The notes under the pieces were generated by a model. The model was not told where the DNA came from. It made no database searches and was given only the letters and a program-made list of their open reading frames with translations. From Brevibacillus panacihumi W25 (lineage in GTDB: Bacteria > Bacillota > Bacilli > Brevibacillales > Brevibacillaceae): 64,000 nucleotides of DNA. The stretch covers positions 2,120,579 to 2,184,578 of the forward strand of contig NZ_KI629782.1 in the NCBI RefSeq assembly GCF_000503775.1, written 5' to 3'. Numbering within the stretch: the first letter of the stretch is position 1; every line of letters begins with the position of its first letter. The position numbers and the translations under genes were made by a program. Shown piece after piece: positions 1 through 64,000 of the stretch.

Positions 1-597
1 GCTGGCGCAGATTTCATCAAAGTAGGGATCGGCGGCGGTTCGATCTGCATCACGCGCGAGCAAAAAGGAATCGGACGCGGACAAGCCTCTGCTGTCATCG
101 AAGTGGCGCAGGCTCGCGACGAGTATTTCAAAGAGACTGGCATCTACATCCCGATCTGCTCCGACGGCGGAATCGTGCATGATTATCACGTGACGCTCGC
201 TCTGGCGATGGGCGCGGATTTCGTCATGCTGGGCCGTTACTTCGCCCGCTTCGATGAGAGCCCGACTAAAAAAGTGAAGATCGGAAACAACTTCGTGAAA
301 GAATACTGGGGTGAAGGCTCCAACCGCGCGCGCAACTGGCAGCGTTATGACACCGGCGGCAAGCAAAGCCTTGTCTTTGAAGAAGGGGTCGACTCCTACG
401 TGCCTTACGCAGGTTCTCTGCGCGAAAACCTGGATCGTACGCTGAACAAAGTGAAATCGACCATGTGCAACTGCGGCTCGCTCTCCATTCCGGAATTGCA
501 GCAAAAAGCGAGAATTACGGTCATCTCCGCGACCAGCCTGGTCGAAGGCGGCGCGCATGACGTCATCCTCAAGGAAAGCAGCATGGCTGCTGAGTAA
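1..597 (+). CDS. IMP dehydrogenase, 3' part (5' end outside window)
   Basis: This frame is open from base 1 and ends at TAA 595-597, so about 198 C-terminal residues are visible. Codons 10-18 read IGGGSICIT, the catalytic loop of the IMP dehydrogenase/GMP reductase TIM barrel; the Cys (codon 16) would form the covalent adduct with IMP. Downstream are [12 protein letters not shown] and [12 protein letters not shown], the phosphate-binding strands, and a C-terminal VPYAGSL stretch like the end of GuaB. The family oxidises IMP to XMP with NAD, the committed step to GMP. The loop sequence [19 protein letters not shown] differs from the usual GPGSICTTR of housekeeping GuaB, so this may be the variant IMPDH class seen in clostridia and some Bacillales, possibly a second copy. 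The N-terminal part and any CBS domains cannot be judged. Confidence 0.85.
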
Positions 598-603
598 AGC
601 CTG

Positions 604-677
604 AAAAAAAAGGACCCTCCCCACGGAACAGTGACCGGCAAGTGAGTCATCGTTTCCGTGCTGGTGAGGGTCTTTTT
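604..677. terminator. Bidirectional rho-independent terminator
   Basis: AAAAAAGGACCCTC is matched by GAGGGTCTTTTT about 50 bases on, with an inner ACGGAA/TTCCGT pairing, so the stem ends in a T run on both strands. It lies between the convergent IMP dehydrogenase and aldo/keto reductase genes and can serve both. Confidence 0.75.
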
Positions 678-688
678 CGTGGCAAGAA

Positions 689-1663
689 TCAGCTCAGGCG
701 GAAAAACCCGAACGGTTCACCCAGGCGATACGGCTCCCCCCACTCGTCCAAGCGATTCATGGTAGCGCTGTCCAGCTCCACAGATGCACTCTCCAGGTTG
801 GCAGCAAGCTGCTCAACGCGTGAAGCCCCGACGATGACAGTGGAGACGGCAGGCTTGTTCATCAGCCAGGCGATGGAGAGCACGCTCGGCGCCATCCCCA
901 GCTCTTTTGCCAGCTCGGCAACCTGTTGACCCAGCTGAATCTTGTCTTGGCCCAGGAATCTCGCAAAGCGCGGCTCTTTCTCCAGCCTGGAGCCTGCCGG
1001 GCCTTGATCCGCTGAGGTGTACTTGCCTGTCAAAATACCTCCTGCCAATGGATAGTAAGGGATAATACCCAGTCCTTGATCGAGGCAGAGCGGAATCATC
1101 TCACGCTCCGGCGTACGGTCGGCCAAAGAGTAGCTGACCTGCAGGGAGACGAAGCGGTTCAGGCCTTTCAGTTCGCTGATTCCGAGCGCCTTCATCACTT
1201 CCCAGGCGAAGTAGTTGGAGGCTCCGATATAACGTACCTTCCCCGAGCGTACCATGTCATCCAATGCTCGCAATGTCTCTTCCAGCGGGGTGTTTGGATC
1301 AAAGGTATGGATCTGGTAGAGGTCGACATAGTCGGTCCGCAGACGTTTCAGGCTTCCTTCCAGTTCCTTTTGCAGATGATAGCGGGAGGAGCCGCGCTCA
1401 TTGACTCCCTCTCCCTTTACCAGGCCAGCTTTGGTAGCCAGCACGACGTCATGTCTGCGTCCTTCCAGCGCTTTTCCGATGATGCGCTCGGATTCTGTGC
1501 CTGTATAAATATTGGCGGTGTCGATAAAGTTGATGCCGCCGTCCAATGCTGCGTCAATGATTGCCGTCGAGGTGGCCTCATCCGCACGTCCTCCGAATGA
1601 GTTGGTCCCGATTCCCAAAGCGGACACATGCAGGCCGCTGTTTCCCAAACGATGATATTTCAT
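689..1663 (-). CDS. Aldo/keto reductase family oxidoreductase
   Basis: NADPH-dependent aldo/keto reductase, 324 aa, probably cytosolic, reducing an aldehyde or ketone. From the chosen start the catalytic tetrad is visible: Asp48 and Tyr53 in FIDTANIYTG, Lys78 in LATKAGL and His119 in DLYQIHTFD, followed by the IGASNY and VSLQVSYSL strands and a C-terminal nucleotide-binding IVGASRVEQL motif. It resembles the YdhF/MocA/voltage-channel-beta type subgroup. The reading frame is open upstream, but ATG 1663 sits behind GGACGGAG and begins MKYHRLGNSGL, the family's usual N-terminus, so I prefer it. Monocistronic, convergent with the IMP dehydrogenase. The substrate cannot be told from the sequence. 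Confidence 0.88.
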   Translation of the reverse strand: MKYHRLGNSGLHVSALGIGTNSFGGRADEATSTAIIDAALDGGINFIDTANIYTGTESERIIGKALEGRRHDVVLATKAGLVKGEGVNERGSSRYHLQKELEGSLKRLRTDYVDLYQIHTFDPNTPLEETLRALDDMVRSGKVRYIGASNYFAWEVMKALGISELKGLNRFVSLQVSYSLADRTPEREMIPLCLDQGLGIIPYYPLAGGILTGKYTSADQGPAGSRLEKEPRFARFLGQDKIQLGQQVAELAKELGMAPSVLSIAWLMNKPAVSTVIVGASRVEQLAANLESASVELDSATMNRLDEWGEPYRLGEPFGFFRLS

Positions 1664-1775
1664 GTCGTCTCCGTCCTTTCCTGTTTCTTGGTTTTGTCCA
1701 CATAGGAATTGTAGCATTTTCCATCGGAGTTTCCGATTGTGAAACTGTCTGCTTTTTGGATGGGTGTGGTTCAGG

Positions 1776-2004
1776 CTGCAGTGGTGGGGAGGAAAAAGGA
1801 GAAAACGCTCAGGCGGGTTGGGATCTTTGCAGGGGGGCCTTCACTGGCCGCCTCCCACTTCAAAGGCGGAACCGCGGCCAAAAGCAGCCGCTTCGAAGAA
1901 GTTATTCAAGGTTGGCCGCTAAGAGAGTGTTCCGCCTTTTCCGTTCCCGGCTTGGTGAAGATCCCAAATGCCCTCGCTTTTTTCTCCTTTTTCCTCGACC
2001 AGCT
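1776..2004 (+). repeat. Dispersed hairpin repeat, copy R1
   Basis: Full copy (about 229 bases) of a repeat found again at 13417-13640, 30206-30433 and, as a 3' half, 46895-46984. Its two ends are near-inverted: GAGGAAAAAGGAGAAAACGC on the left and, read on the other strand, GAGGAAAAAGGAGAAAAAAGCG from the right; further in, GTTGGGATCTT pairs with the complement of GATCCCAAAT, and AAAGGCGGAAC with GTTCCGCCTTTT. The whole unit can fold into one long hairpin. Its right end lies 9 bases from the restored stop codon of the broken ANT(6) gene. Short ORFs here are not conserved in frame between copies. Confidence 0.85.
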
Positions 2005-2013
2005 CTGGTCGTT

Positions 2014-2865
2014 TCACAATGAGCTGTAAATATTTTCTGTATACTTCGTAATGGCTTCATCGTAATCCGGGTACTTAAATCCGAGACTTGTTGACACAGC
2101 TTTAGAGTATTTTCTAAATAACTCATAACAGGTGAATAAAGACTGCCACATTTCCTCATACCCACTCTAAGAATACGTTGAGAGGAGTTTCTCCCAATCT
2201 TCCTTTGGTAGGTACCGATCGATAAATTTATAGTTTTTCCCCACACTAAAAGTGAAGCCTTGCTCGGATCCAATTTGCCAAGTCATCATTCTCAATACAT
2301 TCGGTCTCGCAATCTCGTGTAAATGATCAATCGCAAAAAGGATTTCTTTTCTGGCTAGCCCTTTTACTACGTACGTGGAAACCATCCAGAATTCATTGCA
2401 ACAATCATCGAATTCTCTTGCAGTTGGCTTTTTGATCCAATATTGACGATCATCCGCTATCACTTCCTCTTTCATGAGAGCATCCTTATCGAGCAAGACC
2501 TTAACTAAGCCGTCGCTCTTGGTAAAGTAATCCTCTACTTCACGAATTGGAATCAGGGTTAGATCTACTTTACTTCCATCCTCAAATAGCATTAAATAGG
2601 AAAACCAATTCCCTAGCTCGGACGGAAAAAGCTCCATATCCTCGGGTTTTTGCATCATCACACGATTCCCAAAGATGTCAAGCCATTGATCATTCTCCTT
2701 GAAAGAATCCATATCTGTTACAAAGTATGAAATGTCATAGTCCTGGAAGGTATCTGGGGGAATATGTTTGTTTGTACGCGACCCTTCCAACGTTACCAAT
2801 CGGATTCTATCGTCATTCCTCGCAACATCAAGCAGGATATTCATCATTTCTTGTTCACTTCTCAA
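2014..2865 (-). pseudogene. ANT(6)-type aminoglycoside 6-adenylyltransferase with in-frame amber stop
   Basis: The family O-adenylylates streptomycin from ATP. TTG start at 2865 behind GGGGGA. Residues 28-30 GSR and the DYD pair (Asp42, Asp44) form the nucleotidyltransferase metal/ATP site; WFSYLMLFEDGSKVDLTLIP and the YLPKEDWEKLLSTYS stretch are characteristic of AadK/AadE proteins. At codon 233 (TAG, 2167-2169) the frame stops, but the same frame then continues for 50 more codons to TGA 2014-2016 with text typical of the family C-terminus (MWQSLFTCYELFRKYSK, then LGFKYPDYDEAITKYTENIYS). With the stop suppressed the protein would have the family's usual length near 283 aa. I therefore call one gene with a nonsense mutation; whether the 232-aa product is active is unknown. 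The gene is AT-rich compared with its neighbours. Confidence 0.85.
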
Positions 2866-2896
2866 TACGGTAGTCCCCCGTTTCCAATCTATTTGC

Positions 2897-3661
2897 TTAT
2901 TTCCCGTTTTTCCTCGACCAGCTTAGCGATAACCAGAGGTAAAGGCCAATTCCCCCGAAGGTAATCCACGGACTTATCATCAGCTGAGCTTCGTGTGTCA
3001 ATGGAGTCAGACCCAGAAGAAAATCGGGCAGTGTCAACAATGCTACGACGATGAGCAGAATCCATGTTTTTGCCCAAAAGGACGCGCCGATGATAAAGAG
3101 TGCCGTAATTCCTCCGATGATCATACTTGCCGTAGTGCCAAAATGAATCACGGGAGTATCGATGGCTCGATTAGCGTAGATCAGCCCTACAAACAAAGCG
3201 ATGGGCAGGATCATGATCGCTGTTACGAGCAATCCTTGTTTTTTGATCGATAGATTCGTTGCAGATATATATTTGAACCCCGTTGCAATAGCAGCAATAA
3301 ATACAGCGCCGATAACAAGATGTCCGACGATTTCCAGGACAGAATAGGAGAGATTTCCCTTCATTAAGTCCGAGAAAATCGTAAATGAAAATGACCCGAA
3401 AACGATGAGGCTAATTGTTTTGATCCATGATCGATAGTCGGTGGCCATTTCATTGGAGACCATCTCCATATATTCCTTCGGTGATTTTCCAATGATTTTT
3501 TCAATCGGCTTGCCGTTTTTTTCTGCTTCGAATAAATGAACTTCCAATTCCTCCACGATTTCTTCGATTTCATCCGAATGTTTTCCGCTGGAGAATAAGT
3601 ATACGCGCAAATGGTCCAGGAATTCCCTGCTTTTATCCGACAGCTTCAACTCACTATTCAT
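2897..3661 (-). CDS. HAAS-domain membrane protein, PadR partner
   Basis: 254 aa. The first ~75 residues are a charged helical segment (LSDKSREFLDHLRVYL, then EIEEIVEELEVHLFEAEKNGK and KSPKEYMEMV) matching the HAAS domain that typically accompanies PadR regulators; the rest is about six hydrophobic membrane segments. ATG 3661 is preferred over ATG 3670 because AAGGAG ends only one base before 3670 but lies 9 bases before 3661. It overlaps the end of the PadR gene by 8 bases, so the two are translationally coupled. The function of HAAS proteins is not well established; membrane sensing or modulation of PadR is an inference. The last codons contain a 17-base match to the end of repeat R1. Confidence 0.75.
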   Translation of the reverse strand: MNSELKLSDKSREFLDHLRVYLFSSGKHSDEIEEIVEELEVHLFEAEKNGKPIEKIIGKSPKEYMEMVSNEMATDYRSWIKTISLIVFGSFSFTIFSDLMKGNLSYSVLEIVGHLVIGAVFIAAIATGFKYISATNLSIKKQGLLVTAIMILPIALFVGLIYANRAIDTPVIHFGTTASMIIGGITALFIIGASFWAKTWILLIVVALLTLPDFLLGLTPLTHEAQLMISPWITFGGIGLYLWLSLSWSRKNGK

Positions 3662-4013
3662 CCGTCTCATCTCCTTTTAGGTGTTCTGAATCCGATTCAT
3701 GGCGCAACACCCTGTTTACATTGGTCTGCAAATAATTCCATCTCTCGATAAACATTTCTAACTCTGCCTCGCCCTTCGGTGTAAGGGAATAGTACTTCCT
3801 TCTTGGCCCCGCCGTTGATTTTTTCAGAGTTGTCGTAACCAATTCTTCTTTTTGCATTCGCATCAGCAATGGATAAATCGTCCCCTCGCTGAAAGAATGA
3901 AATCCGTAGCTTTCCAGTTTTTCTGCCAACTCGTAACCGTATACTTCTTTATCCTTGATAATCGCCAGTAAACAACCATCGAGAATTCCTTTCAGCATCT
4001 GTGTTGTCGACAA
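3654..4013 (-). CDS. PadR family transcriptional regulator
   Basis: 119 aa winged-helix repressor. The sequence begins MSTTQMLKGILDGCLLAII, contains the PadR hallmark KEVYGYELAEKL, then EGTIYPLLMRMQKEELV and GPRRKYYSLTPKGEAEL, the recognition helix and wing, and ends in a helical dimerisation segment. TTG 4013 is chosen as start because GGGGAGG stands 11 bases upstream and homologs begin exactly there; the longer open frame from 4067 would run through the promoter. It is first in an operon with the HAAS gene, and three copies of a TTGCATTACAAGG-like motif in its promoter point to autoregulation. Confidence 0.9.
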   Translation of the reverse strand: MSTTQMLKGILDGCLLAIIKDKEVYGYELAEKLESYGFHSFSEGTIYPLLMRMQKEELVTTTLKKSTAGPRRKYYSLTPKGEAELEMFIERWNYLQTNVNRVLRHESDSEHLKGDETDE

Positions 4014-4035
4014 ATTCTCTTTCACCTCCCCAATA

Positions 4036-4124
4036 CCTTGCATTACAAGGGTAACGATGACAAGCATTCCCTTGCATTACATGATACTTCATCCAGTATA
4101 ACGCCATTAGTCTTGCAATGCAAG
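4036..4124 (-). promoter_or_regulatory. padR promoter with three candidate PadR operators
   Basis: On the minus strand a -35 TTGCAT (4118-4123) and -10 TATACT (4095-4100) are separated by 17 bases. The dyad CTTGCATTGCAAG (4112-4124) covers the -35; two related motifs, CATGTAATGCAAGGG (4069-4083) and CCTTGTAATGCAAGG (4036-4050), lie downstream of the -10, the last one close to the ribosome binding site. Three copies of one motif around a promoter fit autorepression by PadR, but binding is inferred. Confidence 0.7.
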
Positions 4125-4167
4125 GTATAACTCTTGCTCATTTCGCAAGTCGCCTTGGCCATGCCCC

Positions 4168-4238
4168 ATAAAAAAAGCACCCGCCCGATGTGACTGCTCA
4201 TCATCAGACAGGCGCGGTTCTCGTATTTCGATGTACTG
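4168..4238 (-). terminator. Probable terminator of the ABC/M20 operon
   Basis: On the minus strand a stem with a bulge (CCGCGCCTGTCTG pairing with CAGTCACATCGGGCGGG) is followed by TTTTTTT. It stands just after the M20 peptidase gene, the last gene of the operon. Confidence 0.5.
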
Positions 4239-4245
4239 CTAACTC

Positions 4246-5382
4246 CTATACTTCCTCGATCAATCGCGCCAGCAGTGCTGTGCGGATCGGCACTTCCGAC
4301 AACTCCACGAACTCGTCCGGGGAGTGGGCGAAGCCGCCTCTCGCTCCCAAGCCATCCAAAGTCGGGCTGCCGCATGCAGCGGCAAAATTCCCGTCGCTTA
4401 CACCGCCGGTTCCCGACTCTTTCAGGGGAAAGCCCAGTTCGTCGCGGCTGATGGCCTGTGCGAGTGAAAACAGTCGGTCGGTCTCCTCTGTCCGCTCCAT
4501 CGGCGGACGGCGAATGCCGCCCGATACCTGGATGTTCGCTCCGGCGAGCTGCGGTTGTAGCGCGCGGACAACTTGCTCGATGCGGTTGGCCTCTGCGATG
4601 GTCATGAAGCGCACGTCCACCTCAGCCTCCGCATAATCCGCCACCACATTGGAGCCGATCCCGCCTTTGACCAGACCCACGTTGAGCGTCGTTCCTTTTT
4701 CGTAGTCCGTCAAGGAATGCACGAATTGGATCTGCCGCGACAGCTCTTCAATAGCTGAGACGCCATTCTGATGATCTACACCGGCATGGGAGGAGACCCC
4801 ATGTGCGCGCAGGGTAAAATGTCCGCTCCCCTTGCGCCAGGTCTTCAGGGCGCCAAGCGGTTCACTCGGCGGCTCCAATACGAAGCTCGCCATCGAACGC
4901 CTCGCTTCCTGCTCCACCAGTTCGCGTGATGTCGGGCTGCCGATCTCCTCATCACTGCTGAGGATCAAGACGATTTTCTTGTCTGCAGGCAAGCGGTTGA
5001 GCTGCACCAATCCCCGCAGCGCAAACATCGCCTGCAAGACACCCGCCTTCATATCGTACACACCAGGACCGTACGCCTTGCCATCTTGCACGCTGAATGG
5101 GCGGCGAGCAGCTTCTCCTTCCGGCCACACCGTATCGTAATGACCGATGATGAGAATCTGCTTGTCGCCGTCTCCCACGGTGCAGCGAACCTGATCGCCA
5201 TAGGTGGGATTGGCCACCAATTCTGCCTTGCCCCCGGTCAGTGCTTCGAACTGCTGTGCAAACCACTGCGCCATCACATCTCCCAGTCGCTTGTTCTTGG
5301 ACGGGGAATCCATGTTCACCGAGGTTTCCAGTAGTTGGAGAAAGTGTTGCATGTTTGTTTCCATATACGTGTGCATTGACAT
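4246..5382 (-). CDS. M20 family metallopeptidase (glutamate carboxypeptidase-like)
   Basis: 378 aa dinuclear zinc exopeptidase/amidohydrolase of the carboxypeptidase G2 group. Visible metal ligands and catalytic residues: His81 and Asp83 in GHYDTVWPEG, bridging Asp110 in YGPGVYDMKAG, Glu145-Glu146 in SSDEEIGSPTSR, and a histidine in GVSSHAG at the start of the lid/dimerisation domain. No signal peptide, so it acts in the cytoplasm. ATG 5382 follows AAGGAAGAGG. It is the last gene of an operon with a PotABCD-type importer (overlap/spacing of about 12 bases), which suggests it hydrolyses the imported compound, perhaps an N-acyl amino acid, a gamma-glutamyl amide or a small peptide; the substrate is inference. 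Confidence 0.87.
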   Translation of the reverse strand: MSMHTYMETNMQHFLQLLETSVNMDSPSKNKRLGDVMAQWFAQQFEALTGGKAELVANPTYGDQVRCTVGDGDKQILIIGHYDTVWPEGEAARRPFSVQDGKAYGPGVYDMKAGVLQAMFALRGLVQLNRLPADKKIVLILSSDEEIGSPTSRELVEQEARRSMASFVLEPPSEPLGALKTWRKGSGHFTLRAHGVSSHAGVDHQNGVSAIEELSRQIQFVHSLTDYEKGTTLNVGLVKGGIGSNVVADYAEAEVDVRFMTIAEANRIEQVVRALQPQLAGANIQVSGGIRRPPMERTEETDRLFSLAQAISRDELGFPLKESGTGGVSDGNFAAACGSPTLDGLGARGGFAHSPDEFVELSEVPIRTALLARLIEEV

Positions 5383-5394
5383 ATTGCCTCTTCC

Positions 5395-6195
5395 TTAATG
5401 TGATTGAGAATTAAGTCCGAACAGGCGCTCCAGTCCGTACACTTTTTCCAACAAGATGATGAACACGAGACTTAGCAGAATAACGACCGATGAGATCGAT
5501 GCAACCAGCGGGTCAAGTGTCTCCTGCATGTAACTAAAGATCGCCAATGGCAATGTCGTCGTATCCGGTGCCACCAGGAACAACGAAACGGTCACATTGT
5601 CAAACGAAGTCAGGAAGGAGAAGATCATCCCCGAGGCAATCGCCGGACGCACGAGCGGCAGCGTAATGTCCCAGAACACGCGGAACGGATGGGCACCGAG
5701 CATATACCCGGCCTTCTCCAGCGTGTAGTCAAACGAGCTCAGCCCGGTCAAGACCAGACGAACCACGTACGGAATCGAAATCAGGATATGTGCGAGCAAA
5801 AGACCCGTGAACGTCCCGGCTATCCCGATGCGCGTAAAGAACAGCAATGCGGAAATCCCGATAATCAGCGAGGGGACGGTCAACGGCGACAGCATCAGCG
5901 CGTTGATAAACCCGCTCCCGCGAAACTTGTATTTGGACAAGGCGAACGCTGCCAAGGTACCCAATACGGTCGCCAATATGGCAGACAAGGTCGCCAGCTT
6001 GATGCTCGTCCAGAAGGAATCAATAAATTCCGGTCTGTCCAGAATCATCGAATACCATTTCCAGGAAAATCCTTCCGGAGGAAAAGCCAGATACCCGGCG
6101 GCTGTAAACGAGCTTGGAATAATGACCAAAAACGGCAGGTTGACCAAAATGATGATAATGAAGGTGATGAGCCCGAGCACATTGATCTTTTTCAT
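5395..6195 (-). CDS. ABC transporter permease, PotC-like
   Basis: 266 aa inner-membrane permease with about six membrane helices and the cytoplasmic EAA loop EKAGYMLGAHPFRVFWDITLPLVRP that docks on the ATPase. It resembles PotC/YdcV permeases of the spermidine/putrescine transporter family. Its start overlaps the end of the PotB-like gene by 4 bases (ATGA), so the two subunits are translationally coupled and likely form a heterodimer. Confidence 0.88.
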   Translation of the reverse strand: MKKINVLGLITFIIIILVNLPFLVIIPSSFTAAGYLAFPPEGFSWKWYSMILDRPEFIDSFWTSIKLATLSAILATVLGTLAAFALSKYKFRGSGFINALMLSPLTVPSLIIGISALLFFTRIGIAGTFTGLLLAHILISIPYVVRLVLTGLSSFDYTLEKAGYMLGAHPFRVFWDITLPLVRPAIASGMIFSFLTSFDNVTVSLFLVAPDTTTLPLAIFSYMQETLDPLVASISSVVILLSLVFIILLEKVYGLERLFGLNSQSH

Positions 6196-7034
6196 GACGC
6201 AAACACCTCTTTGTACCTCTTGTTTTCGATCAGCTTCGTATACAGGCTCACCAAGACAATGGTGCTTCCCAAAAGCAGGAAGGCCAAGGCTGCACCCAGC
6301 GGCCAGTTCAGGGTCGACATGATTTGCTCATACGCCAGAACCGGAATCACTTTGACAGAGGTTCCCCCCATCAGGGCAGGCGTCACAAACGCACTCATCG
6401 ACAAGCTGAACACCAAGGTCGTCCCAGCCACGATGCCAGGAAGACTAAGCGGCAGCGTCACCGAAAAGAAGGTGCGGGCACGCGAGGCACCCAGAATCGA
6501 TGCTGCTTTGTTCAAAGAAGGATCGATCGAGTACAGGCTGGTAGCCAAAGCCAGTACCATATAGGCGATAAAAGAGTCTGTAAGACCGATGACTACTCCC
6601 AATTCGTTGTACAACAGGCGCAAAGGCGTCTCGATCATTCCCAGCGCGATCAGCGTTTCGTTGATCCAGCCCTTCTCCCCGAGAACGACCACCCAGCCGA
6701 AGTTGCGGATGACTACACTGATCAGGTGCGGTGCCAGGATGCACATCGTGACAATCCCGCGCATTTTGCCAGTCGCCTGCGCCATGAACATCGCTACCGG
6801 ATATCCCAGCAGCAAGGTGGCGAGTACAGTCCACAGACTCACGCGAATCGTCCGCCAGAGAATTTCCAGATAGAAGGTATCCTGGAAAAAGAGCGCGTAA
6901 TTCTCCAGCGAAAAGGCTTGCTGCGCATCCTGAAAGCTAAGCAGCAGCATCAACAGCATGGGAATCACAAACACTCCCAGAAGTACGATCAAAGCAGGTG
7001 CCGTCAACAGCGTAACGGAAAGACGTCTGCTCAT
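6192..7034 (-). CDS. ABC transporter permease, PotB-like
   Basis: 280 aa, six predicted membrane segments, first one after a short cationic N-terminus (MSRRLSVTLL). The EAA loop NKAASILGASRARTFFSVTLPLSLPG is present. PotB/YdcU type: the partner of the following PotC-like permease. Three bases separate it from the ATPase gene stop; it is the third gene of the operon. A long ORF on the opposite strand here is only a codon-bias shadow. Confidence 0.88.
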   Translation of the reverse strand: MSRRLSVTLLTAPALIVLLGVFVIPMLLMLLLSFQDAQQAFSLENYALFFQDTFYLEILWRTIRVSLWTVLATLLLGYPVAMFMAQATGKMRGIVTMCILAPHLISVVIRNFGWVVVLGEKGWINETLIALGMIETPLRLLYNELGVVIGLTDSFIAYMVLALATSLYSIDPSLNKAASILGASRARTFFSVTLPLSLPGIVAGTTLVFSLSMSAFVTPALMGGTSVKVIPVLAYEQIMSTLNWPLGAALAFLLLGSTIVLVSLYTKLIENKRYKEVFAS

Positions 7035-7037
7035 ACG

Positions 7038-8144
7038 TCATCCCCTCTCCGTCGGCATGATCAGCACATCTTCTGCTTTCCAATAGCAGACAATGCCTTT
7101 TGCTGCTTCTTGCTCTGTAGCTTTGTCGATCAGCTTTTGCACTTTCACGGACAAGGTGTTTCCGCCCACTTTTACCTCGCATTCGGTATAAGAGCCCAGG
7201 AAGGACGCGATTTGCAGCTCGCCCTTCACATTGTTTTCTGCTTCGTTGGACTCCGTCGCGGACAATTGGATTTTCTCCGGCCGCACGAATGCGATGACTT
7301 TTTGATTCGGTGCAAATTTGCGAGTTTGCTTCGCTGCGTGAATCAGCAGCCCTTCATTTGTCCGTACAGTCAGGCGATCGCCGTTCACCTCGACGACCTC
7401 CCCTTCCAGACGGTTCGTTTTGCCGATGAAGGTATGCACGAATTCAGATGCAGGTTCATTGTAGATTTCCAGCGGTGTCCCGATCTGCTCGACAAAACCG
7501 TGGTTCAGCACGACGATGCGATCAGACAAAGACAACGCTTCTTCCTGGTCATGCGTGACGAAGATGGTCGTGACCCCGATCTCATGGTGGAGACGCTTCA
7601 GCTCATCACGCAGCTCTTCGCGCAATTTGGCATCCAGGTTGCTCAGCGGCTCATCCAAAAGCAGGAGGGAAGGCTCGATCACCAGAGCGCGGGCGATCGC
7701 AATCCGCTGGCGTTGTCCGCCGGAGAGCTGCTTCGGATAGCGGTCGGCTACATTCGGCAGCTTGACGAGAGAAAGGACGCGGTCGACCCGCTCCTTCATC
7801 TCCGCTTTGTTTACTTTTCTCAGCTTCAAGCCGTACGCGATGTTTTCCGCGACAGTCATGTGGGGGAACAGGGAGTAGGTCTGGAAAACCATCCCCAACT
7901 CCCGTTTGTAAGGGGGGACACCGTTCATCCGCTGTCCCTTGATCAACAAATCACCGCCGTCCGGTTCCAGAAAACCAGCGATCATGTTTAGCGTCGTTGT
8001 TTTTCCACAGCCAGACGGGCCGAGAAAAGAGACGAACTCACCTTGCTCTACCTGCAGGTTGAAGTCCTGAACCACGACATTGTTTTGGAATTTTTTCATG
8101 ATGTTGCGTAGTTCGACGTCATATACCTTTGCCAAAAAGGACAC
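7038..8144 (-). CDS. ABC transporter ATP-binding protein, PotA-like
   Basis: 368 aa. Walker A LGPSGCGKTT at residues 41-50, signature LSGGQRQRIAIARAL, Walker B LLLLDEPLSNLD and the switch His in TIFVTHDQEEAL are all intact; the last ~120 residues form a TOBE/OB-fold regulatory domain, as in PotA and related importers. The GTG start follows directly on the TAG of the binding-protein gene, with AGGAAAG as ribosome binding site inside that gene's last codons. It energises uptake by the two permeases encoded downstream. Confidence 0.92.
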   Translation of the reverse strand: MSFLAKVYDVELRNIMKKFQNNVVVQDFNLQVEQGEFVSFLGPSGCGKTTTLNMIAGFLEPDGGDLLIKGQRMNGVPPYKRELGMVFQTYSLFPHMTVAENIAYGLKLRKVNKAEMKERVDRVLSLVKLPNVADRYPKQLSGGQRQRIAIARALVIEPSLLLLDEPLSNLDAKLREELRDELKRLHHEIGVTTIFVTHDQEEALSLSDRIVVLNHGFVEQIGTPLEIYNEPASEFVHTFIGKTNRLEGEVVEVNGDRLTVRTNEGLLIHAAKQTRKFAPNQKVIAFVRPEKIQLSATESNEAENNVKGELQIASFLGSYTECEVKVGGNTLSVKVQKLIDKATEQEAAKGIVCYWKAEDVLIMPTERG

Positions 8145-9275
8145 CTACTTTCCTGTTTTTGGTGCGATTTCCCGGTTAAAGCGATCCAGCCATGCTGCCA
8201 TTTGGTCGCTGATCACTTGATAGTCAAAGGCAACGACTTTGGAGCGGTCAAATTCCAGGGATTTCGCTACTTCTTCAGGCAGCGCTACGTTTGTGGACGG
8301 ATTGTAGTAGAGCTTGGTCGCATACATGGTTTGCACTTCGTCTGTCAGCAAGAAGTCGATGAAAGCTTTTGCTGCTTCTGGATGCTTCGCGTTTTTCACC
8401 AGGGAAGCGATGGTCGGTACCAGGTTTCCGCCTTCTTGCGGGAATACGAATTCGATCGGCAGACCTGCGTCTTTTTGCGTCAAGCTGCGCGCCATGGTCC
8501 ATGTGGTGTATGCAGCTGTTTTATTTTGCAGGTTTTGCTGCAGCTGTGCCGCACTCTTGGCAAATGTCGGCATGTAGCCCGCGATGGTGCCCATTTTTTC
8601 AAATCCTGCTTCGATATCCTTCTCGGAACCGCCGTTGGCATACGCCATCATGATCATCGCAGAGCGGCCGAAATTGCTCGCTACGTCTGTCATGGTGATG
8701 TTGCCTTTCATCTCTGGTTTCGCCAGGTCATTCCAGGAAGTTGGCACCGGCAGATTTTTCTCTTTCACGATTTCGGTATTATAGGAGATTCCCATCGGAG
8801 TGAAGTTGACGGTCGCACCGCTGTTGTCTTTCACTGCTAGGTCCTGGGAAATGTTTTTCATGTTCGGGATCTCTTCTTCTTTGAGCGGCTCCCACAGTCC
8901 TTCGAGGCGTCCTTTTTCTTGCTCTCCGCCCTCAATGATAGCGATATCAATTTGTGGTGCGTTTTGTTGCGCTTTCACTTTTGCTACGATTTCAGTAGAA
9001 ACACCGGATACATAAGTCAATTTTACATTCGGGTACTTCTCGTTAAACTTCTTGAAGATCTCGTCTTTCATCAGCTTTTCTACCGTTGCGCCATTCCCGG
9101 ACACAATCAGGCTGTCTTCCAATTCCACCTGTTTTTCGGCAGCAGGCGTCTCGGCCGGCGCTGGTGTCGGAGCAGGCTCGGAAGTTTGCGGCTGTGTCGT
9201 GGACGATCCACATCCCGCCAATAAGGAACCTGTCAAAGCAAAAATTGATAGTACGGTTAAAGCCTTCTTCTTCAT
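8145..9275 (-). CDS. Extracellular solute-binding lipoprotein, PotD-like
   Basis: 376 aa. Signal peptide with lipobox LLAGC, Cys22 being the lipidated residue; then a low-complexity Pro/Ala/Glu linker (TSEPAPTPAPAETPAAEKQ) and a type II periplasmic-binding fold of the PotD/AfuA group, e.g. GNGATVEKLMKDEIFKKFNEKYP and GISYNTEIVKEK. It captures the substrate outside the membrane and delivers it to the permease. First gene of the five-gene operon, divergent from the IclR regulator. Ligands of this group include polyamines, iron and phosphonates, so the exact ligand is open. Confidence 0.88.
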   Translation of the reverse strand: MKKKALTVLSIFALTGSLLAGCGSSTTQPQTSEPAPTPAPAETPAAEKQVELEDSLIVSGNGATVEKLMKDEIFKKFNEKYPNVKLTYVSGVSTEIVAKVKAQQNAPQIDIAIIEGGEQEKGRLEGLWEPLKEEEIPNMKNISQDLAVKDNSGATVNFTPMGISYNTEIVKEKNLPVPTSWNDLAKPEMKGNITMTDVASNFGRSAMIMMAYANGGSEKDIEAGFEKMGTIAGYMPTFAKSAAQLQQNLQNKTAAYTTWTMARSLTQKDAGLPIEFVFPQEGGNLVPTIASLVKNAKHPEAAKAFIDFLLTDEVQTMYATKLYYNPSTNVALPEEVAKSLEFDRSKVVAFDYQVISDQMAAWLDRFNREIAPKTGK

Positions 9276-9309
9276 CTGAGTTCAACCCCCGATATTCTTT
9301 ATTTGTTCA

Positions 9310-9356
9310 CGAATAGAGAACGATGTTTGCTATTCGAGAACGATAGTGTTACACTA
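9310..9356. promoter_or_regulatory. Candidate IclR operator between divergent promoters
   Basis: The inverted repeat CGAATAG (9310-9316) / CTATTCG (9330-9336) is interleaved with a direct repeat GAGAACGAT (9316-9324 and 9336-9344), and directly followed by the perfect 13-base palindrome TAGTGTTACACTA (9344-9356). The cluster lies between the binding-protein gene and the IclR gene, where a divergent regulator would bind. Binding is inferred. Confidence 0.5.
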
Positions 9357-9461
9357 CCATAAGTAGACTGACAATTCAAGATTGTTTAGAAAAAAACGTA
9401 AAGTACGACTTCCCTGAATGTGATACGATGAGGTCAATGTACTTAAGAAGGAGACGTGTGC

Positions 9462-10214
9462 ATGGAAGTTCTCTCCTCTGTCCGAAATGGATGCAAACTA
9501 TTGAAAATCTTTCTGGATTCTCCCAAGGAGCTGGGCGTGACCGAGTTAAGCAAAAAGCTTGAACTGTCCAAGGGAGCGGTGCACAAGCTGCTCACCACCC
9601 TGGAATCAGAAGGTTTTATCCGGAAAAATGAAAAAACCAAGCAGTACACGCTTGGCTACACCCTCCTGGAACTTGGCACAAAAGTGCTGAAAAACCATGA
9701 TATTGTGGATTTTTCCATGCCGTATATCAATCGGCTTTTATCGCGGACCAGCGAGTTGGTGGTGCTCTGTGTGCGGGACGGCAGGGATGCGATCTATGTA
9801 GCAAAAGTAGATTCGCCCCATCCCATCCGTTTTACCGTCGAGTCATTCCGTCGTTTTCCCCTCTACTCCACTTCGGCAGCACGTGTCTTGCTAGCTTATC
9901 AACCAGAGCCGTTTCAGGATGAGATTTTGTCTGAGAGGTTGAAAACATATACGCCGCATTCCTATCAATCCGCAGAAGAGATCAAGCAAAATCTGCAGAT
10001 GATCCGGGAGCGCGGCTACGAAATCAGTTCCAATCGCCGCAATGTCGGGGTAACCGGCGTGGCAGCACCGATCTTCGACTCGTCTGATCAGGTCGCCGCC
10101 TCGATCAGTGTCGTCGGACCGTCTGACCGCGTCGAGCCCCAGCTCGATAACATCCTGCAAGAGGTGCTGGAAACAGTGCGGGAGATGTCTATGGAGTTGG
10201 GACATCGGGCTTGA
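9462..10214 (+). CDS. IclR family transcriptional regulator
   Basis: 250 aa. N-terminal winged helix (SVRNGCKLLKIFLDSPKELGVTELSKKLELSKGAVHKLLTTLESEGFI) followed by the IclR effector-binding domain with the typical GVTGVAAPIFDSSDQVAASISVVGPSDR ending. ATG 9462 lies 8 bases after GGAG; the in-frame GTG at 9456 would be too near to that site. It is transcribed away from the PotD-like ABC/M20 operon, so it probably controls that operon according to the imported compound. Confidence 0.9.
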   Translation: MEVLSSVRNGCKLLKIFLDSPKELGVTELSKKLELSKGAVHKLLTTLESEGFIRKNEKTKQYTLGYTLLELGTKVLKNHDIVDFSMPYINRLLSRTSELVVLCVRDGRDAIYVAKVDSPHPIRFTVESFRRFPLYSTSAARVLLAYQPEPFQDEILSERLKTYTPHSYQSAEEIKQNLQMIRERGYEISSNRRNVGVTGVAAPIFDSSDQVAASISVVGPSDRVEPQLDNILQEVLETVREMSMELGHRA

Positions 10215-10230
10215 TTGGACGCCAAAACAG

Positions 10231-10270
10231 AAGGAGGGGTTGCTCGCATCTGCGAAAACACCCCTCCTTT
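10231..10270. terminator. Bidirectional terminator after iclR
   Basis: AAGGAGGGGT pairs with ACCCCTCCTT, followed by TT on the plus strand and preceded by A-rich sequence. It lies between the IclR gene and the convergent kinase-like gene. Confidence 0.65.
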
Positions 10271-10283
10271 TCCCGCTGGCTCA

Positions 10284-10817
10284 TCACCATATGCGTGCTT
10301 CGTCACTCGCTCTTCGCAAGATTTCATCCACCGTCTCCTCTGGAGTAAGCTCCGATGTATCCAGCCACATGCCGATTCGTGGCGTCTCATTATGCAAAAC
10401 CGCTTCGAGCATCGCAATATCAATCGCGCCGTACCCTTTTTTCTGTCGGGCAGCCTCCCTTTTGGCCACTACGTCGGCCCGAGGAGAAAGAACAATGACG
10501 TAAAGCGGGCGATGTTCAATCATCTCTATTACATCCTGCAGCATCGGGCCGATGATGACATCCTGCAGCACTACCTGAAAGCCCTGTTTTGCGTACGCAT
10601 CTGACGCTTGGGCAGCCAGTTTGTATCGCAGCCGAAGTTGTTGGATAGCTTCTTCGGTAGGGTTGGCTGACATGGCTTCCTCGCCATGGACAATCATCTT
10701 GCGGAAAACATCACCGCGAACATGGACGCTCTTCTCCATGCGTTCAGCAAGCAGCTGGGCAATCGTTGACTTTCCTGAAGCCATAATGCCCGTGATGAGA
10801 AAAATGCTCGACATCAT
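10284..10817 (-). CDS. P-loop kinase/phosphotransferase-like AAA protein
   Basis: 177 aa small P-loop NTPase. From ATG 10817 the Walker A is GIMASGKST (residues 10-18), then HVRGDVFRKMIV, QVVLQDVI (Walker-B-like strand) and the lid-like RADVVAKREAARQKKGYG. The layout matches small-molecule kinases of the chloramphenicol-phosphotransferase/gluconate-kinase type. Two adjacent ATGs follow the AGAGGAG site with good spacing; the TTG 18 bases upstream would lie before it. It is the last gene after mocR-azlC-azlD with a ~40-base gap, so co-transcription is likely. The substrate is unknown. Confidence 0.7.
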   Translation of the reverse strand: MMSSIFLITGIMASGKSTIAQLLAERMEKSVHVRGDVFRKMIVHGEEAMSANPTEEAIQQLRLRYKLAAQASDAYAKQGFQVVLQDVIIGPMLQDVIEMIEHRPLYVIVLSPRADVVAKREAARQKKGYGAIDIAMLEAVLHNETPRIGMWLDTSELTPEETVDEILRRASDEARIW

Positions 10818-10857
10818 CCCCATGTCTCCTCTCAAACGGAAAATTTATCCACATCCA

Positions 10858-11181
10858 TCATATCATTCCGACGGCATGCCGATACAAGGCAATGACGACA
10901 ACCCCGGCCACCAATGCCCATACGATCTGCTTTCTCCACAGACCGACCGCAAGCGACACCGTACCTGCGACGATGTATTCCGGGCTCCATGCTCCCTCGC
11001 GCATGTGAAAGAGAATCGGCGGAATTGTCATGGAGCTGAAGACACCTACCGGCACCATCGCCAAGCCCCTCCGCAACCAGTCCGGAATCTCCCAGCGCGA
11101 GCTGATCAAGAGCATCGGGAACCGCGTCAGGTACGTGATCAGCGCCATTAGCAAAATAATCCAAATGATGTTATCGTTCAT
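10858..11181 (-). CDS. azlD: AzlD family branched-chain amino acid exporter small subunit
   Basis: 107 aa, four hydrophobic segments, with the AzlD signature YLTRFPMLLISSRWEIPDWLRRGLAMVPVGVFSSM. In related systems the AzlC/AzlD pair exports branched-chain amino acids or analogues across the membrane. Its ATG overlaps the end of azlC by 11 bases, which implies translational coupling and a 1:1 complex. Confidence 0.88.
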   Translation of the reverse strand: MNDNIIWIILLMALITYLTRFPMLLISSRWEIPDWLRRGLAMVPVGVFSSMTIPPILFHMREGAWSPEYIVAGTVSLAVGLWRKQIVWALVAGVVVIALYRHAVGMI

Positions 11182-11863
11182 CGCTCACCGCTCCCATCAC
11201 AATCGCCGTCAAGGTCCCGACAATCACAGCTGCGGTACCCCCGCCCAGCGCATACCCAATGCACGCCGCGGCAGCCGTGCACGCAGCTACCTTCACATGG
11301 AAGGAGGTGAGCAGATTGACGGCGAGAAAGCCCAAAAACGTCGCGATAAAAGCAAAATCAAGCCCGTAAGCCTCCGTCTGGGTAAACGCCGCACCGAACC
11401 ACGCGCCTGCGAATGTGCTTGCGTTCCAGATGACATAGTCCACGACGCTTGCCCCTGCGAAAAACGACAAGCTGGGCTTTCCCCCCGCATCCAAATACGT
11501 GGCCTTCAAGGCAAATGTCTCATCATTGAGCGTTCCTGCCATAAGCGACAGCTTCCAGGCAGGTGTTCCCTGAAAACGCGGTCCGAGCGACAGTCCGTAT
11601 AATAGCTGGCGCGCGTTTAACAAAGCGGTCGAAAGCAGGATCGGCCAGCCAACGATCCCCTGCGAGATCAAACCGACCGCTGCGAACTGGGAGGAGCCCG
11701 CATTGACCAGCAAGGAAAAGAGGACCGCTTCCGTCACCCCCAGTCCCGCCTGCCTCGCCAATAATCCGAATACAATCCCATCAATGATGCCGGCCGCAGC
11801 TACCGGAATAATCTGACGCATGCCTGAAACAAACAATGCAAAAGACCCACTCATGTTGCTCAT
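11171..11863 (-). CDS. azlC: AzlC family branched-chain amino acid exporter large subunit
   Basis: 230 aa membrane protein with about six hydrophobic segments (FGLLARQAGLGVTEAVLFSLLVNAGSSQF is the typical AzlC first half). It would form the exporter with AzlD. ATG 11863 overlaps the stop of the mocR gene by 4 bases (ATGA) and has GGAAG seven bases upstream. Being cotranscribed with a MocR regulator suggests that export is tuned to an amino compound sensed through PLP. Confidence 0.88.
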   Translation of the reverse strand: MSNMSGSFALFVSGMRQIIPVAAAGIIDGIVFGLLARQAGLGVTEAVLFSLLVNAGSSQFAAVGLISQGIVGWPILLSTALLNARQLLYGLSLGPRFQGTPAWKLSLMAGTLNDETFALKATYLDAGGKPSLSFFAGASVVDYVIWNASTFAGAWFGAAFTQTEAYGLDFAFIATFLGFLAVNLLTSFHVKVAACTAAAACIGYALGGGTAAVIVGTLTAIVMGAVSDER

Positions 11864-13299
11864 CTCTGTCTTCCTTTCCCCTTATCCGCTGATAACAAAG
11901 TTGGACGCCACACCTCACCCAGCAATCGAATTCCCGCCTCCATCTCTTCGATCGTCTGCCCGCCGAAGCCGAACTGAAAGCTGGGAAAGTAATCATCTTT
12001 TGGCCTCATCCACTTGTGATCGGTAGGATAGACGCGGATCCCCGCCGCGGCAGCCAGTTCCGTCAAGGTTTGCGCATCACAACGGCTGCGCACCTCTACC
12101 ATGACAGAGATGCCTGCATCCTGTCCCGTGATGCGGATCGCCTCTCCCATCTCCTCCTGCAGCAAGCGAAGAAGAGCATCGTGCTTTTTCTTGTACAATG
12201 TCCTCATTTTGCGAATATGCCGCTCCCAATCCCCCGTTTTCATAAATAAGGCCAGCGTCTGCTGATGAATACGCGATGCAGTCTGGTCGTATTCCGCCAA
12301 ATGCTCGTGGTAGAGAGCCAACAGGCTGGGAGGCAGCACCATGTAGCTGATCCGTATCGCCGGAAGGAGTGACTTGGAGAATGTCCCCATATAAATCACC
12401 CGCCCGGCAGCATCCAGCCCTTTAAGAGATGGGATGGGTCTGCCGTGATAGCGAAACTCCCCGTCATAATCGTCCTCGATGATGTAGCCCTCTGTCTGTG
12501 CCGCCCATTGCAGCAGCCTGAGCCGCTTGGCGTAAGGCATCACGATGCCGGTCGGGTCCTGATGGGATGGCGTGATGTAGACCAGTCCCGCTCCGCTTTC
12601 CCGCAGCTTTTCTATGTGGATGCCCTCTGCTTCCAATGGGATCGGCTTCACGTCAAACCCCAGGTTGAGAAATACCTTTCGCACCCCCTGATAGCCAGGC
12701 TCCTCCATCGCGACAGCCTGTCCGCTCAGACCAAACAGACACCCCAGCAAGGTGATCATCACCTGCGTACCCGCACCGATGACGATTTGCTCCGGGGAGG
12801 CCTGCACTCCCCGCGCCTGACGCAAGTACCGGGCCAGCTCCAGGCGCAATTCAGGCTCGCCTTGCCTGTCCCCGTATCGCAGAAGCTCCTTGTTCTGCTC
12901 CCGCATGCACTGGTTGCTATACTTTTTCCACAAAGCAAACGGAAAATGGTCAGGATCAATGCTTGCCTGGTGAAAATTGTACTGGACCGGGACAACTGCA
13001 GGAAGGGGATGATCCGGCTCACTTCTTCTTTTCTGAAGCATTGGCCCGTCCCAGGCGGCATCTACGACATAAAAGCCGCTTCGCTCCCTGCTCTCGATGT
13101 ATCCTTCCGCAAGCAATTGATGATAGGCGCTCTCCACTGTCGTTTTGCTTACCTGCAAAAAGCCGCTCAACGTACGTACAGACGGAAGCCGCGTCCCCGA
13201 AGGCAATCGCTGTTCCCGGATCTCCAGGCAAAAATAACGATACAATTGCAAATAAAGCGGCTCACTCCCGTCCACCAGATAGGGGCTAATGTCCGGCAT
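11860..13299 (-). CDS. MocR/GntR family PLP-dependent transcriptional regulator
   Basis: 479 aa. N-terminal GntR winged helix (PLYLQLYRYFCLEIREQRLPSGTRLPSVRTLSGFLQVSKTTVESAYHQLLAEGYIESRERSGFYV), a linker, and a fold-type I aminotransferase domain with VIGAGTQVM, TPSHQDPTGIVMP, EDDYDGEFRY and MGTFSKSLLPAIRISYM; the Lys in FSKSLLP is the expected PLP-binding residue. ATG 13299 follows GGAGGGGAGGAGAG; the open frame continues upstream but without a site. MocR proteins use PLP chemistry to sense an amino compound. Usually divergent from its targets, here the gene heads its own operon with azlCD. Confidence 0.9.
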   Translation of the reverse strand: MPDISPYLVDGSEPLYLQLYRYFCLEIREQRLPSGTRLPSVRTLSGFLQVSKTTVESAYHQLLAEGYIESRERSGFYVVDAAWDGPMLQKRRSEPDHPLPAVVPVQYNFHQASIDPDHFPFALWKKYSNQCMREQNKELLRYGDRQGEPELRLELARYLRQARGVQASPEQIVIGAGTQVMITLLGCLFGLSGQAVAMEEPGYQGVRKVFLNLGFDVKPIPLEAEGIHIEKLRESGAGLVYITPSHQDPTGIVMPYAKRLRLLQWAAQTEGYIIEDDYDGEFRYHGRPIPSLKGLDAAGRVIYMGTFSKSLLPAIRISYMVLPPSLLALYHEHLAEYDQTASRIHQQTLALFMKTGDWERHIRKMRTLYKKKHDALLRLLQEEMGEAIRITGQDAGISVMVEVRSRCDAQTLTELAAAAGIRVYPTDHKWMRPKDDYFPSFQFGFGGQTIEEMEAGIRLLGEVWRPTLLSADKGKGRQR

Positions 13300-13416
13300 C
13301 CTCTCTCCTCCCCTCCGACTCGTCTTTTTATGATTCCTATGATAGCAGAAGAAGGCTTGCACGACTGCAATTAGAAAATGCGGGAACCCCCGTCCTTTTT
13401 TACGGTAGTCCACCAG

Positions 13417-13640
13417 CTGCAGTGGAGGAGAGGAAAAGAGGAAAACGCTACAGGTGGGTTGGAATCTTCGCTGGGGGCTGGCGCTGGCCGTCTCCATTCC
13501 AAAGGCGGAACCGCGGCCAAAAGCAGCCGTCTTCAAGAAGTGATTCAGGGTTGTCCGCTAAATGCGGGTTCCGCCTTTTCCATTGCGACTGGGTCAAGAT
13601 CCCAAATACCTTTCGCTTTTTTCCCCTTTTCCTCGGCTAG
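13417..13640 (+). repeat. Dispersed hairpin repeat, copy R2
   Basis: Full copy (about 224 bases) of the R1-R4 family. It keeps CTGCAGTGG at the left edge, GAGGAAAAGAGGAAAACGC / GCTTTTTTCCCCTTTTCCTC as inverted ends, GGTTGGAATCTTCGC versus AAGATCCCAAATAC, and the conserved core AAAGGCGGAACCGCGGCC (then AAAAGCAGCCG). It has more substitutions in the arms than R1 and R3. It sits upstream of the mocR operon, between its promoter region and the secreted-protein gene. Confidence 0.85.
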
Positions 13641-13740
13641 AAACTGTTCTCGGTGAATTCGAGTTGGTAACAAACATTGGATACCACATTGATACTAATT
13701 AGTATATGCCCTCCAGAAAGTGGAGAGCCCTGTAAAAGAA

Positions 13741-13790
13741 AAACGAGCCTCTAGCATCGCTTTTAAGGCTCGTTTCGCGTTTAGGGAGCA
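13741..13790 (-). terminator. Terminator of the secreted two-repeat protein gene
   Basis: AAACGAGCC (13741-13749) pairs with GGCTCGTTT (13767-13775). On the minus strand the stem is followed by TTTTTCTTTT, directly after the gene ending at 13813. Confidence 0.75.
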
Positions 13791-13812
13791 TAACACTCAA
13801 TCACATTTTATA

Positions 13813-14433
13813 TTATTTTCCTTCTCCAACATGAAACACACCAATTACGGTTTCACCATCAACGTCATATAGCGGAATATCACGACCTCCTGGTGATCTA
13901 CTGTTCTGTATCGCAATGGCTTCCTCGGGTGATTTTGGACGCTCACCGTCTAAGTCTTTTTTCAGCACGTATCCTGTAGTACCATCCACACCTATTGCAC
14001 GGATTAATTCAGGTTCCGTATCCGGAGAAGGAGCATCTGTGGCAGAACCGTATGTCTGTCCGTTTTTATTTTTAGGATAGCTCATATTCTTAGCGCCAAT
14101 ATGAAAAGAACCAATTATGGTTTTCCCATTAACATCATACAGTGGTGCGTCATGTACAAGTTCACTAAGATAATCTTTTTTCAGCAAATATCCTGCAATG
14201 CCATTCACACTTCCTACATGGATTAAGTCAGGTAGCATTTCAACAGAAGTTGTTTCTTCAGCAGAACCGTAAGTCTGTCCAATTTCATTTTCTGGATAAT
14301 GAGGAGGATTCTTGGGGCTTTGATTATTCGAGCTTTTAGCAAATGTGCTTTGGAATGCCAGTGTACCTCCCACTACACAAACGATAAAAATCACACCAAT
14401 CATCATTTTAATCCCTTTAGAATACAACCTCAC
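13813..14433 (-). CDS. Secreted protein with two internal repeats, function unknown
   Basis: 206 aa, not assigned to a characterised family. GTG 14433 follows AAGGAG. Residues 1-33 form a signal peptide or anchor (MMIGVIFIVCVVGGTLAFQSTFA). The rest is two similar units, each with GQTYGSA, a PxLI..G(V/I)..(I/T)(A/T)GY(L/V)LKKD stretch and a terminal PLYDV(N/D)G(K/E)T(I/V)IG.F(H)(I/V)G block: unit one about residues 47-114, unit two about 118-204. The repeated GYxLKKDL and PLYDVDG.TVIGVF motifs look like small beta-rich extracytoplasmic domains; I recall similar text in Bacillales proteins of unknown role. Monocistronic, with its own terminator. Confidence 0.65.
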   Translation of the reverse strand: MRLYSKGIKMMIGVIFIVCVVGGTLAFQSTFAKSSNNQSPKNPPHYPENEIGQTYGSAEETTSVEMLPDLIHVGSVNGIAGYLLKKDYLSELVHDAPLYDVNGKTIIGSFHIGAKNMSYPKNKNGQTYGSATDAPSPDTEPELIRAIGVDGTTGYVLKKDLDGERPKSPEEAIAIQNSRSPGGRDIPLYDVDGETVIGVFHVGEGK

Positions 14434-14632
14434 AATTGTGCACTCCTTAAAAGTTTCTCACTCTTCACTCTAACCGTCCTTTACTTCTTATACACCACCA
14501 TGTAATGGAAAGTTGCGCAAATCTGCCCCGTTTCCTGAATCATTGAAAATTACCTTGAATCCGTGTTTTAGTCCGGATTGAGCGTAGATCGGAAACATGC
14601 TTCTCCCCACTACAGTTACATTCCGACACGAC

Positions 14633-14661
14633 AAAACCCAGTACCTAAGGGCACTGGGTTT
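14633..14661 (-). terminator. Terminator of the liv operon
   Basis: AAACCCAGT (14634-14642) pairs with ACTGGGTTT (14653-14661); on the minus strand the stem is followed by TTTTG. It lies immediately after livF. Confidence 0.7.
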
Positions 14662-14665
14662 GGCG

Positions 14666-15373
14666 TTACGCCAGATACGCTTCCCGCACCTGCGGGTTGG
14701 CGAGCAAGGTCTTCGCATCGTCCTTGAGAATGATCTCCCCCGTCTGGATGACGTAGCCGCGATGGGCTACGGACAGGGCCTGGTTGGCGTTTTGCTCCAC
14801 CAGGAGAATAGTCGTTCCTTCACGATTCAGCTCCGTGACGATTTCAAAAATCTGTTCTACCAGAATCGGCGCCAGCCCCATCGACGGTTCATCCAGCATG
14901 AGGATTTTGGGCTTCATCATCAGACCGCGGGCGATCGCCAGCATCTGCTGCTCCCCGCCGGACATCGTTCCGCCTTTTTGGCTGATCCGCTCTTTGAGCC
15001 GCGGGAAGTATTGGAAGGCGCGTTCGATCCCTTCCTGAATCAAATGTTTATCCTTCGTAAAGAAAGCGCCCATTTCGAGATTTTCCTGCACCGTCAGCTT
15101 GGGAAAAATGCGTCGTCCTTCTGGAACGTGAGCGATCCCCAACATAGCAATGTCATGCGTTTTCATCTGGGTGATGTCTTTTCCGTCAAAAATGATCTTT
15201 CCTTCACGCGCCCGCGTCTGTCCGCAAATCGTCTTCAGCGTGGTAGACTTGCCCGCCCCATTCGAACCGATCAGGGTGACGACCTCGCCTGGATTGACGC
15301 TGATCGACAGGCCTTTGAGCGCGTGGATACCGCCGTAAAAGGTATGAACGTTTTGCAGTTCCAACAATGCCAT
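14666..15373 (-). CDS. livF: Branched-chain amino acid ABC transporter ATP-binding protein LivF
   Basis: 235 aa. Walker A GSNGAGKSTT, signature SGGEQQMLAIARGLM, Walker B ILMLDEPSMGLAP, and the LivF hallmarks HTFYGGIHALKG and VEQNANQAL. One of two ATPases that power a LivHMGF importer for leucine, isoleucine, valine or related compounds such as urea or amides. It follows livG with a 14-base gap and is the last gene of the operon. Confidence 0.9.
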   Translation of the reverse strand: MALLELQNVHTFYGGIHALKGLSISVNPGEVVTLIGSNGAGKSTTLKTICGQTRAREGKIIFDGKDITQMKTHDIAMLGIAHVPEGRRIFPKLTVQENLEMGAFFTKDKHLIQEGIERAFQYFPRLKERISQKGGTMSGGEQQMLAIARGLMMKPKILMLDEPSMGLAPILVEQIFEIVTELNREGTTILLVEQNANQALSVAHRGYVIQTGEIILKDDAKTLLANPQVREAYLA

Positions 15374-15387
15374 ATCCTTGCCTCCTC

Positions 15388-16164
15388 CTAGGACACTTCC
15401 GTAGCGCTTTTTCCAAGGTACGCCTCGATGACGCTGGGGTTGTTGCGGATTTGCTCTGGTGTCCCCTCGGCGATCTTGCGTCCGTAGTCCAGCACGTGAA
15501 TGTATTCACTCAAGCCCATGACCAGCTTCATGTCATGCTCGATCAGGATGATGGTCAGATCCAATTCTTTTTTCAGGAGGCGGATAAACTCGGTCATCTC
15601 TACCGTTTCCCGCGGGTTCATTCCCGCTGCGGGCTCATCGAGCAGGATAATCTGCGGATTGGTTGCCAGCGCACGAGCGATTTCCAGCCTGCGCTGCAAT
15701 CCGTACGGCAGGCTGCCCGCCGCTTCGTTGGCGATATGCTCAATTCCTACATATTCCAGCAGCTGATAGGCCTCGACACGTGCCTTCTCTTCTTCTTCGC
15801 GAATGCGCTTGGTGTTGAACAGAATCCCGAGAAGCCCTGCCGACAAACGGCTATGCGTCCCGACCATGACATTTTCCAAAGCAGTCATCTGTTTGAACAG
15901 ACGAATATTTTGAAAGGTCCGGGTAATTCCCCTCGTCGCGATCTGATCAGGGCGAAGTCCCTTGATGCTCTTGCCTGCCAGCAAAATTTCCCCTTCGTCC
16001 GGCTCGTAAAAACCCGTAATCATATTAAAAAAGGTAGTCTTGCCCGCCCCATTTGGACCGATCACGGCTGTGATGCTTCCTTTTTCAATCTTGATCGTCA
16101 CGTCCTGATTGGCGACGAGACCGCCAAAACGCTTGGTCAATCCCACTGCTTCCAATATTGCCAT
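15388..16164 (-). CDS. livG: Branched-chain amino acid ABC transporter ATP-binding protein LivG
   Basis: 258 aa. Walker A GPNGAGKTTFF, signature LPYGLQRRLEIARAL (the LPYG.QR form typical of LivG), Walker B IILLDEPAAGMNP, then LIEHDMKLVMGLSEYIHVLDYG. C-terminal LivG extension present. Partner of LivF in the hetero-ATPase pair. About 20 bases from livM. Confidence 0.9.
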   Translation of the reverse strand: MAILEAVGLTKRFGGLVANQDVTIKIEKGSITAVIGPNGAGKTTFFNMITGFYEPDEGEILLAGKSIKGLRPDQIATRGITRTFQNIRLFKQMTALENVMVGTHSRLSAGLLGILFNTKRIREEEEKARVEAYQLLEYVGIEHIANEAAGSLPYGLQRRLEIARALATNPQIILLDEPAAGMNPRETVEMTEFIRLLKKELDLTIILIEHDMKLVMGLSEYIHVLDYGRKIAEGTPEQIRNNPSVIEAYLGKSATEVS

Positions 16165-16184
16165 GTTGGCTCCCTCCCTCTTCG

Positions 16185-17468
16185 CTACGATTGTTTAGTA
16201 GATGACGATTGAGAAAGCTTGCTCAAAATTCCCAATTTGCCACTGCTAAACGGACTTGATTTGATCGCACCGAGATCGTTGGTTTTCCTTTTTGCCGGAA
16301 TCAAGCCGTTGGGACGATACAAGGCCACGAAGATCAGCATGATCCCGAACACCAGACGCTGGAATTTGGAAGGGTCCAACTGGTTGGGCAGGTTGATGAT
16401 GCCGGATTGCTGCAAGGAATGCAGGAAGTTGGAGAATTCCTTCAAAAGCTGTACCTGCAAGAGTGTGACAAAAGCAGCGCCGAGGATTACTCCAGGTATG
16501 CTACCGCTTCCACCGAGAATGACCATGACGAGAATCCCGATCGACTCCATCAGCGTAAACGAAGTAGGGTCAATAAAGGTTTGCTTGGCTGCAAAAATGA
16601 CTCCGACTACCCCTGCGAAGGATGCTCCGGTCGCGAAAGCAGCCAGCTTGGTATTCAAAAGCGAGATTCCCATCGACTGCGCTGCCAACTCGTCTTCGCG
16701 GATCGCGATCCAAGCTCTGCCCAGCCGGGAATGTTCAAAGCGGATGTTCGCCAGGACGATGAAGGCGATGATAAACAGCACTATAAAATAAAAGTAAAAC
16801 GGCGTCCCCATCTTGATGCCAAACAGCTCCGGTGCCGGGATCGGCGTGATGCCCTGCGGCCCGTTGGTAATGTTGATCGGCTTATCCAGGTTGTTGAAGA
16901 CAATGCGGATGATTTCGCCAAACCCAAGTGTTACGATTGCCAGGTAGTCTCCCTTTACCCGCAAGACCGGAAGCCCCAATAAGATGCCGAATATGGCGGC
17001 GACGATCAGTCCCACGATGAGGAAAGGCCAGAACCAGTCCCCGGACAAGGGAAACAGATTGCCGGCGATAAATTCGTTCGCCTGCGATGTCGAGAAAATT
17101 GCGTACGCATACGCCCCTGCCGCAAAGAAGGCTACGTAGCCCAGGTCCAGCAATCCCGCGAATCCGACGACGATGTTCAGTCCCAGCGCCATCGCTACGT
17201 AAATCCCAACCTGTGATGCCACTTCCATATAATAGCGGTTTTCTCCAGCCACCAGCGGGATGATCACGATCAGCACCAAGGCCCCGATGGCAAGTTTGAT
17301 CTTGTTGCTCGTATTCGTAAAATACAGCAGGACAATCGATGAAAGAATACCGAGAAACGAGAGAACTGATTTATCCAAAAAGTGCAATAATAGGGAAAAT
17401 ACCGCGATCCAGATCAACGTTACATAGAGCGGAATTCCTTTGAATGATTTCCAGACCAGGTTTGCCAT
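16185..17468 (-). CDS. livM: Branched-chain amino acid ABC transporter permease LivM
   Basis: 427 aa, a long LivM: four or so extra N-terminal hydrophobic segments precede the conserved part, which begins near YYMEVASQVGIYVAMALGLNIVVGFAGLLDLGYVAF. The LivM core LPVLRVKGDYLAIVTLGFGEIIRIVF and the EAA-like AAQSMGISLLNTKLAAFATGASFAGVVG are clear. ATG 17468 follows AGGTGA; the GTG at 17477 overlaps that site. The gene begins right after the livH stop codon. Confidence 0.88.
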   Translation of the reverse strand: MANLVWKSFKGIPLYVTLIWIAVFSLLLHFLDKSVLSFLGILSSIVLLYFTNTSNKIKLAIGALVLIVIIPLVAGENRYYMEVASQVGIYVAMALGLNIVVGFAGLLDLGYVAFFAAGAYAYAIFSTSQANEFIAGNLFPLSGDWFWPFLIVGLIVAAIFGILLGLPVLRVKGDYLAIVTLGFGEIIRIVFNNLDKPINITNGPQGITPIPAPELFGIKMGTPFYFYFIVLFIIAFIVLANIRFEHSRLGRAWIAIREDELAAQSMGISLLNTKLAAFATGASFAGVVGVIFAAKQTFIDPTSFTLMESIGILVMVILGGSGSIPGVILGAAFVTLLQVQLLKEFSNFLHSLQQSGIINLPNQLDPSKFQRLVFGIMLIFVALYRPNGLIPAKRKTNDLGAIKSSPFSSGKLGILSKLSQSSSTKQS

Positions 17469-17477
17469 GAGATTCAC

Positions 17478-18431
17478 CTACACTTTCTCTTTCACAGCTT
17501 CGCCAAACAGCCCTTCCGGCTTGAAGAGAAGCACGAGGATTAGAATACTGAACGCAAACACGTCTTTGTACTCGGCGCCAAACGCCTGGTTGGTCAAAGG
17601 TCCCATATACGCTCCTGCGAGGGACTCCAGCATCCCGAGCAAGACGCCGCCTACCATCGCGCCGCGCAGGTTGCCGATTCCGCCCAATACTGCAGCAGTA
17701 AATGCCTTCATGCCGAGAATAAAACCGATGTACGGATCAATGGTTCCGTAATTCTGGGCAAACAATACCCCGGTAGCCCCACCAAGGCTGGAGCCGATCA
17801 AAAATGTAAGCATAATTACCTTGTCAACGTTTATGGTCATCAGCGAGGCCGTACTTGGATCCAGGGCTACAGCACGCATGGCGATTCCCCATTTTGTCTT
17901 GCCAATAAACAGCGTCAATGCAATCATCAAAACAATGGCCAGAATGATGACTACCAAGCCTTTAATCGGAATGGTCGCGATGCCAAAAACAGAAACGGTT
18001 CCCGAAAACAATACGGGCGTATTCAGGTAAAATTCATTACGTGCAATCGCTTCGGTAAAACGCACAACGTCCTGCAGCAAAAAGGAGACCCCAATGGCTG
18101 AAATCAAAGGGACCAGTCGCGGAGCCCCTCGAAGCGGCCGATAGGCAAGCCGTTCTATCCCCACACCCAACGCTCCGGTCAATATCATCGTGATGATGAG
18201 CGTCATGAATAGGGCAACGTATGGATTCATGCCCTCCAACGCACCGATCGCGTCTGTAATCAACAGCACCTCTGTCCCCACAAAGGCACCAACCATGAAA
18301 ATTTCTCCATGAGCAAAGTTGATAAATTCCAAAATCCCGTACACCATCGTATAGCCTAGCGCAACGACAGCGTACATAAAACCGAGTGTCAAACCGTCTA
18401 CCAACACTTGAGGCAAAATGCTAAGCAGCAT
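17478..18431 (-). CDS. livH: Branched-chain amino acid ABC transporter permease LivH
   Basis: 317 aa, about eight membrane helices. Starts MLLSILPQVLVDGLTLGFMYAVVALGYTMVYGILEFINFAHGEIFMVGAF, the LivH N-terminal signature; the C-terminal QNYGTIDPYIGFILGMKAFTAAVLGGIGNLRGAM is equally typical. ATG 18431 is chosen because homologs start there and the ~36 extra residues from 18539 are not membrane-like. First gene of livHMGF. No livJ/livK binding-protein gene is next to it, which is unusual; one may be encoded elsewhere. Confidence 0.9.
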   Translation of the reverse strand: MLLSILPQVLVDGLTLGFMYAVVALGYTMVYGILEFINFAHGEIFMVGAFVGTEVLLITDAIGALEGMNPYVALFMTLIITMILTGALGVGIERLAYRPLRGAPRLVPLISAIGVSFLLQDVVRFTEAIARNEFYLNTPVLFSGTVSVFGIATIPIKGLVVIILAIVLMIALTLFIGKTKWGIAMRAVALDPSTASLMTINVDKVIMLTFLIGSSLGGATGVLFAQNYGTIDPYIGFILGMKAFTAAVLGGIGNLRGAMVGGVLLGMLESLAGAYMGPLTNQAFGAEYKDVFAFSILILVLLFKPEGLFGEAVKEKV

Positions 18432-18981
18432 GCTTTCCCATCCCTCATTCCTTTGTAAACTTGTCGTTCGATTCTGCTGCTCCGATGGCCACATTTCAGA
18501 ACTGCCCGACAATTCCCGGCCCAGACTCTGAAGCTCCATGAAGGAGGGGCGAACACTCTCGTGCCGCCCCTAGCTGGATGAGGCCTGTCGCTACGTGAAT
18601 TCTGGGGTGAATGGGTCCATCATGTGAATGATTCGGCTTTTTCCCGGCGTAACCTGAATAGGCAAGATTCGCTGCCTAGCCGCAGATAAACGTCTGAGCT
18701 GTGAGTGTTTTCTTGTGAAATTGAATCCCCCTTTTGTTCACCTAAAAACTCTCAACGATCTCCTCTGCAAATCAAGTTGCGGGTTTTTTTCTATCTTCTT
18801 TAATAGGACTTAAGGTAGATATAGCTTGGTTATTCTTTATTGTAAAATAAATTAGAAAATTTACAAGAGAAAAAATATATTTTCCAATCACATATTCGTT
18901 CGATACATCAACTCTCCTAAAATGATCAATTGAACTCAAATGAATATATCAATGCTTTGCAATACTAAAGCGTCACAATCC
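18432..18981. other. 550-base gene-free region upstream of livH
   Basis: I see no convincing gene on either strand. The part next to livH is GC-rich and self-complementary: GGGGCGAACACTCTCGTGCCGCCCC (18545-18571 region) and AGGCAAGATTCGCTGCCT (about 18660-18680) can form hairpins on the minus-strand transcript, so a structured 5' leader is possible. I could not match it to a T-box or a known riboswitch. From about 18790 the sequence turns AT-rich, as expected for promoters and the space behind the adenine deaminase gene. Confidence 0.4.
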
Positions 18982-20736
18982 CTATTCAAGAGGAAGAGAG
19001 GAATGTACGATTCTGCCTGTCTTTACGTCTACGATCCCCTCTGCTGTCAATCTGGCGTAGGGAAGATGCGTAGAGGAGAAGAACAGCATCGAATAGATCG
19101 GATCGAGATGCTCATGCCCTTTCTCGCGCAGCAGATCGATCAGCTCCTCCGCCCGACAGATGATTTCTTCCATCGGAGCAGGTGAGAATTTGCCTGCAAG
19201 CGGCAAGGGGCATTCCCAGACGATTTTTCCCTTATCGATGAGCACAACGCCCCCGCCCATCTCCCGAACCCTGTCCAACGCTTTGACCATTGCCTGCTGG
19301 TCCCGCCCGATCACGAGCCACTCTCCGGAAGCCGTGTACGTGCTGGCCAAGCCCTCCAGATGATGACCGAAGCCCGACAGAACCGCCTGTGTCTTCCGTT
19401 TCCCGACAGGATCGATCGCCACGATCATAGCGAGACTCGGATCATGCCCAAGCGAGATCATGCCCTTTTCATCGGTCGGAAATGACTGCATCCGCAATCG
19501 GGTAATCACCGCGCTTGGCATCTCGATGACAGGTGTCTCTTTCGCTTCCTGCCGGATCGAAAACCACTCTGCCTTTGTTTGCTGATCAAGAATGTCCACT
19601 GGCGGAAAGGTATACATTTCCCAGTCAGGCGTTACAGTCGGGATCAACAAAGTGCCGTTCTCCGCTGCGCGTCGGCCATTCGCGATCACCAGCTCTGGTG
19701 TCGGCTCATCCTCTGCAGAGAGCAGCAGCAGATCGGCGATCCTGCCTGGAGCAATCCCTCCTACTTCCCCATCGATACCGTAGTAAACAGCAGGATTCAG
19801 CGTCGCCATTACATAGGCTTCGATTGGCGGCATCCCCGCTTCGATGGCAAGACGAATGGTATAATCCATCAACCCGTGACGATACAGCGGCGGTGTGCTT
19901 CCGTCCGAGGTCAGCATCATTCGCGGCGACCACGGCAGCCCCAGTTCCTTCCACCCGCGGACCAAATCCGGCAAATCAGGGCGAATGGAGGAATGACGGA
20001 GCGTCGCATACATGCCCAAGCGCAAGCGATGCAACAGGTCTTGAGCACGAATCCCTTCATGGCATGCGGTAACTCCCGCGGCGGCAGCCGTGTTCAACGT
20101 CTCGACCGACGCCCCGGGATGGTGGCCTTCCATTCGTTTTCCCAGATCACCCGCATGCTTCAAGCCAAACAGGATCTCTTCCGATTCGGCCAGCACGCCA
20201 TGCCAGTCCGTCAGTTCTCCTCCCTGGATCACCAGAGGATGCTCCAGCATGCGCGCCAAGCCTTGCTTTGTATAATGCGGGTGAGGTTTTCCCGTCTGCG
20301 GGTCCAGTCGCGCCCAGAAAAACGATTTCACCGGGTGCGCGGAGAGGGAGGACAGCATGTGATCCACCTGCTCCATCGGCAAATTCATCAGCATCATCGT
20401 GTCTGAGACCAGCATCGTCGTTCCGCGCTGCAAGGCAAAATCAGCCAAGGTGTACGGATTGTACCACTGAAAAGGATGTGCATGCGGTTCGATATAGCCT
20501 GGAACCAGGAATTTCCCTTGCGCCTCGATTATCTCCGTATGTTCATCTGCAAGTGGCTCCTGCTCCCCGACGTAAGCGATCCGCTCCCCCGCGAGACAGA
20601 CATGCAGAGCCAGCCATTCTTTTGTATATACGTTCAGGACTTGCGCTCCCCTGATCCACATGGTGGCGGGCACTTTCCTTCGCGAGACTCGTATCAATTG
20701 AAGATGCGCCTCATCTGTAATCTTTCTTACACGCAT
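18982..20736 (-). CDS. Adenine deaminase family protein (YerA-like)
   Basis: 584 aa amidohydrolase. Metal-binding PGYIEPHAHPF lies near residue 95-105, then further barrel motifs and a C-terminal adenine deaminase domain (ISLGHDPSLAMIVAIDP, GGGVVLIDKGKIVWECPLPLAG). Adenine deaminases convert adenine to hypoxanthine for purine salvage; the B. subtilis relative YerA, encoded just downstream of purD, is assigned by homology only. Here the gene also lies downstream of purHD, about 4 kb away and on the same strand, which supports the YerA assignment. Compared with true Ade some active-site motifs look changed, so the exact substrate is uncertain. Cytosolic, monocistronic. Confidence 0.8.
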   Translation of the reverse strand: MRVRKITDEAHLQLIRVSRRKVPATMWIRGAQVLNVYTKEWLALHVCLAGERIAYVGEQEPLADEHTEIIEAQGKFLVPGYIEPHAHPFQWYNPYTLADFALQRGTTMLVSDTMMLMNLPMEQVDHMLSSLSAHPVKSFFWARLDPQTGKPHPHYTKQGLARMLEHPLVIQGGELTDWHGVLAESEEILFGLKHAGDLGKRMEGHHPGASVETLNTAAAAGVTACHEGIRAQDLLHRLRLGMYATLRHSSIRPDLPDLVRGWKELGLPWSPRMMLTSDGSTPPLYRHGLMDYTIRLAIEAGMPPIEAYVMATLNPAVYYGIDGEVGGIAPGRIADLLLLSAEDEPTPELVIANGRRAAENGTLLIPTVTPDWEMYTFPPVDILDQQTKAEWFSIRQEAKETPVIEMPSAVITRLRMQSFPTDEKGMISLGHDPSLAMIVAIDPVGKRKTQAVLSGFGHHLEGLASTYTASGEWLVIGRDQQAMVKALDRVREMGGGVVLIDKGKIVWECPLPLAGKFSPAPMEEIICRAEELIDLLREKGHEHLDPIYSMLFFSSTHLPYARLTAEGIVDVKTGRIVHSSLPLE

Positions 20737-20922
20737 GCCCGATCACTCCTCCGCTGTCATCTGTATGTTCTGAATAGTCGTTCATCTCCTATTGCTTTCG
20801 CCACAAATAGGACAATCCCTTTCCACAACTTCCTTCCCTTGAAACAATTACCATGTCTGCATCCCTTGGTCCCAACAAAGACTAGGCTATATAACAGGCA
20901 TATTACAGGAGGCAGACCAAAC

Positions 20923-21420
20923 ATGCGCAGAAACGTGGGTACTACAGACGCGATGATTCGTATAACGGCTGGATTACTGGGGCTTGCCTATGGTGTGGGC
21001 AGAATGAGCAAACGACCTCACCGTACTCCCTGGCTCTTGATGTCCTTGTCCGCGATGAAGGTGGCAGAGGGTGTAACCCGCTTTTGCCCTATGTACGCAG
21101 CGATAGGGATGAACTCCACTGGAGAAAAAGGCGAAAGCGGCAATTTGATGGACAGAATTAAGAAATCAAGTATTCAGGCTGTCATGAATCAGGTGACAGG
21201 CGGCTCGAACCGCACAGAGAGCAATGTAAATGAAACGACGGCTGCCCAAATGACGCATCGTGAACCGGAACTCACTGCTGAAGACCGAAAAATAGAAGAA
21301 GCGGTTCGTGACTTCGTCAATGAATCGTCGGATGCGAAGTCGGCCGTAGCCGGGACTGATCGAAAAAATCGCTCTGACCATTACAGCCATGATGAACATC
21401 GATACCCTACCTACTCTTAG
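20923..21420 (+). CDS. DUF2892 domain protein with C-terminal acidic tail
   Basis: 165 aa. ATG 20923 follows AGGAGG. The first ~70 residues (MRRNVGTTDAMIRITAGLLGLAYGVGRMSK and WLLMSLSAMKVAEGVTRFCPMYAAIGM) fit the short DUF2892/YgaP-type membrane hairpin with its FCP motif. The remaining ~95 residues are hydrophilic and charged, with no recognised domain. Role unknown. A 44-aa membrane protein gene follows 12 bases later and is probably co-transcribed. Confidence 0.7.
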   Translation: MRRNVGTTDAMIRITAGLLGLAYGVGRMSKRPHRTPWLLMSLSAMKVAEGVTRFCPMYAAIGMNSTGEKGESGNLMDRIKKSSIQAVMNQVTGGSNRTESNVNETTAAQMTHREPELTAEDRKIEEAVRDFVNESSDAKSAVAGTDRKNRSDHYSHDEHRYPTYS

Positions 21421-21432
21421 GGGGCGATACCT

Positions 21433-21567
21433 TTGTTAGTTGGACCAGCTCTGTATGAATGGTTGTCACACAATCTTTTTGATATCGCGATGATCGCAGC
21501 CGTCATTATTGCCTTGATCTACGCTGGTTTTACCATCAGCCGCAAAAAAGGCAGATACCGCCAGTAG
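21433..21567 (+). CDS. Small single-pass membrane protein, 44 aa
   Basis: TTG 21433 lies eight bases after AGGGGG and reads to TAG 21565-21567. The product is MLVGPALYEWLSHN, a hydrophobic stretch (IAMIAAVIIALIYAGFTI) and a basic tail SRKKGRYRQ, i.e. a typical short one-pass protein with a cytoplasmic cationic end. It starts 12 bases behind the DUF2892 gene. Function unknown; assignment rests on ribosome site, spacing and composition. Confidence 0.55.
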   Translation: MLVGPALYEWLSHNLFDIAMIAAVIIALIYAGFTISRKKGRYRQ

Positions 21568-21654
21568 AAGCTGGTGGTTTTTTTCTTTTCAAATTTAATT
21601 GCTCCACATATAATTGTCATAGCAAGTAAATATACAGGCAAAGGAGAACTTGAA

Positions 21655-22098
21655 TTGACGGATAAAACCCGTGACGAGTCCATGGGCTTTTACATTGGCA
21701 ACATGTACCGCAGAATGGTGCAGCACACCTCTGTCCAGCTTCGTCCTTTTGACATCACGATCGAGCAATATGCCATTCTGTTTCAATTGTGCAAAAGCGA
21801 CGGCATCAACCAAAAGGAGCTCGCCCTGCGCACCTCCAAGGACCAGCCTACCATTACCCGCATTCTGGACGTCCTCGGCCGCAAGGGGTTGGTCGAAAAA
21901 AAGATGTGTCAAAATGACCGCCGGGCCTTTTTGATCAGCGTTACAGCCAAAGGACGCGAGTTGATGGAGCAGGCCATCCCCGTAGAAAATAAAGCCCTTG
22001 AGCAGGTATTTGAGGGAATCGAGCCCGAGCAGCTGGAATGGCTGAAGCAAATAGCGATGCACTGTATCGCCAACATCGATAGACATACAATCGAATAG
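21655..22098 (+). CDS. MarR family transcriptional regulator
   Basis: 147 aa winged helix-turn-helix. Contains GFYIGNMYRRMVQHTSVQLRPFDITIEQYAILFQL, the recognition part NQKELALRTSKDQPTITRILDVLGRKGLVEKK and the wing NDRRAFLISVTAKGREL. TTG 21655 is eight bases after AAAGGAG; the upstream frame from 21574 has no ribosome site. It precedes an MFS transporter gene by about 11 bases, the standard arrangement of a repressor that is released by a drug or metabolite exported by the transporter. Confidence 0.88.
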   Translation: MTDKTRDESMGFYIGNMYRRMVQHTSVQLRPFDITIEQYAILFQLCKSDGINQKELALRTSKDQPTITRILDVLGRKGLVEKKMCQNDRRAFLISVTAKGRELMEQAIPVENKALEQVFEGIEPEQLEWLKQIAMHCIANIDRHTIE

Positions 22099-22109
22099 GA
22101 GTGACCATT

Positions 22110-23306
22110 TTGAATGAAGAAAAACAAGAACAGCTGTGGACGAAGGATTTTATCCTGATCACGATAAGCAATTTGCTCCTGTTCTCGACAGTGCAAATGC
22201 AGGCGACCACCTTGCCTGCTTACGTCAAGGAGGCCTATCATGCCAATGATTTCGTAGCTTCTCTCGTGATTACCCTGTTTAATATTTGTGCGATTCTGTC
22301 CCGCATGTACACCGGGGAAGCGATCAAAACCAAAAGCAGCAAGCTGCTCGCCGCAATAGGGCTTCTCATCGCCAGCCTCGCGATGCTCGGCTACTATTTC
22401 AGCGCCACCATCGCCCTGTTGATCTTCCTGCGGGCCCTGTTCGGAATCGGGTTTGGATTGGGCAGCACGACTTTTGCCACCTTGGTATCCAATGCGGTTC
22501 CCCCCAAACGAATCGGCGAAGGAATGGGGTATTTCGGGTTGTCTGTCAGTCTTGCTTTGGCCCTTGGGCCCATCGCGGGAATTACCCTGCTCGGCGAATT
22601 CGGTTTTTCCACCATGGTATTTGCTGCGATCGGGATGGTTGTCATCTCCCTCCCGCTGCTGTTTGGCACCAAAACACAGCCGAAACCTGCTCCCGCCAGT
22701 CCGGATCAGCAGATACGTGGGATGAGACGCTATTTTGACCGCAAGATTTTGCTTCCAACGATTTTGAACACCATCGTAGCCATCACTTACGGCGGATTGA
22801 TGAGCTTTTTGGTTTTGTATGGAAGAGAGGCAAATCTCGCCAACGTCAGCTGGTACTTTTTCTGCAACGCAATCGCCATCGTTCTGGTTCGGCCGCTGTC
22901 TGGCAAGCTGTTCGACCGGAAGGGGCATATGGCCGTCCTGCCGCTGGGAGCCTTGTTTGTGTTCATCGGCCTGATGATTCTCTCCTTCACGAATAATAAC
23001 TTTCTTCTCTTCACCTCAGCCGCTTTTTATGGGATGGGATACGGATTTCTCCAACCCGCGATCCAGGCCTGGATGGTGAAGGTCGTGGAGCCCGAACAAC
23101 GCGGAATGGCCAATGCAGTCTTTTTGAGCACGATCGACCTTGGGATCGGGATCGGTTCCCTGCTGCTGGGCGCTATCGTAACCTACTCCAGTTACAGCGC
23201 CATGTATCGTTGGTCAGCCGTGTTCATGCTGTTATTTTTAGTCATTTACTTCATTTCTTATGTAAAAGGAAAAAAAGCCGCCAAAGAACAGCAAGTGGCA
23301 GCTTGA
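22110..23306 (+). CDS. MFS transporter, probable drug/metabolite efflux
   Basis: 398 aa, about 12 membrane helices in two halves. The loop between helices 2 and 3 carries SRMYTGEAIKTKSSK and the equivalent one in the second half carries RPLSGKLFDRKGH, both variants of the MFS motif A; motif C-like glycines occur in ALALGPIAGITLLGEFG. TTG 22110 lies eight bases after AGGAG; GTG 22101 overlaps that site. Second gene of the marR operon, so efflux of a compound recognised by that regulator is likely. The 3' end overlaps the convergent DUF4149 gene by 56 bases. Confidence 0.87.
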   Translation: MNEEKQEQLWTKDFILITISNLLLFSTVQMQATTLPAYVKEAYHANDFVASLVITLFNICAILSRMYTGEAIKTKSSKLLAAIGLLIASLAMLGYYFSATIALLIFLRALFGIGFGLGSTTFATLVSNAVPPKRIGEGMGYFGLSVSLALALGPIAGITLLGEFGFSTMVFAAIGMVVISLPLLFGTKTQPKPAPASPDQQIRGMRRYFDRKILLPTILNTIVAITYGGLMSFLVLYGREANLANVSWYFFCNAIAIVLVRPLSGKLFDRKGHMAVLPLGALFVFIGLMILSFTNNNFLLFTSAAFYGMGYGFLQPAIQAWMVKVVEPEQRGMANAVFLSTIDLGIGIGSLLLGAIVTYSSYSAMYRWSAVFMLLFLVIYFISYVKGKKAAKEQQVAA

Positions 23307-23823
23307 TGAACAGAAGCCTTGTCACCTGAAACTCAGTCAGGTGCAAGGCTTCTTTGTTTTCAGGCATATGAGAGACGAACAGAGCCAAGAGAGCGAGCAG
23401 CAGAATGATTTTGGTGAGCCATTCAACCTCCCGATGACCGGCCCGCTGCTGTGCACTCTTGACTGCCGCTTCTGCGCCGCTTTGCAGACGCTTGCTCAAT
23501 TGCCTGTCCATAACCAATTTCCTCGTGAAGGCCAGAATCATGAGAAGGCTCGCGGCAAAATGCCAGTAGGAGAGGGGCAAGCCTGCCAAGAGGCGAACCA
23601 TATCCAGCAGAAAGAGACCGACGCTTCCTCCCATAGCATACAGATTGTAGCGATTCCAGGACTGGATCGACAGATGTTCCACGGTGGTGATCAGTTCCGG
23701 ATTGCCGCTTGCCGTCGAGATCCGCAGCAAGACTGGGCGAACACACGCCGCCAAGATGATTCCTCCCCCTAAAATGAGTGCCAGACATAAGCTATCAAGC
23801 GCAAGTCCGATGATCGAAAGCAT
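23251..23823 (-). CDS. DUF4149-like membrane protein
   Basis: 190 aa with about four membrane segments (LALDSLCLALILGGGIILAACVRPVLL; GGSVGLFLLDMVRLLAGLP; LTKIILLLALLALFVSHM; KLPLAVLWRLFFLL) and a charged loop between the second and third. The pattern resembles DUF4149/TMEM205-like proteins of unknown role. Its 3' end overlaps the convergent MFS gene, and the MFS terminator hairpin lies inside its coding sequence, so the last ~35 codons double as that structure. A palindrome identical to one upstream of the TetR gene lies 26 bases before the start. Confidence 0.6.
   Translation of the reverse strand: MLSIIGLALDSLCLALILGGGIILAACVRPVLLRISTASGNPELITTVEHLSIQSWNRYNLYAMGGSVGLFLLDMVRLLAGLPLSYWHFAASLLMILAFTRKLVMDRQLSKRLQSGAEAAVKSAQQRAGHREVEWLTKIILLLALLALFVSHMPENKEALHLTEFQVTRLLFIKLPLAVLWRLFFLLHKK
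23313..23360 (+). terminator. Terminator of the marR-MFS operon, inside a convergent gene
   Basis: GAAGCCTTGTCACCTGA (23313-23329) pairs with TCAGGTGCAAGGCTTC (23337-23352), followed by TTTGTTTT. It stands 7 bases after the MFS stop codon and within the 3' part of the minus-strand membrane-protein gene. Confidence 0.75.
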
Positions 23824-23848
23824 CCATCTTCCTCCTTAATTTCCTAAG

Positions 23849-23864
23849 TTGGTCAACCAACCAA
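23849..23864. promoter_or_regulatory. Candidate TetR operator upstream of membrane-protein gene
   Basis: TTGGTCAACCAACCAA, the reverse complement of the motif at 24507-24522, with the dyad core TTGGTCAACCAA (23849-23860). Located 26 bases before the start of the DUF4149-like gene. Confidence 0.65.
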
Positions 23865-23919
23865 TTTCTATTGAAAAAATAGCCTCCCTTTTCTTCTCTG
23901 GAAGGACCATTTTTTCGTG

Positions 23920-24489
23920 TCACTCTGATTCTTGAAGGGAGCTGGCCATCTTTTCCAAAACGAGGTAGGCCCGATCGATATCAAAGTCTGGATTCAACAT
24001 CTTCTGCAAGGCCAACCCGTCAAAGCAAGCGAGCAGAATGGCAGCGACGGCAGCGACATCCTCCTCCTCGGCATTCGGCATCATCGGTGTCAATAAGTGG
24101 GAAATGCCGCTTTGTCCGTTGTCGATAATCTGATTTACTTTCTCAGCAAAATGAGGGTTGCGCAGGCCGATGGCAAATAGCTCATAGCGAAGCCGATACC
24201 AGTCTGGATGCTTCTGTACCCGTTCTTTCGTTGCTTGCATGGCTGACTCGGCGAGCTGTCCCTCGGGAACGGCTTGCTTCAAGGCTTGCATATCGCGGGT
24301 GTATTGATGAGAGGCTTCCAGCACCACATCGGACAAAACCTCCTCCTTGTTTTGGAAGTAATAATGGACCAGTCCGGACGTAATGCCAGCTTCTTTGGCG
24401 ATCTCCTTGATAGAGGCTTTTTCATATCCCTTCTCGGCAAACAATTTGGAGGCCGCTTCGACGATTTTTTGCTTTTTATCCTGCTTCAC
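23920..24489 (-). CDS. TetR/AcrR family transcriptional regulator
   Basis: 189 aa. The N-terminal helix-turn-helix KIVEAASKLFAEKGYEKASIKEIAKEAGITSGLVHYYFQNKEEV is classical; the C-terminal ligand domain is divergent, as usual. GTG 24489 (VKQDKKQ) follows AAGGGAT; the upstream frame from 24549 crosses the palindromic operator and is rejected. It lies downstream of purD behind a terminator, and upstream of the DUF4149-like gene. The same 16-base palindromic motif precedes both, so it probably represses itself and that gene. Confidence 0.88.
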   Translation of the reverse strand: MKQDKKQKIVEAASKLFAEKGYEKASIKEIAKEAGITSGLVHYYFQNKEEVLSDVVLEASHQYTRDMQALKQAVPEGQLAESAMQATKERVQKHPDWYRLRYELFAIGLRNPHFAEKVNQIIDNGQSGISHLLTPMMPNAEEEDVAAVAAILLACFDGLALQKMLNPDFDIDRAYLVLEKMASSLQESE

Positions 24490-24506
24490 AGTTGATCCCT
24501 TCTTTT

Positions 24507-24522
24507 TTGGTTGGTTGACCAA
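24507..24522. promoter_or_regulatory. Candidate TetR autoregulatory operator
   Basis: TTGGTTGGTTGACCAA, containing the dyad TTGGTTGACCAA (24511-24522), 18 bases before the GTG of the TetR gene. Identical, on the other strand, to 23849-23864. Confidence 0.65.
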
Positions 24523-24575
24523 TTTATTTTGAATATACTCCATCCACACGCTGTTTGCAAGGGAAAAAGGAATGC

Positions 24576-24609
24576 AAAAACCCTGACAACCGACGACTGG
24601 CTGTCAGGG
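24576..24609 (-). terminator. Terminator of purHD
   Basis: CCCTGACA (24581-24588) pairs with TGTCAGGG (24602-24609); on the minus strand followed by TTTTTG. Located just after purD. Confidence 0.8.
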
Positions 24610-24621
24610 CTATTATGCGGA

Positions 24622-25893
24622 TTATTCCCCGTTGCGTATGGCACGGGCTGCGATGTCCGTACGATAGTGGGCTCCCTCGAATGAAATCTTGCGGGCAACT
24701 GCGTATGCTGCTTCACGTGCCTTTTCCAAATTCTCTCCGGTGCTGGTGACGCCAAGTACGCGGCCGCCGCTGGTGACGATGCCCTCAGGCACAGCCTTGG
24801 TGCCTGCGTGGAACACCGTGACAGGCTCCTCGACCTGCTCCAGGCCATGGATCGGCGCACCCTTCGGATATTCGCCAGGATAGCCGGGAGCAGCCATGAC
24901 GACGCAGACTGCGCTTTCCTTTTTCCAGGTGACATCGAGCGAAGCCAGCTCTCCGCTGACCGTCGCGAGGAAAATCTCCAGCAGGTCGGTCTCCAGCAAG
25001 GGCAGGATGACCTGTGTTTCCGGGTCGCCAAAACGGGCGTTGAACTCGACGACTTTCGGTCCCTCGGAAGTAATCATCAGGCCGGTATACAGAACTCCCT
25101 TGAACGGAATGCCGTCTGCCGCCATTCCTTTTGCCATCGGCTTCACAACCGTCTCCACGATCTCGTTCACGAGCTCGGCAGACATCTGCGGGACCGGTGC
25201 ATACGTCCCCATGCCGCCCGTATTGGGCCCCTGATCATCATTGAAGACACGCTTGTGATCCTGGGAGGTGATCATTGGCTTGACAGTCTCCCCATCTACG
25301 AAAGACAGCAGAGACAATTCCTCTCCGCGCATGCATTCCTCGATGACTACGCGGGCTCCGGCGTGGCCGAAGATGTTCTCCTGCATGATCTGGTGCAGAG
25401 CCTCTTCCGCTTCTTCCAACGTCTCGGCTACAACGACGCCTTTTCCCGCCGCCAAGCCATCTGCCTTGACGACAATCGGAGCGCCTTGCTCGCGAACGTA
25501 GGCAATGGCCGATTCGTAGTCCAGGAAGGATTCATAAGCAGCTGTCGGGATGTTGTAGCGTTTCATCAGGCTTTTGGCAAAGGATTTGCTGCCTTCAATC
25601 TTGGCCGCATGGGAGCTTGGTCCGAAGATGGGCAGATTGCGCTCCTGGAAAAAATCGACGATGCCGCCGAGCAGAGGATCCTCCGGGCCGACAACAGTCA
25701 GATCGATGCCTTCGTCTTTGACAAACTGGGCCAGAGCGGCAAAGTCATGGACGTCGATGGGCGCATTGGTTGCGATCTGGGCCGTTCCTCCATTCCCCGG
25801 TGCGCAGTACACCTTTTCCACCCGAGGGCTTTGCAGCAGCTTCCAGGCAATGGTGTGCTCGCGTCCTCCACTGCCGACGATCAAAACATTCAT
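24622..25893 (-). CDS. purD: Phosphoribosylamine-glycine ligase PurD
   Basis: 423 aa ATP-grasp enzyme, second step of de novo purine synthesis: phosphoribosylamine + glycine + ATP to GAR. N-terminal MNVLIVGSGGREHTIAWKL, APGNGGTAQ, the ATP-grasp segment APIVVKADGLAAGKGVVVAET, and the C-terminal metal site VVEFNARFGDPETQVILPLL are intact; length is normal. ATG 25893 with an AGGAGGAAAGAAC ribosome site. Second gene of the purHD block, 37 bases after purH. Confidence 0.96.
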   Translation of the reverse strand: MNVLIVGSGGREHTIAWKLLQSPRVEKVYCAPGNGGTAQIATNAPIDVHDFAALAQFVKDEGIDLTVVGPEDPLLGGIVDFFQERNLPIFGPSSHAAKIEGSKSFAKSLMKRYNIPTAAYESFLDYESAIAYVREQGAPIVVKADGLAAGKGVVVAETLEEAEEALHQIMQENIFGHAGARVVIEECMRGEELSLLSFVDGETVKPMITSQDHKRVFNDDQGPNTGGMGTYAPVPQMSAELVNEIVETVVKPMAKGMAADGIPFKGVLYTGLMITSEGPKVVEFNARFGDPETQVILPLLETDLLEIFLATVSGELASLDVTWKKESAVCVVMAAPGYPGEYPKGAPIHGLEQVEEPVTVFHAGTKAVPEGIVTSGGRVLGVTSTGENLEKAREAAYAVARKISFEGAHYRTDIAARAIRNGE

Positions 25894-25930
25894 GTTCTTT
25901 CCTCCTGTGTTAGAGGTTCCGCGCTCTCTT

Positions 25931-27481
25931 CTAGTGTTTGAAATGGCGTGTGCCGGTAAAAATCATGGTAATGCCGAAACGATTGCAGGCATCGATGGAT
26001 TCCTGGTCACGAACCGATCCGCCCGGCTGAATGATGGCTTTTACTCCTGCCTGTGCGGCTGCCTCTACTGTATCAGGCATTGGGAAGAACGCATCCGATG
26101 CGAGAACAGATCCCTGAGCGTTCGCTCCTGCCTGCTCAATGGCGATTTTGGCGGCCCCGACGCGGTTCATTTGACCCGCACCTACGCCGATGGTCATGTT
26201 TCCTTTTGCCAGCACGATCGCATTGGACTTCACATGCTTGACGACCTTCCAGGCAAATTTCAACTGCGCCAATTCCTCCGCAGTCGGTTGACGCTCCGTG
26301 ACTACGCGAATTTCCTCATCCTGCAATTGCTTCAAATCGTAATCCTGCACCAGGGCACCTCCTGCCACTGGAGCGATGCGGAACAGGTTGTCTGTATTTG
26401 GTTCCGGCTGGTTCAGAGTCGGAATGCGCAACAGACGTAAGTTCTTCTTCTCCATCAGCACCGCCAAAGCCTCTTCGGTAAAATCAGGAGCGAGAATAAT
26501 TTCGAGGAAGGTCTCTTTCAACATCAGGGCTGTATCGCGGTCAATGCTGCGATTCGCCGCGACGATGCCTCCGAAAATAGAGACTGGATCTGCTTCGTAT
26601 GCCTTTTGATAGGCTTCCCGAATATCCGCGCCAATCCCGACACCGCATGGATTGGAGTGTTTGATGGCGACGACAGCTGGCTGATCGAATTCACGCACGA
26701 TGGCCAAGGCAGCGTCAGCGTCATTGATATTGTTGTAGGAGAGCTCTTTTCCGTGCAATTGCTCGGCATAGGCGATGCTTGCCCCTGCAGCCAGCGGAGT
26801 GCGGTAAAAAGCTGCGCGCTGATGCGGATTCTCCCCGTAACGCAAATCTTGTGCTTTTTCATAGGTGACGGTATAGCTTTCGGGAAGCAGTTCTCCCACC
26901 TGCTCGCTCAGATAGCGGGAGATTAGGGCGTCATAAGCTGCGGTATGACGGAATACCTTGGCTGCCAAACGACGGCGCGTCTCCAGCGTAGTATCCTGCC
27001 CTGCCTCAATCTCTGCCATAACCTGTTCGTAATCATCGGTATCGACAACAACGGTCACGAAGGCATGATTTTTCGCCGCAGAGCGCAGCATCGTCGGTCC
27101 GCCGATATCGATATTTTCGATTGCTTCAGCGAAGGTTACGTCCGGCTTGGCAATTGTCTGTTTGAATGGATAGAGATTGACGACGACCAGATCGATGGTT
27201 TCGATGTTCAGCTCTTCCAGTTGCTTTTGATGAGCTTCGTTGTCGCGCACGGCCAGAAGACCGCTGTGGATGTTGGGATGAAGCGTTTTGACGCGTCCGT
27301 CCAGGATTTCCGGAAAGCCGGTCACTTCGGATATTCCGATTACGGGCACACCCGCTTCTTTCAGGAGTGCAGCCGTACCTCCCGTGGAGATGATTTCCAC
27401 TCCGGCAGCAGCCAGACGACGGGCGAATGGAATCAATCCAGTTTTGTCCGATACGCTGATTAACGCTTTTTTGACACTCAC
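25931..27481 (-). CDS. purH: Bifunctional AICAR formyltransferase/IMP cyclohydrolase PurH
   Basis: 516 aa. N-terminal MGS-like IMP cyclohydrolase domain ([50 protein letters not shown]) and C-terminal formyltransferase domain with the KHSNPCG motif, [22 protein letters not shown] and the end [32 protein letters not shown]. It makes the last two reactions to IMP. GTG 27481 lies behind AGGAGGT; the longer frame to 27655 crosses its promoter. It is separated from purN by about 5 kb but has its own PurR-type promoter. Confidence 0.96.
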
Positions 27482-27521
27482 AGTTAGGACCTCCTGACAT
27501 TTATAAAAAGAAATGGTGAAC

Positions 27522-27577
27522 CGAATAAAACACGAACATTCCTCTATTATTAAATCATAATTGTACGCTTTTATCAA
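27522..27577 (-). promoter_or_regulatory. purH promoter with PurBox-like half-sites
   Basis: Minus strand: -35 TTGATA (27572-27577), 17-base spacer, -10 TTTAAT (27549-27554). Twelve bases after the -10 comes TTCG (27533-27536) within ACACGAACATT read on the plus strand, which fits the PurR PurBox core CGAAC; a second CCGAA lies at 27521-27525. The -35/-10/PurBox spacing is exactly that found before purC. Confidence 0.75.
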
Positions 27578-27673
27578 GAATCTCCTCAGAAACGTCAAGG
27601 AGGCAAAAACAGACAAAGCCGCGATTGCCTGGCAGCAAATCGCGACTGAATCCATGCCTATCGAAATCAGGTT

Positions 27674-28042
27674 TTACCGTTTTTTCTTTCTTCCACTCGA
27701 GAGCTTTTTCACCCTCTGGGCCAGCGACAAATGGCTGCTTTTCCCGTTCGCTCGCGATACACTGCTTTTTTTGCCGCTCTTTCCTTTTACGTCTCTTGGA
27801 AGCATTTTGCCCAGTTCATCCAGTGAGAGTTTCTTGCCGCTTTGCATTTGGTTCTTTACTCTTTCCTTGGTTTCCTCCGGTACATCCAGCCCCATATTTG
27901 ACAATTCGCTGAGAACCGAATCGATATTTTTTCCGTCCTTCGGCATCTTTTCGGCAAGCTTCATGATGTCGGAAAGCGTCCATTCCCGCCCGGTCCGCTG
28001 GCTTAGCTTGCCCAGCAGATCACCAATAATATCCCCGCTCAT
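27674..28042 (-). CDS. Small basic protein, possibly SpoVIF-like
   Basis: 122 aa. ATG 28042 lies behind GAGGAGGGG. Residues ~1-80 (MSGDIIGDLLGKLSQRTGREWTLSDIMKLAEKMPKDGKNIDSVLSELSNMGLDVPEETKERVKNQMQSGK, then LSLDEL) have the length and spacing of the stage VI sporulation protein F domain, a coat-assembly factor of Bacillales; the last ~40 residues are a Ser/Lys/Arg-rich tail that would suit nucleic-acid or coat binding. The match is from memory and moderate, so the name is tentative. First gene of the block separating purH from purN. Confidence 0.45.
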   Translation of the reverse strand: MSGDIIGDLLGKLSQRTGREWTLSDIMKLAEKMPKDGKNIDSVLSELSNMGLDVPEETKERVKNQMQSGKKLSLDELGKMLPRDVKGKSGKKSSVSRANGKSSHLSLAQRVKKLSSGRKKKR

Positions 28043-28138
28043 TGGGCCCCTCCTCTTCATTGGCTTCCCTCTACTCTATGTCGGAAGGGGCTGTTTGGTT
28101 TTCCCGCTGTCCACCCAATTCTGCGCTACGGGATTCGA

Positions 28139-29085
28139 TTATTCGTATTTAGCCAAGACCTCCCGGAGGATCTGCTTCATCTCGTCTATCAGCGCCTGCG
28201 GCTTTATTACAGTCGCTTCTTTTCCCAAGCTGAGAAAAAAGTGGGCAAAATACGAGATCTCACTTTCCGGAACTTCCTGCTCCATCCAGCCGCTGCCATC
28301 AGGATGAAGATGAACACGGGGGGCGTGGGCGGGCCATAGTTCGGCTTCGCAGCGCTGGACGCCGATTTTGGTCAGCTCCACGTAAAAGAGGACATCCTTT
28401 CGCTGCCGTTTGCTAAACGATTCCCAGTTCCCCAAATGAATATGCCGATGGTCCAATGGACTCGCGTCTTCTGCGATCTCGACCGCATCCATGCGATCAC
28501 AGCGAAACAATCGAAAGTCCTCGCGCAAAAAGCAATAGGCGGGACAGTACCAAAACCCGTTGCTGGCGTAGATGCCGACCGGCTGGATCAGGCGGCAGGA
28601 CTCCCCATCGCGGGGTACTGCATACGGATTACTTGCTGGAAAATAGCCGCTTCGAGAAGCAGGGACAGGTGCTGTGATTCCTTCTGTCGGGTCGGGGCGA
28701 AAAAGTCCACGCGGTTCTTCATCTGATCGATGCGGTCTCTGACGTCGCCCGGCATGTAGTAGTAAAATTTATTCAGCGCAGAGCTGGATTCTGTCTCAAA
28801 TGGAAGCGATGGGTAGTGGCGCAAGGAATGGCTGGCAAAAAACATGGCGACTGCCTCTTCCTCCGTGAACGCGATGGGGGGAAGAATTCTTTCCTTCAAC
28901 ACCTGATAGCCCCCGTGAGGCCCTACCTCCGAATACAAGGGGACCCCCAGTTCGCTTAGCTCCTGCAAATCCCGCAGGATCGTCCGGGGCGAGACATCGA
29001 ATTGATTGGCAAGCTCTTTGACCGTAAATTTGCGCATCCGATTGACGGTCATCATCAGCTCCATCAGTCGTTTGGACTTGGACAT
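28139..29085 (-). pseudogene. WYL-domain HTH regulator, single-base frameshift
   Basis: Two adjoining frames form one DeoR/YafY-type regulator. The N-terminal part (29085 to about 28613) has the helix-turn-helix KSKRLMELMMTVNRMRKFTVKELANQFDVSPRTILRDLQELSELGVPLYSEVGPHGGYQVL; the C-terminal part carries the WYL domain end (LREDFRLFRCDRMDAVEI and VELTKIGVQRCEAELWP). At the GGGG run 28613-28616 the frame shifts: one additional C on the coding strand would join QYP to RDGESCRLIQPVGIYASNGF without gap. So a one-base deletion, or a sequencing error in a homopolymer. It is divergent from a DinB gene, a common partner. ATG 29085 is the family's usual start. Confidence 0.8.
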
Positions 29086-29194
29086 GGCAAGCATCCGCAC
29101 CTTTTTCATCGTGATTATGACAATAGCTGTCACTATTATACGCTAGAGTTAAGACAGGCAAAGCCCCTAATCAAACGAAATGGAGTGATTGTTC

Positions 29195-29683
29195 ATGGAA
29201 GCAACGAAGGAACTGAAAGATTTGCTGTTTGAGGAATTGGAGCTGATCGTTCGTACTACCGCAGGTTTGGTCCGGAAGATTTCTCCGCAGGATTGGGAAT
29301 TCAAGCCGCGTGAAAACATGCGCACGATACGCGAGCTCGTTTCCCACCTCGTCGCCATTCCGGCTGTAGATCTGCTGATCCTTCAAGAGACAAATCAGGA
29401 CGACGTTCGGGCTCTTGAAGCGACTTTTGACCAGGAACATGATCCGGAAGTTTTGCTCGATCGCATGCAGCAGGGATTGCTGGCTTTGAGGGCGTATATG
29501 GAAAACTTGAGCGAGGAAGATTTTTTGCACAAGAAAACCACTCCCTTTTACCTTCCTGACCACGGCGTTGCCCAGGCGAAGTGGCTGATCGAGATCACCA
29601 CCCATGCCCAGCATCATCGCGGACAGCTTTTTACCTATCTGAAAACGCTTGGATATGAGATCAATATGTTTGACTTGTACTAA
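29195..29683 (+). CDS. DinB family protein
   Basis: 162 aa four-helix bundle of the DinB/YfiT superfamily. Candidate metal-binding histidines are in ELVSHLVAIP and THAQHHRGQL, the latter being the typical second and third ligands. Members include thiol transferases (bacillithiol, mycothiol) and proteins of unknown role; the substrate cannot be told here. ATG 29195 lies nine bases after GGAG. Divergent from the frameshifted WYL regulator, which presumably controlled it. Confidence 0.8.
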   Translation: MEATKELKDLLFEELELIVRTTAGLVRKISPQDWEFKPRENMRTIRELVSHLVAIPAVDLLILQETNQDDVRALEATFDQEHDPEVLLDRMQQGLLALRAYMENLSEEDFLHKKTTPFYLPDHGVAQAKWLIEITTHAQHHRGQLFTYLKTLGYEINMFDLY

Positions 29684-29703
29684 ATGCAAAGGGGAATTCC
29701 TTC

Positions 29704-30177
29704 ATGGCAACGACTTCACCCAAACTCCCATTGACTCCCGAAGAAAGAAAGCAATTGCGGGCGGCCAAGCTTACCTTGAGACAGATTCCTGCACTAGAAG
29801 CGGAGGAGCTTGCGAAAACCCTGCAGGTATCGCAAGAAAGAGCGAGATACTTGCGGGCGCTGGCGGAATTTCAAACCATCCCCTCGATTGGTCCCAGAGT
29901 GGCTGAAGGGGTAGTCTCCCTCGGTTTCTATTCGCTGGAGGAAATTAAAAATGAGGATGGCGCCGATTTGATCAATCGCTATGAGTTGATGCTGGGCTAT
30001 TGGGAGGACCCTTGTCTGGAGGACTGCTTTCGCTGTATCGTTCATCACGCCAATCATCCGGAATCTGAGAAGAATTGGTTTGACTTTACTGCGGAGCGCA
30101 AGCGGTATCGGGCTGAGCACGGGTATCCTGCTTCTAGGCCCGGTATTGCTTGGTATGAGCTTAAAAAGATGCCGTAA
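29704..30177 (+). CDS. Helix-hairpin-helix protein, Cdd1 (pathogenicity locus) family
   Basis: 157 aa. A helix-hairpin-helix segment (EFQTIPSIGPRVAEGVVSLGFYSLEEI) and the following ELMLGYWEDPCLEDCFRCIVHHANHPE...NWFDFTAERKRYRAEHGYPASRPG match the Cdd1 family. The clustered Cys residues (PCLEDCFRCI) and His pair could bind metal. The HhH motif suggests DNA binding, but the role is not established. It follows the DinB gene by about 20 bases and is probably co-transcribed. Confidence 0.7.
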   Translation: MATTSPKLPLTPEERKQLRAAKLTLRQIPALEAEELAKTLQVSQERARYLRALAEFQTIPSIGPRVAEGVVSLGFYSLEEIKNEDGADLINRYELMLGYWEDPCLEDCFRCIVHHANHPESEKNWFDFTAERKRYRAEHGYPASRPGIAWYELKKMP

Positions 30178-30205
30178 GGTGCCTTTTCATTTTGCTGTCA
30201 TCGAT

Positions 30206-30433
30206 CTGTAGTGGAGATGAGGAAAAAGGAGAAAACGCTCAGGCGGGTTGGGATCTTTGCTGGGGGCCATCCCTGGCCGCCTCCCACTCCAAAGGCGGAA
30301 CCGCGGCCAAAAGCAGCCGTCTCGGGGATGAAAAATCAGGGTTGTCCGCTAAATACGTGTTCCGCCTTTTCCGTTCCCGGCTTGGTTGAGATCCCAAATG
30401 CCTTCGCTTTTTTCTCCTTTTTCCTCTACCACT
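30206..30433 (+). repeat. Dispersed hairpin repeat, copy R3
   Basis: Full copy (about 228 bases), close to R1 over most of its length. Left CTGTAGTGG then GAGGAAAAAGGAGAAAACGC; right GCTTTTTTCTCCTTTTTCCTC. AGTGG at the left is mirrored by CCACT at the right edge. The core AAAGGCGGAACCGCGGCC and the returning GTTCCGCCTTTTCC are conserved. It begins 28 bases behind the Cdd1-family gene. Confidence 0.85.
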
Positions 30434-30622
30434 TTTGATCGGTCGACAAGCTGTTTTTTGTAGGCTTCTCCTTGATTTATCGTGTGATAACAAATCATAT
30501 TGGAAGACAAATCAAATGGCAGTTTGGAACATGGTAATTTCGTTCCATTCTGCCACTTCATATTGCCTTTACGTAATTGCCACCTTAGGCCAAAATATAT
30601 ACCTTTACTGGAGTTGATCCGA

Positions 30623-30991
30623 ATGTCTGGCCAAAATCAAGATACGAATTGGATAGGTGTTGAACAGTACTATCCTGCTACCCTATTTGAGCTTAAAAAG
30701 GGAACTAGATATTCACTACTACTGACTTTCCAAAACCCACTTAAGAAAGAAGACGAGTTGGTCTTGCCTTCTTTTCTGTCCAACTGGACATATGGCGAGA
30801 ATCGGTTTATTAAACCATTTAAACTCTTAAAATGTGATTTAGGGTTACAGACAGTATATGTAGAGTATGAGATTGTTCGTAAAAACCGAAACCTTGACGA
30901 GATCAAGCTCCTACTGATAGATTTTTTGGCGGTTTACGAAGTTTCAGGCAACCCAATTGTCGATGTTGAAGATGAACACATTACTGGGTAA
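30623..30991 (+). CDS. Hypothetical protein, 122 aa
   Basis: Not recognised. ATG 30623 lies nine bases after GGAG (TGGAGTTGATCCG); the longer frame from 30500 has no ribosome site. The product (MSGQNQDTNWIGVEQYYPATLFELKKGTRYSLLLTFQNPLKK...) is soluble, beta-rich in appearance, with no signal or membrane segment. Start of the AT-rich row of small genes inside the purine region. Confidence 0.45.
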   Translation: MSGQNQDTNWIGVEQYYPATLFELKKGTRYSLLLTFQNPLKKEDELVLPSFLSNWTYGENRFIKPFKLLKCDLGLQTVYVEYEIVRKNRNLDEIKLLLIDFLAVYEVSGNPIVDVEDEHITG

Positions 30992-31063
30992 CTTACCAGA
31001 ATTACCGTTTTGTTAAGTTAGCCTTCCTCTATCTGGAAATACTTTGAGCTTGGGGTGATCCAT

Positions 31064-31360
31064 ATGAAGAAGGTTGTTAAAGCAAAAATTAAATGGCTAA
31101 CTGCTGAACAAGGTGGACGTACTACTCCTCTGGGCTTCGGTTTTCGTTACTGTCCAATTGTCGAGTTTGAAACTAAAGATAAAACTGGTGATACTTGGAG
31201 CGCTGATATCATCTGGCATTCCGAGATTGGTACTGATCTAACTACCATTGCAGATTTCTCATTCTTTTCTGAGGAAGCACCTTTTGAATTATTAGCCCCA
31301 GGAAGCAAATTCAATTTATATGAGGGTAGCAGGCACGTTGCTATCGGTTACCTACTGTAG
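31064..31360 (+). CDS. Hypothetical protein, EF-Tu domain-like, 98 aa
   Basis: 98 aa from ATG 31064 behind GGGGTGAT. MKKVVKAKIKWLTAEQGGRTTPLGFGFRYCPIVEFE recalls the small beta-barrel proteins similar to the third domain of EF-Tu (KAKIxWLTxExGGRxxP...Y). No signal peptide. Function unknown; such proteins are often found singly near immunity-type or stress genes. Confidence 0.45.
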   Translation: MKKVVKAKIKWLTAEQGGRTTPLGFGFRYCPIVEFETKDKTGDTWSADIIWHSEIGTDLTTIADFSFFSEEAPFELLAPGSKFNLYEGSRHVAIGYLL

Positions 31361-31492
31361 GCGCTTAACAACATAAGTACTGTGTTAAATGCATAATTTC
31401 CCAATTTAACCCATTTTTTGATATCATGATCTATAGGCTGCAAATTTTAACTACTTGCGGTCAACTCTAATCAATTAGAGGTGATTCTTGGA

Positions 31493-31687
31493 ATGGGTCC
31501 AATCATAGGATTTGCAATATTACTACTTATTGCAGTTATTTGTTATCTCGCGGTAGAACGATTAATTGAACGCAGTCTAAAAATCAAGAGTTTCCTTGTA
31601 ACTGCAGTACTTAAAACGATCGTACTTGTAATAATCGGTATGTTGTTCTTTCAGTACTTGCCAATATTTGGCAATATGTTTCCTTAG
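31493..31687 (+). CDS. Small two-pass membrane protein, 64 aa
   Basis: ATG 31493 is eight bases behind AGAGGTG; GTG 31481 overlaps that site. Two hydrophobic stretches, IIGFAILLLIAVICYLAV and VTAVLKTIVLVIIGMLFFQYL, flank a basic loop ERLIERSLKIKS. No known family; third of the AT-rich small genes. Confidence 0.5.
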   Translation: MGPIIGFAILLLIAVICYLAVERLIERSLKIKSFLVTAVLKTIVLVIIGMLFFQYLPIFGNMFP

Positions 31688-31775
31688 TACACAACACATT
31701 TAGTAAAAAGCAACTGAAGAATTTGCGTACTTGTTAAATGTTCGATGATTTAGAAAATGGAAATTAGGTGGTTCA

Positions 31776-31949
31776 TTGCGTAAATACTTCCTCTTAACAG
31801 TCGGTGTTCTATGGACAATCAATGCTTTTTGGAAAATATTCAGCGGTAACTCCTCCAGTATTGAACTTGTAGCATGGTTCATCGGAGCTATCGGTTTTTC
31901 TCTTTCCGGTATTACTATGTTCAAACGAGCGAGAGATAAATCTTGTTGA
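31776..31949 (+). CDS. Small membrane protein, 57 aa
   Basis: TTG 31776 five bases after AGGTGG, read to TGA 31947-31949. MRKYFLLTVGVLWTINAFWKIFSG and the segment LVAWFIGAIGFSLSGITMF form two hydrophobic segments, followed by a short basic tail KRARDKSC. No recognised family. Support: ribosome site, uninterrupted frame, membrane-like composition and the same neighbourhood of short membrane genes. Confidence 0.45.
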   Translation: MRKYFLLTVGVLWTINAFWKIFSGNSSSIELVAWFIGAIGFSLSGITMFKRARDKSC

Positions 31950-32044
31950 CCCACTGAACATACTAAGCACTGTGGTAAATTTCCATAATAGTTTGGTATT
32001 ATCAGGAAATACATATGTTAACTTCTGAAAATGAGGTGCTTTAA

Positions 32045-32344
32045 TTGAGGTGGTTCTTTTCGCCTGAGAAGAAAAAATATAAGTATGTTGTAAAAGCTGT
32101 TGCCTTTTCCTCCCTCATAAATCTTGTGTGTTTCTTTATCGTCCCAGTGTTGTCGGGACTACTTCTTACCTACTTCTATACACCTGATGTCATTGATGCG
32201 TATAACGACGTTGAATATTTGCAAAACGAAGTAAGTTTTGGTTTCGTTCAGAGACCGGGTAATGCCGAAATGTTAGTTCCTTTTTTTCTTGGTTTAGTTG
32301 CCTATTTTATTCTACTTTTTGTGGTTCAAAAGATTAAAAGATAA
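32045..32344 (+). CDS. Two-pass membrane protein, 99 aa
   Basis: TTG 32045 six bases after GAGGTG. A basic N-terminus (MRWFFSPEKKKYKYVVK), a hydrophobic segment (AFSSLINLVCFFIVPVLSGLLLTYFY), an acidic outer loop (TPDVIDAYNDVEYLQNEV) and a second segment (MLVPFFLGLVAYFILLFVV) before a basic end. Not recognised. Last gene of the AT-rich row before the purN terminator. Confidence 0.5.
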   Translation: MRWFFSPEKKKYKYVVKAVAFSSLINLVCFFIVPVLSGLLLTYFYTPDVIDAYNDVEYLQNEVSFGFVQRPGNAEMLVPFFLGLVAYFILLFVVQKIKR

Positions 32345-32492
32345 TTGGTACCGGAAATTTCTAAGCTCCTTTACATAATTGAGCTTGTGTTAAAAAAGTT
32401 CATTTCTCAATATTTTGCCCGTTGGCTTTAAACCGGATCAATTATTTACTTTTTCAGTCTAAAACAATATTTTCAATGAACATTTGGATCAT

Positions 32493-32526
32493 AAAAAAAG
32501 AGGGTACGGCACTTATGCCTCCCTCT
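32493..32526 (-). terminator. Terminator after purN
   Basis: On the minus strand AGAGGGAGGCA, loop TAAG, TGCCGTACCCTCT, then TTTTTTT. It follows the purN stop by 8 bases and should end the purCSQLFMN transcript before the inserted genes. Confidence 0.8.
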
Positions 32527-32533
32527 GTTCGTT

Positions 32534-33145
32534 TTACTGTGTAATTTGTACAAAACGACCATCCCGTCTTACTCTATCAGCCAAAAGCCAGCCGATGACC
32601 TCGACCAAGAGGCCGTGCTCGACCTGATGAATGCGAGCTGCGAGCGTATCTGGCGTATCGCCTTCCTCCACTGGTACAGGAAGCTGGGCGATGATCGGTC
32701 CGGTGTCGAGTCCGGCATCTACGAAATGAACCGTTACCCCAGTAACCTTTACCCCGCAGGCGAGTGCCTGACCGACGGCGTCCTTGCCTGGGAAAGCGGG
32801 CAAAAGTGACGGGTGCAGATTGATGATGCTGCCTTCATAGTCCTTGAGCAGCGTCTCGCCGATCAGACGCATGTAGCCGGCCAGAACGATCAGGGTAATG
32901 TCGCGTTTTTGCAGTTCTGCCACGATTTCGGCTTCGAAAGCAGCTTTTCCCGCATAGGCTTTGGGGTCAAACACGAAGGTTTCTACACCCAGACGTGCCG
33001 CACGCTCCAATACCTTGGCACCCGGCTTGTCGCAGACGAGGAGGGCAATTTCAGCTCCGCTCAGCCTTCCTGCCTGCACGGCCTGTACGATGGCCTCGAA
33101 GTTGGAGCCGCTGCCTGAGGCAAAAATGGCTACTCTTCTCACCAT
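32534..33145 (-). CDS. purN: Phosphoribosylglycinamide formyltransferase PurN
   Basis: 203 aa. Formyl-THF-dependent conversion of GAR to [59 protein letters not shown] (His of the catalytic Asn-His-Asp set), [19 protein letters not shown] are all present. The ATG overlaps the end of purM. Last gene of the first purine block; a terminator follows. Confidence 0.95.
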
Positions 33146-34179
33146 TCCACCCCGTTGTACACGACTTTTCGCTCCCCGGCGGCGATATGTCCGATCCGAT
33201 ATGGCTGCTCACCCAATTGCTGCAGGTGCGCCATCACAGCGTCTGCATCCTCTGCCTTGACGACGAGCATCATGCCGATCCCCATGTTGAAGGTTTTGTA
33301 CATATCGGGATAGGAAATGTCGCCTGCCTCCTGGACCAGTTGGAAAATCGGCAGGACAGGCCAGGAGCCGACTTCGATCACCGCTTGCGTACCTTCGGGA
33401 AGGACGCGCGGAATGTTTTCGGTAAAGCCACCGCCAGTGATGTGGGCCAAAGCCTTGACCGGATGCTTTTCCAGAACGGAGAGAACCTGCTTCACATAGA
33501 TGCGGGTAGGAGTCAGCAGTTCCTCACCCAGCTTTTTGCCGAGAGCGTCTACATGCTCATGCAAAGACATGCCTTTATCGGCGAGCAGGACTTTGCGCAC
33601 AAGCGAGAAGCCGTTGCTGTGCACACCGCTGGAAGCAAGCCCGATCAGCACATCTCCGGCAGCGACACCTGCTCCGGTAATCATCTTGGGCTCGTCGACG
33701 ACACCGACTGTAAAGCCTGCGATATCGTACTCGCCCTCCGCGTACATGCCAGGCATCTCAGCCGTCTCCCCGCCGATCAGGGAGCAGCCTGCCTGGGAGC
33801 AGCCTTCGGCGATTCCTTTGACGATCGCTTCGATTTTTTCCGGGATGACTTTGTCTACCGCCAGATAATCGAGGAAAAAGAGCGGCTCCGCACCTTGCAC
33901 GACGACGTCATTGACACACATCGCTACAGCGTCGATCCCGATGGTATCATGCTTTTCCATCGCGAAAGCAAGCTTGAGCTTGGTTCCAACTCCATCGGTC
34001 CCCGATACCAGCACCGGCTTTTCATATTTCTTCGTGTCCAGGCGAAATAAGGCGCCGAATCCCCCCAGATCGGTCATCACTTCCGGGCGAAATGTCCGCT
34101 TGACGTGCTTTTTCATTCGTTCGACGGCTTCATTCCCGGCGTCGATGTCTACCCCTGCTTGCTTGTATGCTTCACTCAT
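33139..34179 (-). CDS. purM: Phosphoribosylformylglycinamidine cyclo-ligase PurM
   Basis: 346 aa, the normal family length from ATG 34179 ([30 protein letters not shown]), which has AGGGGGAG six bases upstream. [49 protein letters not shown] and [15 protein letters not shown] are hallmark stretches of AIR synthetase, which closes the imidazole ring from FGAM with ATP. Overlaps purN by 7 bases. Confidence 0.96.
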
Positions 34180-34224
34180 CGTTTCTCCCCCTAAGAGGTG
34201 TTTCTTTCGGATCACAATTCCTGT

Positions 34225-35643
34225 CTAGCATTTGAGAGCAGGCAAAGCCTCTTCGAAATGGATCTCCGTCGGATACTGACCGGTAAAGCAGGCGAGACAA
34301 TGTCCGTTGTTGGGCGCTGTATCCTTGCGTCCGATCGCAGCCAGCATTCCCTCTACCGACAAGAAAGAGAGGCTGTCGGCTTCGATGATCTGACGGATTT
34401 CTTCCACCGATTTGGTCGCCGCGATCAGCTCGTCGCGGGTCGAGGTATCGATTCCATAGAAGCAGGGATTCATGACGGGCGGCGAACTGATTTGCACATG
34501 CACTTCCCTGGCTCCTGCCTCGCGCAGCATGCGCACGATTCGGTTGCTGGTCGTGCCGCGCACGATGGAATCGTCGATCATGACCACACGCTTGCCTTCC
34601 ACCACTTTGCGCACGGCAGACAGCTTCAGGTAGACCGCTCGCTCACGCAGTTCCTGGCTCGGCTGGATAAAGGTGCGGCCGACGTAGCGGTTTTTGATCA
34701 AGCCGATCTCGTAGGGGATCCCAGTCGCTTCCGCGTATCCGATCGCTGCGGAGATGCTGGAGTCCGGCACCCCTGTCACGACATCCGCTTCTATGGGCGA
34801 TTCCAGCGCAAGCTGCTTGCCCAGGCGTTTGCGGGCCATGTGGACGTTGATTCCGTCGATGTCGCTGTCTGGACGCGCGAAGTAAATGTATTCGAACGTG
34901 CAGATTGAACGTTGTGTATGCGGGGTAAACTTGGTCTCGGTCAAGCCATTCTCATCAATGATGATCAGCTCGCCCGGCTGCACATCCCGCCAGTACTCCG
35001 CTCCGATGATATCAAAAGCGCATGTCTCCGAAGCGACGCAGATCGCATCTCCAAGGCGTCCCAGCGACAAGGGGCGCAGTCCATTGGGATCGAGCGCGAT
35101 GATGAGCTGGTGATTGTTCATGACGACGAGGGCATAAGCACCCTTGATATGCTGCAGGGCATCCTTCACCGCTCCGGGCAGATCGCTGCTCTCGGAACGA
35201 GCGATCAGATGCGCGATGACTTCGGTATCGCTTGTCGTTTGAAAAATAGAGCCTTTTGCCTCCAATTCCTTGCGCAGAACAGCTGCATTCACCAGGTTCC
35301 CGTTGTGGGCAACTGCCATACTGCCCTGTGCATAGCGGAAAAAGAGCGGCTGGGCATTCTCAATCTTGCTGGAACCTGCTGTCGTATAGCGGGTGTGTCC
35401 GATGGCGATATGACCGCGGAATTTTTCCAGATCTCCTTTGCCAAACGCTTCCGAGACGAGCCCCATTCCGCGATGCTTATACCACTTCTCGCCGTCGGAG
35501 GCGCAGATCCCTGCGCTCTCCTGACCGCGATGCTGCAGGGCGTGAAGCCCCAGATAAGTCAATTGAGACGCTTCCTCGTGGTTGTAGATGCCAAATACGC
35601 CGCATTCTTCATTCAATTTGTCCCAGATCAACTTATCAAACAT
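34225..35643 (-). CDS. purF: Amidophosphoribosyltransferase PurF
   Basis: 472 aa. First committed enzyme: PRPP + glutamine to phosphoribosylamine. Cys14 in LNEECGVFG becomes the N-terminal nucleophile after removal of a 13-residue propeptide; [12 protein letters not shown] and [11 protein letters not shown] belong to the Ntn glutaminase domain; [17 protein letters not shown] is the PRPP loop. The C-terminal Cys in NGHCLACF with CAF-type cysteines upstream suggests the 4Fe-4S B. subtilis-type enzyme. Overlaps purL by 16 bases. Confidence 0.96.
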
Positions 35644-37871
35644 GGAATCGCATCCTTCCAGGCTGCTTTCACCTCTTGAATCGAAGCACGGATGGCTTCT
35701 GTTCCGTTCACGTTTACCACGAGGCTGTCGCCTCCGGTTTTTCCGATCACTTGTGCAGGCACACCGTGTTCCTGAGCCAGCGCCAGCACTGCCGCTGCCT
35801 GCTCCTGCGAAGTGCTGAGCAGAATGCGGGACTGTGATTCGCTGAACAGCAGAACATCTGGACGCAAGGAAGATTCAAGCTCTACCTGCGCACCGAATTC
35901 TTTCCCAAAGCAGGATTCAGCCAGGGCTGCGCCCAGACCGCCCTCGGACAGATCGTGTGCAGATTTGACCAATCCTTTGCGGATAGCAGTCAGAACCAGC
36001 TTTTGTACAGCCGCTTCCTTGGTCAGATCGATTTGCGGCGGACGACCGGAGATGGAGCCGGTAACCAGCTTCTGATACTCGCTTCCGCCCAGCTCGGCGA
36101 ATGTCTCGCCCAGCAAGATGATGGCGTCGCCTTCGTGCTTGAAGTCTTGTGTTGTAATATGGTCTACATCGGTGATCAGACCTACCATGCCGACAGTCGG
36201 AGTCGGATAGATCGGCTCGCCGCTGCGTTCATTGTAGAAAGAGACGTTTCCGCCGATAACCGGCGAGTCCAGCGCCACACATGCCTCGCTCATGCCCTCG
36301 CAGGCCTTTTCGAACTGCCAGAACACTTCAGGCTTCTCCGGGCTGCCGAAGTTGAGGCAGTCGGTGATCGCCAATGGCTCTGCGCCGGAGCAGACGACGT
36401 TGCGGGCCGACTCGGCTACGGCAATTGCGCCGCCTACTTTTGGATCGAGGTAGACGTAGCGTCCGTTGCAATCGGTGCTCATCGCCAAAGCCTTGCGAGT
36501 GCCGCGCACCATGACGACGGCTGCGTCAGAGCCAGGCTTTACAGCGGTGTTGGCGCGGACGATATGGTCGTATTGCTCGTATACCCACGCTTTGCTGGCG
36601 ACAGTCGGCTGTGCCAGGATGCTTTTCAGCGTTTCATTCAGGTCAGCAGGCTCGGGAATCGCAGCCAGCACATCTACCTTTGCATTCGCTTCGTAATAAG
36701 CAGGGACAGCGGATGGACGATGGTAGACGGGCGCATCTTCCGCCAAGCTGTCTACAGGCACTTCCGCTACGACTTCCCCTTTGTGCAGCAGACGCAGCAT
36801 GCTGTCATCGGTTACTTTCCCGACGACCGCAGAAGCCAAGCCCCATTTGTCAAAAATCGCGATGGCCTCGGCTTCTTTGCCGCTTTCTACTACTACGAGC
36901 ATGCGCTCCTGGGACTCGGAGAGCATCATTTCGTAGGCGGACATGCCGGCTTCACGCTGCGGCACCAGGTCGAGGTTCATCTCGATCCCGTTCCCTGCTT
37001 TGGACGCCATCTCGGAGCTGGAGCTGGTCAAGCCAGCCGCGCCCATGTCCTGAATCCCGACGACAATCCCTGTATCAATCAGCTCCAGGCATGCTTCCAG
37101 GAGCAGCTTTTCCATGAACGGATCTCCCACCTGTACGGCAGGACGTTTTTTCTCGGAGTCTTCATTCAGCTCCTCCGACGCGAAAGTAGCGCCGTGAATG
37201 CCGTCGCGGCCCGTGCTGGCTCCCACGTAGATGACCGGGTTGCCGATGCCGGAGGCGACGCCTTTTTGGATTTTTTCGTGATCGATCAGACCGACGCACA
37301 TGGCGTTGACCAATGGATTTCCTTCATACGTCGGATCGAAGTTGACCTCTCCCCCGACGGTCGGAATCCCGATGCAGTTGCCGTAGCCTGCAATCCCTTC
37401 CACGACATGCTCAAACAGATACTTCACGCGCGGGTTGGTCAATTCGCCAAAACGAAGGGAATTGAGAACCGCGATCGGACGGGCACCCATCGAAAATACA
37501 TCGCGGATGATCCCGCCGACACCCGTTGCCGCGCCTTGATACGGTTCAATGGCGGATGGATGGTTATGGCTTTCGATCTTAAAGACGACGGCTTGTTGGT
37601 CGCCGATGTCTACGATACCCGCTCCTTCGCCTGGGCCTTGCAGGACGCGAGGACCCTTCGTCGGAAAACGGCGCAGGACAGGCTTGGAGTTTTTATAGGA
37701 GCAATGCTCGGACCACATGACACTGTAGAGTCCGGTCTCTGTCCAGTTCGGTTTGCGTCCGATGATGTCGACCACGCGTTGGTACTCGTCATCAGTCAGG
37801 CCGATTTCGCGATACAGCTTCTGCTCGGCAATTTGTTCAGCTGTCGGTTCATTATGCGTGAGTTGTGGCAC
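35628..37871 (-). CDS. purL: Phosphoribosylformylglycinamidine synthase subunit PurL
   Basis: 747 aa small-form FGAM synthase large subunit, which works as a complex with PurQ (glutaminase) and Pur[71 protein letters not shown] and [19 protein letters not shown] are diagnostic. GTG 37871 lies behind GGAGG and overlaps purQ by 20 bases, indicating coupled translation. The long ORF on the opposite strand is a shadow. Confidence 0.96.
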
Positions 37872-38544
37872 GGTTCCGTTCCCTCCAGGTCTTCAGGATT
37901 GAAGTAAACATGCGGCGTCCGTCATCGGATGTCATCCAGGCATGGACAGCGCGCTCCGGGTGAGGCATCATACCGAGTACGTTGCCTTTTTCATTGATAA
38001 TCCCGGCAATATCCTCAAGCGAGCCGTTGGGGTTTTCCCCATGATAGCGGAACACGATCTGATTGCCCCTTTTCAATTGGGCCAGCGTTTCTTCGTCACA
38101 GTAGTAGTTGCCTTCTCCATGCGCGATCGGGATGTGGATGACCTCGCCCTGGTCGTAATCCTTAGTAAAGGCTGTATCGTTGTTCTCTACGCGCAAAGCG
38201 GACAGCTTGCAGCGGAATTTGAGGGAGCGGTTGCGCAGCAGGACGCCTGGGAGCAGTCCAGCTTCCGTGAGGATCTGAAACCCGTTGCAAATCCCCATGA
38301 CCAGCTTGCCTTCCTCGGCCGCCTTCACCACTTGCTCCATGACGGGCGAGAATTGGGCGACAGCACCGCAGCGCAGGTAGTCTCCGTACGAGAAGCCACC
38401 GGGCAAAAGAATCACGTCATACGCGGAAAGATCGGTGTCGGAGTGCCAGACGTAATCCACCGGCACGCCCATGACGTCTTCCACCGCGTTGTACAAATCG
38501 ATGTCGGCATTGGAGCCGGGAAAGACAATAACGGCTACTCGCAT
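37852..38544 (-). CDS. purQ: Phosphoribosylformylglycinamidine synthase subunit PurQ
   Basis: 230 aa class I glutamine amidotransferase. Nucleophile Cys in [19 protein letters not shown], catalytic His in [11 protein letters not shown] and Glu near [25 protein letters not shown] at the N-terminus and [13 protein letters not shown] are typical. It supplies ammonia to PurL. ATG 38544, three bases after the purS stop, with GGAGGG inside the purS end. Confidence 0.96.
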
Positions 38545-38547
38545 CAC

Positions 38548-38796
38548 TCAGCCCTCCACGATCTCAAAGCGATAGTCTTCAACCACCGTATTGGCCAGCA
38601 GCTTTTCACACATTTCACGGACACGTTCTTCCGCCTGGGCACGATCATTTGTCCCCAGCTCCAGCTCCATGTACTTGCCGATGCGCACGTTCGCCACCTC
38701 GTCGAAGCCCAAGGTGTTCAACGCTCCCTTTACTGCATTCCCCTGCGGGTCCAATACACTTTCACGCAATGTCACATACACAATTGCCTTAAACAT
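38548..38796 (-). CDS. purS: Phosphoribosylformylglycinamidine synthase subunit PurS
   Basis: 82 aa, normal for Pur[46 protein letters not shown] is diagnostic. PurS bridges PurL and PurQ and helps ammonia channelling. ATG 38796 is preferred over ATG 38802, which touches the GGGAGGGG ribosome site. It overlaps the end of purC by 8 bases. Confidence 0.95.
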
Positions 38797-39520
38797 GGAC
38801 ATCCCCTCCCAATCTTCTCAGCATTTCCTGATACGCTTCCTCCACATTTCCCAGATCGCGGCGAAAACGGTCTTTATCCAATTTTTCATTTGTTTCTGAA
38901 TCCCAGAACCGGCATGTATCCGGCGATATTTCATCGGCGAGGAGAATGTCTCCCTCCGGCGTTCTTCCAAATTCCAATTTAAAATCAACCAGTGTAATCT
39001 TGCGTTCGCGCAGATAAGGACGCAACACTTCATTCACTGCGAGGCCCATGCGTTCCAATGCCGCCTGGTCCTCTTCGCTCGCAATCCCCAAGACCTTGAT
39101 ATGGGAAGCATTGACCAACGGATCTCCCAAGGCGTCATCCTTGTAGTAGAATTCGACGACAGGTTCAGGCAAGACGGTGCCTTCTGCCATGCCCAATCGC
39201 TTCGCCAGCGAACCGGCAGCGATATTGCGAACGACGACCTCCAGCGGGATAATCTCAACCTGACGAACCACTTGCTCGGTCGCGGACAGGAGGCGGATAA
39301 AATGATTGTCGATGCCGCGCTCTTTGAGCATCGTGAAAAAGATGGCGGTAATCCGGTTGTTCAGCTCACCTTTTCCCGTGATTTGAGCCCGTTTTTCACC
39401 GTTGAATGCCGTAGCGTCATCCTTGTACTCCACCCAGTACTGCCCGGGCACAGAAGTCCGATAAATCCGTTTTGCCTTTCCTTCGTAAAGTTGTTCTTGT
39501 TTTTCCACCGTAGAAGTCAC
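38789..39520 (-). CDS. purC: Phosphoribosylaminoimidazole-succinocarboxamide synthase PurC
   Basis: 243 aa SAICAR synthetase: joins aspartate to CAIR with [75 protein letters not shown] are all typical. First gene of the cluster here; purE, purK and purB, which precede purC in B. subtilis, are not adjacent. Confidence 0.96.
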
Positions 39521-39556
39521 CTTCCCAGATAAAAGGGTTGTATTGCGATTAATTTA

Positions 39557-39645
39557 CGAACGATTCAAATACATTAAAACATAAACATACGCATTTATCA
39601 ACGAAAACTCCCAGAAACACCTTCGACAAACGTTCGGTTTTTACT
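39557..39645 (-). promoter_or_regulatory. purC operon promoter with PurBox-like sites
   Basis: Minus strand: -35 TTGATA (39596-39601), 17-base spacer, -10 TTTAAT (39573-39578), then 12 bases to TTCG (39557-39560) in ATCGTTCGTAAATT. Upstream of the -35 lie AAAAACCGAACGTTTG and two further CGAA/TTCG cores (TTCG at 39622-39625 and 39633-39636, CGAA at 39602-39605 in plus-strand reading) with a 16-base gap between an inverted pair, as in PurR PurBoxes. No guanine riboswitch was found in the leader. Confidence 0.7.
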
Positions 39646-39781
39646 GGGTATTTTCTTTATATATTTGTTTATCATTCGTCATATGAACCGTTCTCGCTCC
39701 ATTCCCCCTTCGCTTCTGCGCTCCTTTCCTGTCTTGTGATACACTAAGGAAGTAAACCTACTAGGGAAAGAAGGAATCCAG

Positions 39782-40987
39782 ATGTTGTCTTTCGAGGTCT
39801 CCTTTCCGACGCAGATTTTTTTCGGCATGGGGGAAATCAATCTGTTGGGAGAAAGGGCAAAAACCCTTGGCAAAAAGGCCTTGCTTGTCACCGGAGGAAA
39901 TTCTGCCAAGCGCACCGGCCTTTTGGCACGCGTCCAGACTCTCCTGGAAGAGGCCAATATCGCGGCTGTTCTTTTTGATAAAGTGGAACCCAATCCACGC
40001 ACAGCAACTGTAGATGCCGGGGCTGCACTGGCGCGTGAGCAGGGCTGTGATTTTGTACTGGCTGTAGGGGGCGGCTCCGTCATGGACGCTTCCAAGGCGA
40101 TCGCTGCTGCAGCGAAATCCGGCCGTCCGATCTACGACTACATGCGCGGCAATCCGAGCGGGTCCGCCAAAACACTCGTTCCTGTAGTCGAGGCCTTGCC
40201 GATATTGACCATCCCGACAGTAGCTGCGACCGGATCAGAAGCCAACTCCGTCACCGTACTGACCCATTGGGAAACCCATGAAAAATCGTCCTTCAACGGC
40301 CCGGCCCTCTTTCCGAAAATCGCGATCCTTGACCCGTCTCTCACCTTTACCGTCCCCGCTCGGGTTACGGCAGAAGCGAGCGCGGATATTTTTTCCCACA
40401 TTTTTGAAAGCTATCTGATCAGCGCCCCTGGAACGCATGTTCAGGACGGCATCTCCGAAAATCTGATCCGCCTGGTCGTGGAGCATTCCGTCAGAGCGAT
40501 CCAACAGCCCGATGACGCTGAAGCTCGCGGGACACTCCTGTGGGCCAGCACCCTCGGGATCAGTCCCTTTGCCCTCGCTGGACGCGGACTTCGGGTCGGC
40601 ATGCCTTTGCACGGCATCGAACATCCGTTGAGCGGCTTCTACGACATGGCGCATGGGCGCGGACTGGCGATTCTGTCCCTTCCTTATTTTGAACAAGTGA
40701 TTCTGCCTGATCGCCCGGATCGGCTGGCTCGCATGGGACGCAGCTGCTTTGGCATAACGGAGGCTGACGACCATGCTTGCGCCCGCGCTACGATTGAAGC
40801 CATACGCCAATGGTACGAACGTATGGGAATCACAGAACGCCTGTCTGATTTTGGTGTGAACCGCGACGCTCTCCCTCGCTTGGCAGAGGATGCGGTACAT
40901 ATCGGCGGACGCGGATACGGATACCTGCCCAGCTCCCGCAATCTGAATGCAGAAGACATAGTGTCGATCTACGAGGCTTGCCTGTAA
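39782..40987 (+). CDS. Iron-containing alcohol dehydrogenase
   Basis: 401 aa group III alcohol dehydrogenase, similar to butanol dehydrogenases (YugJ/BdhA type). N-terminal Rossmann part with LVTGGNSAKRTG and the GGGS motif (LAVGGGSVMDASKAIA); metal ligands in TAEASADIFSHIFESYL (Asp, His) and GIEHPLSGFYDMAHGRGLAI (two His). It probably interconverts an aldehyde and an alcohol with NAD(P)H in the cytosol. ATG 39782 lies behind a purine-rich GGGAAAGAAGG. Monocistronic. Confidence 0.9.
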   Translation: MLSFEVSFPTQIFFGMGEINLLGERAKTLGKKALLVTGGNSAKRTGLLARVQTLLEEANIAAVLFDKVEPNPRTATVDAGAALAREQGCDFVLAVGGGSVMDASKAIAAAAKSGRPIYDYMRGNPSGSAKTLVPVVEALPILTIPTVAATGSEANSVTVLTHWETHEKSSFNGPALFPKIAILDPSLTFTVPARVTAEASADIFSHIFESYLISAPGTHVQDGISENLIRLVVEHSVRAIQQPDDAEARGTLLWASTLGISPFALAGRGLRVGMPLHGIEHPLSGFYDMAHGRGLAILSLPYFEQVILPDRPDRLARMGRSCFGITEADDHACARATIEAIRQWYERMGITERLSDFGVNRDALPRLAEDAVHIGGRGYGYLPSSRNLNAEDIVSIYEACL

Positions 40988-41078
40988 CAGACTCTCATCT
41001 TGACTCTGGCATCATTTGGGCGAGTTGTGCCATAATAGAAATTAGTAAAATATTTTTTATCTAAGGGGTTGTCTTGCT

Positions 41079-42194
41079 ATGGCAGATCCACGGATTAACG
41101 AACTTGCGAGCCGGCTTATTCGTTACTCGCTGAACCTGCAAAAAGGGGAAAAGCTGCTGATCGAAAATACGGGGCTTCAGCCGGAGCTGGTGCGTGCGCT
41201 GGTCCGAGAAGCTTTTGCCGTCGGTGCGCTCCCTCTGGTAACGCTCAAGGACCAGGAAGTGCTGCGTGCTTTATATGAAGGAACAAGCGAAGAACATATG
41301 GCTTTGATGGCGAAGTACGAATATGAGCGGATGAAAGATATGGACGCCTACATCGCCATCCGCGCCTACGAAAATATCAACGAGCTGTCGGATGTACCCG
41401 AAGACAAGATGGGCATTTACGCCCGCGTTCTCTACCAAAAGGTACATACGAATGAACGCATTGCCAACAAACGCTGGGTGGTCCTGCGCTACCCGAACAA
41501 ATCGATGGCGCAGCTGTCCAACATGAGCCTGGAGCGCTTTGAAAACTTCTACTTCGACGTCTGCAATCTGGACTACGCCAAAATGTCCCGCGCCATGACA
41601 CCGCTCAAGGAACTGATGGACCGCACCGACCGCGTTCGCATCGTCGGGCCGAAAACGGATCTGCGCTTTTCCATCAAAGGAATCGGCGCGATCAAGTGCG
41701 ACGGCAAGCGCAACATCCCGGATGGCGAGGTGTATACGGCTCCTGTACGTGATTCGGTCGAAGGAACGATCTACTATAACGCCGCGACCAACTACAACGG
41801 CACGACCTTCACCGACGTGCAGTTTACTTTTAAAGAAGGAAAAATCGTCGAAGCGACCAGCTCCAACACCAAGGCCTTGAACGACATCCTGGATACGGAC
41901 GAAGGCTCGCGCTATATCGGCGAGTTTGCGATCGGCTTCAATCCGCATATCCTCCACCCGATGCTGGATATCTTGTTCGACGAGAAGATTGCCGGCAGCT
42001 TCCACTTCACACCGGGCAACGCGTACAATGTGGCGGACAACGGCAACCGCTCCTCCGTCCACTGGGATCTGGTGCAAATCCAGCGCCCTGAGTACGGCGG
42101 CGGGGAGATCTGGTTCGACGATGTGCTGATCCGCAAAGACGGACGGTTTGTCCTGCCGGAGCTGGAAGGCTTGAATCCGGAGAATCTCGTGTAA
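41079..42194 (+). CDS. M29 family aminopeptidase (AmpS/thermophilic type)
   Basis: 371 aa metalloaminopeptidase, cytosolic, releasing N-terminal residues from peptides. YSLNLQKGEKLLIENTG at the N-terminus and NIPDGEVYTAPVRDSVEGTIYYN (Glu ligand region), IGEFAIGFNP, ITEP-equivalent HFTPGNAYNVADNGNRSSVHWDLVQIQRPEYGGGEIWFDD (His and Asp ligands) are the M29 signature. Ribosome site AAGGGG before ATG 41079. Its 3' 180 bases plus terminator occur a second time, decayed, at 43655-43792. Confidence 0.92.
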   Translation: MADPRINELASRLIRYSLNLQKGEKLLIENTGLQPELVRALVREAFAVGALPLVTLKDQEVLRALYEGTSEEHMALMAKYEYERMKDMDAYIAIRAYENINELSDVPEDKMGIYARVLYQKVHTNERIANKRWVVLRYPNKSMAQLSNMSLERFENFYFDVCNLDYAKMSRAMTPLKELMDRTDRVRIVGPKTDLRFSIKGIGAIKCDGKRNIPDGEVYTAPVRDSVEGTIYYNAATNYNGTTFTDVQFTFKEGKIVEATSSNTKALNDILDTDEGSRYIGEFAIGFNPHILHPMLDILFDEKIAGSFHFTPGNAYNVADNGNRSSVHWDLVQIQRPEYGGGEIWFDDVLIRKDGRFVLPELEGLNPENLV

Positions 42195-42226
42195 TTTATA
42201 GGGATCATCAGGTAAAGAAAACGTAG

Positions 42227-42262
42227 ATAGAGCCGCCTCTTCTCTGAGTACGGCTCTATGTT
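42227..42262 (+). terminator. Terminator of the M29 aminopeptidase gene
   Basis: TAGAGCCG (42227-42234) pairs with CGGCTCTA (42250-42257), followed by TGTTTT. A decayed copy of the same hairpin is at about 43755-43785. Confidence 0.8.
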
Positions 42263-42268
42263 TTAGGT

Positions 42269-43054
42269 TCAGATACGAAGATAAGACTCTATAGAATTTT
42301 TCATATGATTAACGAGTGCTATTACCTCTCTGTCCAGTCCCTCCCACTTATCCACATACTCTCCGCGATAGGCTTTTCTTGCTAAGTTGAGTAAAGTCGC
42401 ATGCTCTGTAGGCAACTGAGGTATAGCCCATTGCGCAGCTGTATCTTTTGATGCGATTTCACCAACAGCCACTGTCAGCCACATCCGTGCAAGGGTTAAC
42501 AATACGTTTCGTTCGTCGCCCTTGATGCCCTCCATTAATCCTGGCAAAGACTCCATAATCGCTCTTCGAATATCTGCCATTGGCACGGGATCAAGTACAT
42601 CGGAAGCATCAGAACCAAACAGAGGAACGCTATTCTTTATTACTTGTGCTAAAACAATAGCCAAATCAGGGTCATACGTTGGTTCCGGAATTTTCCCATT
42701 CTCAAACTCATCCCTGAGCCACTCACCGTAGAGATATTCATTTTTTGGCGGAAATCGCCAAGGGACAACATCTCCATGGTTTATTACCGTAACTTCAAAT
42801 GGTCGCACAGAATCTGTATTTCCTATCTTTCCGGATATATGCATGAGTCTGTCTGTTAGTTTTCTGCGAATTTCTTCACTCAAGCTTTGATTTACAACCA
42901 CTAGGACATCTACATCACTATTCATGCGTAAGCCACTAGTTACTGCAGAACCAAATAAATATACCCCGACTATTGCACCGCCAAGCAATTCCTTTACAAC
43001 TTCACATGCTTGGATCGCTTGCTTAGGTATTTTTTCGTTATTCAAGTCACTCAA
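42269..43054 (-). CDS. AadA/ANT(9)-like aminoglycoside nucleotidyltransferase
   Basis: 261 aa. LFGSAVTSGLRMNSDVDVLVVV is the nucleotidyltransferase active site (GSA..SGL and the DVD metal-binding pair); PFEVTVINHGDVVPWRFPPKNEYLYGEWLRDEFENG and RNVLLTLARMWLTVAVGEIASKDTAAQWAIPQLP match AadA/Spc enzymes that adenylylate spectinomycin and, for AadA, streptomycin. TTG 43054, ten bases after GGGAGGAG, gives the family's normal length. Less GC-rich than its flanks and located between duplicated segments, so likely an inserted gene. Whether it confers resistance is untested. Confidence 0.85.
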   Translation of the reverse strand: MSDLNNEKIPKQAIQACEVVKELLGGAIVGVYLFGSAVTSGLRMNSDVDVLVVVNQSLSEEIRRKLTDRLMHISGKIGNTDSVRPFEVTVINHGDVVPWRFPPKNEYLYGEWLRDEFENGKIPEPTYDPDLAIVLAQVIKNSVPLFGSDASDVLDPVPMADIRRAIMESLPGLMEGIKGDERNVLLTLARMWLTVAVGEIASKDTAAQWAIPQLPTEHATLLNLARKAYRGEYVDKWEGLDREVIALVNHMKNSIESYLRI

Positions 43055-43100
43055 TAGCTGCAAGCTCCTCCCGTCTAAAATGTACAATACTGCTGATTAT

Positions 43101-43577
43101 TCATTCTATCGTGCTTTCTTTCACCGTACCATCTTGCATCAGGCGGGATTCCACAAGCTCTCCTTTTTCATTCTTGCTGTAAAAAGTAAAGCTCAGCACT
43201 TTTTCCTCTTTATCAAACTCGATAAATAATTGTGATTTTAGGGAGCCGTCCCCCAATCCCTGCATGTCGACGTCATCCATGTTATCCGGTGCTGTATACG
43301 TGTAGCCTTCCTTTTTTCCAAAATCATATCGCCACATCTTGGTATCGTTCATGGAGCTCGTTACCTCGGCATCATAGTCGACTTCAAGCAGGTTTTTTAC
43401 TTCCTCTTTGGACATTCCCAGCTTCAATTTTTCCTTTACAACTGTAGCAGTCAGATCAACGTTTATCACTTGCTTTTCTGTCGGGGCCGGAGCAGACGCA
43501 GGCTCATTGCTGCAGCCGGTAAGGGACAACCCCCCACATAAAAGCAGCATACTGGCAATCGTTCTGAATTTCAGCAT
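43101..43577 (-). CDS. Lipoprotein, SmpA/BLIP-like
   Basis: 158 aa. Lipobox LSLTGC with Cys22; a Ser/Ala/Pro linker; then VKEKLKLGMSKEEVKNLLEVDYDAEVTSSMNDTKMWRYDFG, the MTKEEV.xLLG-type motif common to SmpA/OmlA and BLIP-like beta-sandwich domains; a beta-rich end. Attached to the outer face of the membrane. Role unknown. It precedes the ANT(9)-like gene by about 46 bases on the same strand and lies within the same duplicated borders. Confidence 0.65.
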   Translation of the reverse strand: MLKFRTIASMLLLCGGLSLTGCSNEPASAPAPTEKQVINVDLTATVVKEKLKLGMSKEEVKNLLEVDYDAEVTSSMNDTKMWRYDFGKKEGYTYTAPDNMDDVDMQGLGDGSLKSQLFIEFDKEEKVLSFTFYSKNEKGELVESRLMQDGTVKESTIE

Positions 43578-43654
43578 TCATCATTTCTCCTTTCTTCTGT
43601 TAACCCCCGTTTGTAAAGACGCCTCCATTTGGAAATATGTTACATCACCAACTT

Positions 43655-43792
43655 GGCAACGCGGTACAATGTGACGGACAACGGTAACCGTTCCTCCGTC
43701 CACTAGGATCTGTGCTAATCCAATGCCCTGAATCATCTGGTAAAGAAAACGTAAATAGAGCCGCCTCTCCTTAGAGTGCGGCTCAAAGTTTT
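43655..43792 (+). pseudogene. Decayed second copy of the M29 aminopeptidase 3' end and terminator
   Basis: 43655-43731 aligns with 42015-42091 (GGCAACGCG, then TACAATGTG.CGGACAACGG.AACCG, TCCTCCGTCCACT.GGATCT and GCCCTGA shared, with point changes and one-base indels); after a gap, 43732-43792 aligns with 42201-42262 (ATCATC.GGTAAAGAAAACGTA and ATAGAGCCGCCTCT). It carries frameshifts and an internal stop. From 43793 to 44083 I see no supported gene. Confidence 0.8.
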
Positions 43793-44083
43793 CTACTTGA
43801 TCATTCTACTCTGCATGTCGACATCATTACATTTGATGGCATGAGGATGAAGGACCCGCAGGAAATGAAGCAAAAATCACCCCTGACGGTGTCGATGCCG
43901 CGGCTCTCACGATCTTTCGTATCTCTGTTGTATATTTGCGCAATTCATAAGAAATCTGAACTGCGAAGCTATGCTATTCTGCAAATACACCTTTTCCTGA
44001 GTACACGAAGCTGCAGGCACGAGCATTGTATCAAGCACACAGAATCGTGGAAAACAAACGAAAATGTAAGGGGAGAATGTATC

Positions 44084-44494
44084 ATGAGAAAGATCCGTAT
44101 CGCTTTCTGGATATGCACCATCCTATTCTCGCTGGGGATGTTATTCCCCACTATTTCAGCCGTTCTGGGAGAGAAGGAAACAGTGAAGTTCATAACGGAG
44201 CACTTCGGGTACCCGGCCTATTTCGTCTTTTACAGCGGAATCGTGAAAGTACTCGGCATTGCGGCGATCCTGATTCCCGGCTACCCCCGAGTGAAAGAAT
44301 GGGCTTACGCGGGATTGGCGTTTGACTTGATCAGCGTCGTTTATTCGAGCATTGCCGTCGGCGATTCAATTATTGCAGGCTGGCCGATGCTCATATACTT
44401 CCTGCTGTTGGCCGGATCGTATGTGTATTATCACAAAATGAAAGCTTCCGTCAGTACAGCTGCCACTGACACCATGTCTCAAAAGCTGCAATAA
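44084..44494 (+). CDS. DoxX-like membrane protein
   Basis: 136 aa, four membrane helices (IAFWICTILFSLGMLFPTISAVLG; FGYPAYFVFYSGIVKVLGIAAILIP; WAYAGLAFDLISVVYSSIAVG; WPMLIYFLLLAGSYVYYHKM). The YPAYF..YSGIVKVLGIAAIL stretch is typical of the DoxX-like family. Function unsettled. ATG 44084 follows GGGGAGAA. The upstream open frame from 43841 has no site. A terminator follows. Confidence 0.75.
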   Translation: MRKIRIAFWICTILFSLGMLFPTISAVLGEKETVKFITEHFGYPAYFVFYSGIVKVLGIAAILIPGYPRVKEWAYAGLAFDLISVVYSSIAVGDSIIAGWPMLIYFLLLAGSYVYYHKMKASVSTAATDTMSQKLQ

Positions 44495-44520
44495 GCGCCT
44501 CCCTCAAAATGAAACGGCTC

Positions 44521-44556
44521 GAGCCCTGCCTAAATCCGGTAGGGCTCAGCTTTTTT
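44521..44556 (+). terminator. Terminator of the DoxX-like gene
   Basis: GAGCCCTGCC pairs with GGTAGGGCTC (44538-44547), followed by AGCTTTTTT. Confidence 0.8.
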
Positions 44557-44590
44557 ATCGCAAGCACACCTGCATTTGGAGCAGAAAGCT

Positions 44591-45484
44591 CTATTCCGTT
44601 TGCAAATAATACTGGATCAATCCATCCATCACATCATCCAGCTTGCGGAACTCGAAGCCCGTCGCAACAGCCTTGCTTACATCAGGAGACAAGGATGCCT
44701 CGAAGTTATACGGGGAGGTCGATTCCTTCTCCGTCGATGGAACAATGATTGCTTCTGTGTTTGCGGCATGTGCGATGCGATCGAGCAATTCCTGCAGCGA
44801 GAGATCTCCGGGAGAGCCGGGATTGTAGGGACCCTGAAGCTTTTGATCAGCAGCGAACTGGATAAAACGGGCAGCATCCTCGGAGTCGATATAGCCAAGT
44901 CTGCTTTCGGGATTGTCGATTCCGATCGGCAGACCCGCCTTCACTCGATCGACATGAAACTGCAAGCGTCCCGTGTAGTCGTCTTCCCCGATGACTAGCG
45001 GAAAGCGAAATGCAGTTGCTGGTACATCGCCTGTCTGGAACAAGACAGCTTCTGCCTGTCTCTTCGTCTCTTTGTACCCTGAAACTCCTATGTATTCTCT
45101 GCGGGATTTCAACTCGATCGGGTAGGCATAAGGGTCGTATTCCGATTCTTGTTTGGATGTGCCATAATCGTAGACAGACATGGTAGACGTAAACAAATAA
45201 TGACCGACTCTACCTTTTAAAACTTCTAAAGCATCTTTAACCTCGATTGGAGAATAACAGGATTGATCGAATACACAGTCATAAAAGGTATCTGTGCTGC
45301 CAAAGGCTTCCTCCAACGTCTTCCTGTCCTCCCTGTCAATGATCAGACGCTGTACGCTGTCGCCAAACGGATCTGGCGTTCTTCCCCTCGTCGCAATGGT
45401 CACATCCCAGCCGCTGTCGACGAGATTGCGTACCAAGCGCTTTCCAAAAAACTGAGTCCCGCCAATCACCAATGCTTTTTTCAT
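44591..45484 (-). CDS. NAD-dependent epimerase/dehydratase family protein
   Basis: 297 aa extended short-chain dehydrogenase/reductase. MKKALVIGGTQFFGKRLVRNLVDSGWDVTIATRGRTP is the Rossmann nucleotide loop; YLFTSTMSVYDYG and GYKETKRQAE give the catalytic Ser/Thr and Tyr-x-x-x-Lys (GYKETK). The form resembles sugar-nucleotide epimerases and RNA-binding CSP41-type relatives; substrate unknown. ATG 45484 behind GAGGGATC. Monocistronic. Confidence 0.82.
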   Translation of the reverse strand: MKKALVIGGTQFFGKRLVRNLVDSGWDVTIATRGRTPDPFGDSVQRLIIDREDRKTLEEAFGSTDTFYDCVFDQSCYSPIEVKDALEVLKGRVGHYLFTSTMSVYDYGTSKQESEYDPYAYPIELKSRREYIGVSGYKETKRQAEAVLFQTGDVPATAFRFPLVIGEDDYTGRLQFHVDRVKAGLPIGIDNPESRLGYIDSEDAARFIQFAADQKLQGPYNPGSPGDLSLQELLDRIAHAANTEAIIVPSTEKESTSPYNFEASLSPDVSKAVATGFEFRKLDDVMDGLIQYYLQTE

Positions 45485-45617
45485 GATGATCCCTCTTTCG
45501 ATAAGAATTTTTTTATCGATCTCTGATCATCATAGCTGATATTATTTCATAATTCAATCTATTCAACCAAAAATACCTGTAGTATGGAATTTCGTCTTAT
45601 AAAATGGAGGTATAATT

Positions 45618-46013
45618 ATGAAGTACTTGCCATTTTGCCTCTTTTTCCTCTTAGTAATAGGATGCGTGGAAAAGGATACCTATCAGCCCGTCGTTGATCG
45701 TGACGCGATAGTAGACAGGATCAATTACATTCACGACTTTAATTCCGCTGAGGAGTTCGATACAACCGAGTTGATGGGGCTTCAACATGATCCTGGGCGA
45801 AAAGATTACAAAATCGTTCTTACTGATTACTTTACAAATGTCCTGAAACAGGAAATGGAGTCATTTCAAACAATGAGCACTACCAATAATCTACGCCATA
45901 TTCTCGTGATAACCAAAGATAAGGTTGCCTATCGAGTGGATCTGAAGCAGTGGGAGGAATTTCAGAACATCTGGACTGTAGATATGTATGGAACGGCTGA
46001 CATCCAACAATAA
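45618..46013 (+). CDS. Putative lipoprotein, function unknown
   Basis: 131 aa. ATG 45618 behind GGAGG. MKYLPFCLFFLLVIGCVEKD is a lipoprotein signal with lipobox LVIGC (Cys16). The mature part is soluble, with no recognised domain (IVDRINYIHDFNSAEEFDTTELMG...). Monocistronic, AT-richer than neighbours. Confidence 0.55.
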   Translation: MKYLPFCLFFLLVIGCVEKDTYQPVVDRDAIVDRINYIHDFNSAEEFDTTELMGLQHDPGRKDYKIVLTDYFTNVLKQEMESFQTMSTTNNLRHILVITKDKVAYRVDLKQWEEFQNIWTVDMYGTADIQQ

Positions 46014-46031
46014 AACCTGACGCACAAAGCG

Positions 46032-46817
46032 TCAGGCCTTCTCCTCTTTTTCGGCGAACAGATGATTCAACTTTTGATAGGTCGGAGGAAACTCCGCCTG
46101 ATAGCGAAGGTACGTCGGGATTGGGTAACGAATGCCGCCTTTTTGCGTACCAGCCAGACCTTCTACCAATTCCTCGGCATCCCGGTAGTGAAAGCTGAAG
46201 GCCATCTCATGATCTTGCGTCTGGGCAAACAGTCTGTCTCCATAACACGGCACGATGACTTGGGGCTCGCCGGTCTGCAACGGCTTGATCGCAATATCCG
46301 CACAGTCGGCACGGCTGGAAAAAGTAGAAGGAATAGAACCGCCCCGCTTGTACAGCATCCCCGCCACGAGACGCATCACCTGCGCCGAATTGCCGTAGAT
46401 TACGACTACATCCGGCTCGACGGTTGCACGATCCAGTGGATAGGAAACGTAATACCCGCTTTCCTCCGCCGACAGCTTCGGCACATCCTGCTCGCTTGCG
46501 GCCCCAGCTTCCAGACTATCGGTGTACATGCCGCAAGCCAGATTTCCCTCTGTGTAAAAGGGCAGCTGCGGCTCGTAGCCAAACGCCACCTGCGCGATGG
46601 GACAGGAGAGGTCTGATCCGTTCATAGCGACGCTCCAGCCGTAGCGCCGGGAAAATCCGACTGCCTGACAAATCGTGATCTGGTAGCCGAAATCGCGCAT
46701 GGGCCGCTTGGTTTTCTCTGGCAGGTCGTCTTCCGCTTTCACAATCTTGATTCCGACCGGGAATGTATCAGTGCGGATATACGTCTGCAGGGCCTGGTTG
46801 AGTTCCTTCGTGTTCAT
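46032..46817 (-). CDS. DUF169 domain protein
   Basis: 261 aa. ATG 46817 behind GGGGGAGGA. Contains the DUF169 features FPVGIKIV, QITICQAVGFSRRYGWSVAM, DLSCPIAQVAFGY, VVIYGNSAQVMRLV and ADCADIAIKPLQTGEPQVIVPCYGDRLFAQTQDHEMAFSF, with several conserved Cys that could bind metal or a cluster. No signal peptide. Biochemical role not established. Confidence 0.8.
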   Translation of the reverse strand: MNTKELNQALQTYIRTDTFPVGIKIVKAEDDLPEKTKRPMRDFGYQITICQAVGFSRRYGWSVAMNGSDLSCPIAQVAFGYEPQLPFYTEGNLACGMYTDSLEAGAASEQDVPKLSAEESGYYVSYPLDRATVEPDVVVIYGNSAQVMRLVAGMLYKRGGSIPSTFSSRADCADIAIKPLQTGEPQVIVPCYGDRLFAQTQDHEMAFSFHYRDAEELVEGLAGTQKGGIRYPIPTYLRYQAEFPPTYQKLNHLFAEKEEKA

Positions 46818-46894
46818 CTTCCATCCTCCCCCTTTTTGCATGGAAAAACTTATACAACAAGTCTAACAACTTTTTTCGGAAAATTCTATTTTCT

Positions 46895-46984
46895 GCCGCT
46901 GAAAGAGTGTTCCGCCTTTTCCGCTGCGCCTCGGTCAAGATCCCAAATATCTTCGCTTATCTCCCCTTTTTCCTCGTCCAGCTT
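46895..46984 (+). repeat. Dispersed hairpin repeat, truncated copy R4
   Basis: Only the right ~90 bases of the R1-R3 unit: GCCGCTGAAAGAGTGTTCCG, then CCTTTTCCG, GGTCAAGATCCCAAATA, CTTCGCTTATCTCCCC, TTTTTCCTCGTCCAGCTTC. The left half is missing, so it is a 5'-truncated or eroded copy. Confidence 0.75.
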
Positions 46985-47040
46985 CAGTTTGTCCCCGCAC
47001 TTTCTTCTTCGTGTTTCTCAAGAAGTTATTTTTCCTATAC

Positions 47041-47080
47041 AAAAAAACGGCGTGGTTGAGCGATGCCGTTCCCACGCCGT
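47041..47080 (-). terminator. Terminator of the Tad/VWA locus
   Basis: ACGGCGTGG (47047-47055) pairs with CCACGCCGT (47072-47080); on the minus strand followed by TTTTTTT. It ends the long pilus operon. Confidence 0.85.
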
Positions 47081-47102
47081 GATCTTTTACGAATACCTCG
47101 AC

Positions 47103-48419
47103 CTACCCTCCGCTGTACTTCTCCTCAATCTCCGAACGCATCTCACTATAGGTCTGCGTCGTCAAGCCGACCAGGTAGTCGATCAACTCCTCCTTGGATT
47201 GCGTGACCAGCGCCTCTCTTTCCAGTCGTTTCTGCAACAGATATTCTCGCGGCTGATTGCCCAGCTTGCCTGTCGCAGTCAGATAATCGATGGCTGCGCC
47301 TACATTGAGGCTTTCCCGCCAATTTTTCTCGTACCAATCCCGATCGTAGGCATCGATCCATTTTTTCCGGTCGATCAATACCGCATCGACTTCGGACAAG
47401 GCATCGCGCTTCCACTGTTCCCATTTTTGCGCGATCTCTTTGGCTCGCTCCAGCTCTTGCTTGAACTGCTCGCGATTGGTGACGTTGGCGTACAGCCCTT
47501 CCGATGCGGCCGCGATCTCTTTCAGTTGCTTCTGGCCCTCTGCGTTGACGTCAAAGCCGATCACATTCAGGAGCGGCATGATTTCGGACTGGGAAAGCTC
47601 TCTGGCGACCGCGACCGGATCGCCGTCACAGGTCTCGATCCCGTCACTCACCAGGTAAATGACGTTGGTATTCTTGTCTGCCGAGAACTGGGCCATGTCC
47701 TGCTGCGCCATTTGCAGAGAATGCGCAATCGAGGTCCAGCCGTTCGGTTCAAATTGCTTCAAGGCATCGTCCAGCTTCTTCGCATCATACGATTGGAGCT
47801 GATAGACGAGATCGCTGCTGGAGCAGGAAAGCTGTTTGTGGGCATCCGAACCGCTCCCCTTATGCCCGTAAACCCTCAGTGAGATTTTTGCTTCCTCAGG
47901 CAGAGACTCCGCGAACTCCTTGATCGCCTCTTTGGCCAGCTCCATCTTGGTCTTGTCGCCGATTTTCTCCTTCATGCTGCCGCTCGCATCAAGGATAATC
48001 TGCACGTTGAAATTTTCGCGAAACAAAAAACGGGCATCTCCCACATCCGGACTCCCGAATGAAGCCATCCGCCAACGATCCACGACCATTTGCGGGCTCA
48101 GGTAATCCTCTGTAAACAACGTGAGCAGCTGCCCCCAGTAAACATCGATCAGAGATTGATCCATCCCGTCGATCAAGGGCGGCAGACGGTCCAGAACTTT
48201 GACAATCTGTGCCCGATGCGGATAATTCGCCAGATAAAATTGAGTGCCAGCCAGCGGACCCGGCTGGGAGCCGATCAATTCTTGGGTCGTCTCAGGCATG
48301 CGTGGTACGCCTGCAGTTCCGGTTACGGCTGATCCGAAAGAACAGCCGACAAGCGACAAGGTCAACACCAAGCCGCTTACGATATGACGCCATCTGGATC
48401 TACATGCCATCTCACTCAT
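47103..48419 (-). CDS. VWA-domain lipoprotein (pilus locus), copy 2
   Basis: 438 aa. Lipobox SLVGC (Cys26) anchors it outside the membrane. A ~110-residue helical region, then a von Willebrand A domain with the MIDAS motif DASGS (Asp144) and VSDGIETCDGDPVAVA further on, then a C-terminal helical part of about 130 residues (WEQWKRDALSEVDAVLIDRKKWID). A close paralog lies at 53380-54816; both share LSCSSSD/LSCSKSD, GWTSIA/GWTPIA and the C-terminal helices. In Tad-like loci VWA proteins often act as surface or adhesion factors; that is inference here. Last gene of the locus. Confidence 0.8.
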   Translation of the reverse strand: MSEMACRSRWRHIVSGLVLTLSLVGCSFGSAVTGTAGVPRMPETTQELIGSQPGPLAGTQFYLANYPHRAQIVKVLDRLPPLIDGMDQSLIDVYWGQLLTLFTEDYLSPQMVVDRWRMASFGSPDVGDARFLFRENFNVQIILDASGSMKEKIGDKTKMELAKEAIKEFAESLPEEAKISLRVYGHKGSGSDAHKQLSCSSSDLVYQLQSYDAKKLDDALKQFEPNGWTSIAHSLQMAQQDMAQFSADKNTNVIYLVSDGIETCDGDPVAVARELSQSEIMPLLNVIGFDVNAEGQKQLKEIAAASEGLYANVTNREQFKQELERAKEIAQKWEQWKRDALSEVDAVLIDRKKWIDAYDRDWYEKNWRESLNVGAAIDYLTATGKLGNQPREYLLQKRLEREALVTQSKEELIDYLVGLTTQTYSEMRSEIEEKYSGG

Positions 48420-48449
48420 CGCCTCCTTTCTGCTAATCTGCCTGTTTCT

Positions 48450-49109
48450 CTATAAGGAAAGATGGACGTCTGTCCATTGAAGCACCTCCGCGAAGCGAAT
48501 CCGTCTGCCTTCCGCTGTCTGTTCGATCTCATCGCGATGATTGGACAAGAAATCAAGGCCAAAATTTTCACTCTCATACCGGACGGACGTCCTTACTTCG
48601 ATCCGCTGCTCGCTGTTGAACATCTTCACACGCGACCCGCTTCTGATGGCACCGTTTGAAGACAAGATGCTGCCAACTGTACTTTGAATTTTTCTTTCTG
48701 CAACTGCCATATGTTGCCATACGTATCCTTCCAGTACAGAATTGGTCGGTAGATTAACCAAGAGCACCTGGTCGATCGCGTTGTACAGTATCTCACTATC
48801 CGACCAGCTCGGATGGGCACTGCGCAAGGAGATTTTGGCCGCCTTTACCTGCGGCGAGATCGGGACCATGTTGAACGGAAGGTTTGCATCATAAACTTCG
48901 ATCGCCCTCTCCGCTTCTTCGTAGACAATCTGCGTGGCACCAAGGCTGGCCTGCTGAGCACTATTCGCCGCCACTTCCTTGTCGACAAAGACGGTCGACA
49001 TGTTGAACAGCAATGTGAACATAACGAGTGAAAAGAAGAAAAAGATCGTCAGGACAAACACCGTCATATTGCCGCGTTGATCACGTAAGCTATTCGCTAT
49101 TTGTCTCAT
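48450..49109 (-). CDS. TadG/TadE-like pseudopilin protein
   Basis: 219 aa. N-terminus DQRGNMTVFVLTIFFFFSLVMFTLLFNMSTVFVDKEVAANSAQQASLGATQIVYEEA: a basic leader with Gly before a hydrophobic helix, followed by the alanine-rich heptad region typical of TadE/TadG proteins. The C-terminal ~120 residues are soluble and beta-like, without a recognised domain. It probably is a minor pilin exported and processed with the pilus; directly adjoining the TadE gene stop. Confidence 0.65.
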   Translation of the reverse strand: MRQIANSLRDQRGNMTVFVLTIFFFFSLVMFTLLFNMSTVFVDKEVAANSAQQASLGATQIVYEEAERAIEVYDANLPFNMVPISPQVKAAKISLRSAHPSWSDSEILYNAIDQVLLVNLPTNSVLEGYVWQHMAVAERKIQSTVGSILSSNGAIRSGSRVKMFNSEQRIEVRTSVRYESENFGLDFLSNHRDEIEQTAEGRRIRFAEVLQWTDVHLSL

Positions 49110-49526
49110 CTAATGAACCACCCGCCCCCGCAGCTCGCGGCTCAGCGAGATGACTCTGTCTTTTTCCTCCATGTTTTGCTTGATAAAATCCGGGATAAAA
49201 AATAGATCCAGATTCACGCCAATACGCGCAACAAACAGGTTATCCCCTTCATGGGAAATCAACGAATTCGAATCGTTGTAAGAAATGCCTCCCCCAGCGG
49301 AGTTGACGATTTCGCGTGCAGCTTTTCTAGCTTCCGAGGAATTACCGGTAATCGAATAGACCTTCGCCGCTTCGTTAGCAGCGGACTGGGCAATGATGAC
49401 GGCATAAACACCTGTTAAAAATTGCCATAAAATCAAGAGAATCAAAAAGACGAATGGCAGAATTCCAATAAACTCCACTGTCACAGAGCCTTTTTTATTT
49501 TGTAACGCCCGACTCCATCTTTTCAT
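49110..49526 (-). CDS. TadE-like pseudopilin
   Basis: 138 aa. MKRWSRALQNKKGSVTVEFIGILPFVFLILLILWQFLTGVYAVIIAQSAANEAAKVYSITG: type IVb prepilin-like cleavage site KKG|SVTVEF with Glu at +5, then the TadE helix. Minor pilin of the Tad system. ATG 49526 behind AGGTGACTG. It precedes the TadG-like gene without a gap. Confidence 0.8.
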   Translation of the reverse strand: MKRWSRALQNKKGSVTVEFIGILPFVFLILLILWQFLTGVYAVIIAQSAANEAAKVYSITGNSSEARKAAREIVNSAGGGISYNDSNSLISHEGDNLFVARIGVNLDLFFIPDFIKQNMEEKDRVISLSRELRGRVVH

Positions 49527-49555
49527 AAGACAGTCACCTCCGCAGAAAACCCTGC

Positions 49556-50302
49556 CTACCCCTCTACTACCAATCTTTCTGCTTCAACTCTCTCTGCTTC
49601 CATTTTTTCTGCCTCGATCGCCTTCATCAGCTCTGTGCGCCATTTGACGGTGTACATCGTAAACATCACCGCGATGAAGGGGAAGATCAGCACTGTCAAA
49701 ATCATTTGCGTAAAGAAAACCGCGCCGAAGCTGGTCGTAATAAACGTCACCGATGCCAGCCCGACCAGACCAATCACCCATTGGATCGCACTCGTCAACA
49801 GGATCAGGCCCAGAATCGGGACAAAATGCTTTTTCCCCATTTCGAAGGCAGACCGCAAGCATTTCCAGGGAGATGCTTGTTTCATGACGGTCAGATATGG
49901 GGTCAGATAAAACAGCACTAGCAGGATGACCCCCGGCACGACGAACAGAAGCAAACCAATACACACCGCCAGTACGTAGACGATCCCATACAGGAAAACG
50001 GAGAAACCGGACTCCCAAAATGTGCGGAAGGCCTTGCGCAGCGGCTTCTCTTCTCCCTCCATCTCGCTGATGACGAATTTTGCGAACACAATCTGAACTA
50101 ATGTCAGGAACAGCAGAAGCAAGAACAGATTATAAAAACTGGCGACGACAGGTGCCCCTGTCAAGGCAGCCAGAAAATTCACGTAGTTAATCGCCACATT
50201 GTGTACCAGCAGCAATGGCAAAACAATAACGGCCGAAATCAACAAAAGCGATTCGATATGACGCGCGTAAAAGTGAATGCTCTCTTTCAATGGATTCACC
50301 AA
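49556..50302 (-). CDS. Polytopic membrane protein of the pilus locus
   Basis: 248 aa with about six hydrophobic segments (LLLISAVIVLPLLLV; FYNLFLLLLFLTLVQIVFA; FLYGIVYVLAVCIGLLLFVVPGVILLVLFYL; ILGLILLTSAIQWVIGLVGLA; MILTVLIFPFIAVMF) and the pattern VPGVILLVLFYLTPYLTVMKQASPWKCLRSAFEMGKKHFVPIL found in DUF975/glycerophosphodiester-phosphodiesterase membrane-domain proteins. C-terminus is a charged helix rich in Glu. Not a known Tad component; role unknown. Confidence 0.6.
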   Translation of the reverse strand: MVNPLKESIHFYARHIESLLLISAVIVLPLLLVHNVAINYVNFLAALTGAPVVASFYNLFLLLLFLTLVQIVFAKFVISEMEGEEKPLRKAFRTFWESGFSVFLYGIVYVLAVCIGLLLFVVPGVILLVLFYLTPYLTVMKQASPWKCLRSAFEMGKKHFVPILGLILLTSAIQWVIGLVGLASVTFITTSFGAVFFTQMILTVLIFPFIAVMFTMYTVKWRTELMKAIEAEKMEAERVEAERLVVEG

Positions 50303-50335
50303 GTCGGCCCCCTTTGTTCGCTCCTTCTTCCTCAG

Positions 50336-51190
50336 CTAAGGATTGCGCAGGATGGTGAAGAGCTGGTTTCGATAAATCTCTTCATTTTTTTCTAACAGTG
50401 CATGTCTCATATCTGCTGCATCCTGGTAAGGAACCCCTTTTACTTCCATGTCCTGAAGGGATTTTCTCATGATTCTCCTGATTTCTCCCCGCCTGTAGTC
50501 ACGCAGCAGCGCGACCAACTTCTTGGCAATCTCCCTTTGCTCCTTGGCCAAATTCAGACGAGAGGAATCAAAAAAATGATATACACGGTCGACAGCATCT
50601 TGCAGTTCGAATTGTCTGCGCAAGCGTCGGTACAATATATAATCAGAATCCAGCAGAGCATCTCGCATATGTTTCTCGTCGTCAACCGTCGTATAATTCC
50701 GCGCAAGCATCTCGTTGTGATAACGCATGCCCCGCTCGTAGATCGCCTGCAATTCATTCACACTGTTGACCATGATGTCACACATCTCGATCACATCCGC
50801 TGTGTCCTGGCGAAGCTGACCATCCATCGCTTGTTCACAAAACGGAAGGAGCGCCCGCAGATAATCGCGCTTTTGCTCATACATCCATACAGGCTTCTCC
50901 TTATCCACTGCGAAATCTTTTGTAAAATTAATGGCAGCGTTGTTATGGGACATAAACAGGCGGACAGCGCGGATCGCCTCTGCCCGAGGGGGAACACTTC
51001 CATCGCTTCGAAGGATCAGATATCCGACCGCCTCATTTTTCCCCCATCTCCAGTACTGCACGTTGTAGTAGACTTGATCGTCTAACAATGCCGCATGATT
51101 AAACAAATCCGGCTTTTCAAGGAAGCGTTTATATTTGTTGATCTGTTCTCGTACTTGTGCTGTTCCCTTTACATTTATTCGGGAGATCAT
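50336..51190 (-). CDS. Uncharacterised pilus-locus protein, paralog A
   Basis: 284 aa from ATG 51190 (MISRINVKGTAQVREQINKYKRF) behind AAAGGAAG; longer frames lack a site. Not recognised as a known family. Mostly alpha-helical and charged, no signal peptide or membrane segment. Shared with paralog B: KFLEKPDLFNHAA, DQVYYNVQYWRWGK, GYLILRSDGSVPP, RLFMSHNNA, DKEKPVWMY, ERGM.YH.EMLARNYTT.DDEK.MRDALLDSDYILYRRLR, and the terminal LRNP. The YWRWGK/DGSVPP part resembles neither ATPase nor pilin. Likely cytosolic; a chaperone or assembly role is only a guess. Confidence 0.6.
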   Translation of the reverse strand: MISRINVKGTAQVREQINKYKRFLEKPDLFNHAALLDDQVYYNVQYWRWGKNEAVGYLILRSDGSVPPRAEAIRAVRLFMSHNNAAINFTKDFAVDKEKPVWMYEQKRDYLRALLPFCEQAMDGQLRQDTADVIEMCDIMVNSVNELQAIYERGMRYHNEMLARNYTTVDDEKHMRDALLDSDYILYRRLRRQFELQDAVDRVYHFFDSSRLNLAKEQREIAKKLVALLRDYRRGEIRRIMRKSLQDMEVKGVPYQDAADMRHALLEKNEEIYRNQLFTILRNP

Positions 51191-51221
51191 GTTGGCACTT
51201 CCTTTGCTCAGTGCTCTTCTC

Positions 51222-52073
51222 CTAAGGATTTCGCAGGCTAGACATGATTGAATGAAATATTTTTTCATTAAATTCACTCACTGCCTGTCTCATTTCCAGG
51301 ACATCCTGATAAGGGACTCCTTGTACTTCCATGTCTTTAATGGATTGTTTCATGATCCGCCAGAGCTCTTCCCTTCTGTAATCACGCAGCAGACTGACCA
51401 ACTTTTTTGCCATGTCACTTTGTTTCCCAGCCAATTCAAGGCGAGAAGAAGCAAAAAAATGATAGATCCGATCGACTGCGCTTTGTACTTCGCATTGTTT
51501 GCGCAATCGCCGGTACAAAATATAATCAGAGTCAAGCAAGGCATCCCGCATCTGTTTCTCGTCATCAATCGTCGTATAATTCCGTGCAAGCATCTCTTCG
51601 TGGTAATGCATGCCCCGTTCGTAGATTGCCCGCAATTCCTCCACACTGTTGACCATCAACTGGCACATCTCGATCAAATCCTCTGCATCCTGGCGAGTCT
51701 GTGCATCCATTACATGTTCACAGAACGGGAGTAACTCCAGCAGACAATCCCTCTTTTGCTGATACATCCATACCGGCTTTTCTTTATCCCTCGCAAAATC
51801 TTGTGTAAAACTAATGACAGCATTGTTATGGGACATGAATAAACGAACGACCGGTCTAGCTTCTGCAAGAGGAGGCACACTCCCATCACTGCGCAGGATC
51901 AGATATCCAGCAGCCTTGCTCTTCCCCCATCTCCAGTACTGAACATTGTAATAGACTTGACCGTCAAGCATTGCCGCATGATTAAACAGGTCTGGCTTTT
52001 CCAAGAACTTTTTGTGTTTGTTAATTTGTTCTCGGATGTGTGGTGTTTCTTTTACGATAATGCGTGAGACCAT
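51222..52073 (-). CDS. Uncharacterised pilus-locus protein, paralog B
   Basis: 283 aa, tandem duplicate of the following gene (paralog A), roughly two thirds identical by eye and nearly the same length. Begins MVSRIIVKETPHIREQINKHKKF. Divergence is spread over the whole length and is strongest in the last 60 residues (SRLELAGKQSDMAKKLVSLLRDYRREELWRIMKQSIKDMEVQGVPYQDVLEMRQ). No signal peptide. It begins after the Pro-Gln-Leu repeat protein with a 72-base gap. Confidence 0.6.
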   Translation of the reverse strand: MVSRIIVKETPHIREQINKHKKFLEKPDLFNHAAMLDGQVYYNVQYWRWGKSKAAGYLILRSDGSVPPLAEARPVVRLFMSHNNAVISFTQDFARDKEKPVWMYQQKRDCLLELLPFCEHVMDAQTRQDAEDLIEMCQLMVNSVEELRAIYERGMHYHEEMLARNYTTIDDEKQMRDALLDSDYILYRRLRKQCEVQSAVDRIYHFFASSRLELAGKQSDMAKKLVSLLRDYRREELWRIMKQSIKDMEVQGVPYQDVLEMRQAVSEFNEKIFHSIMSSLRNP

Positions 52074-52145
52074 CTTAGCTCCCTCCAGACCATTATGTCG
52101 TTCATGCTGTTGGTATACGATGCGGTGGGATCAGTTTCCTATGGA

Positions 52146-53378
52146 CTAGGAAAAAATAGATTTTACAAAGCCCCATGTATCTTTTGCTGTGTCCTTGACC
52201 CAATCAATCGCATCTGTTGTTTTCTCTTTGAGCCACTTACCTATTTTCCCGTCGGCCAACTTGTCAATCCACTTGAGTGCTGTACTGCCCAGCCACAAGA
52301 CTCCTCCTGCCGTGACAAGCACAACAGCAACTGTTTGCCCACCTGGAATCACGGAAGCGATCACGCCTGCGTCCATCAAAGTACTTCCTAAGCTGCCTAC
52401 ACCGTTGAGGAATTTCTCCCCTTGTTGCTCCGGAGTCAAGTTTGGGTCATCAATTTGGCTAAATGATGTGTAGGTATTAAAGGCGTCAAAGGGAAGGCTG
52501 ATTGCTGCAATCCCGACATTCAACCCTGTTATCAGACCGGGTACCCGTGCAGCGTTCGCTCCTGAAGTCGCATTGGAGAATGAACGTTGGTATTCGGCGG
52601 CTCTTGCCGCTGCGTTCGCATTCTGCTGCAATACGAGTTTGTAAGAGTCGTACGCTCCCTTTGCCCCCATGATATCGAGAGCGCCACTTGTATAATTCTG
52701 GTAAGGAGAACCATCTAGGCCAATATCCAGACCCTTCAGCCCAAGTGTCAGCAAGACTTTGGAGTATCCGCCTGCCCCCGTTCCTACAGAAACTTGACCA
52801 TGCTGCAACATATCTGCACTGTAACTAAGGGTGTCCCCCATAATATCCTTGATGGAAAATTGCATCATCTTGTAAGCCATGGTCTCGCCAAACGGCGGAG
52901 GATTTGCCTGGGGACCCGGCCCCTGACCAGGCGGTGTGAGTTGCGGTACTTCACTGCCGACCCGTCCTCCTGCAGCTCCGCTGCCATCCGGTGTCGTCAG
53001 AGCAGGTGCCCGACCGTCTGGTGCCTGAAGCTGGGGCATGCTTCCGTTCGGTGCTTGCATTTGAGGCATATTCCCGTTGGGAGCCTGAAGCTGAGGTGTA
53101 TCCCATTCGGGTTCTTCCAACTGTGGGACAATTCCCGGCGGAGGCTCCAATTGAGGCATATCCCATTGAACGCCATCCAGTTTTGGTATTTCCCAATCCG
53201 GTGCTTGCAGATTAGGAGCCTCGTAGTTAGGCACCTGAAGCTGCGGTGGCTGTAACGTCGCTCCCTCTGCCAGCACGATCACGGGGAAGGCATTCATCAA
53301 AAGAATAATAAAAGCGAAGATACCGGCTATCCAAGGTCTTCCTCGTCTTTTATCCACTAGCCACCCCTCCTGTGTCAC
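52146..53378 (-). CDS. Signal-bearing protein with Pro-Gln-Leu repeats and hydrophobic C-terminal domain
   Basis: 410 aa, not a known family. Residues ~16-38 form a signal peptide or anchor (WIAGIFAFIILLMNAFPVIVLAEG). Residues ~42-135 consist of about ten imperfect ten-residue units of the form P-Q-L-(Q/E)-x-P-(N/D/E)-(G/W)-x-(M/T), e.g. PQLQAPNGNM, PQMQAPNGSM, PQLQAPDGRA. Then a Gly/Pro spacer and a ~240-residue domain rich in Gly, Ala and Ser with hydrophobic helices (LITGLNVGIAAISLPFDAFNTYTSF; GVIASVIPGGQTVAVVLVTAGGVLWLGSTALKWI) and an amphipathic Lys/Trp end. It could be a surface stalk protein or a secreted effector; both are inference. Starts 2 bases after the stop of the upstream VWA gene. 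Confidence 0.6.
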   Translation of the reverse strand: MTQEGWLVDKRRGRPWIAGIFAFIILLMNAFPVIVLAEGATLQPPQLQVPNYEAPNLQAPDWEIPKLDGVQWDMPQLEPPPGIVPQLEEPEWDTPQLQAPNGNMPQMQAPNGSMPQLQAPDGRAPALTTPDGSGAAGGRVGSEVPQLTPPGQGPGPQANPPPFGETMAYKMMQFSIKDIMGDTLSYSADMLQHGQVSVGTGAGGYSKVLLTLGLKGLDIGLDGSPYQNYTSGALDIMGAKGAYDSYKLVLQQNANAAARAAEYQRSFSNATSGANAARVPGLITGLNVGIAAISLPFDAFNTYTSFSQIDDPNLTPEQQGEKFLNGVGSLGSTLMDAGVIASVIPGGQTVAVVLVTAGGVLWLGSTALKWIDKLADGKIGKWLKEKTTDAIDWVKDTAKDTWGFVKSIFS

Positions 53379-53379
53379 G

Positions 53380-54816
53380 CTAGTTTTTTCTCATTTCGTA
53401 TGTTTGTTCGATGGCTGCCACTGCTTCCTTATATGACTTTTCATTGAGATCTCTTAGAAAAGCTTCCATTTCCCTGCCATGCTTCACGATAATCTGGTCT
53501 TGCTGCTTTTCAATCTTTTCCAGGGCCGAGATGGTTCCTTTGTCCAGGATCTTCAATCTGTTTAGATCGGTAAAGAGAGAAAGAAAATTATAGCTTTCCC
53601 TTACAGAATTGCTGTACCAGTTCGATCCATAGACATGGATAGATGCTGCTTGGGACAGGTTCGCCGACAAAGCATCATAGGTAGCGCCGTTTCTCCACTG
53701 GATCCATTTCCGAGCGATTTCATTCGCCTTCTGAAATTCACTTTGCAACTCTTTTTGATCCTGAATCAATACGTAGCGGCCGCCTGCCGCTTCCGCTACC
53801 TGTTTGAGTTGTCGCTGCCCTTCCCCATCTACTCCAAAGCCGACCACATTGACGATTGGTGTAATATCCGAATCGCCCAACTGTTTTGCCACCGCCACCG
53901 GATCACCGCCGCATGTCTCTATCCCGTCACTGACAAGATAGATGATGTTCGTGCTGTTTTCCCCTTTGTAGGAACGCAGATCCTCTTGTGCCTGCTGCAG
54001 GGCCAAAGCGATCGGAGTCCAGCCAGCCGGTTTGAATTGCGCGAGGGCTTCATTCATCTTTTGCGAATCATACCCTTGCAGCGGGTACATGACGTCGCTT
54101 TTGCTGCAGGAGAGCTCCTTCTGCGATTCCGCCCCGCTCCCTTCGTGTCCGTAAACCCGCAGGCCCACCCGCGCCTCTGGTGGAAGCGATGCAGCGAAGG
54201 AACGAATCGCCTCTTTCGCTGCTTCCATCCGCGTTTTATTTCCTGCCATATGCCCCATACTGCCGCTTGCATCCAGGACAATCATCACATTGTACTGCTC
54301 TTTGAACTGAAAACGCGGATCATCTACCTCGGGATTGCCGAAATCGTTCAATTTGATTTGGTTGATGATTTCCAGCGGTTCCGGGTAGTCCTCGGCTAAA
54401 AGCCCAAGCAAGGCCAGATAATACAATTCAATGGTTTCCTGATCAGGGTCTTTGATATTGGGGATTTGACTTATCACTTTGCGGATTTCTTCCTTCTGCT
54501 TGCCGTAAGTCGTACCAGAAAATAGGCCAGGCGGCATGTTATAAAAATCCTCTGCGGTTTTTGGCAGTTTGCTTAGTTCCGCAGGAATCATCGCCTTGAG
54601 CGCCTTTACTTGCTCTTCTCGCTCGCTTGCGCTAGGCTCTGGTTCAGGTGTCTCTTTTTTTCCTTGCTCGCTGCCATTCGGTTGCGGCTCGACCTTCACA
54701 GGGGGATTATCGGCAGGGGGTGCATCCACTGGCTCTGATTCTGGCGCAGAACAGGCGTACAACCCAACAAAACAAACCAAGAGGATGGCGATAAAGAATG
54801 ATTTCGTTGTTTTCAT
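53380..54816 (-). CDS. VWA-domain lipoprotein (pilus locus), copy 1
   Basis: 478 aa. Lipobox GLYAC (Cys22), a Pro/Glu-rich linker to about residue 65, a helical region, then the VWA domain: MIDAS DASGS from Asp182, LRVYGHEGSGAESQKELSCSKSD, GWTPIALALQQAQEDL, NIIYLVSDGIETCGGDPVAVA. C-terminal ~130 residues helical. Paralog of 47103-48419. Anchored on the outer face of the membrane, it could bind the pilus or a surface ligand through the metal site. Lies behind the flp terminator-like hairpin. Confidence 0.8.
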   Translation of the reverse strand: MKTTKSFFIAILLVCFVGLYACSAPESEPVDAPPADNPPVKVEPQPNGSEQGKKETPEPEPSASEREEQVKALKAMIPAELSKLPKTAEDFYNMPPGLFSGTTYGKQKEEIRKVISQIPNIKDPDQETIELYYLALLGLLAEDYPEPLEIINQIKLNDFGNPEVDDPRFQFKEQYNVMIVLDASGSMGHMAGNKTRMEAAKEAIRSFAASLPPEARVGLRVYGHEGSGAESQKELSCSKSDVMYPLQGYDSQKMNEALAQFKPAGWTPIALALQQAQEDLRSYKGENSTNIIYLVSDGIETCGGDPVAVAKQLGDSDITPIVNVVGFGVDGEGQRQLKQVAEAAGGRYVLIQDQKELQSEFQKANEIARKWIQWRNGATYDALSANLSQAASIHVYGSNWYSNSVRESYNFLSLFTDLNRLKILDKGTISALEKIEKQQDQIIVKHGREMEAFLRDLNEKSYKEAVAAIEQTYEMRKN

Positions 54817-54860
54817 GACGGTATCCGTACCTCCCCCTCTTTTAAAAGCTCTTATTATGT

Positions 54861-54895
54861 AAAAAAGCTGGCATTACAGATGCCTGCATGCCAGC
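54861..54895 (-). terminator. Terminator-like hairpin directly after flp
   Basis: GCTGGCAT (54867-54874) pairs with ATGCCAGC (54888-54895); on the minus strand followed by TTTTTT. It separates the pilin gene from the accessory genes and would let pilin mRNA accumulate above downstream message. Confidence 0.75.
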
Positions 54896-54905
54896 GCACC
54901 CGGCC

Positions 54906-55118
54906 TTATTCTCCCTTGCTGATGCCTTTGATGATGTTGGACAGAGTCTGGGAAACTGCACCACCCACGACTTCATCGTCTTTAAAGAACCCTTGAATCG
55001 CGGCAAAAATGGCCAGGATAACCCCTGCCAGGGCGATCCACTCGATCGCTTGCGCACCTCTCTCGTTGTTCAAGGAAACCATTGTTTTTGCATAGATTTT
55101 TTGAATAGCGTTTGTCAT
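54906..55118 (-). CDS. Flp-type type IVb pilin
   Basis: 70 aa. MTNAIQKIYAKTMVSLNNERG is the basic leader; cleavage is expected after Gly21, leaving AQAIEWIALAGVILAIFAAIQGFF with Glu at +5, the type IVb arrangement. A short acidic/polar end follows (DDEVVGGAVSQTLSNIIKGISKGE). Likely the major pilin, processed by the prepilin peptidase at 60660-61109 and assembled by TadABC. ATG 55118 chosen over the adjacent ATG 55121. Confidence 0.85.
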   Translation of the reverse strand: MTNAIQKIYAKTMVSLNNERGAQAIEWIALAGVILAIFAAIQGFFKDDEVVGGAVSQTLSNIIKGISKGE

Positions 55119-55227
55119 CATATTTCATTACTCCCCTCATGGTTTTAAAAATGAAAAATATACGAATTGCTGTTATCCACTATTGCTCATCCTGATGAGG
55201 GGCATCACCTCCTCTCCACTTAAAATC

Positions 55228-56166
55228 TTATTTAGAGACCATGTCAGACAGCATCGACGTGTTCTCCAAAATATTGAGAACCATCAGCCCGCCAATCAAG
55301 GCAATAGCTGTGGGCGCTACAACAAACGTCGTGATCAGCGTTACTTTAGGAGAAGCCTTTGCCGCCTTTTCCTTGATCAGCTCTTTGCGAATGCGGCGCA
55401 TGTTTTCGGACTGAATCTTGAACGTGACGGCAATCGGAACTCCCAAACGCATGCCCTGAATCAACGCCTTGATCAGCATCTGAAACTCAGGGTTGTCATT
55501 GCGGCGCAGCAGCTGCTCATACGCCTTTTCGCGGGGGACTCCCAAATCCAGCTCTTGATTGAACCGAGAGAATTCCTCTTGGATAGGCCCCTGGAAAAAC
55601 TGCATGACCGCGCGCAGTGATTGATCCAGGCTGACCCCAGCCTGCAAGGTAACACTCACGGTATCCAGAAATTCCGGCAGATCGTAGCGAATCTGGTTTT
55701 GCCGTTCCTTCGCCCGATTTTTCAACAGGACAATCGGCAGGAAATAACCGACCAATGGCCAGACAATCAGTCCGTAGGTGGCAAAGGGGAAGCCCAGGAT
55801 AAACAAGACAATCCCGACAATCCCTCCAAGCAAAGCGAGGAAGATCTTCGTGCCCTGAAACCGCTCGACACTCAAATCGTACGGACGCCCTGCCTTCAGC
55901 AGCCATTCCTCCACCTCATGCGACTCACTGAAAAAATTGATGCGTTGACCGAGCGCGGAGTAGTCGTCACTGTAGGCAAGCAGCTTTTTGATCCACTTCT
56001 CGGATGCTGTCTCCCGCTTGCGTACTTTATAGCCTCGCGTGCCGGTTGTTTCATGCACGTGGTTGATCAGTTTTTCCTTCTCGATTGAATAGCGATAAAA
56101 TTCCTTCAGGAAAATGATAAAAAATAACAGGAACAAAAACAGACAGGTAAGGATCCAAGCGTCCAT
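55228..56166 (-). CDS. tadC: TadC-like inner-membrane assembly protein (T2SF family)
   Basis: 312 aa. N-terminal membrane segment, a cytosolic four-helix T2SF domain (LPEFLDTVSVTLQAGVSLDQSLRAVMQFFQGPIQEEFSRFNQELDLGVPREKAYEQLLRRNDNPEFQMLIKALIQGMRLG) and C-terminal helices ending VVAPTAIALIGGLMVLNILENT. With TadB it forms the membrane platform driven by TadA. Four bases after tadB. Confidence 0.88.
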   Translation of the reverse strand: MDAWILTCLFLFLLFFIIFLKEFYRYSIEKEKLINHVHETTGTRGYKVRKRETASEKWIKKLLAYSDDYSALGQRINFFSESHEVEEWLLKAGRPYDLSVERFQGTKIFLALLGGIVGIVLFILGFPFATYGLIVWPLVGYFLPIVLLKNRAKERQNQIRYDLPEFLDTVSVTLQAGVSLDQSLRAVMQFFQGPIQEEFSRFNQELDLGVPREKAYEQLLRRNDNPEFQMLIKALIQGMRLGVPIAVTFKIQSENMRRIRKELIKEKAAKASPKVTLITTFVVAPTAIALIGGLMVLNILENTSMLSDMVSK

Positions 56167-56170
56167 CTTC

Positions 56171-57097
56171 TCACACCTTTATGTTGGTCACTTTTTTGAC
56201 CAGGACGTAGGACAGGATCGTCCCGACGATAAATACCCCTAGCAAAACCAGGCCAAAACCGGAGAACAACGGGTCGATAAAACCTTTGTTGATTGTGTTC
56301 ATCATCAGCACCAAAGCGATCGGCATGATCGGCACCAGGATGGAGACGTAGCGCTGCTCGGCCGTCATCGTCTTGATCTCCTGATTGACGATGCGCCGAT
56401 CCTCCAGCGTCTCAGCCATCTCCTGCAAGACCTCGCTGAGATTTCCTCCTGCCCTCCGCTGAATGTACAGGGTCGCTGCAAATATGCGAAAATCTCTCGT
56501 CGGAATGCGCTTTTCCATATCCATCAGCGCTTTGTCAAAACCGACGCCCAATTGCAGTTCCCGCGCCATGCGTTTGAATTCCATGCCGGCCGGTTGGGGG
56601 ATTTCTCGCGCCACCAGCTCAATCCCCTGTGTGAGGGTAAGCCCGGCACGCAGCGAGTTGGCGAGCAGTCGGCATACATCTGAGAGCTGATCGTTCATCC
56701 GCTCCTGATATTTGTTGCGACGGATGATGAACAGCAGGTTTTGGATCATGTACATACTGGCTGCACCAATGAGCAGGTTGTAAGGAAATTTCAATCCGAC
56801 AACATTGTTTAGGAAGAATGCCAATCCAAACGAACCAATCAGCATGATTCCGTAATACTCCGAGGGAGCCAGAGAAATATTGGCCTTAATCAGCTTGCCA
56901 TGAATCTCTTGGGCATGAGGCGTGCGGTCGAAGCGATCCCCCCAGTCGGACAGAAAGCTTCGGCGCTGCGCTTTGACGTCGTACCATTCCTCCGCACGCT
57001 TCTTCCACTCCGTCTTCTTCGCCCGGTACCCCAGGTATTCATAGATGCCCCAGATGCCGAGCAGGACGGATAGACTAAATAGGATGGAGATGCTCAC
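56171..57097 (-). CDS. tadB: TadB-like inner-membrane assembly protein (T2SF family)
   Basis: 308 aa. Membrane helix at the start, two more in the middle, T2SF domain (SDVCRLLANSLRAGLTLTQGIELVAREIPQPAGMEFKRMARELQLGVGFDKALMDMEKRIPTRDFRIFAATLYIQRRAGGNLSEVLQEMAETLEDRR) and two C-terminal helices. GTG 57097 lies behind GGAGGTGAAAAGG and overlaps tadA by 23 bases, so the ATPase and platform are translationally coupled. Confidence 0.88.
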   Translation of the reverse strand: MSISILFSLSVLLGIWGIYEYLGYRAKKTEWKKRAEEWYDVKAQRRSFLSDWGDRFDRTPHAQEIHGKLIKANISLAPSEYYGIMLIGSFGLAFFLNNVVGLKFPYNLLIGAASMYMIQNLLFIIRRNKYQERMNDQLSDVCRLLANSLRAGLTLTQGIELVAREIPQPAGMEFKRMARELQLGVGFDKALMDMEKRIPTRDFRIFAATLYIQRRAGGNLSEVLQEMAETLEDRRIVNQEIKTMTAEQRYVSILVPIMPIALVLMMNTINKGFIDPLFSGFGLVLLGVFIVGTILSYVLVKKVTNIKV

Positions 57098-58451
57098 GCC
57101 TTTTCACCTCCGCAGACTTGAACAGGGATTCGTCGATTTCGATGCCGAAGGTCCGCAATCGGTCCAGGCAGCGCGGGATCATGCCTGTCGGCGTAAAATA
57201 GCCGAGCACCTCTCCGGTCTTGCCCATTCCAATGCGTTGAAAACGGAAAATCTCATTGACCTCAATCTGTTTGTCAGGCCCTGTGTAAACCTCCGAGATC
57301 GAGACCATCTTCCTCGTCCCGTCCGAGAGGCGCGTTACCTGGACGATGATGTCGAGAGCACTGACGATGTATTCGCGTATGACCGAAGAAGGCAATTCCA
57401 TCCCGGCCATGATGACCATCCCCTCCAAGCGGTTGAATGCATCTTGCGGGGTGTTGGCATGCACCGTAGTCAAGGAGCCTTCGTGACCCGTGTTCATGGC
57501 TTGCAGCATGTCGAATGCCTCAGCGCCGCGAACCTCCCCGACGATGATACGGTCGGGACGCATCCGCAGAGAGTTGCGGACCAGGTGGCGAATCGTGATC
57601 TCTCCCTTGCCCTCCATGTTGGGGGGACGCGCTTCCAGTCCCACGCAATTGGGTCGATCCAGCTTCAGCTCCGCCGAGTCCTCAATGGTGATGACGCGTT
57701 CGAACAACGGAATGGCTTTGGAGGCGGCGTTGAGCAGGGTCGTCTTCCCGCTTCCCGTCCCTCCCGAGATCAGCACGTTCATCTTCGCCTTGACGACTGA
57801 TTCGAGGAAAAACGCCATTCTGTTGTCAAAGGCATTAAAATTCATCAAGTCCTGCATCGAGTAAGGTTCTTTGCGGAATTTCCGGATCGAGACGAGCGTT
57901 CCGTTCAGGCTGACAGGAGGAATTACGGCGTTTACACGGCTGCCGTCCTTGAGACGGGCATCCACCATCGGCGAGCTTTCGTCGATTCTTCGCCCGAGCG
58001 GGGCTACGATCCGGTCGACGATATGGCGAAGATGCTCCTCGTCCCGGAATTTCAAATCCGTCAGCTCCAGTCGTCCCTTTTTCTCGATATACACTTCCTT
58101 GTGCCCGTTGATGGAAATCTCCGTAATCTCAGGATCTGCCAACAATGGCTCCAAAGGTCCCAAGCCGACGGACTCATTGATCAGTCTGGTCAGCAGCAAT
58201 TCCTTTTCCGTGCGGGGAATGACGACCTTTTCTTCTGACATGTACTGGGACACCATGCGTTCAATCGCCAGTCGCATTTCTCCCGGAGACAAGCTGGTCA
58301 GACGATCCAGATTGGTCTCGCGCAACAGTCTCGCTTTATAGTGATCCGCCAGTTCGTCGATGTACGGATTATGGTAAGCAGGAGCTGCGAGTGGACGGGC
58401 GTCGTTGTCAGGCTTTGCGGGCTGTTCTTCTTTGCGTCGAAATAATGCCAT
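57075..58451 (-). CDS. tadA: TadA/CpaF secretion ATPase
   Basis: 458 aa hexameric traffic ATPase that powers pilus assembly. Walker [10 protein letters not shown] (residues 230-238), Asp box [10 protein letters not shown], Walker [35 protein letters not shown], His box present. N-terminal CpaF domain ([37 protein letters not shown]) intact. Cytosolic. ATG 58451. Confidence 0.95.
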
Positions 58452-58463
58452 GTCCTTCGCCTC

Positions 58464-59618
58464 CTATGACAGCTTGGAAAGTACCCATTTGCGAATATCT
58501 TTGGCAGCGGCGGAAAGCTTTTTTTCATTGGCTTCTCGTTGCAACGGCTGTCCTTGATTGACTGCTGCCTGTACGCCGCGATGATCGCGGCAAATTTCGG
58601 CTGTGATCGGGGTTTGAATCAGTCCTTTCAGATCGGAGACGTTCAGTTCATTGTCCCTGCCGACCTTGTTGACGACGATTTCAAGCCTTCCTTGTGTGTC
58701 GATTCGCAATCTTCTGAACAGATCTTCCACCAGTCTGTACGTCTGCACCGACGGCGTATCCAAATTCATGACGTAATAGATGATATCCGACTCCTCAAGC
58801 GCCGAATACGTAAGTTCGTTCATGTAGGAAGGCAGATCCAGGATGACAAAATCATAGCTGCGACGACTGGCGCGGATCAGCCGCGTAATGAATTCCTCAG
58901 ATATATTTTCTGCCGTTTCCGCATCGCGCGGGCTAACCAGCACTTCCAGCTTGGAATGGGTCTCACGCTGCGACACATTGCGTATATGGTTTTCATTCAT
59001 CTCGTTTATCACAGGAACCAGATCAGCCAAAGTCCTCGTGCTGTCGAGCGAGAAGAAGGTCTCTACTCCACCGTATTGCAGGTTCAGATCGATCAGCAGT
59101 ACTCGTGCGGTCGATTCCAGCTTGAGTGATTGCGCAAAACCGGTGGCCATCTGGGTACGGCCGCTCCCTCCCTTTCCGCTGTAAAAGGAATAGACCTTTC
59201 CCCGTCCTCTGACGAATGCCTTTCCGGTAGCTACAGTCCCTTTTTTGCGCTGCTGATGCTGCTCCAGCTCTGCGATTTTCTCCAAGCGATCCGTCAACAG
59301 CGTCAGTTCGTCCGGCATCAGGATGTATTCGATGGCCCCTGCTCGGATGACATCGCGCACCAGGGCAAAGTCCTGCTTCTCTGTCAAAAAGATGATAATG
59401 CCTTCCGGGAGTTCTCCCTGGATATACTGAACCAGCTCCACCCCTGTGCCATCCTCGGGTTGGACGAGCAACACGACATCAGGCGCGATCCTGTCGATCT
59501 CCTTCTTCACTTCATGCGAAGTCGTATAGTGGACGTTTCGCTGCGCAAGCGATTCGCGCAGCAGATTCTGAATGGAATCATAATCGGCGACCACGAGTAT
59601 CTTCATATCGGTGTTCAT
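58464..59618 (-). CDS. tadZ: TadZ/CpaE-like P-loop protein
   Basis: 384 aa. N-terminal ~115 residues are a receiver-like fold (ILVVADYDSIQNLLRESLAQ, AGAIEYILMPDEL), followed by a MinD/ParA-type ATPase domain: GKGGSGRT at residues 148-155, VLLIDLNLQYGGVETFFSLD, DFVILDLPSYMNEL. The deviant Walker Lys (Lys149) is kept but the second Lys of GKGGxGKT is Arg154, so ATP hydrolysis may be weak or absent. TadZ proteins place the pilus machine in the cell. Twelve bases before tadA. Confidence 0.85.
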   Translation of the reverse strand: MNTDMKILVVADYDSIQNLLRESLAQRNVHYTTSHEVKKEIDRIAPDVVLLVQPEDGTGVELVQYIQGELPEGIIIFLTEKQDFALVRDVIRAGAIEYILMPDELTLLTDRLEKIAELEQHQQRKKGTVATGKAFVRGRGKVYSFYSGKGGSGRTQMATGFAQSLKLESTARVLLIDLNLQYGGVETFFSLDSTRTLADLVPVINEMNENHIRNVSQRETHSKLEVLVSPRDAETAENISEEFITRLIRASRRSYDFVILDLPSYMNELTYSALEESDIIYYVMNLDTPSVQTYRLVEDLFRRLRIDTQGRLEIVVNKVGRDNELNVSDLKGLIQTPITAEICRDHRGVQAAVNQGQPLQREANEKKLSAAAKDIRKWVLSKLS

Positions 59619-59621
59619 ACA

Positions 59622-60467
59622 TTAGCCTCCTGGATTTGAAACTGGTGGTGATGGAGTCCCTGCCGCGGGGGTCTGTGCCGGCGGTGGTTGCTGACCAGGG
59701 ACAGGCGCTGTAGGAGGTGTCTGCGTTCCAGGTGTTGCCGGTGTTGCTGGTGCAGCAGGAGGCGTCGCAGGCTGCTGGCTTTCAGGAGACCCTTCTGTCG
59801 GTGGAGCCCCTTCCCCGGACGGCTTCTCGGAGAACGGCTCGGGTATGCCCAATTCTCCCTTCCCGACGTTCGATTTCAGAATCCTCATGACCTGTGCATA
59901 GTGCTGCTGATGGATAAAGATCGGTACTTGCTCAAATGGCATCTCCAGCGCGACGCCGCGAAATTGATCATCCGATTTGGCGACCATAGCGACGGGCACA
60001 TCCTTCATGAACACCTCTGTGGCAGGTTTGCCATTGTCATTATGAGAGACGATGATATCCACCCGGTCCAAGGCCTCCAGCTGCTGATCGAAAACGATTT
60101 TTCCCGAGGCGTATACCGTGACGAGACGATTGTTCTGATCTCGTACCGTTGTAGCCGGCTTGATGATGTTTTTCGTGATGATGTTGCCTTTTGACAAAGG
60201 AACGACGGTAACTTGGTTTTTCAAGCTTGCTTTATCCGTAATATACGAATCATCTGCAAACTTCTTCGGAATTTCTCTTGTGGTGATCTGGTCCGGTTGA
60301 ATCAAGGCGCGGGATGCAATATCCGTATTCGCCACGTAGATTTCCACCATTTCACCCAGTTGTGCATTCAGATCCTTGATTTTCTTTAAAAACAAAAAGC
60401 CTGCTCCTGCCGCCAGCAATATGGATAGCGCCAGAAAAATAATGGCTCTACGCTTGGATTCAAGCAT
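59622..60467 (-). CDS. RcpC/CpaB-like pilus assembly protein
   Basis: 281 aa. N-terminal membrane anchor (RAIIFLALSILLAAGAGFLFLKKI), then an SAF domain (VEIYVANTDIASRALIQPDQITTREIPKKFADDSYI...VTVVPLSKGNIITKNII) and a beta region (RVDIIVSHNDNGKPATEVFMKDVPVAMVAK); the last ~80 residues are a Pro/Ala/Thr/Gly-rich tail. In Gram-negatives RcpC/CpaB modulates the secretin; here, in a monoderm, its partner is unclear, and the proline-rich tail may span the wall. ATG 60467 fits the family start. Confidence 0.85.
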   Translation of the reverse strand: MLESKRRAIIFLALSILLAAGAGFLFLKKIKDLNAQLGEMVEIYVANTDIASRALIQPDQITTREIPKKFADDSYITDKASLKNQVTVVPLSKGNIITKNIIKPATTVRDQNNRLVTVYASGKIVFDQQLEALDRVDIIVSHNDNGKPATEVFMKDVPVAMVAKSDDQFRGVALEMPFEQVPIFIHQQHYAQVMRILKSNVGKGELGIPEPFSEKPSGEGAPPTEGSPESQQPATPPAAPATPATPGTQTPPTAPVPGQQPPPAQTPAAGTPSPPVSNPGG

Positions 60468-60659
60468 GCGATGATTCCCTCTCCTTAGGTAAACGCTTTT
60501 GTTTATAGGGTGGAGCCACAAGAAATTTTACATGATTAACCTGCAAAAATCGCCACATTTACCGTAAATTTTTAGTTAAGATGGTAAAATAAGGTAAAAG
60601 TCCCAAACGAAACCCCTACAGATCCTCCAGTTTTCCTACTGGATGCCCGTTCTATGTGC

Positions 60660-61109
60660 TTAGTAATAGAAGGAAACCATCATCAAAAACATCGTTCCAG
60701 AAGCGATATACGGGGCCATGGGGATCTCCTGTTTGTTGCTCCTCTTCATGACTTTGGCCGCAATCCAGATCGGGATCACGCAGAGTCCCGCGAGGAGGTA
60801 AGTTAGTCCCATGACGAGCAGGCCAGCCTGCCACCCCAGTGCCGCTCCCACGACCGCAAACAGCTTGATATCTCCTCCGCCTAATTGCCCTCTGCTTATG
60901 ACAGCCATGACGAGCGTGATTCCTCCAAGTACGACGACGCCTAGTACGAACGAAAACCATCGGTCGGTATGGACAAACGCATGGTAAAGCAAAAAGTAAG
61001 CAATTCCAGGCAAGGTAACCCAGTCGTAAATCATCTTGCTGCGCAAATCGGTGTAGACGGCAACCCCCATGATGATCAGCATGGGAATGAAGACGTAGGC
61101 TGTCAGCAA
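60660..61109 (-). CDS. tadV: Prepilin peptidase TadV/CpaA (A24 family)
   Basis: 149 aa, short A24 aspartyl protease without the methylase domain. First active Asp in AVYTDLRSKMIYDW, second in QLGGGDIKLF (GGGD.K), about 60 residues apart; six membrane helices. It should cleave Flp and the TadE/G pseudopilins. TTG 61109 is six bases behind AAGGAGG; ATG 61115 touches that site and is the alternative. First gene of the Tad operon. Confidence 0.85.
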   Translation of the reverse strand: MLTAYVFIPMLIIMGVAVYTDLRSKMIYDWVTLPGIAYFLLYHAFVHTDRWFSFVLGVVVLGGITLVMAVISRGQLGGGDIKLFAVVGAALGWQAGLLVMGLTYLLAGLCVIPIWIAAKVMKRSNKQEIPMAPYIASGTMFLMMVSFYY

Positions 61110-61375
61110 ACACATCCTCCTTCCTACATTTGGGTTATGACGTCAAACTCACAGACGGACAATTGGCATATTTTGTTGCAATGGGACAAAAAATATTGGA
61201 TTTTTTTCTCAGGAACAAGGACTTTTCACAGGCAGCCTGTCCGTCTGGCTGGGAGTAACGCCTTATCCGAGCACTTTGCGCTATATGGTCCGTCCCCAGA
61301 CGGATCACCTGAACTCTGGACTGTGTTAGACTGGAGAATATGGAATGGAAGATTGAGGTAAAGGGATTCTTTTGG

Positions 61376-61861
61376 ATGAAGGATATGATGGGTTATGTTT
61401 TGATTGGAATAGGCACACTCTTTGTATTGGCGACCTACAGTGGCCTGGAAATGAAGATGGACGTCCTCTGGCCCGCGTTTCTGTTGATTCCGGGGATTGG
61501 TTTTCATCTGATGTTTTTCATGAATCCGCAGCCCAAGCGAGCAGGCCTTCTCGTACCCGGCGGCATCCTGCTGGTCTACGCGCCCCTGTTCTTTTTCAGC
61601 GCCCTGTTGCTGGACGGAGACATGAGCAAGACCTGGCCCGTATTCCTCTTGGGCCCTGCCGTGGGTCTTTTTGAGCTGTACATCTTCGGCGGACGCAAAC
61701 ACGCCTTGTTGATTCCCATCTCCCTATTGACCGTCGTCGCGTTCATCTTTCTGGCGTCAAACCTCTTGTCGACCCAATTCGGAGGAATCTTGGGGATGAT
61801 TCTCATCGTTTGCGGAGGATTTATCTTGATTCGTAAAAAGCAGAGCGACACCCGCTTATAG
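61376..61861 (+). CDS. Small polytopic membrane protein
   Basis: 161 aa with about five or six hydrophobic segments (MGYVLIGIGTLFVLATYSGL; LWPAFLLIPGIGFHLMFFM; GLLVPGGILLVYAPLFFFSALLL; WPVFLLGPAVGLFELYIFG; LLIPISLLTVVAFIFLAS; ILGMILIVCGGFILI). Resembles LiaI/LiaF-type transmembrane domains but is not clearly assigned. ATG 61376 with AAAGGG upstream; ATG 61340 lies too near GGAG. Divergent from the Tad operon. Confidence 0.6.
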   Translation: MKDMMGYVLIGIGTLFVLATYSGLEMKMDVLWPAFLLIPGIGFHLMFFMNPQPKRAGLLVPGGILLVYAPLFFFSALLLDGDMSKTWPVFLLGPAVGLFELYIFGGRKHALLIPISLLTVVAFIFLASNLLSTQFGGILGMILIVCGGFILIRKKQSDTRL

Positions 61862-61911
61862 CAGCGCACTCGACTCCCTTTTGCAAAGTGCACCAGGAGG
61901 CATTCACACTC

Positions 61912-62238
61912 ATGAAAAAGCTAACACTGTTGTCCGAAGTCAAGGATCATGTCGAAACAAATCCAGTAAGCCTTTTGTTCATAAAAATGGCGAACTGCGG
62001 GGTATGCGACGCAACCTTGGAGAAAACCGTCCAACTGCTGCAATCCTACCCGGAAATACCGGCCGGGGTGGTCTCTATCGAAGATACGCCTTCACTCGCG
62101 GGAGAATGGCTTGTCTTTACCGCCCCCACCATCCTGCTGTTCATGGAGGGAAAAGAGGTACATCGCCAATCGCGAATTGTCGTGTTTGGCGAGTTGGAAA
62201 ATGCCTTGCACAGAGCAAAAAAGGTGTCCACCGAGTAG
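61912..62238 (+). CDS. Thioredoxin family protein
   Basis: 108 aa. CGVC active site at Cys29 and Cys32 (IKMANCGVCDATLEK) with the cis-Pro loop FTAPTILLFMEGKEV: a short thioredoxin-fold protein of the YbbN/bacillithiol-era type, probably cytosolic dithiol exchange. ATG 61912 with AGGAGG eleven bases upstream. The strong terminator begins inside its last codons. Convergent with the gamma-glutamyltransferase gene. Confidence 0.8.
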   Translation: MKKLTLLSEVKDHVETNPVSLLFIKMANCGVCDATLEKTVQLLQSYPEIPAGVVSIEDTPSLAGEWLVFTAPTILLFMEGKEVHRQSRIVVFGELENALHRAKKVSTE

Positions 62239-62264
62239 GGAACCTACTCAGGTGGACACCTTTT
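62219..62264. terminator. Bidirectional terminator between trx-like and ggt genes
   Basis: AAGGTGTCCACC (62221-62232) pairs with GGTGGACACCTT (62251-62262) and an inner GAGTAGG with CCTACTC; A and T runs on both sides. The long stem includes the thioredoxin-like stop codon. Confidence 0.85.
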
Positions 62265-62282
62265 CACTTTTCATCAAGAACA

Positions 62283-63893
62283 TTACCAGGCTGCGATGCA
62301 ACCGTCCGTACGCATATCGGTACCTCCAACCAGTACCCCATGCTCGTTTCGCCAGATGATCTGACCACGGCCAAAGTAATTTCCCGGCTGGGCCCATTTA
62401 ATGTCATGACCTTTTCGCTGCAGCGCCAGAGCCAAATGCTCAGGGAAGTGGCGCTCCAGTTCTACGGTCTTGCCCTCGAGCCACTGCCAGCGCGGCGCAT
62501 CAAGAGCCGATTGCGGATTGAGATGGAAGTCTACCGTGTTCATGACGACCTGCATATGTCCTTGCGGCTGCATGAACCCGCCCATCACCCCGAATGGTCC
62601 TACAGCTTTTCCATCCTTCGTCAGGAAGCCTGGAATAATGGTATGATACGTCCGTTTGCCCGGCTCCAAACGATTATAGTGCTCAGGATTCAGCGAGAAG
62701 TTGTGACCACGGTTCTGCATCGCAATACCTGTATCCGGAATCACGACACCGGAGCCGAAGCCCATGTAGTTGCTCTGGATGAAGGATACCATGTTGCCTT
62801 CATTGTCTGCCGTGGACAGGTAGACGGTACCGCTTCCGTTCGGTTTGCCCGGCTCTGGTGTCAAGGCCTCGTCTCCAATCAGGGAACGTCTGGCGGCAGC
62901 ATACTCGTCGGAGAGCAGCTCCTCAACCGTTACACCCATTTGTTTCGGCTCGGTAATGTAATGCATGCCATCCGTAAAGGCAAGCTTCATCGCTTCAATC
63001 TGCTTGTGATACGTATCGATCGAATCCTTCGCAGTGACGTCGAACCCTTTCATGATGTTCAATGCCATCAGCGCGACCATACCTTGACCGTTCGGCGGGA
63101 TTTCCCACACGTCATAGCCGCGGTAGTTGACGCTGATTGGCTCCACCCACTCCGGCTGGTAAGCAGCCAAATCCTCTTTGGTCAGGAAGCCGCCGCACTC
63201 GCGGGAGAATGCGTCGATTTTTTCAGCCAATTCACCGCGATAGAAGCTCTCTGCATTCGTCTCAGCGATGAGGCGCAAGGTTTGGGCATGTGCAGGCGAT
63301 TTCCAGATCTCGCCCGCCTTGGGGACATGTCCGTCAGGGGCAAAGGTCTTGAACCAATGCTCAAATTCTGCACCCGTGCATGATTTTTTAAATTTTTTAT
63401 AGGCCTGGTTCCAGTAGAAAGCCAGCGTCGGGGAGAGCGGGTAGCCATTCTCCGCATATTCGATAGCTGGTTTGAGCACTTCGGTCAAAGGCAAGCGGCC
63501 AAAGCGCTTCGACAATGCCGCCCAAGCGCCCGGCGCACCCGGTACCGTTACCGGAGTCCATCCCAGCACTGGCATTTCTTCATGCCCTTTGGCTTTCACA
63601 GCGTCGATGGAAATGCTTTGCGGAGAAGGACCGCTTGCATTGAGACCATACAACTCGTCTTTTATCCAAACCAGTGCAAAAGCATCTCCGCCAATTCCGT
63701 TGGATGTCGGCTCCACGACCGTCAGGCAAGCAGCGGTCGCGATCGCTGCGTCAACGGCATTTCCGCCTTTCTTCAATATATCCAAACCTGCCTGTGCAGC
63801 CAGCGGTTGAGAAGTGGCAACCATGCCATTCTTTGCAAAAGTCGTCATACGCCGGGATGCGTACGGGTATTCGTGTGCATCGAATTGCGTCAT
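62283..63893 (-). CDS. Gamma-glutamyltransferase family protein (YwrD-like)
   Basis: 536 aa Ntn-hydrolase. GMVATSQPLAAQAGLDILKKGGNAVDAAIA and NGIGGDAF at the N-terminus; the autoprocessing site precedes Thr356 in GSGTVYLSTAD, the nucleophile of the small subunit; GGFMQPQGHMQVVMN and DAPRWQW follow. No signal peptide, so unlike secreted Ggt it should act in the cytoplasm, as proposed for YwrD. It may transfer or hydrolyse gamma-glutamyl groups; the exact substrate is unknown. ATG 63893 behind GGGGGT. Confidence 0.88.
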   Translation of the reverse strand: MTQFDAHEYPYASRRMTTFAKNGMVATSQPLAAQAGLDILKKGGNAVDAAIATAACLTVVEPTSNGIGGDAFALVWIKDELYGLNASGPSPQSISIDAVKAKGHEEMPVLGWTPVTVPGAPGAWAALSKRFGRLPLTEVLKPAIEYAENGYPLSPTLAFYWNQAYKKFKKSCTGAEFEHWFKTFAPDGHVPKAGEIWKSPAHAQTLRLIAETNAESFYRGELAEKIDAFSRECGGFLTKEDLAAYQPEWVEPISVNYRGYDVWEIPPNGQGMVALMALNIMKGFDVTAKDSIDTYHKQIEAMKLAFTDGMHYITEPKQMGVTVEELLSDEYAAARRSLIGDEALTPEPGKPNGSGTVYLSTADNEGNMVSFIQSNYMGFGSGVVIPDTGIAMQNRGHNFSLNPEHYNRLEPGKRTYHTIIPGFLTKDGKAVGPFGVMGGFMQPQGHMQVVMNTVDFHLNPQSALDAPRWQWLEGKTVELERHFPEHLALALQRKGHDIKWAQPGNYFGRGQIIWRNEHGVLVGGTDMRTDGCIAAW

Positions 63894-63923
63894 CTTGTGT
63901 ACCCCCAGTTTTCTAGTGAGATC

Positions 63924-64000
63924 CTATCCAATAAAAAAGAAGCCGTACGCCATCGAAACGATGATGACCAGTGCAGGATGCACCTTCCACGTCTCCAAAA
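63924..64000 (-). CDS. Probable chromate transporter, C-terminus only
   Basis: The minus strand is open from the window edge to TAG 63924-63926; the visible end reads LETWKVHPALVIIVSMAYGFFFIG. The KVHPALVIIVS..YG pattern is typical of the last helix of CHR-family chromate transporters. Only about 25 residues are seen, so the call is tentative. It would be upstream of the gamma-glutamyltransferase gene. Confidence 0.5.
   Translation of the reverse strand, partial: LETWKVHPALVIIVSMAYGFFFIG

Follow-up and report, generated by a model that had tools for sequence, protein, structure and literature searches.

Genes and features at the locus

Our window, by which we mean the whole stretch of 64,000 nucleotides analysed, comes from a Brevibacillus genome of 5.55 Mb in 11 contigs (G000), which we compared within a genus sample of 26 Brevibacillus genomes, G000 counted in. 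The nearest relative of G000 in this sample is B. panacihumi JCM 15085 (G016, record NZ_RHHT01000032.1), referred to below as the sister genome, and the nearest outgroup is G015, with 86% nucleotide identity in the peptidase gene. The features, in window positions, are:

41079–42194, plus strand: intact M29-family aminopeptidase gene, 371 aa (Pfam PF02073, E 2.2e-55)
42015–42091, plus strand: copy 1, coding part of the duplicated stretch (repeat and own-genome DNA search)
42201–42264, plus strand: copy 1, downstream part with terminator hairpin at 42227–42259 (fold −17.7 kcal/mol, z −2.9)
42265–43105: ANT(9) insertion, in G000 and absent from G016 (boundaries approximate, by eye; GC 0.43)
42269–43054, minus strand: ANT(9) aminoglycoside nucleotidyltransferase gene (NCBIfam NF012212, 375.5 bits, cut-off 340)
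43101–43577, minus strand: small lipoprotein gene, 158 aa (90% amino acid identity to G016)
43642–43731, plus strand: copy 2, decayed coding part, clear portion 43655–43731 (repeat and own-genome DNA search)
43732–43792, plus strand: copy 2, terminator part with intact hairpin at 43758–43784 (fold −19.0 kcal/mol, z −4.9)
43811–43827, plus strand: 17-nt trace (16/17) of the lipoprotein interior 43260–43276, same orientation, a probable second-copy relic
44084–44494, plus strand: DoxX-like membrane protein gene, past copy 2 (Pfam PF13564, E 3.1e-15; 96% in G016)

The M29 aminopeptidase is matched in all 26 genus genomes. The DoxX gene found here is close only in G000 (100%) and G016 (96%) among the 26; one further match at E ≤ 1e-20 has 45% identity and lies elsewhere in G010. 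The stretch from the peptidase to an epimerase-like gene (42195–45484) is a variable spot, where the content of G000 and G016 differs from that of G015; in the latter, the peptidase is separated from the next shared gene by a putative 606-aa SH3/amidase-like ORF.

A worn copy of the peptidase 3′ end

We find that 43655–43792 is a worn copy of 42015–42091 plus 42201–42264, terminator included, at 88% and 87% identity, much as a first-pass annotation of this DNA had proposed. The repeat resolves into two ungapped pairs, 42204–42264 with 43732–43792 (61 nt, 87%) and 42023–42071 with 43664–43712 (49 nt, 92%), and copy 2 used as a DNA query on its own genome gives E values of 2.9e-19 (77 nt, 88%) and 1.5e-13 (61 nt, 87%). 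Some 110 nt separate the two parts in copy 1; in copy 2 they adjoin directly, so that it has an internal deletion of about that length. A weaker extension carries copy 2 upstream to about 43642, and further peptidase similarity upstream of it reaches chance scores only. Both terminator hairpins fold strongly, in G000 and in G016. The annotation had also placed the ANT(9) and lipoprotein genes exactly between the copies, which is accurate to within about 80 nt, with the ANT(9) stop codon 4 nt past copy 1 and the lipoprotein start codon 64–77 nt before copy 2.

We rejected a dispersed repeat or transposable element as an account of the repeat. The 506 nt from 43578 to 44083 match, at E ≤ 0.1 in G000 and G016, only themselves, their orthologous stretch in G016 and the copy-1 segments, and so do not represent a dispersed repeat in these two genomes. 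Rfam contains no family that reaches its gathering score in the window.

In the sister genome, copy 1 is followed by the lipoprotein gene (90% aa), then by copy 2, which has the deletion as well, and then by the DoxX gene (96% aa); ANT(9) has no match anywhere in that genome at E ≤ 0.001. At that threshold a second copy is found in 2 of the 26 genus genomes, G000 and G016, with up to 16 candidates scored per genome; when the site was compared directly across G016 and the remaining 24 genomes (14 loci of 14–16 kb and 10 of about 4 kb), copy 2 appeared in G016 only. Since the sister genome holds both copies and the lipoprotein gene without ANT(9), the two intervening genes need not share one arrival. 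This evidence splits the earlier proposal: duplication followed by decay of one copy holds up, and arrival of both genes with the duplication does not. A relative with both copies and neither gene between them, which would speak against that proposal, exists as regards ANT(9) only, the lipoprotein gene being present in the sister genome. None of the 26 genomes shows the empty site predicted by the proposal, in which the DoxX-like gene would come straight after the peptidase end. Treating the resistance gene as part of the duplication event was very likely wrong.

The lipoprotein gene

The lipoprotein gene is kept by selection, judging from a dN/dS of 0.23 between G000 and G016. It occurs at 90% identity or better in 2 of the 26 genus genomes; weaker matches (26–36%) lie elsewhere in 9 of the other 24. 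Seven residues (W82, Y92, D104, G107, G111, F118 and G150) are invariant in nine aligned sequences, distant Brevibacillus relatives included, and neither Pfam nor NCBIfam returns a family at E ≤ 0.001. A structure model built from two sequences has a mean pLDDT of 71; a Foldseek search of the PDB with it gives nothing at E ≤ 0.001, the best match being BLIP-I (E 0.26), with chain E of the BAM complex at rank 37 (E 1.2), and we take these model-based likenesses as weak hints of a fold.

The duplication is older than the species split

Column patterns were counted over the repeat itself. In the coding part, an alignment of the four copies from G000 and G016 contains 75 ungapped columns, of which 60 are constant, 5 pair like copies across the two genomes and 10 show other patterns; none pairs the copies within one species, and none shows the third possible pairing. 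Copy 2 has a 1-nt insertion and the internal deletion in common between the two genomes, and both copy-2 sequences are nearest to the G000 peptidase (134 of 154 summed matches), then to that of G016 (130), with the other 24 genomes at 126 or below. From the column pattern, the shared indels and this closeness, sequence comparison indicates that the duplication predates the split separating the window's lineage from the sister genome, and that it arose in their own lineage. Import of copy 2 from another Brevibacillus species is not supported, as copy 2 is closest to the G000 and G016 peptidases. The terminator part (54 columns) does not decide the age, since one site is for a pre-split origin and one against.

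There is no sign of gene conversion between the copies in the coding part in G000 (0 of 75 columns). The copy-1 terminator part of G000 (42201–42264) looks closer to both copy-2 terminators than to copy 1 of G016, so that partial gene conversion is possible in this part, as is faster change in G016. In the copy-1 hairpin of G016, both arms of one stem pair are changed.

Tandem duplication and other routes

If the tandem unit comprised the peptidase end, its terminator and the lipoprotein gene, a second lipoprotein copy is expected past the second terminator. Eighteen nucleotides past that terminator, in both G000 and G016, lies a 17-nt match (16/17) to the lipoprotein interior in the same orientation. 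Of 300 shuffles, none reaches its score in G000 and one does in G016; of 206 control blocks of the window, one does in G000 and none in G016. On the reverse strand, lipoprotein similarity past copy 2 yields chance scores. In the sister genome, CTTGAT(T/C)AT directly follows both terminators and is, in copy 1, the 3′ end of the lipoprotein gene; just past the second terminator, the sequence looks like the lipoprotein 3′ end (CTTGATCAT compared with CTTGATTAT) and not like ANT(9), so that ANT(9) was probably absent when the duplication formed. In the second unit, the succession of peptidase end and terminator is clear, and the lipoprotein gene is represented by the 17-nt trace only. Between a single crossover and a tandem duplication of peptidase 3′ end, terminator and lipoprotein gene whose second unit decayed, these comparisons moderately favour the latter.

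The order of copy 1, gene and copy 2 is predicted equally by a single-crossover (Campbell-type) integration, a point against the tandem reading. Here a circular DNA with a peptidase 3′ fragment and the lipoprotein gene would have integrated, the downstream fragment would have decayed, and ANT(9) would have come later. Such a crossover yields exactly a whole gene, an insert and a 3′ fragment, and the lipoprotein gene may itself be acquired, since no relative above 36% identity occurs in the other 24 genus genomes. However, it does not predict the lipoprotein trace past copy 2, present in G000 and G016, and a Pfam scan of 14 window proteins turned up no plasmid, integrase or phage family; we regard this route as unlikely.

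Homology-facilitated illegitimate recombination would explain the abrupt start of copy 2 within the gene and immediately upstream of the lipoprotein gene. In this scenario a donor molecule bearing a peptidase end, a terminator and the lipoprotein gene would have recombined by homology within the peptidase gene on one side and been joined illegitimately on the other, so that the resident 3′ end was displaced downstream. This is a published process, and 3′-end displacement of this kind has been put forward for arrays of rhs and type VI secretion genes (PMC3240628 and PMC5361080). Against it, peptidase identity to G015 is even along the gene (74–85 of 93 per block in G000 and G016), without a step at the 3′ end, and the closeness of copy 2 to its own lineage argues against a foreign donor. 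A donor would then be of the same lineage, making this route hard to distinguish from tandem duplication, and we consider it quite unlikely. As in the rhs C-terminal displacement described in PMC5361080, a truncated 3′ end lies downstream of the intact gene with another gene between; here, by contrast, the gene concerned is a housekeeping-type peptidase rather than a toxin, and duplication is favoured over displacement by what appears to be a remnant of the intervening lipoprotein gene beyond the truncated end.

Identity of the ANT(9) gene

The ANT(9) gene likely starts with TTG at 43054, preceded by the ribosome-binding site GGGAGGAG, in an ORF that stays open to 43087. Besides passing the ANT(9) subfamily cut-off, its product contains a nucleotidyltransferase domain (PF01909, E 5.5e-9) and an AadA C-terminal domain (PF13427, E 2e-36), and residues 28–266 align to the solved structure 6sxj (E 1.8e-50). 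With the cut-off passed and both domains present, the predicted activity is likely adenylylation of spectinomycin. The protein falls below the named-allele level, with 243 bits against a cut-off of 505 for the ANT(9)-Ic model and 70% identity to ANT(9)-Ia.

ANT(9)-Ia is a spectinomycin 9-adenylyltransferase found on plasmids and transposons of Gram-positive bacteria, and the window protein is like the plasmid-borne form, with 70% amino acid identity to it over 96% of the protein. The window gene, in contrast, is chromosomal, and its similarity to relatives ends near the ribosome-binding site. An ANT(9)-Ia gene on a Kurthia plasmid follows a site-specific integrase and a DUF6262 gene, whereas the neighbours of the window gene include no transposase or integrase family (none among 14 window proteins scanned with Pfam).

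ANT(9) was acquired horizontally and probably inserted after the duplication

ANT(9) relatives occur in 5 of the 26 genus genomes (G000, G019, G020, G021 and G024); wider searches find them in 6 of 39 genomes of the order at E ≤ 1e-40 and in 8 of 398 of the class at E ≤ 1e-80, with G019, B. reuszeri DSM 9887, outside the latter list. By Nei–Gojobori counts, the dS of ANT(9) from G000 is 0.26 for G019, 0.47 for G026 (a genome from another genus), 0.54 for G021, 0.76 for G020 and 0.85 for G024, with dN/dS of 0.16–0.33. The peptidase dS between G000 and G019 is 2.69, effectively saturated, and 0.17 between G000 and G016; an alcohol dehydrogenase gene is likewise saturated between G000 and G019. 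The ANT(9) genes also sit at different loci. The G000 insert aligns with the four other genus ANT(9) loci over the gene only, as do 12 kb around the G019 gene with the other three; G020 and G024 share one site, the other genus sites being unrelated, the flanks in G021 match other genomes elsewhere, and those in G026 differ in a comparison by eye. A dS of 0.26 to B. reuszeri set against a saturated peptidase dS of 2.7, together with the different loci elsewhere, indicates by sequence comparison that ANT(9) is horizontally acquired.

In place of about 20 nt of sister-genome sequence, including the last lipoprotein codons, G000 carries the ANT(9) insertion, with a GC content of 0.43 against 0.51 for the window. 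No repeat pair of at least 16 nt joins the two insertion ends, and the longest direct repeat within 36-nt stretches around both ends, where a target-site duplication was sought, is 5 nt (TCTAT), about the chance level. Most likely, ANT(9) was inserted after the duplication, in the window's lineage. Both genes do lie between the copies in the window, and the first-pass annotation had them inserted with the duplication, which would demand later loss of ANT(9) in the B. panacihumi line; this is very improbable against a sister genome with copies and lipoprotein gene alone, the lipoprotein-like rather than ANT(9)-like sequence past the second terminator, and the lower GC content and separate transfer history of ANT(9).

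We therefore favour, at a probability of roughly 0.68, a two-event explanation: tandem duplication before the split, then ANT(9) insertion in the window's lineage, the polarity of the second step being read from one sister genome, G016. The ancestor of G000 and G016 would have had the peptidase gene, its terminator and then the lipoprotein gene pointing back at the peptidase. A tandem duplication would have spanned from inside the peptidase 3′ end to just upstream of the lipoprotein gene, with the complete peptidase gene and a functional lipoprotein gene staying on the copy 1 side. In the decaying second unit the hairpin would have persisted, whereas some 110 nt from the peptidase and the sequence near the terminator would have disappeared, as would the lipoprotein gene apart from the 17-nt trace. 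After the split, an acquired ANT(9) gene would have been inserted in the window's lineage between the copy 1 terminator and the lipoprotein stop codon, a gain in G000 rather than a loss in G016.

Expression of ANT(9)

ANT(9) and the lipoprotein gene share a strand, with 46 nt from the lipoprotein stop codon to ANT(9); the peptidase terminator follows ANT(9), and this copy 1 hairpin folds on both strands. Promoter-like sites in the 2.7-kb region are at the chance level (4 found, 4.2 expected). Given the same-strand spacing, the two-way hairpin and promoter-like sites at chance, the simplest reading is that transcripts from the lipoprotein promoter probably read through into ANT(9) and end at the peptidase hairpin. 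One promoter-like site (43124–43096, minus strand) lies just upstream of ANT(9) and could serve it.

Implications

The locus is a new example of known processes, and of ordinary genome evolution, in which the sister genome lets the order of events be read as an old duplication scar followed by acquisition of a resistance gene. Genes between two repeats need not have arrived with the repeats. By settling between a gene and a terminator that were already there, the acquired gene illustrates how a chromosome gains a resistance gene. We found no description of this locus among the literature matches listed for B. panacihumi, Brevibacillus spectinomycin adenylyltransferase or duplication decay, nor among those for promoterless resistance-gene transfer or homology-facilitated illegitimate recombination.

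ANT(9) at other sites

Among the ANT(9) genes, sequence can be aligned from the stop codon back to a point some 17–30 nt before the start codon. Between G026 and the Kurthia plasmid ANT(9)-Ia the likeness, judged by eye, reaches further upstream, into sequence that looks promoter-like. One reading, which we hold to be doubtful, is that Brevibacillus ANT(9) spreads as a bare promoterless gene, from ribosome-binding site to stop codon, by a route without a recognisable mobile element. The same doubt attaches to its corollary, that the gene settles at unrelated chromosomal sites behind host genes and lives on host transcription. The repeated gene-only insertion at different Brevibacillus sites is the part that deserves a wider survey.

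Two of these sites have features of their own. At the site shared by G020 and G024 (L143 and L144), the ribosome-binding site lies, by eye, within about 10 nt of the T-run of an upstream terminator-like hairpin, which leaves no room for a promoter. In B. reuszeri (G019), ANT(9) adjoins a radical-SAM gene (L141:3766–4800), assigned by Pfam to Radical_SAM only and Cfr/RlmN-like in look. A stretch of roughly 250 nt upstream of that gene (L141:5110–5359), with no Rfam match at the gathering score, is partly matched in many genus genomes, in some as multiple copies.
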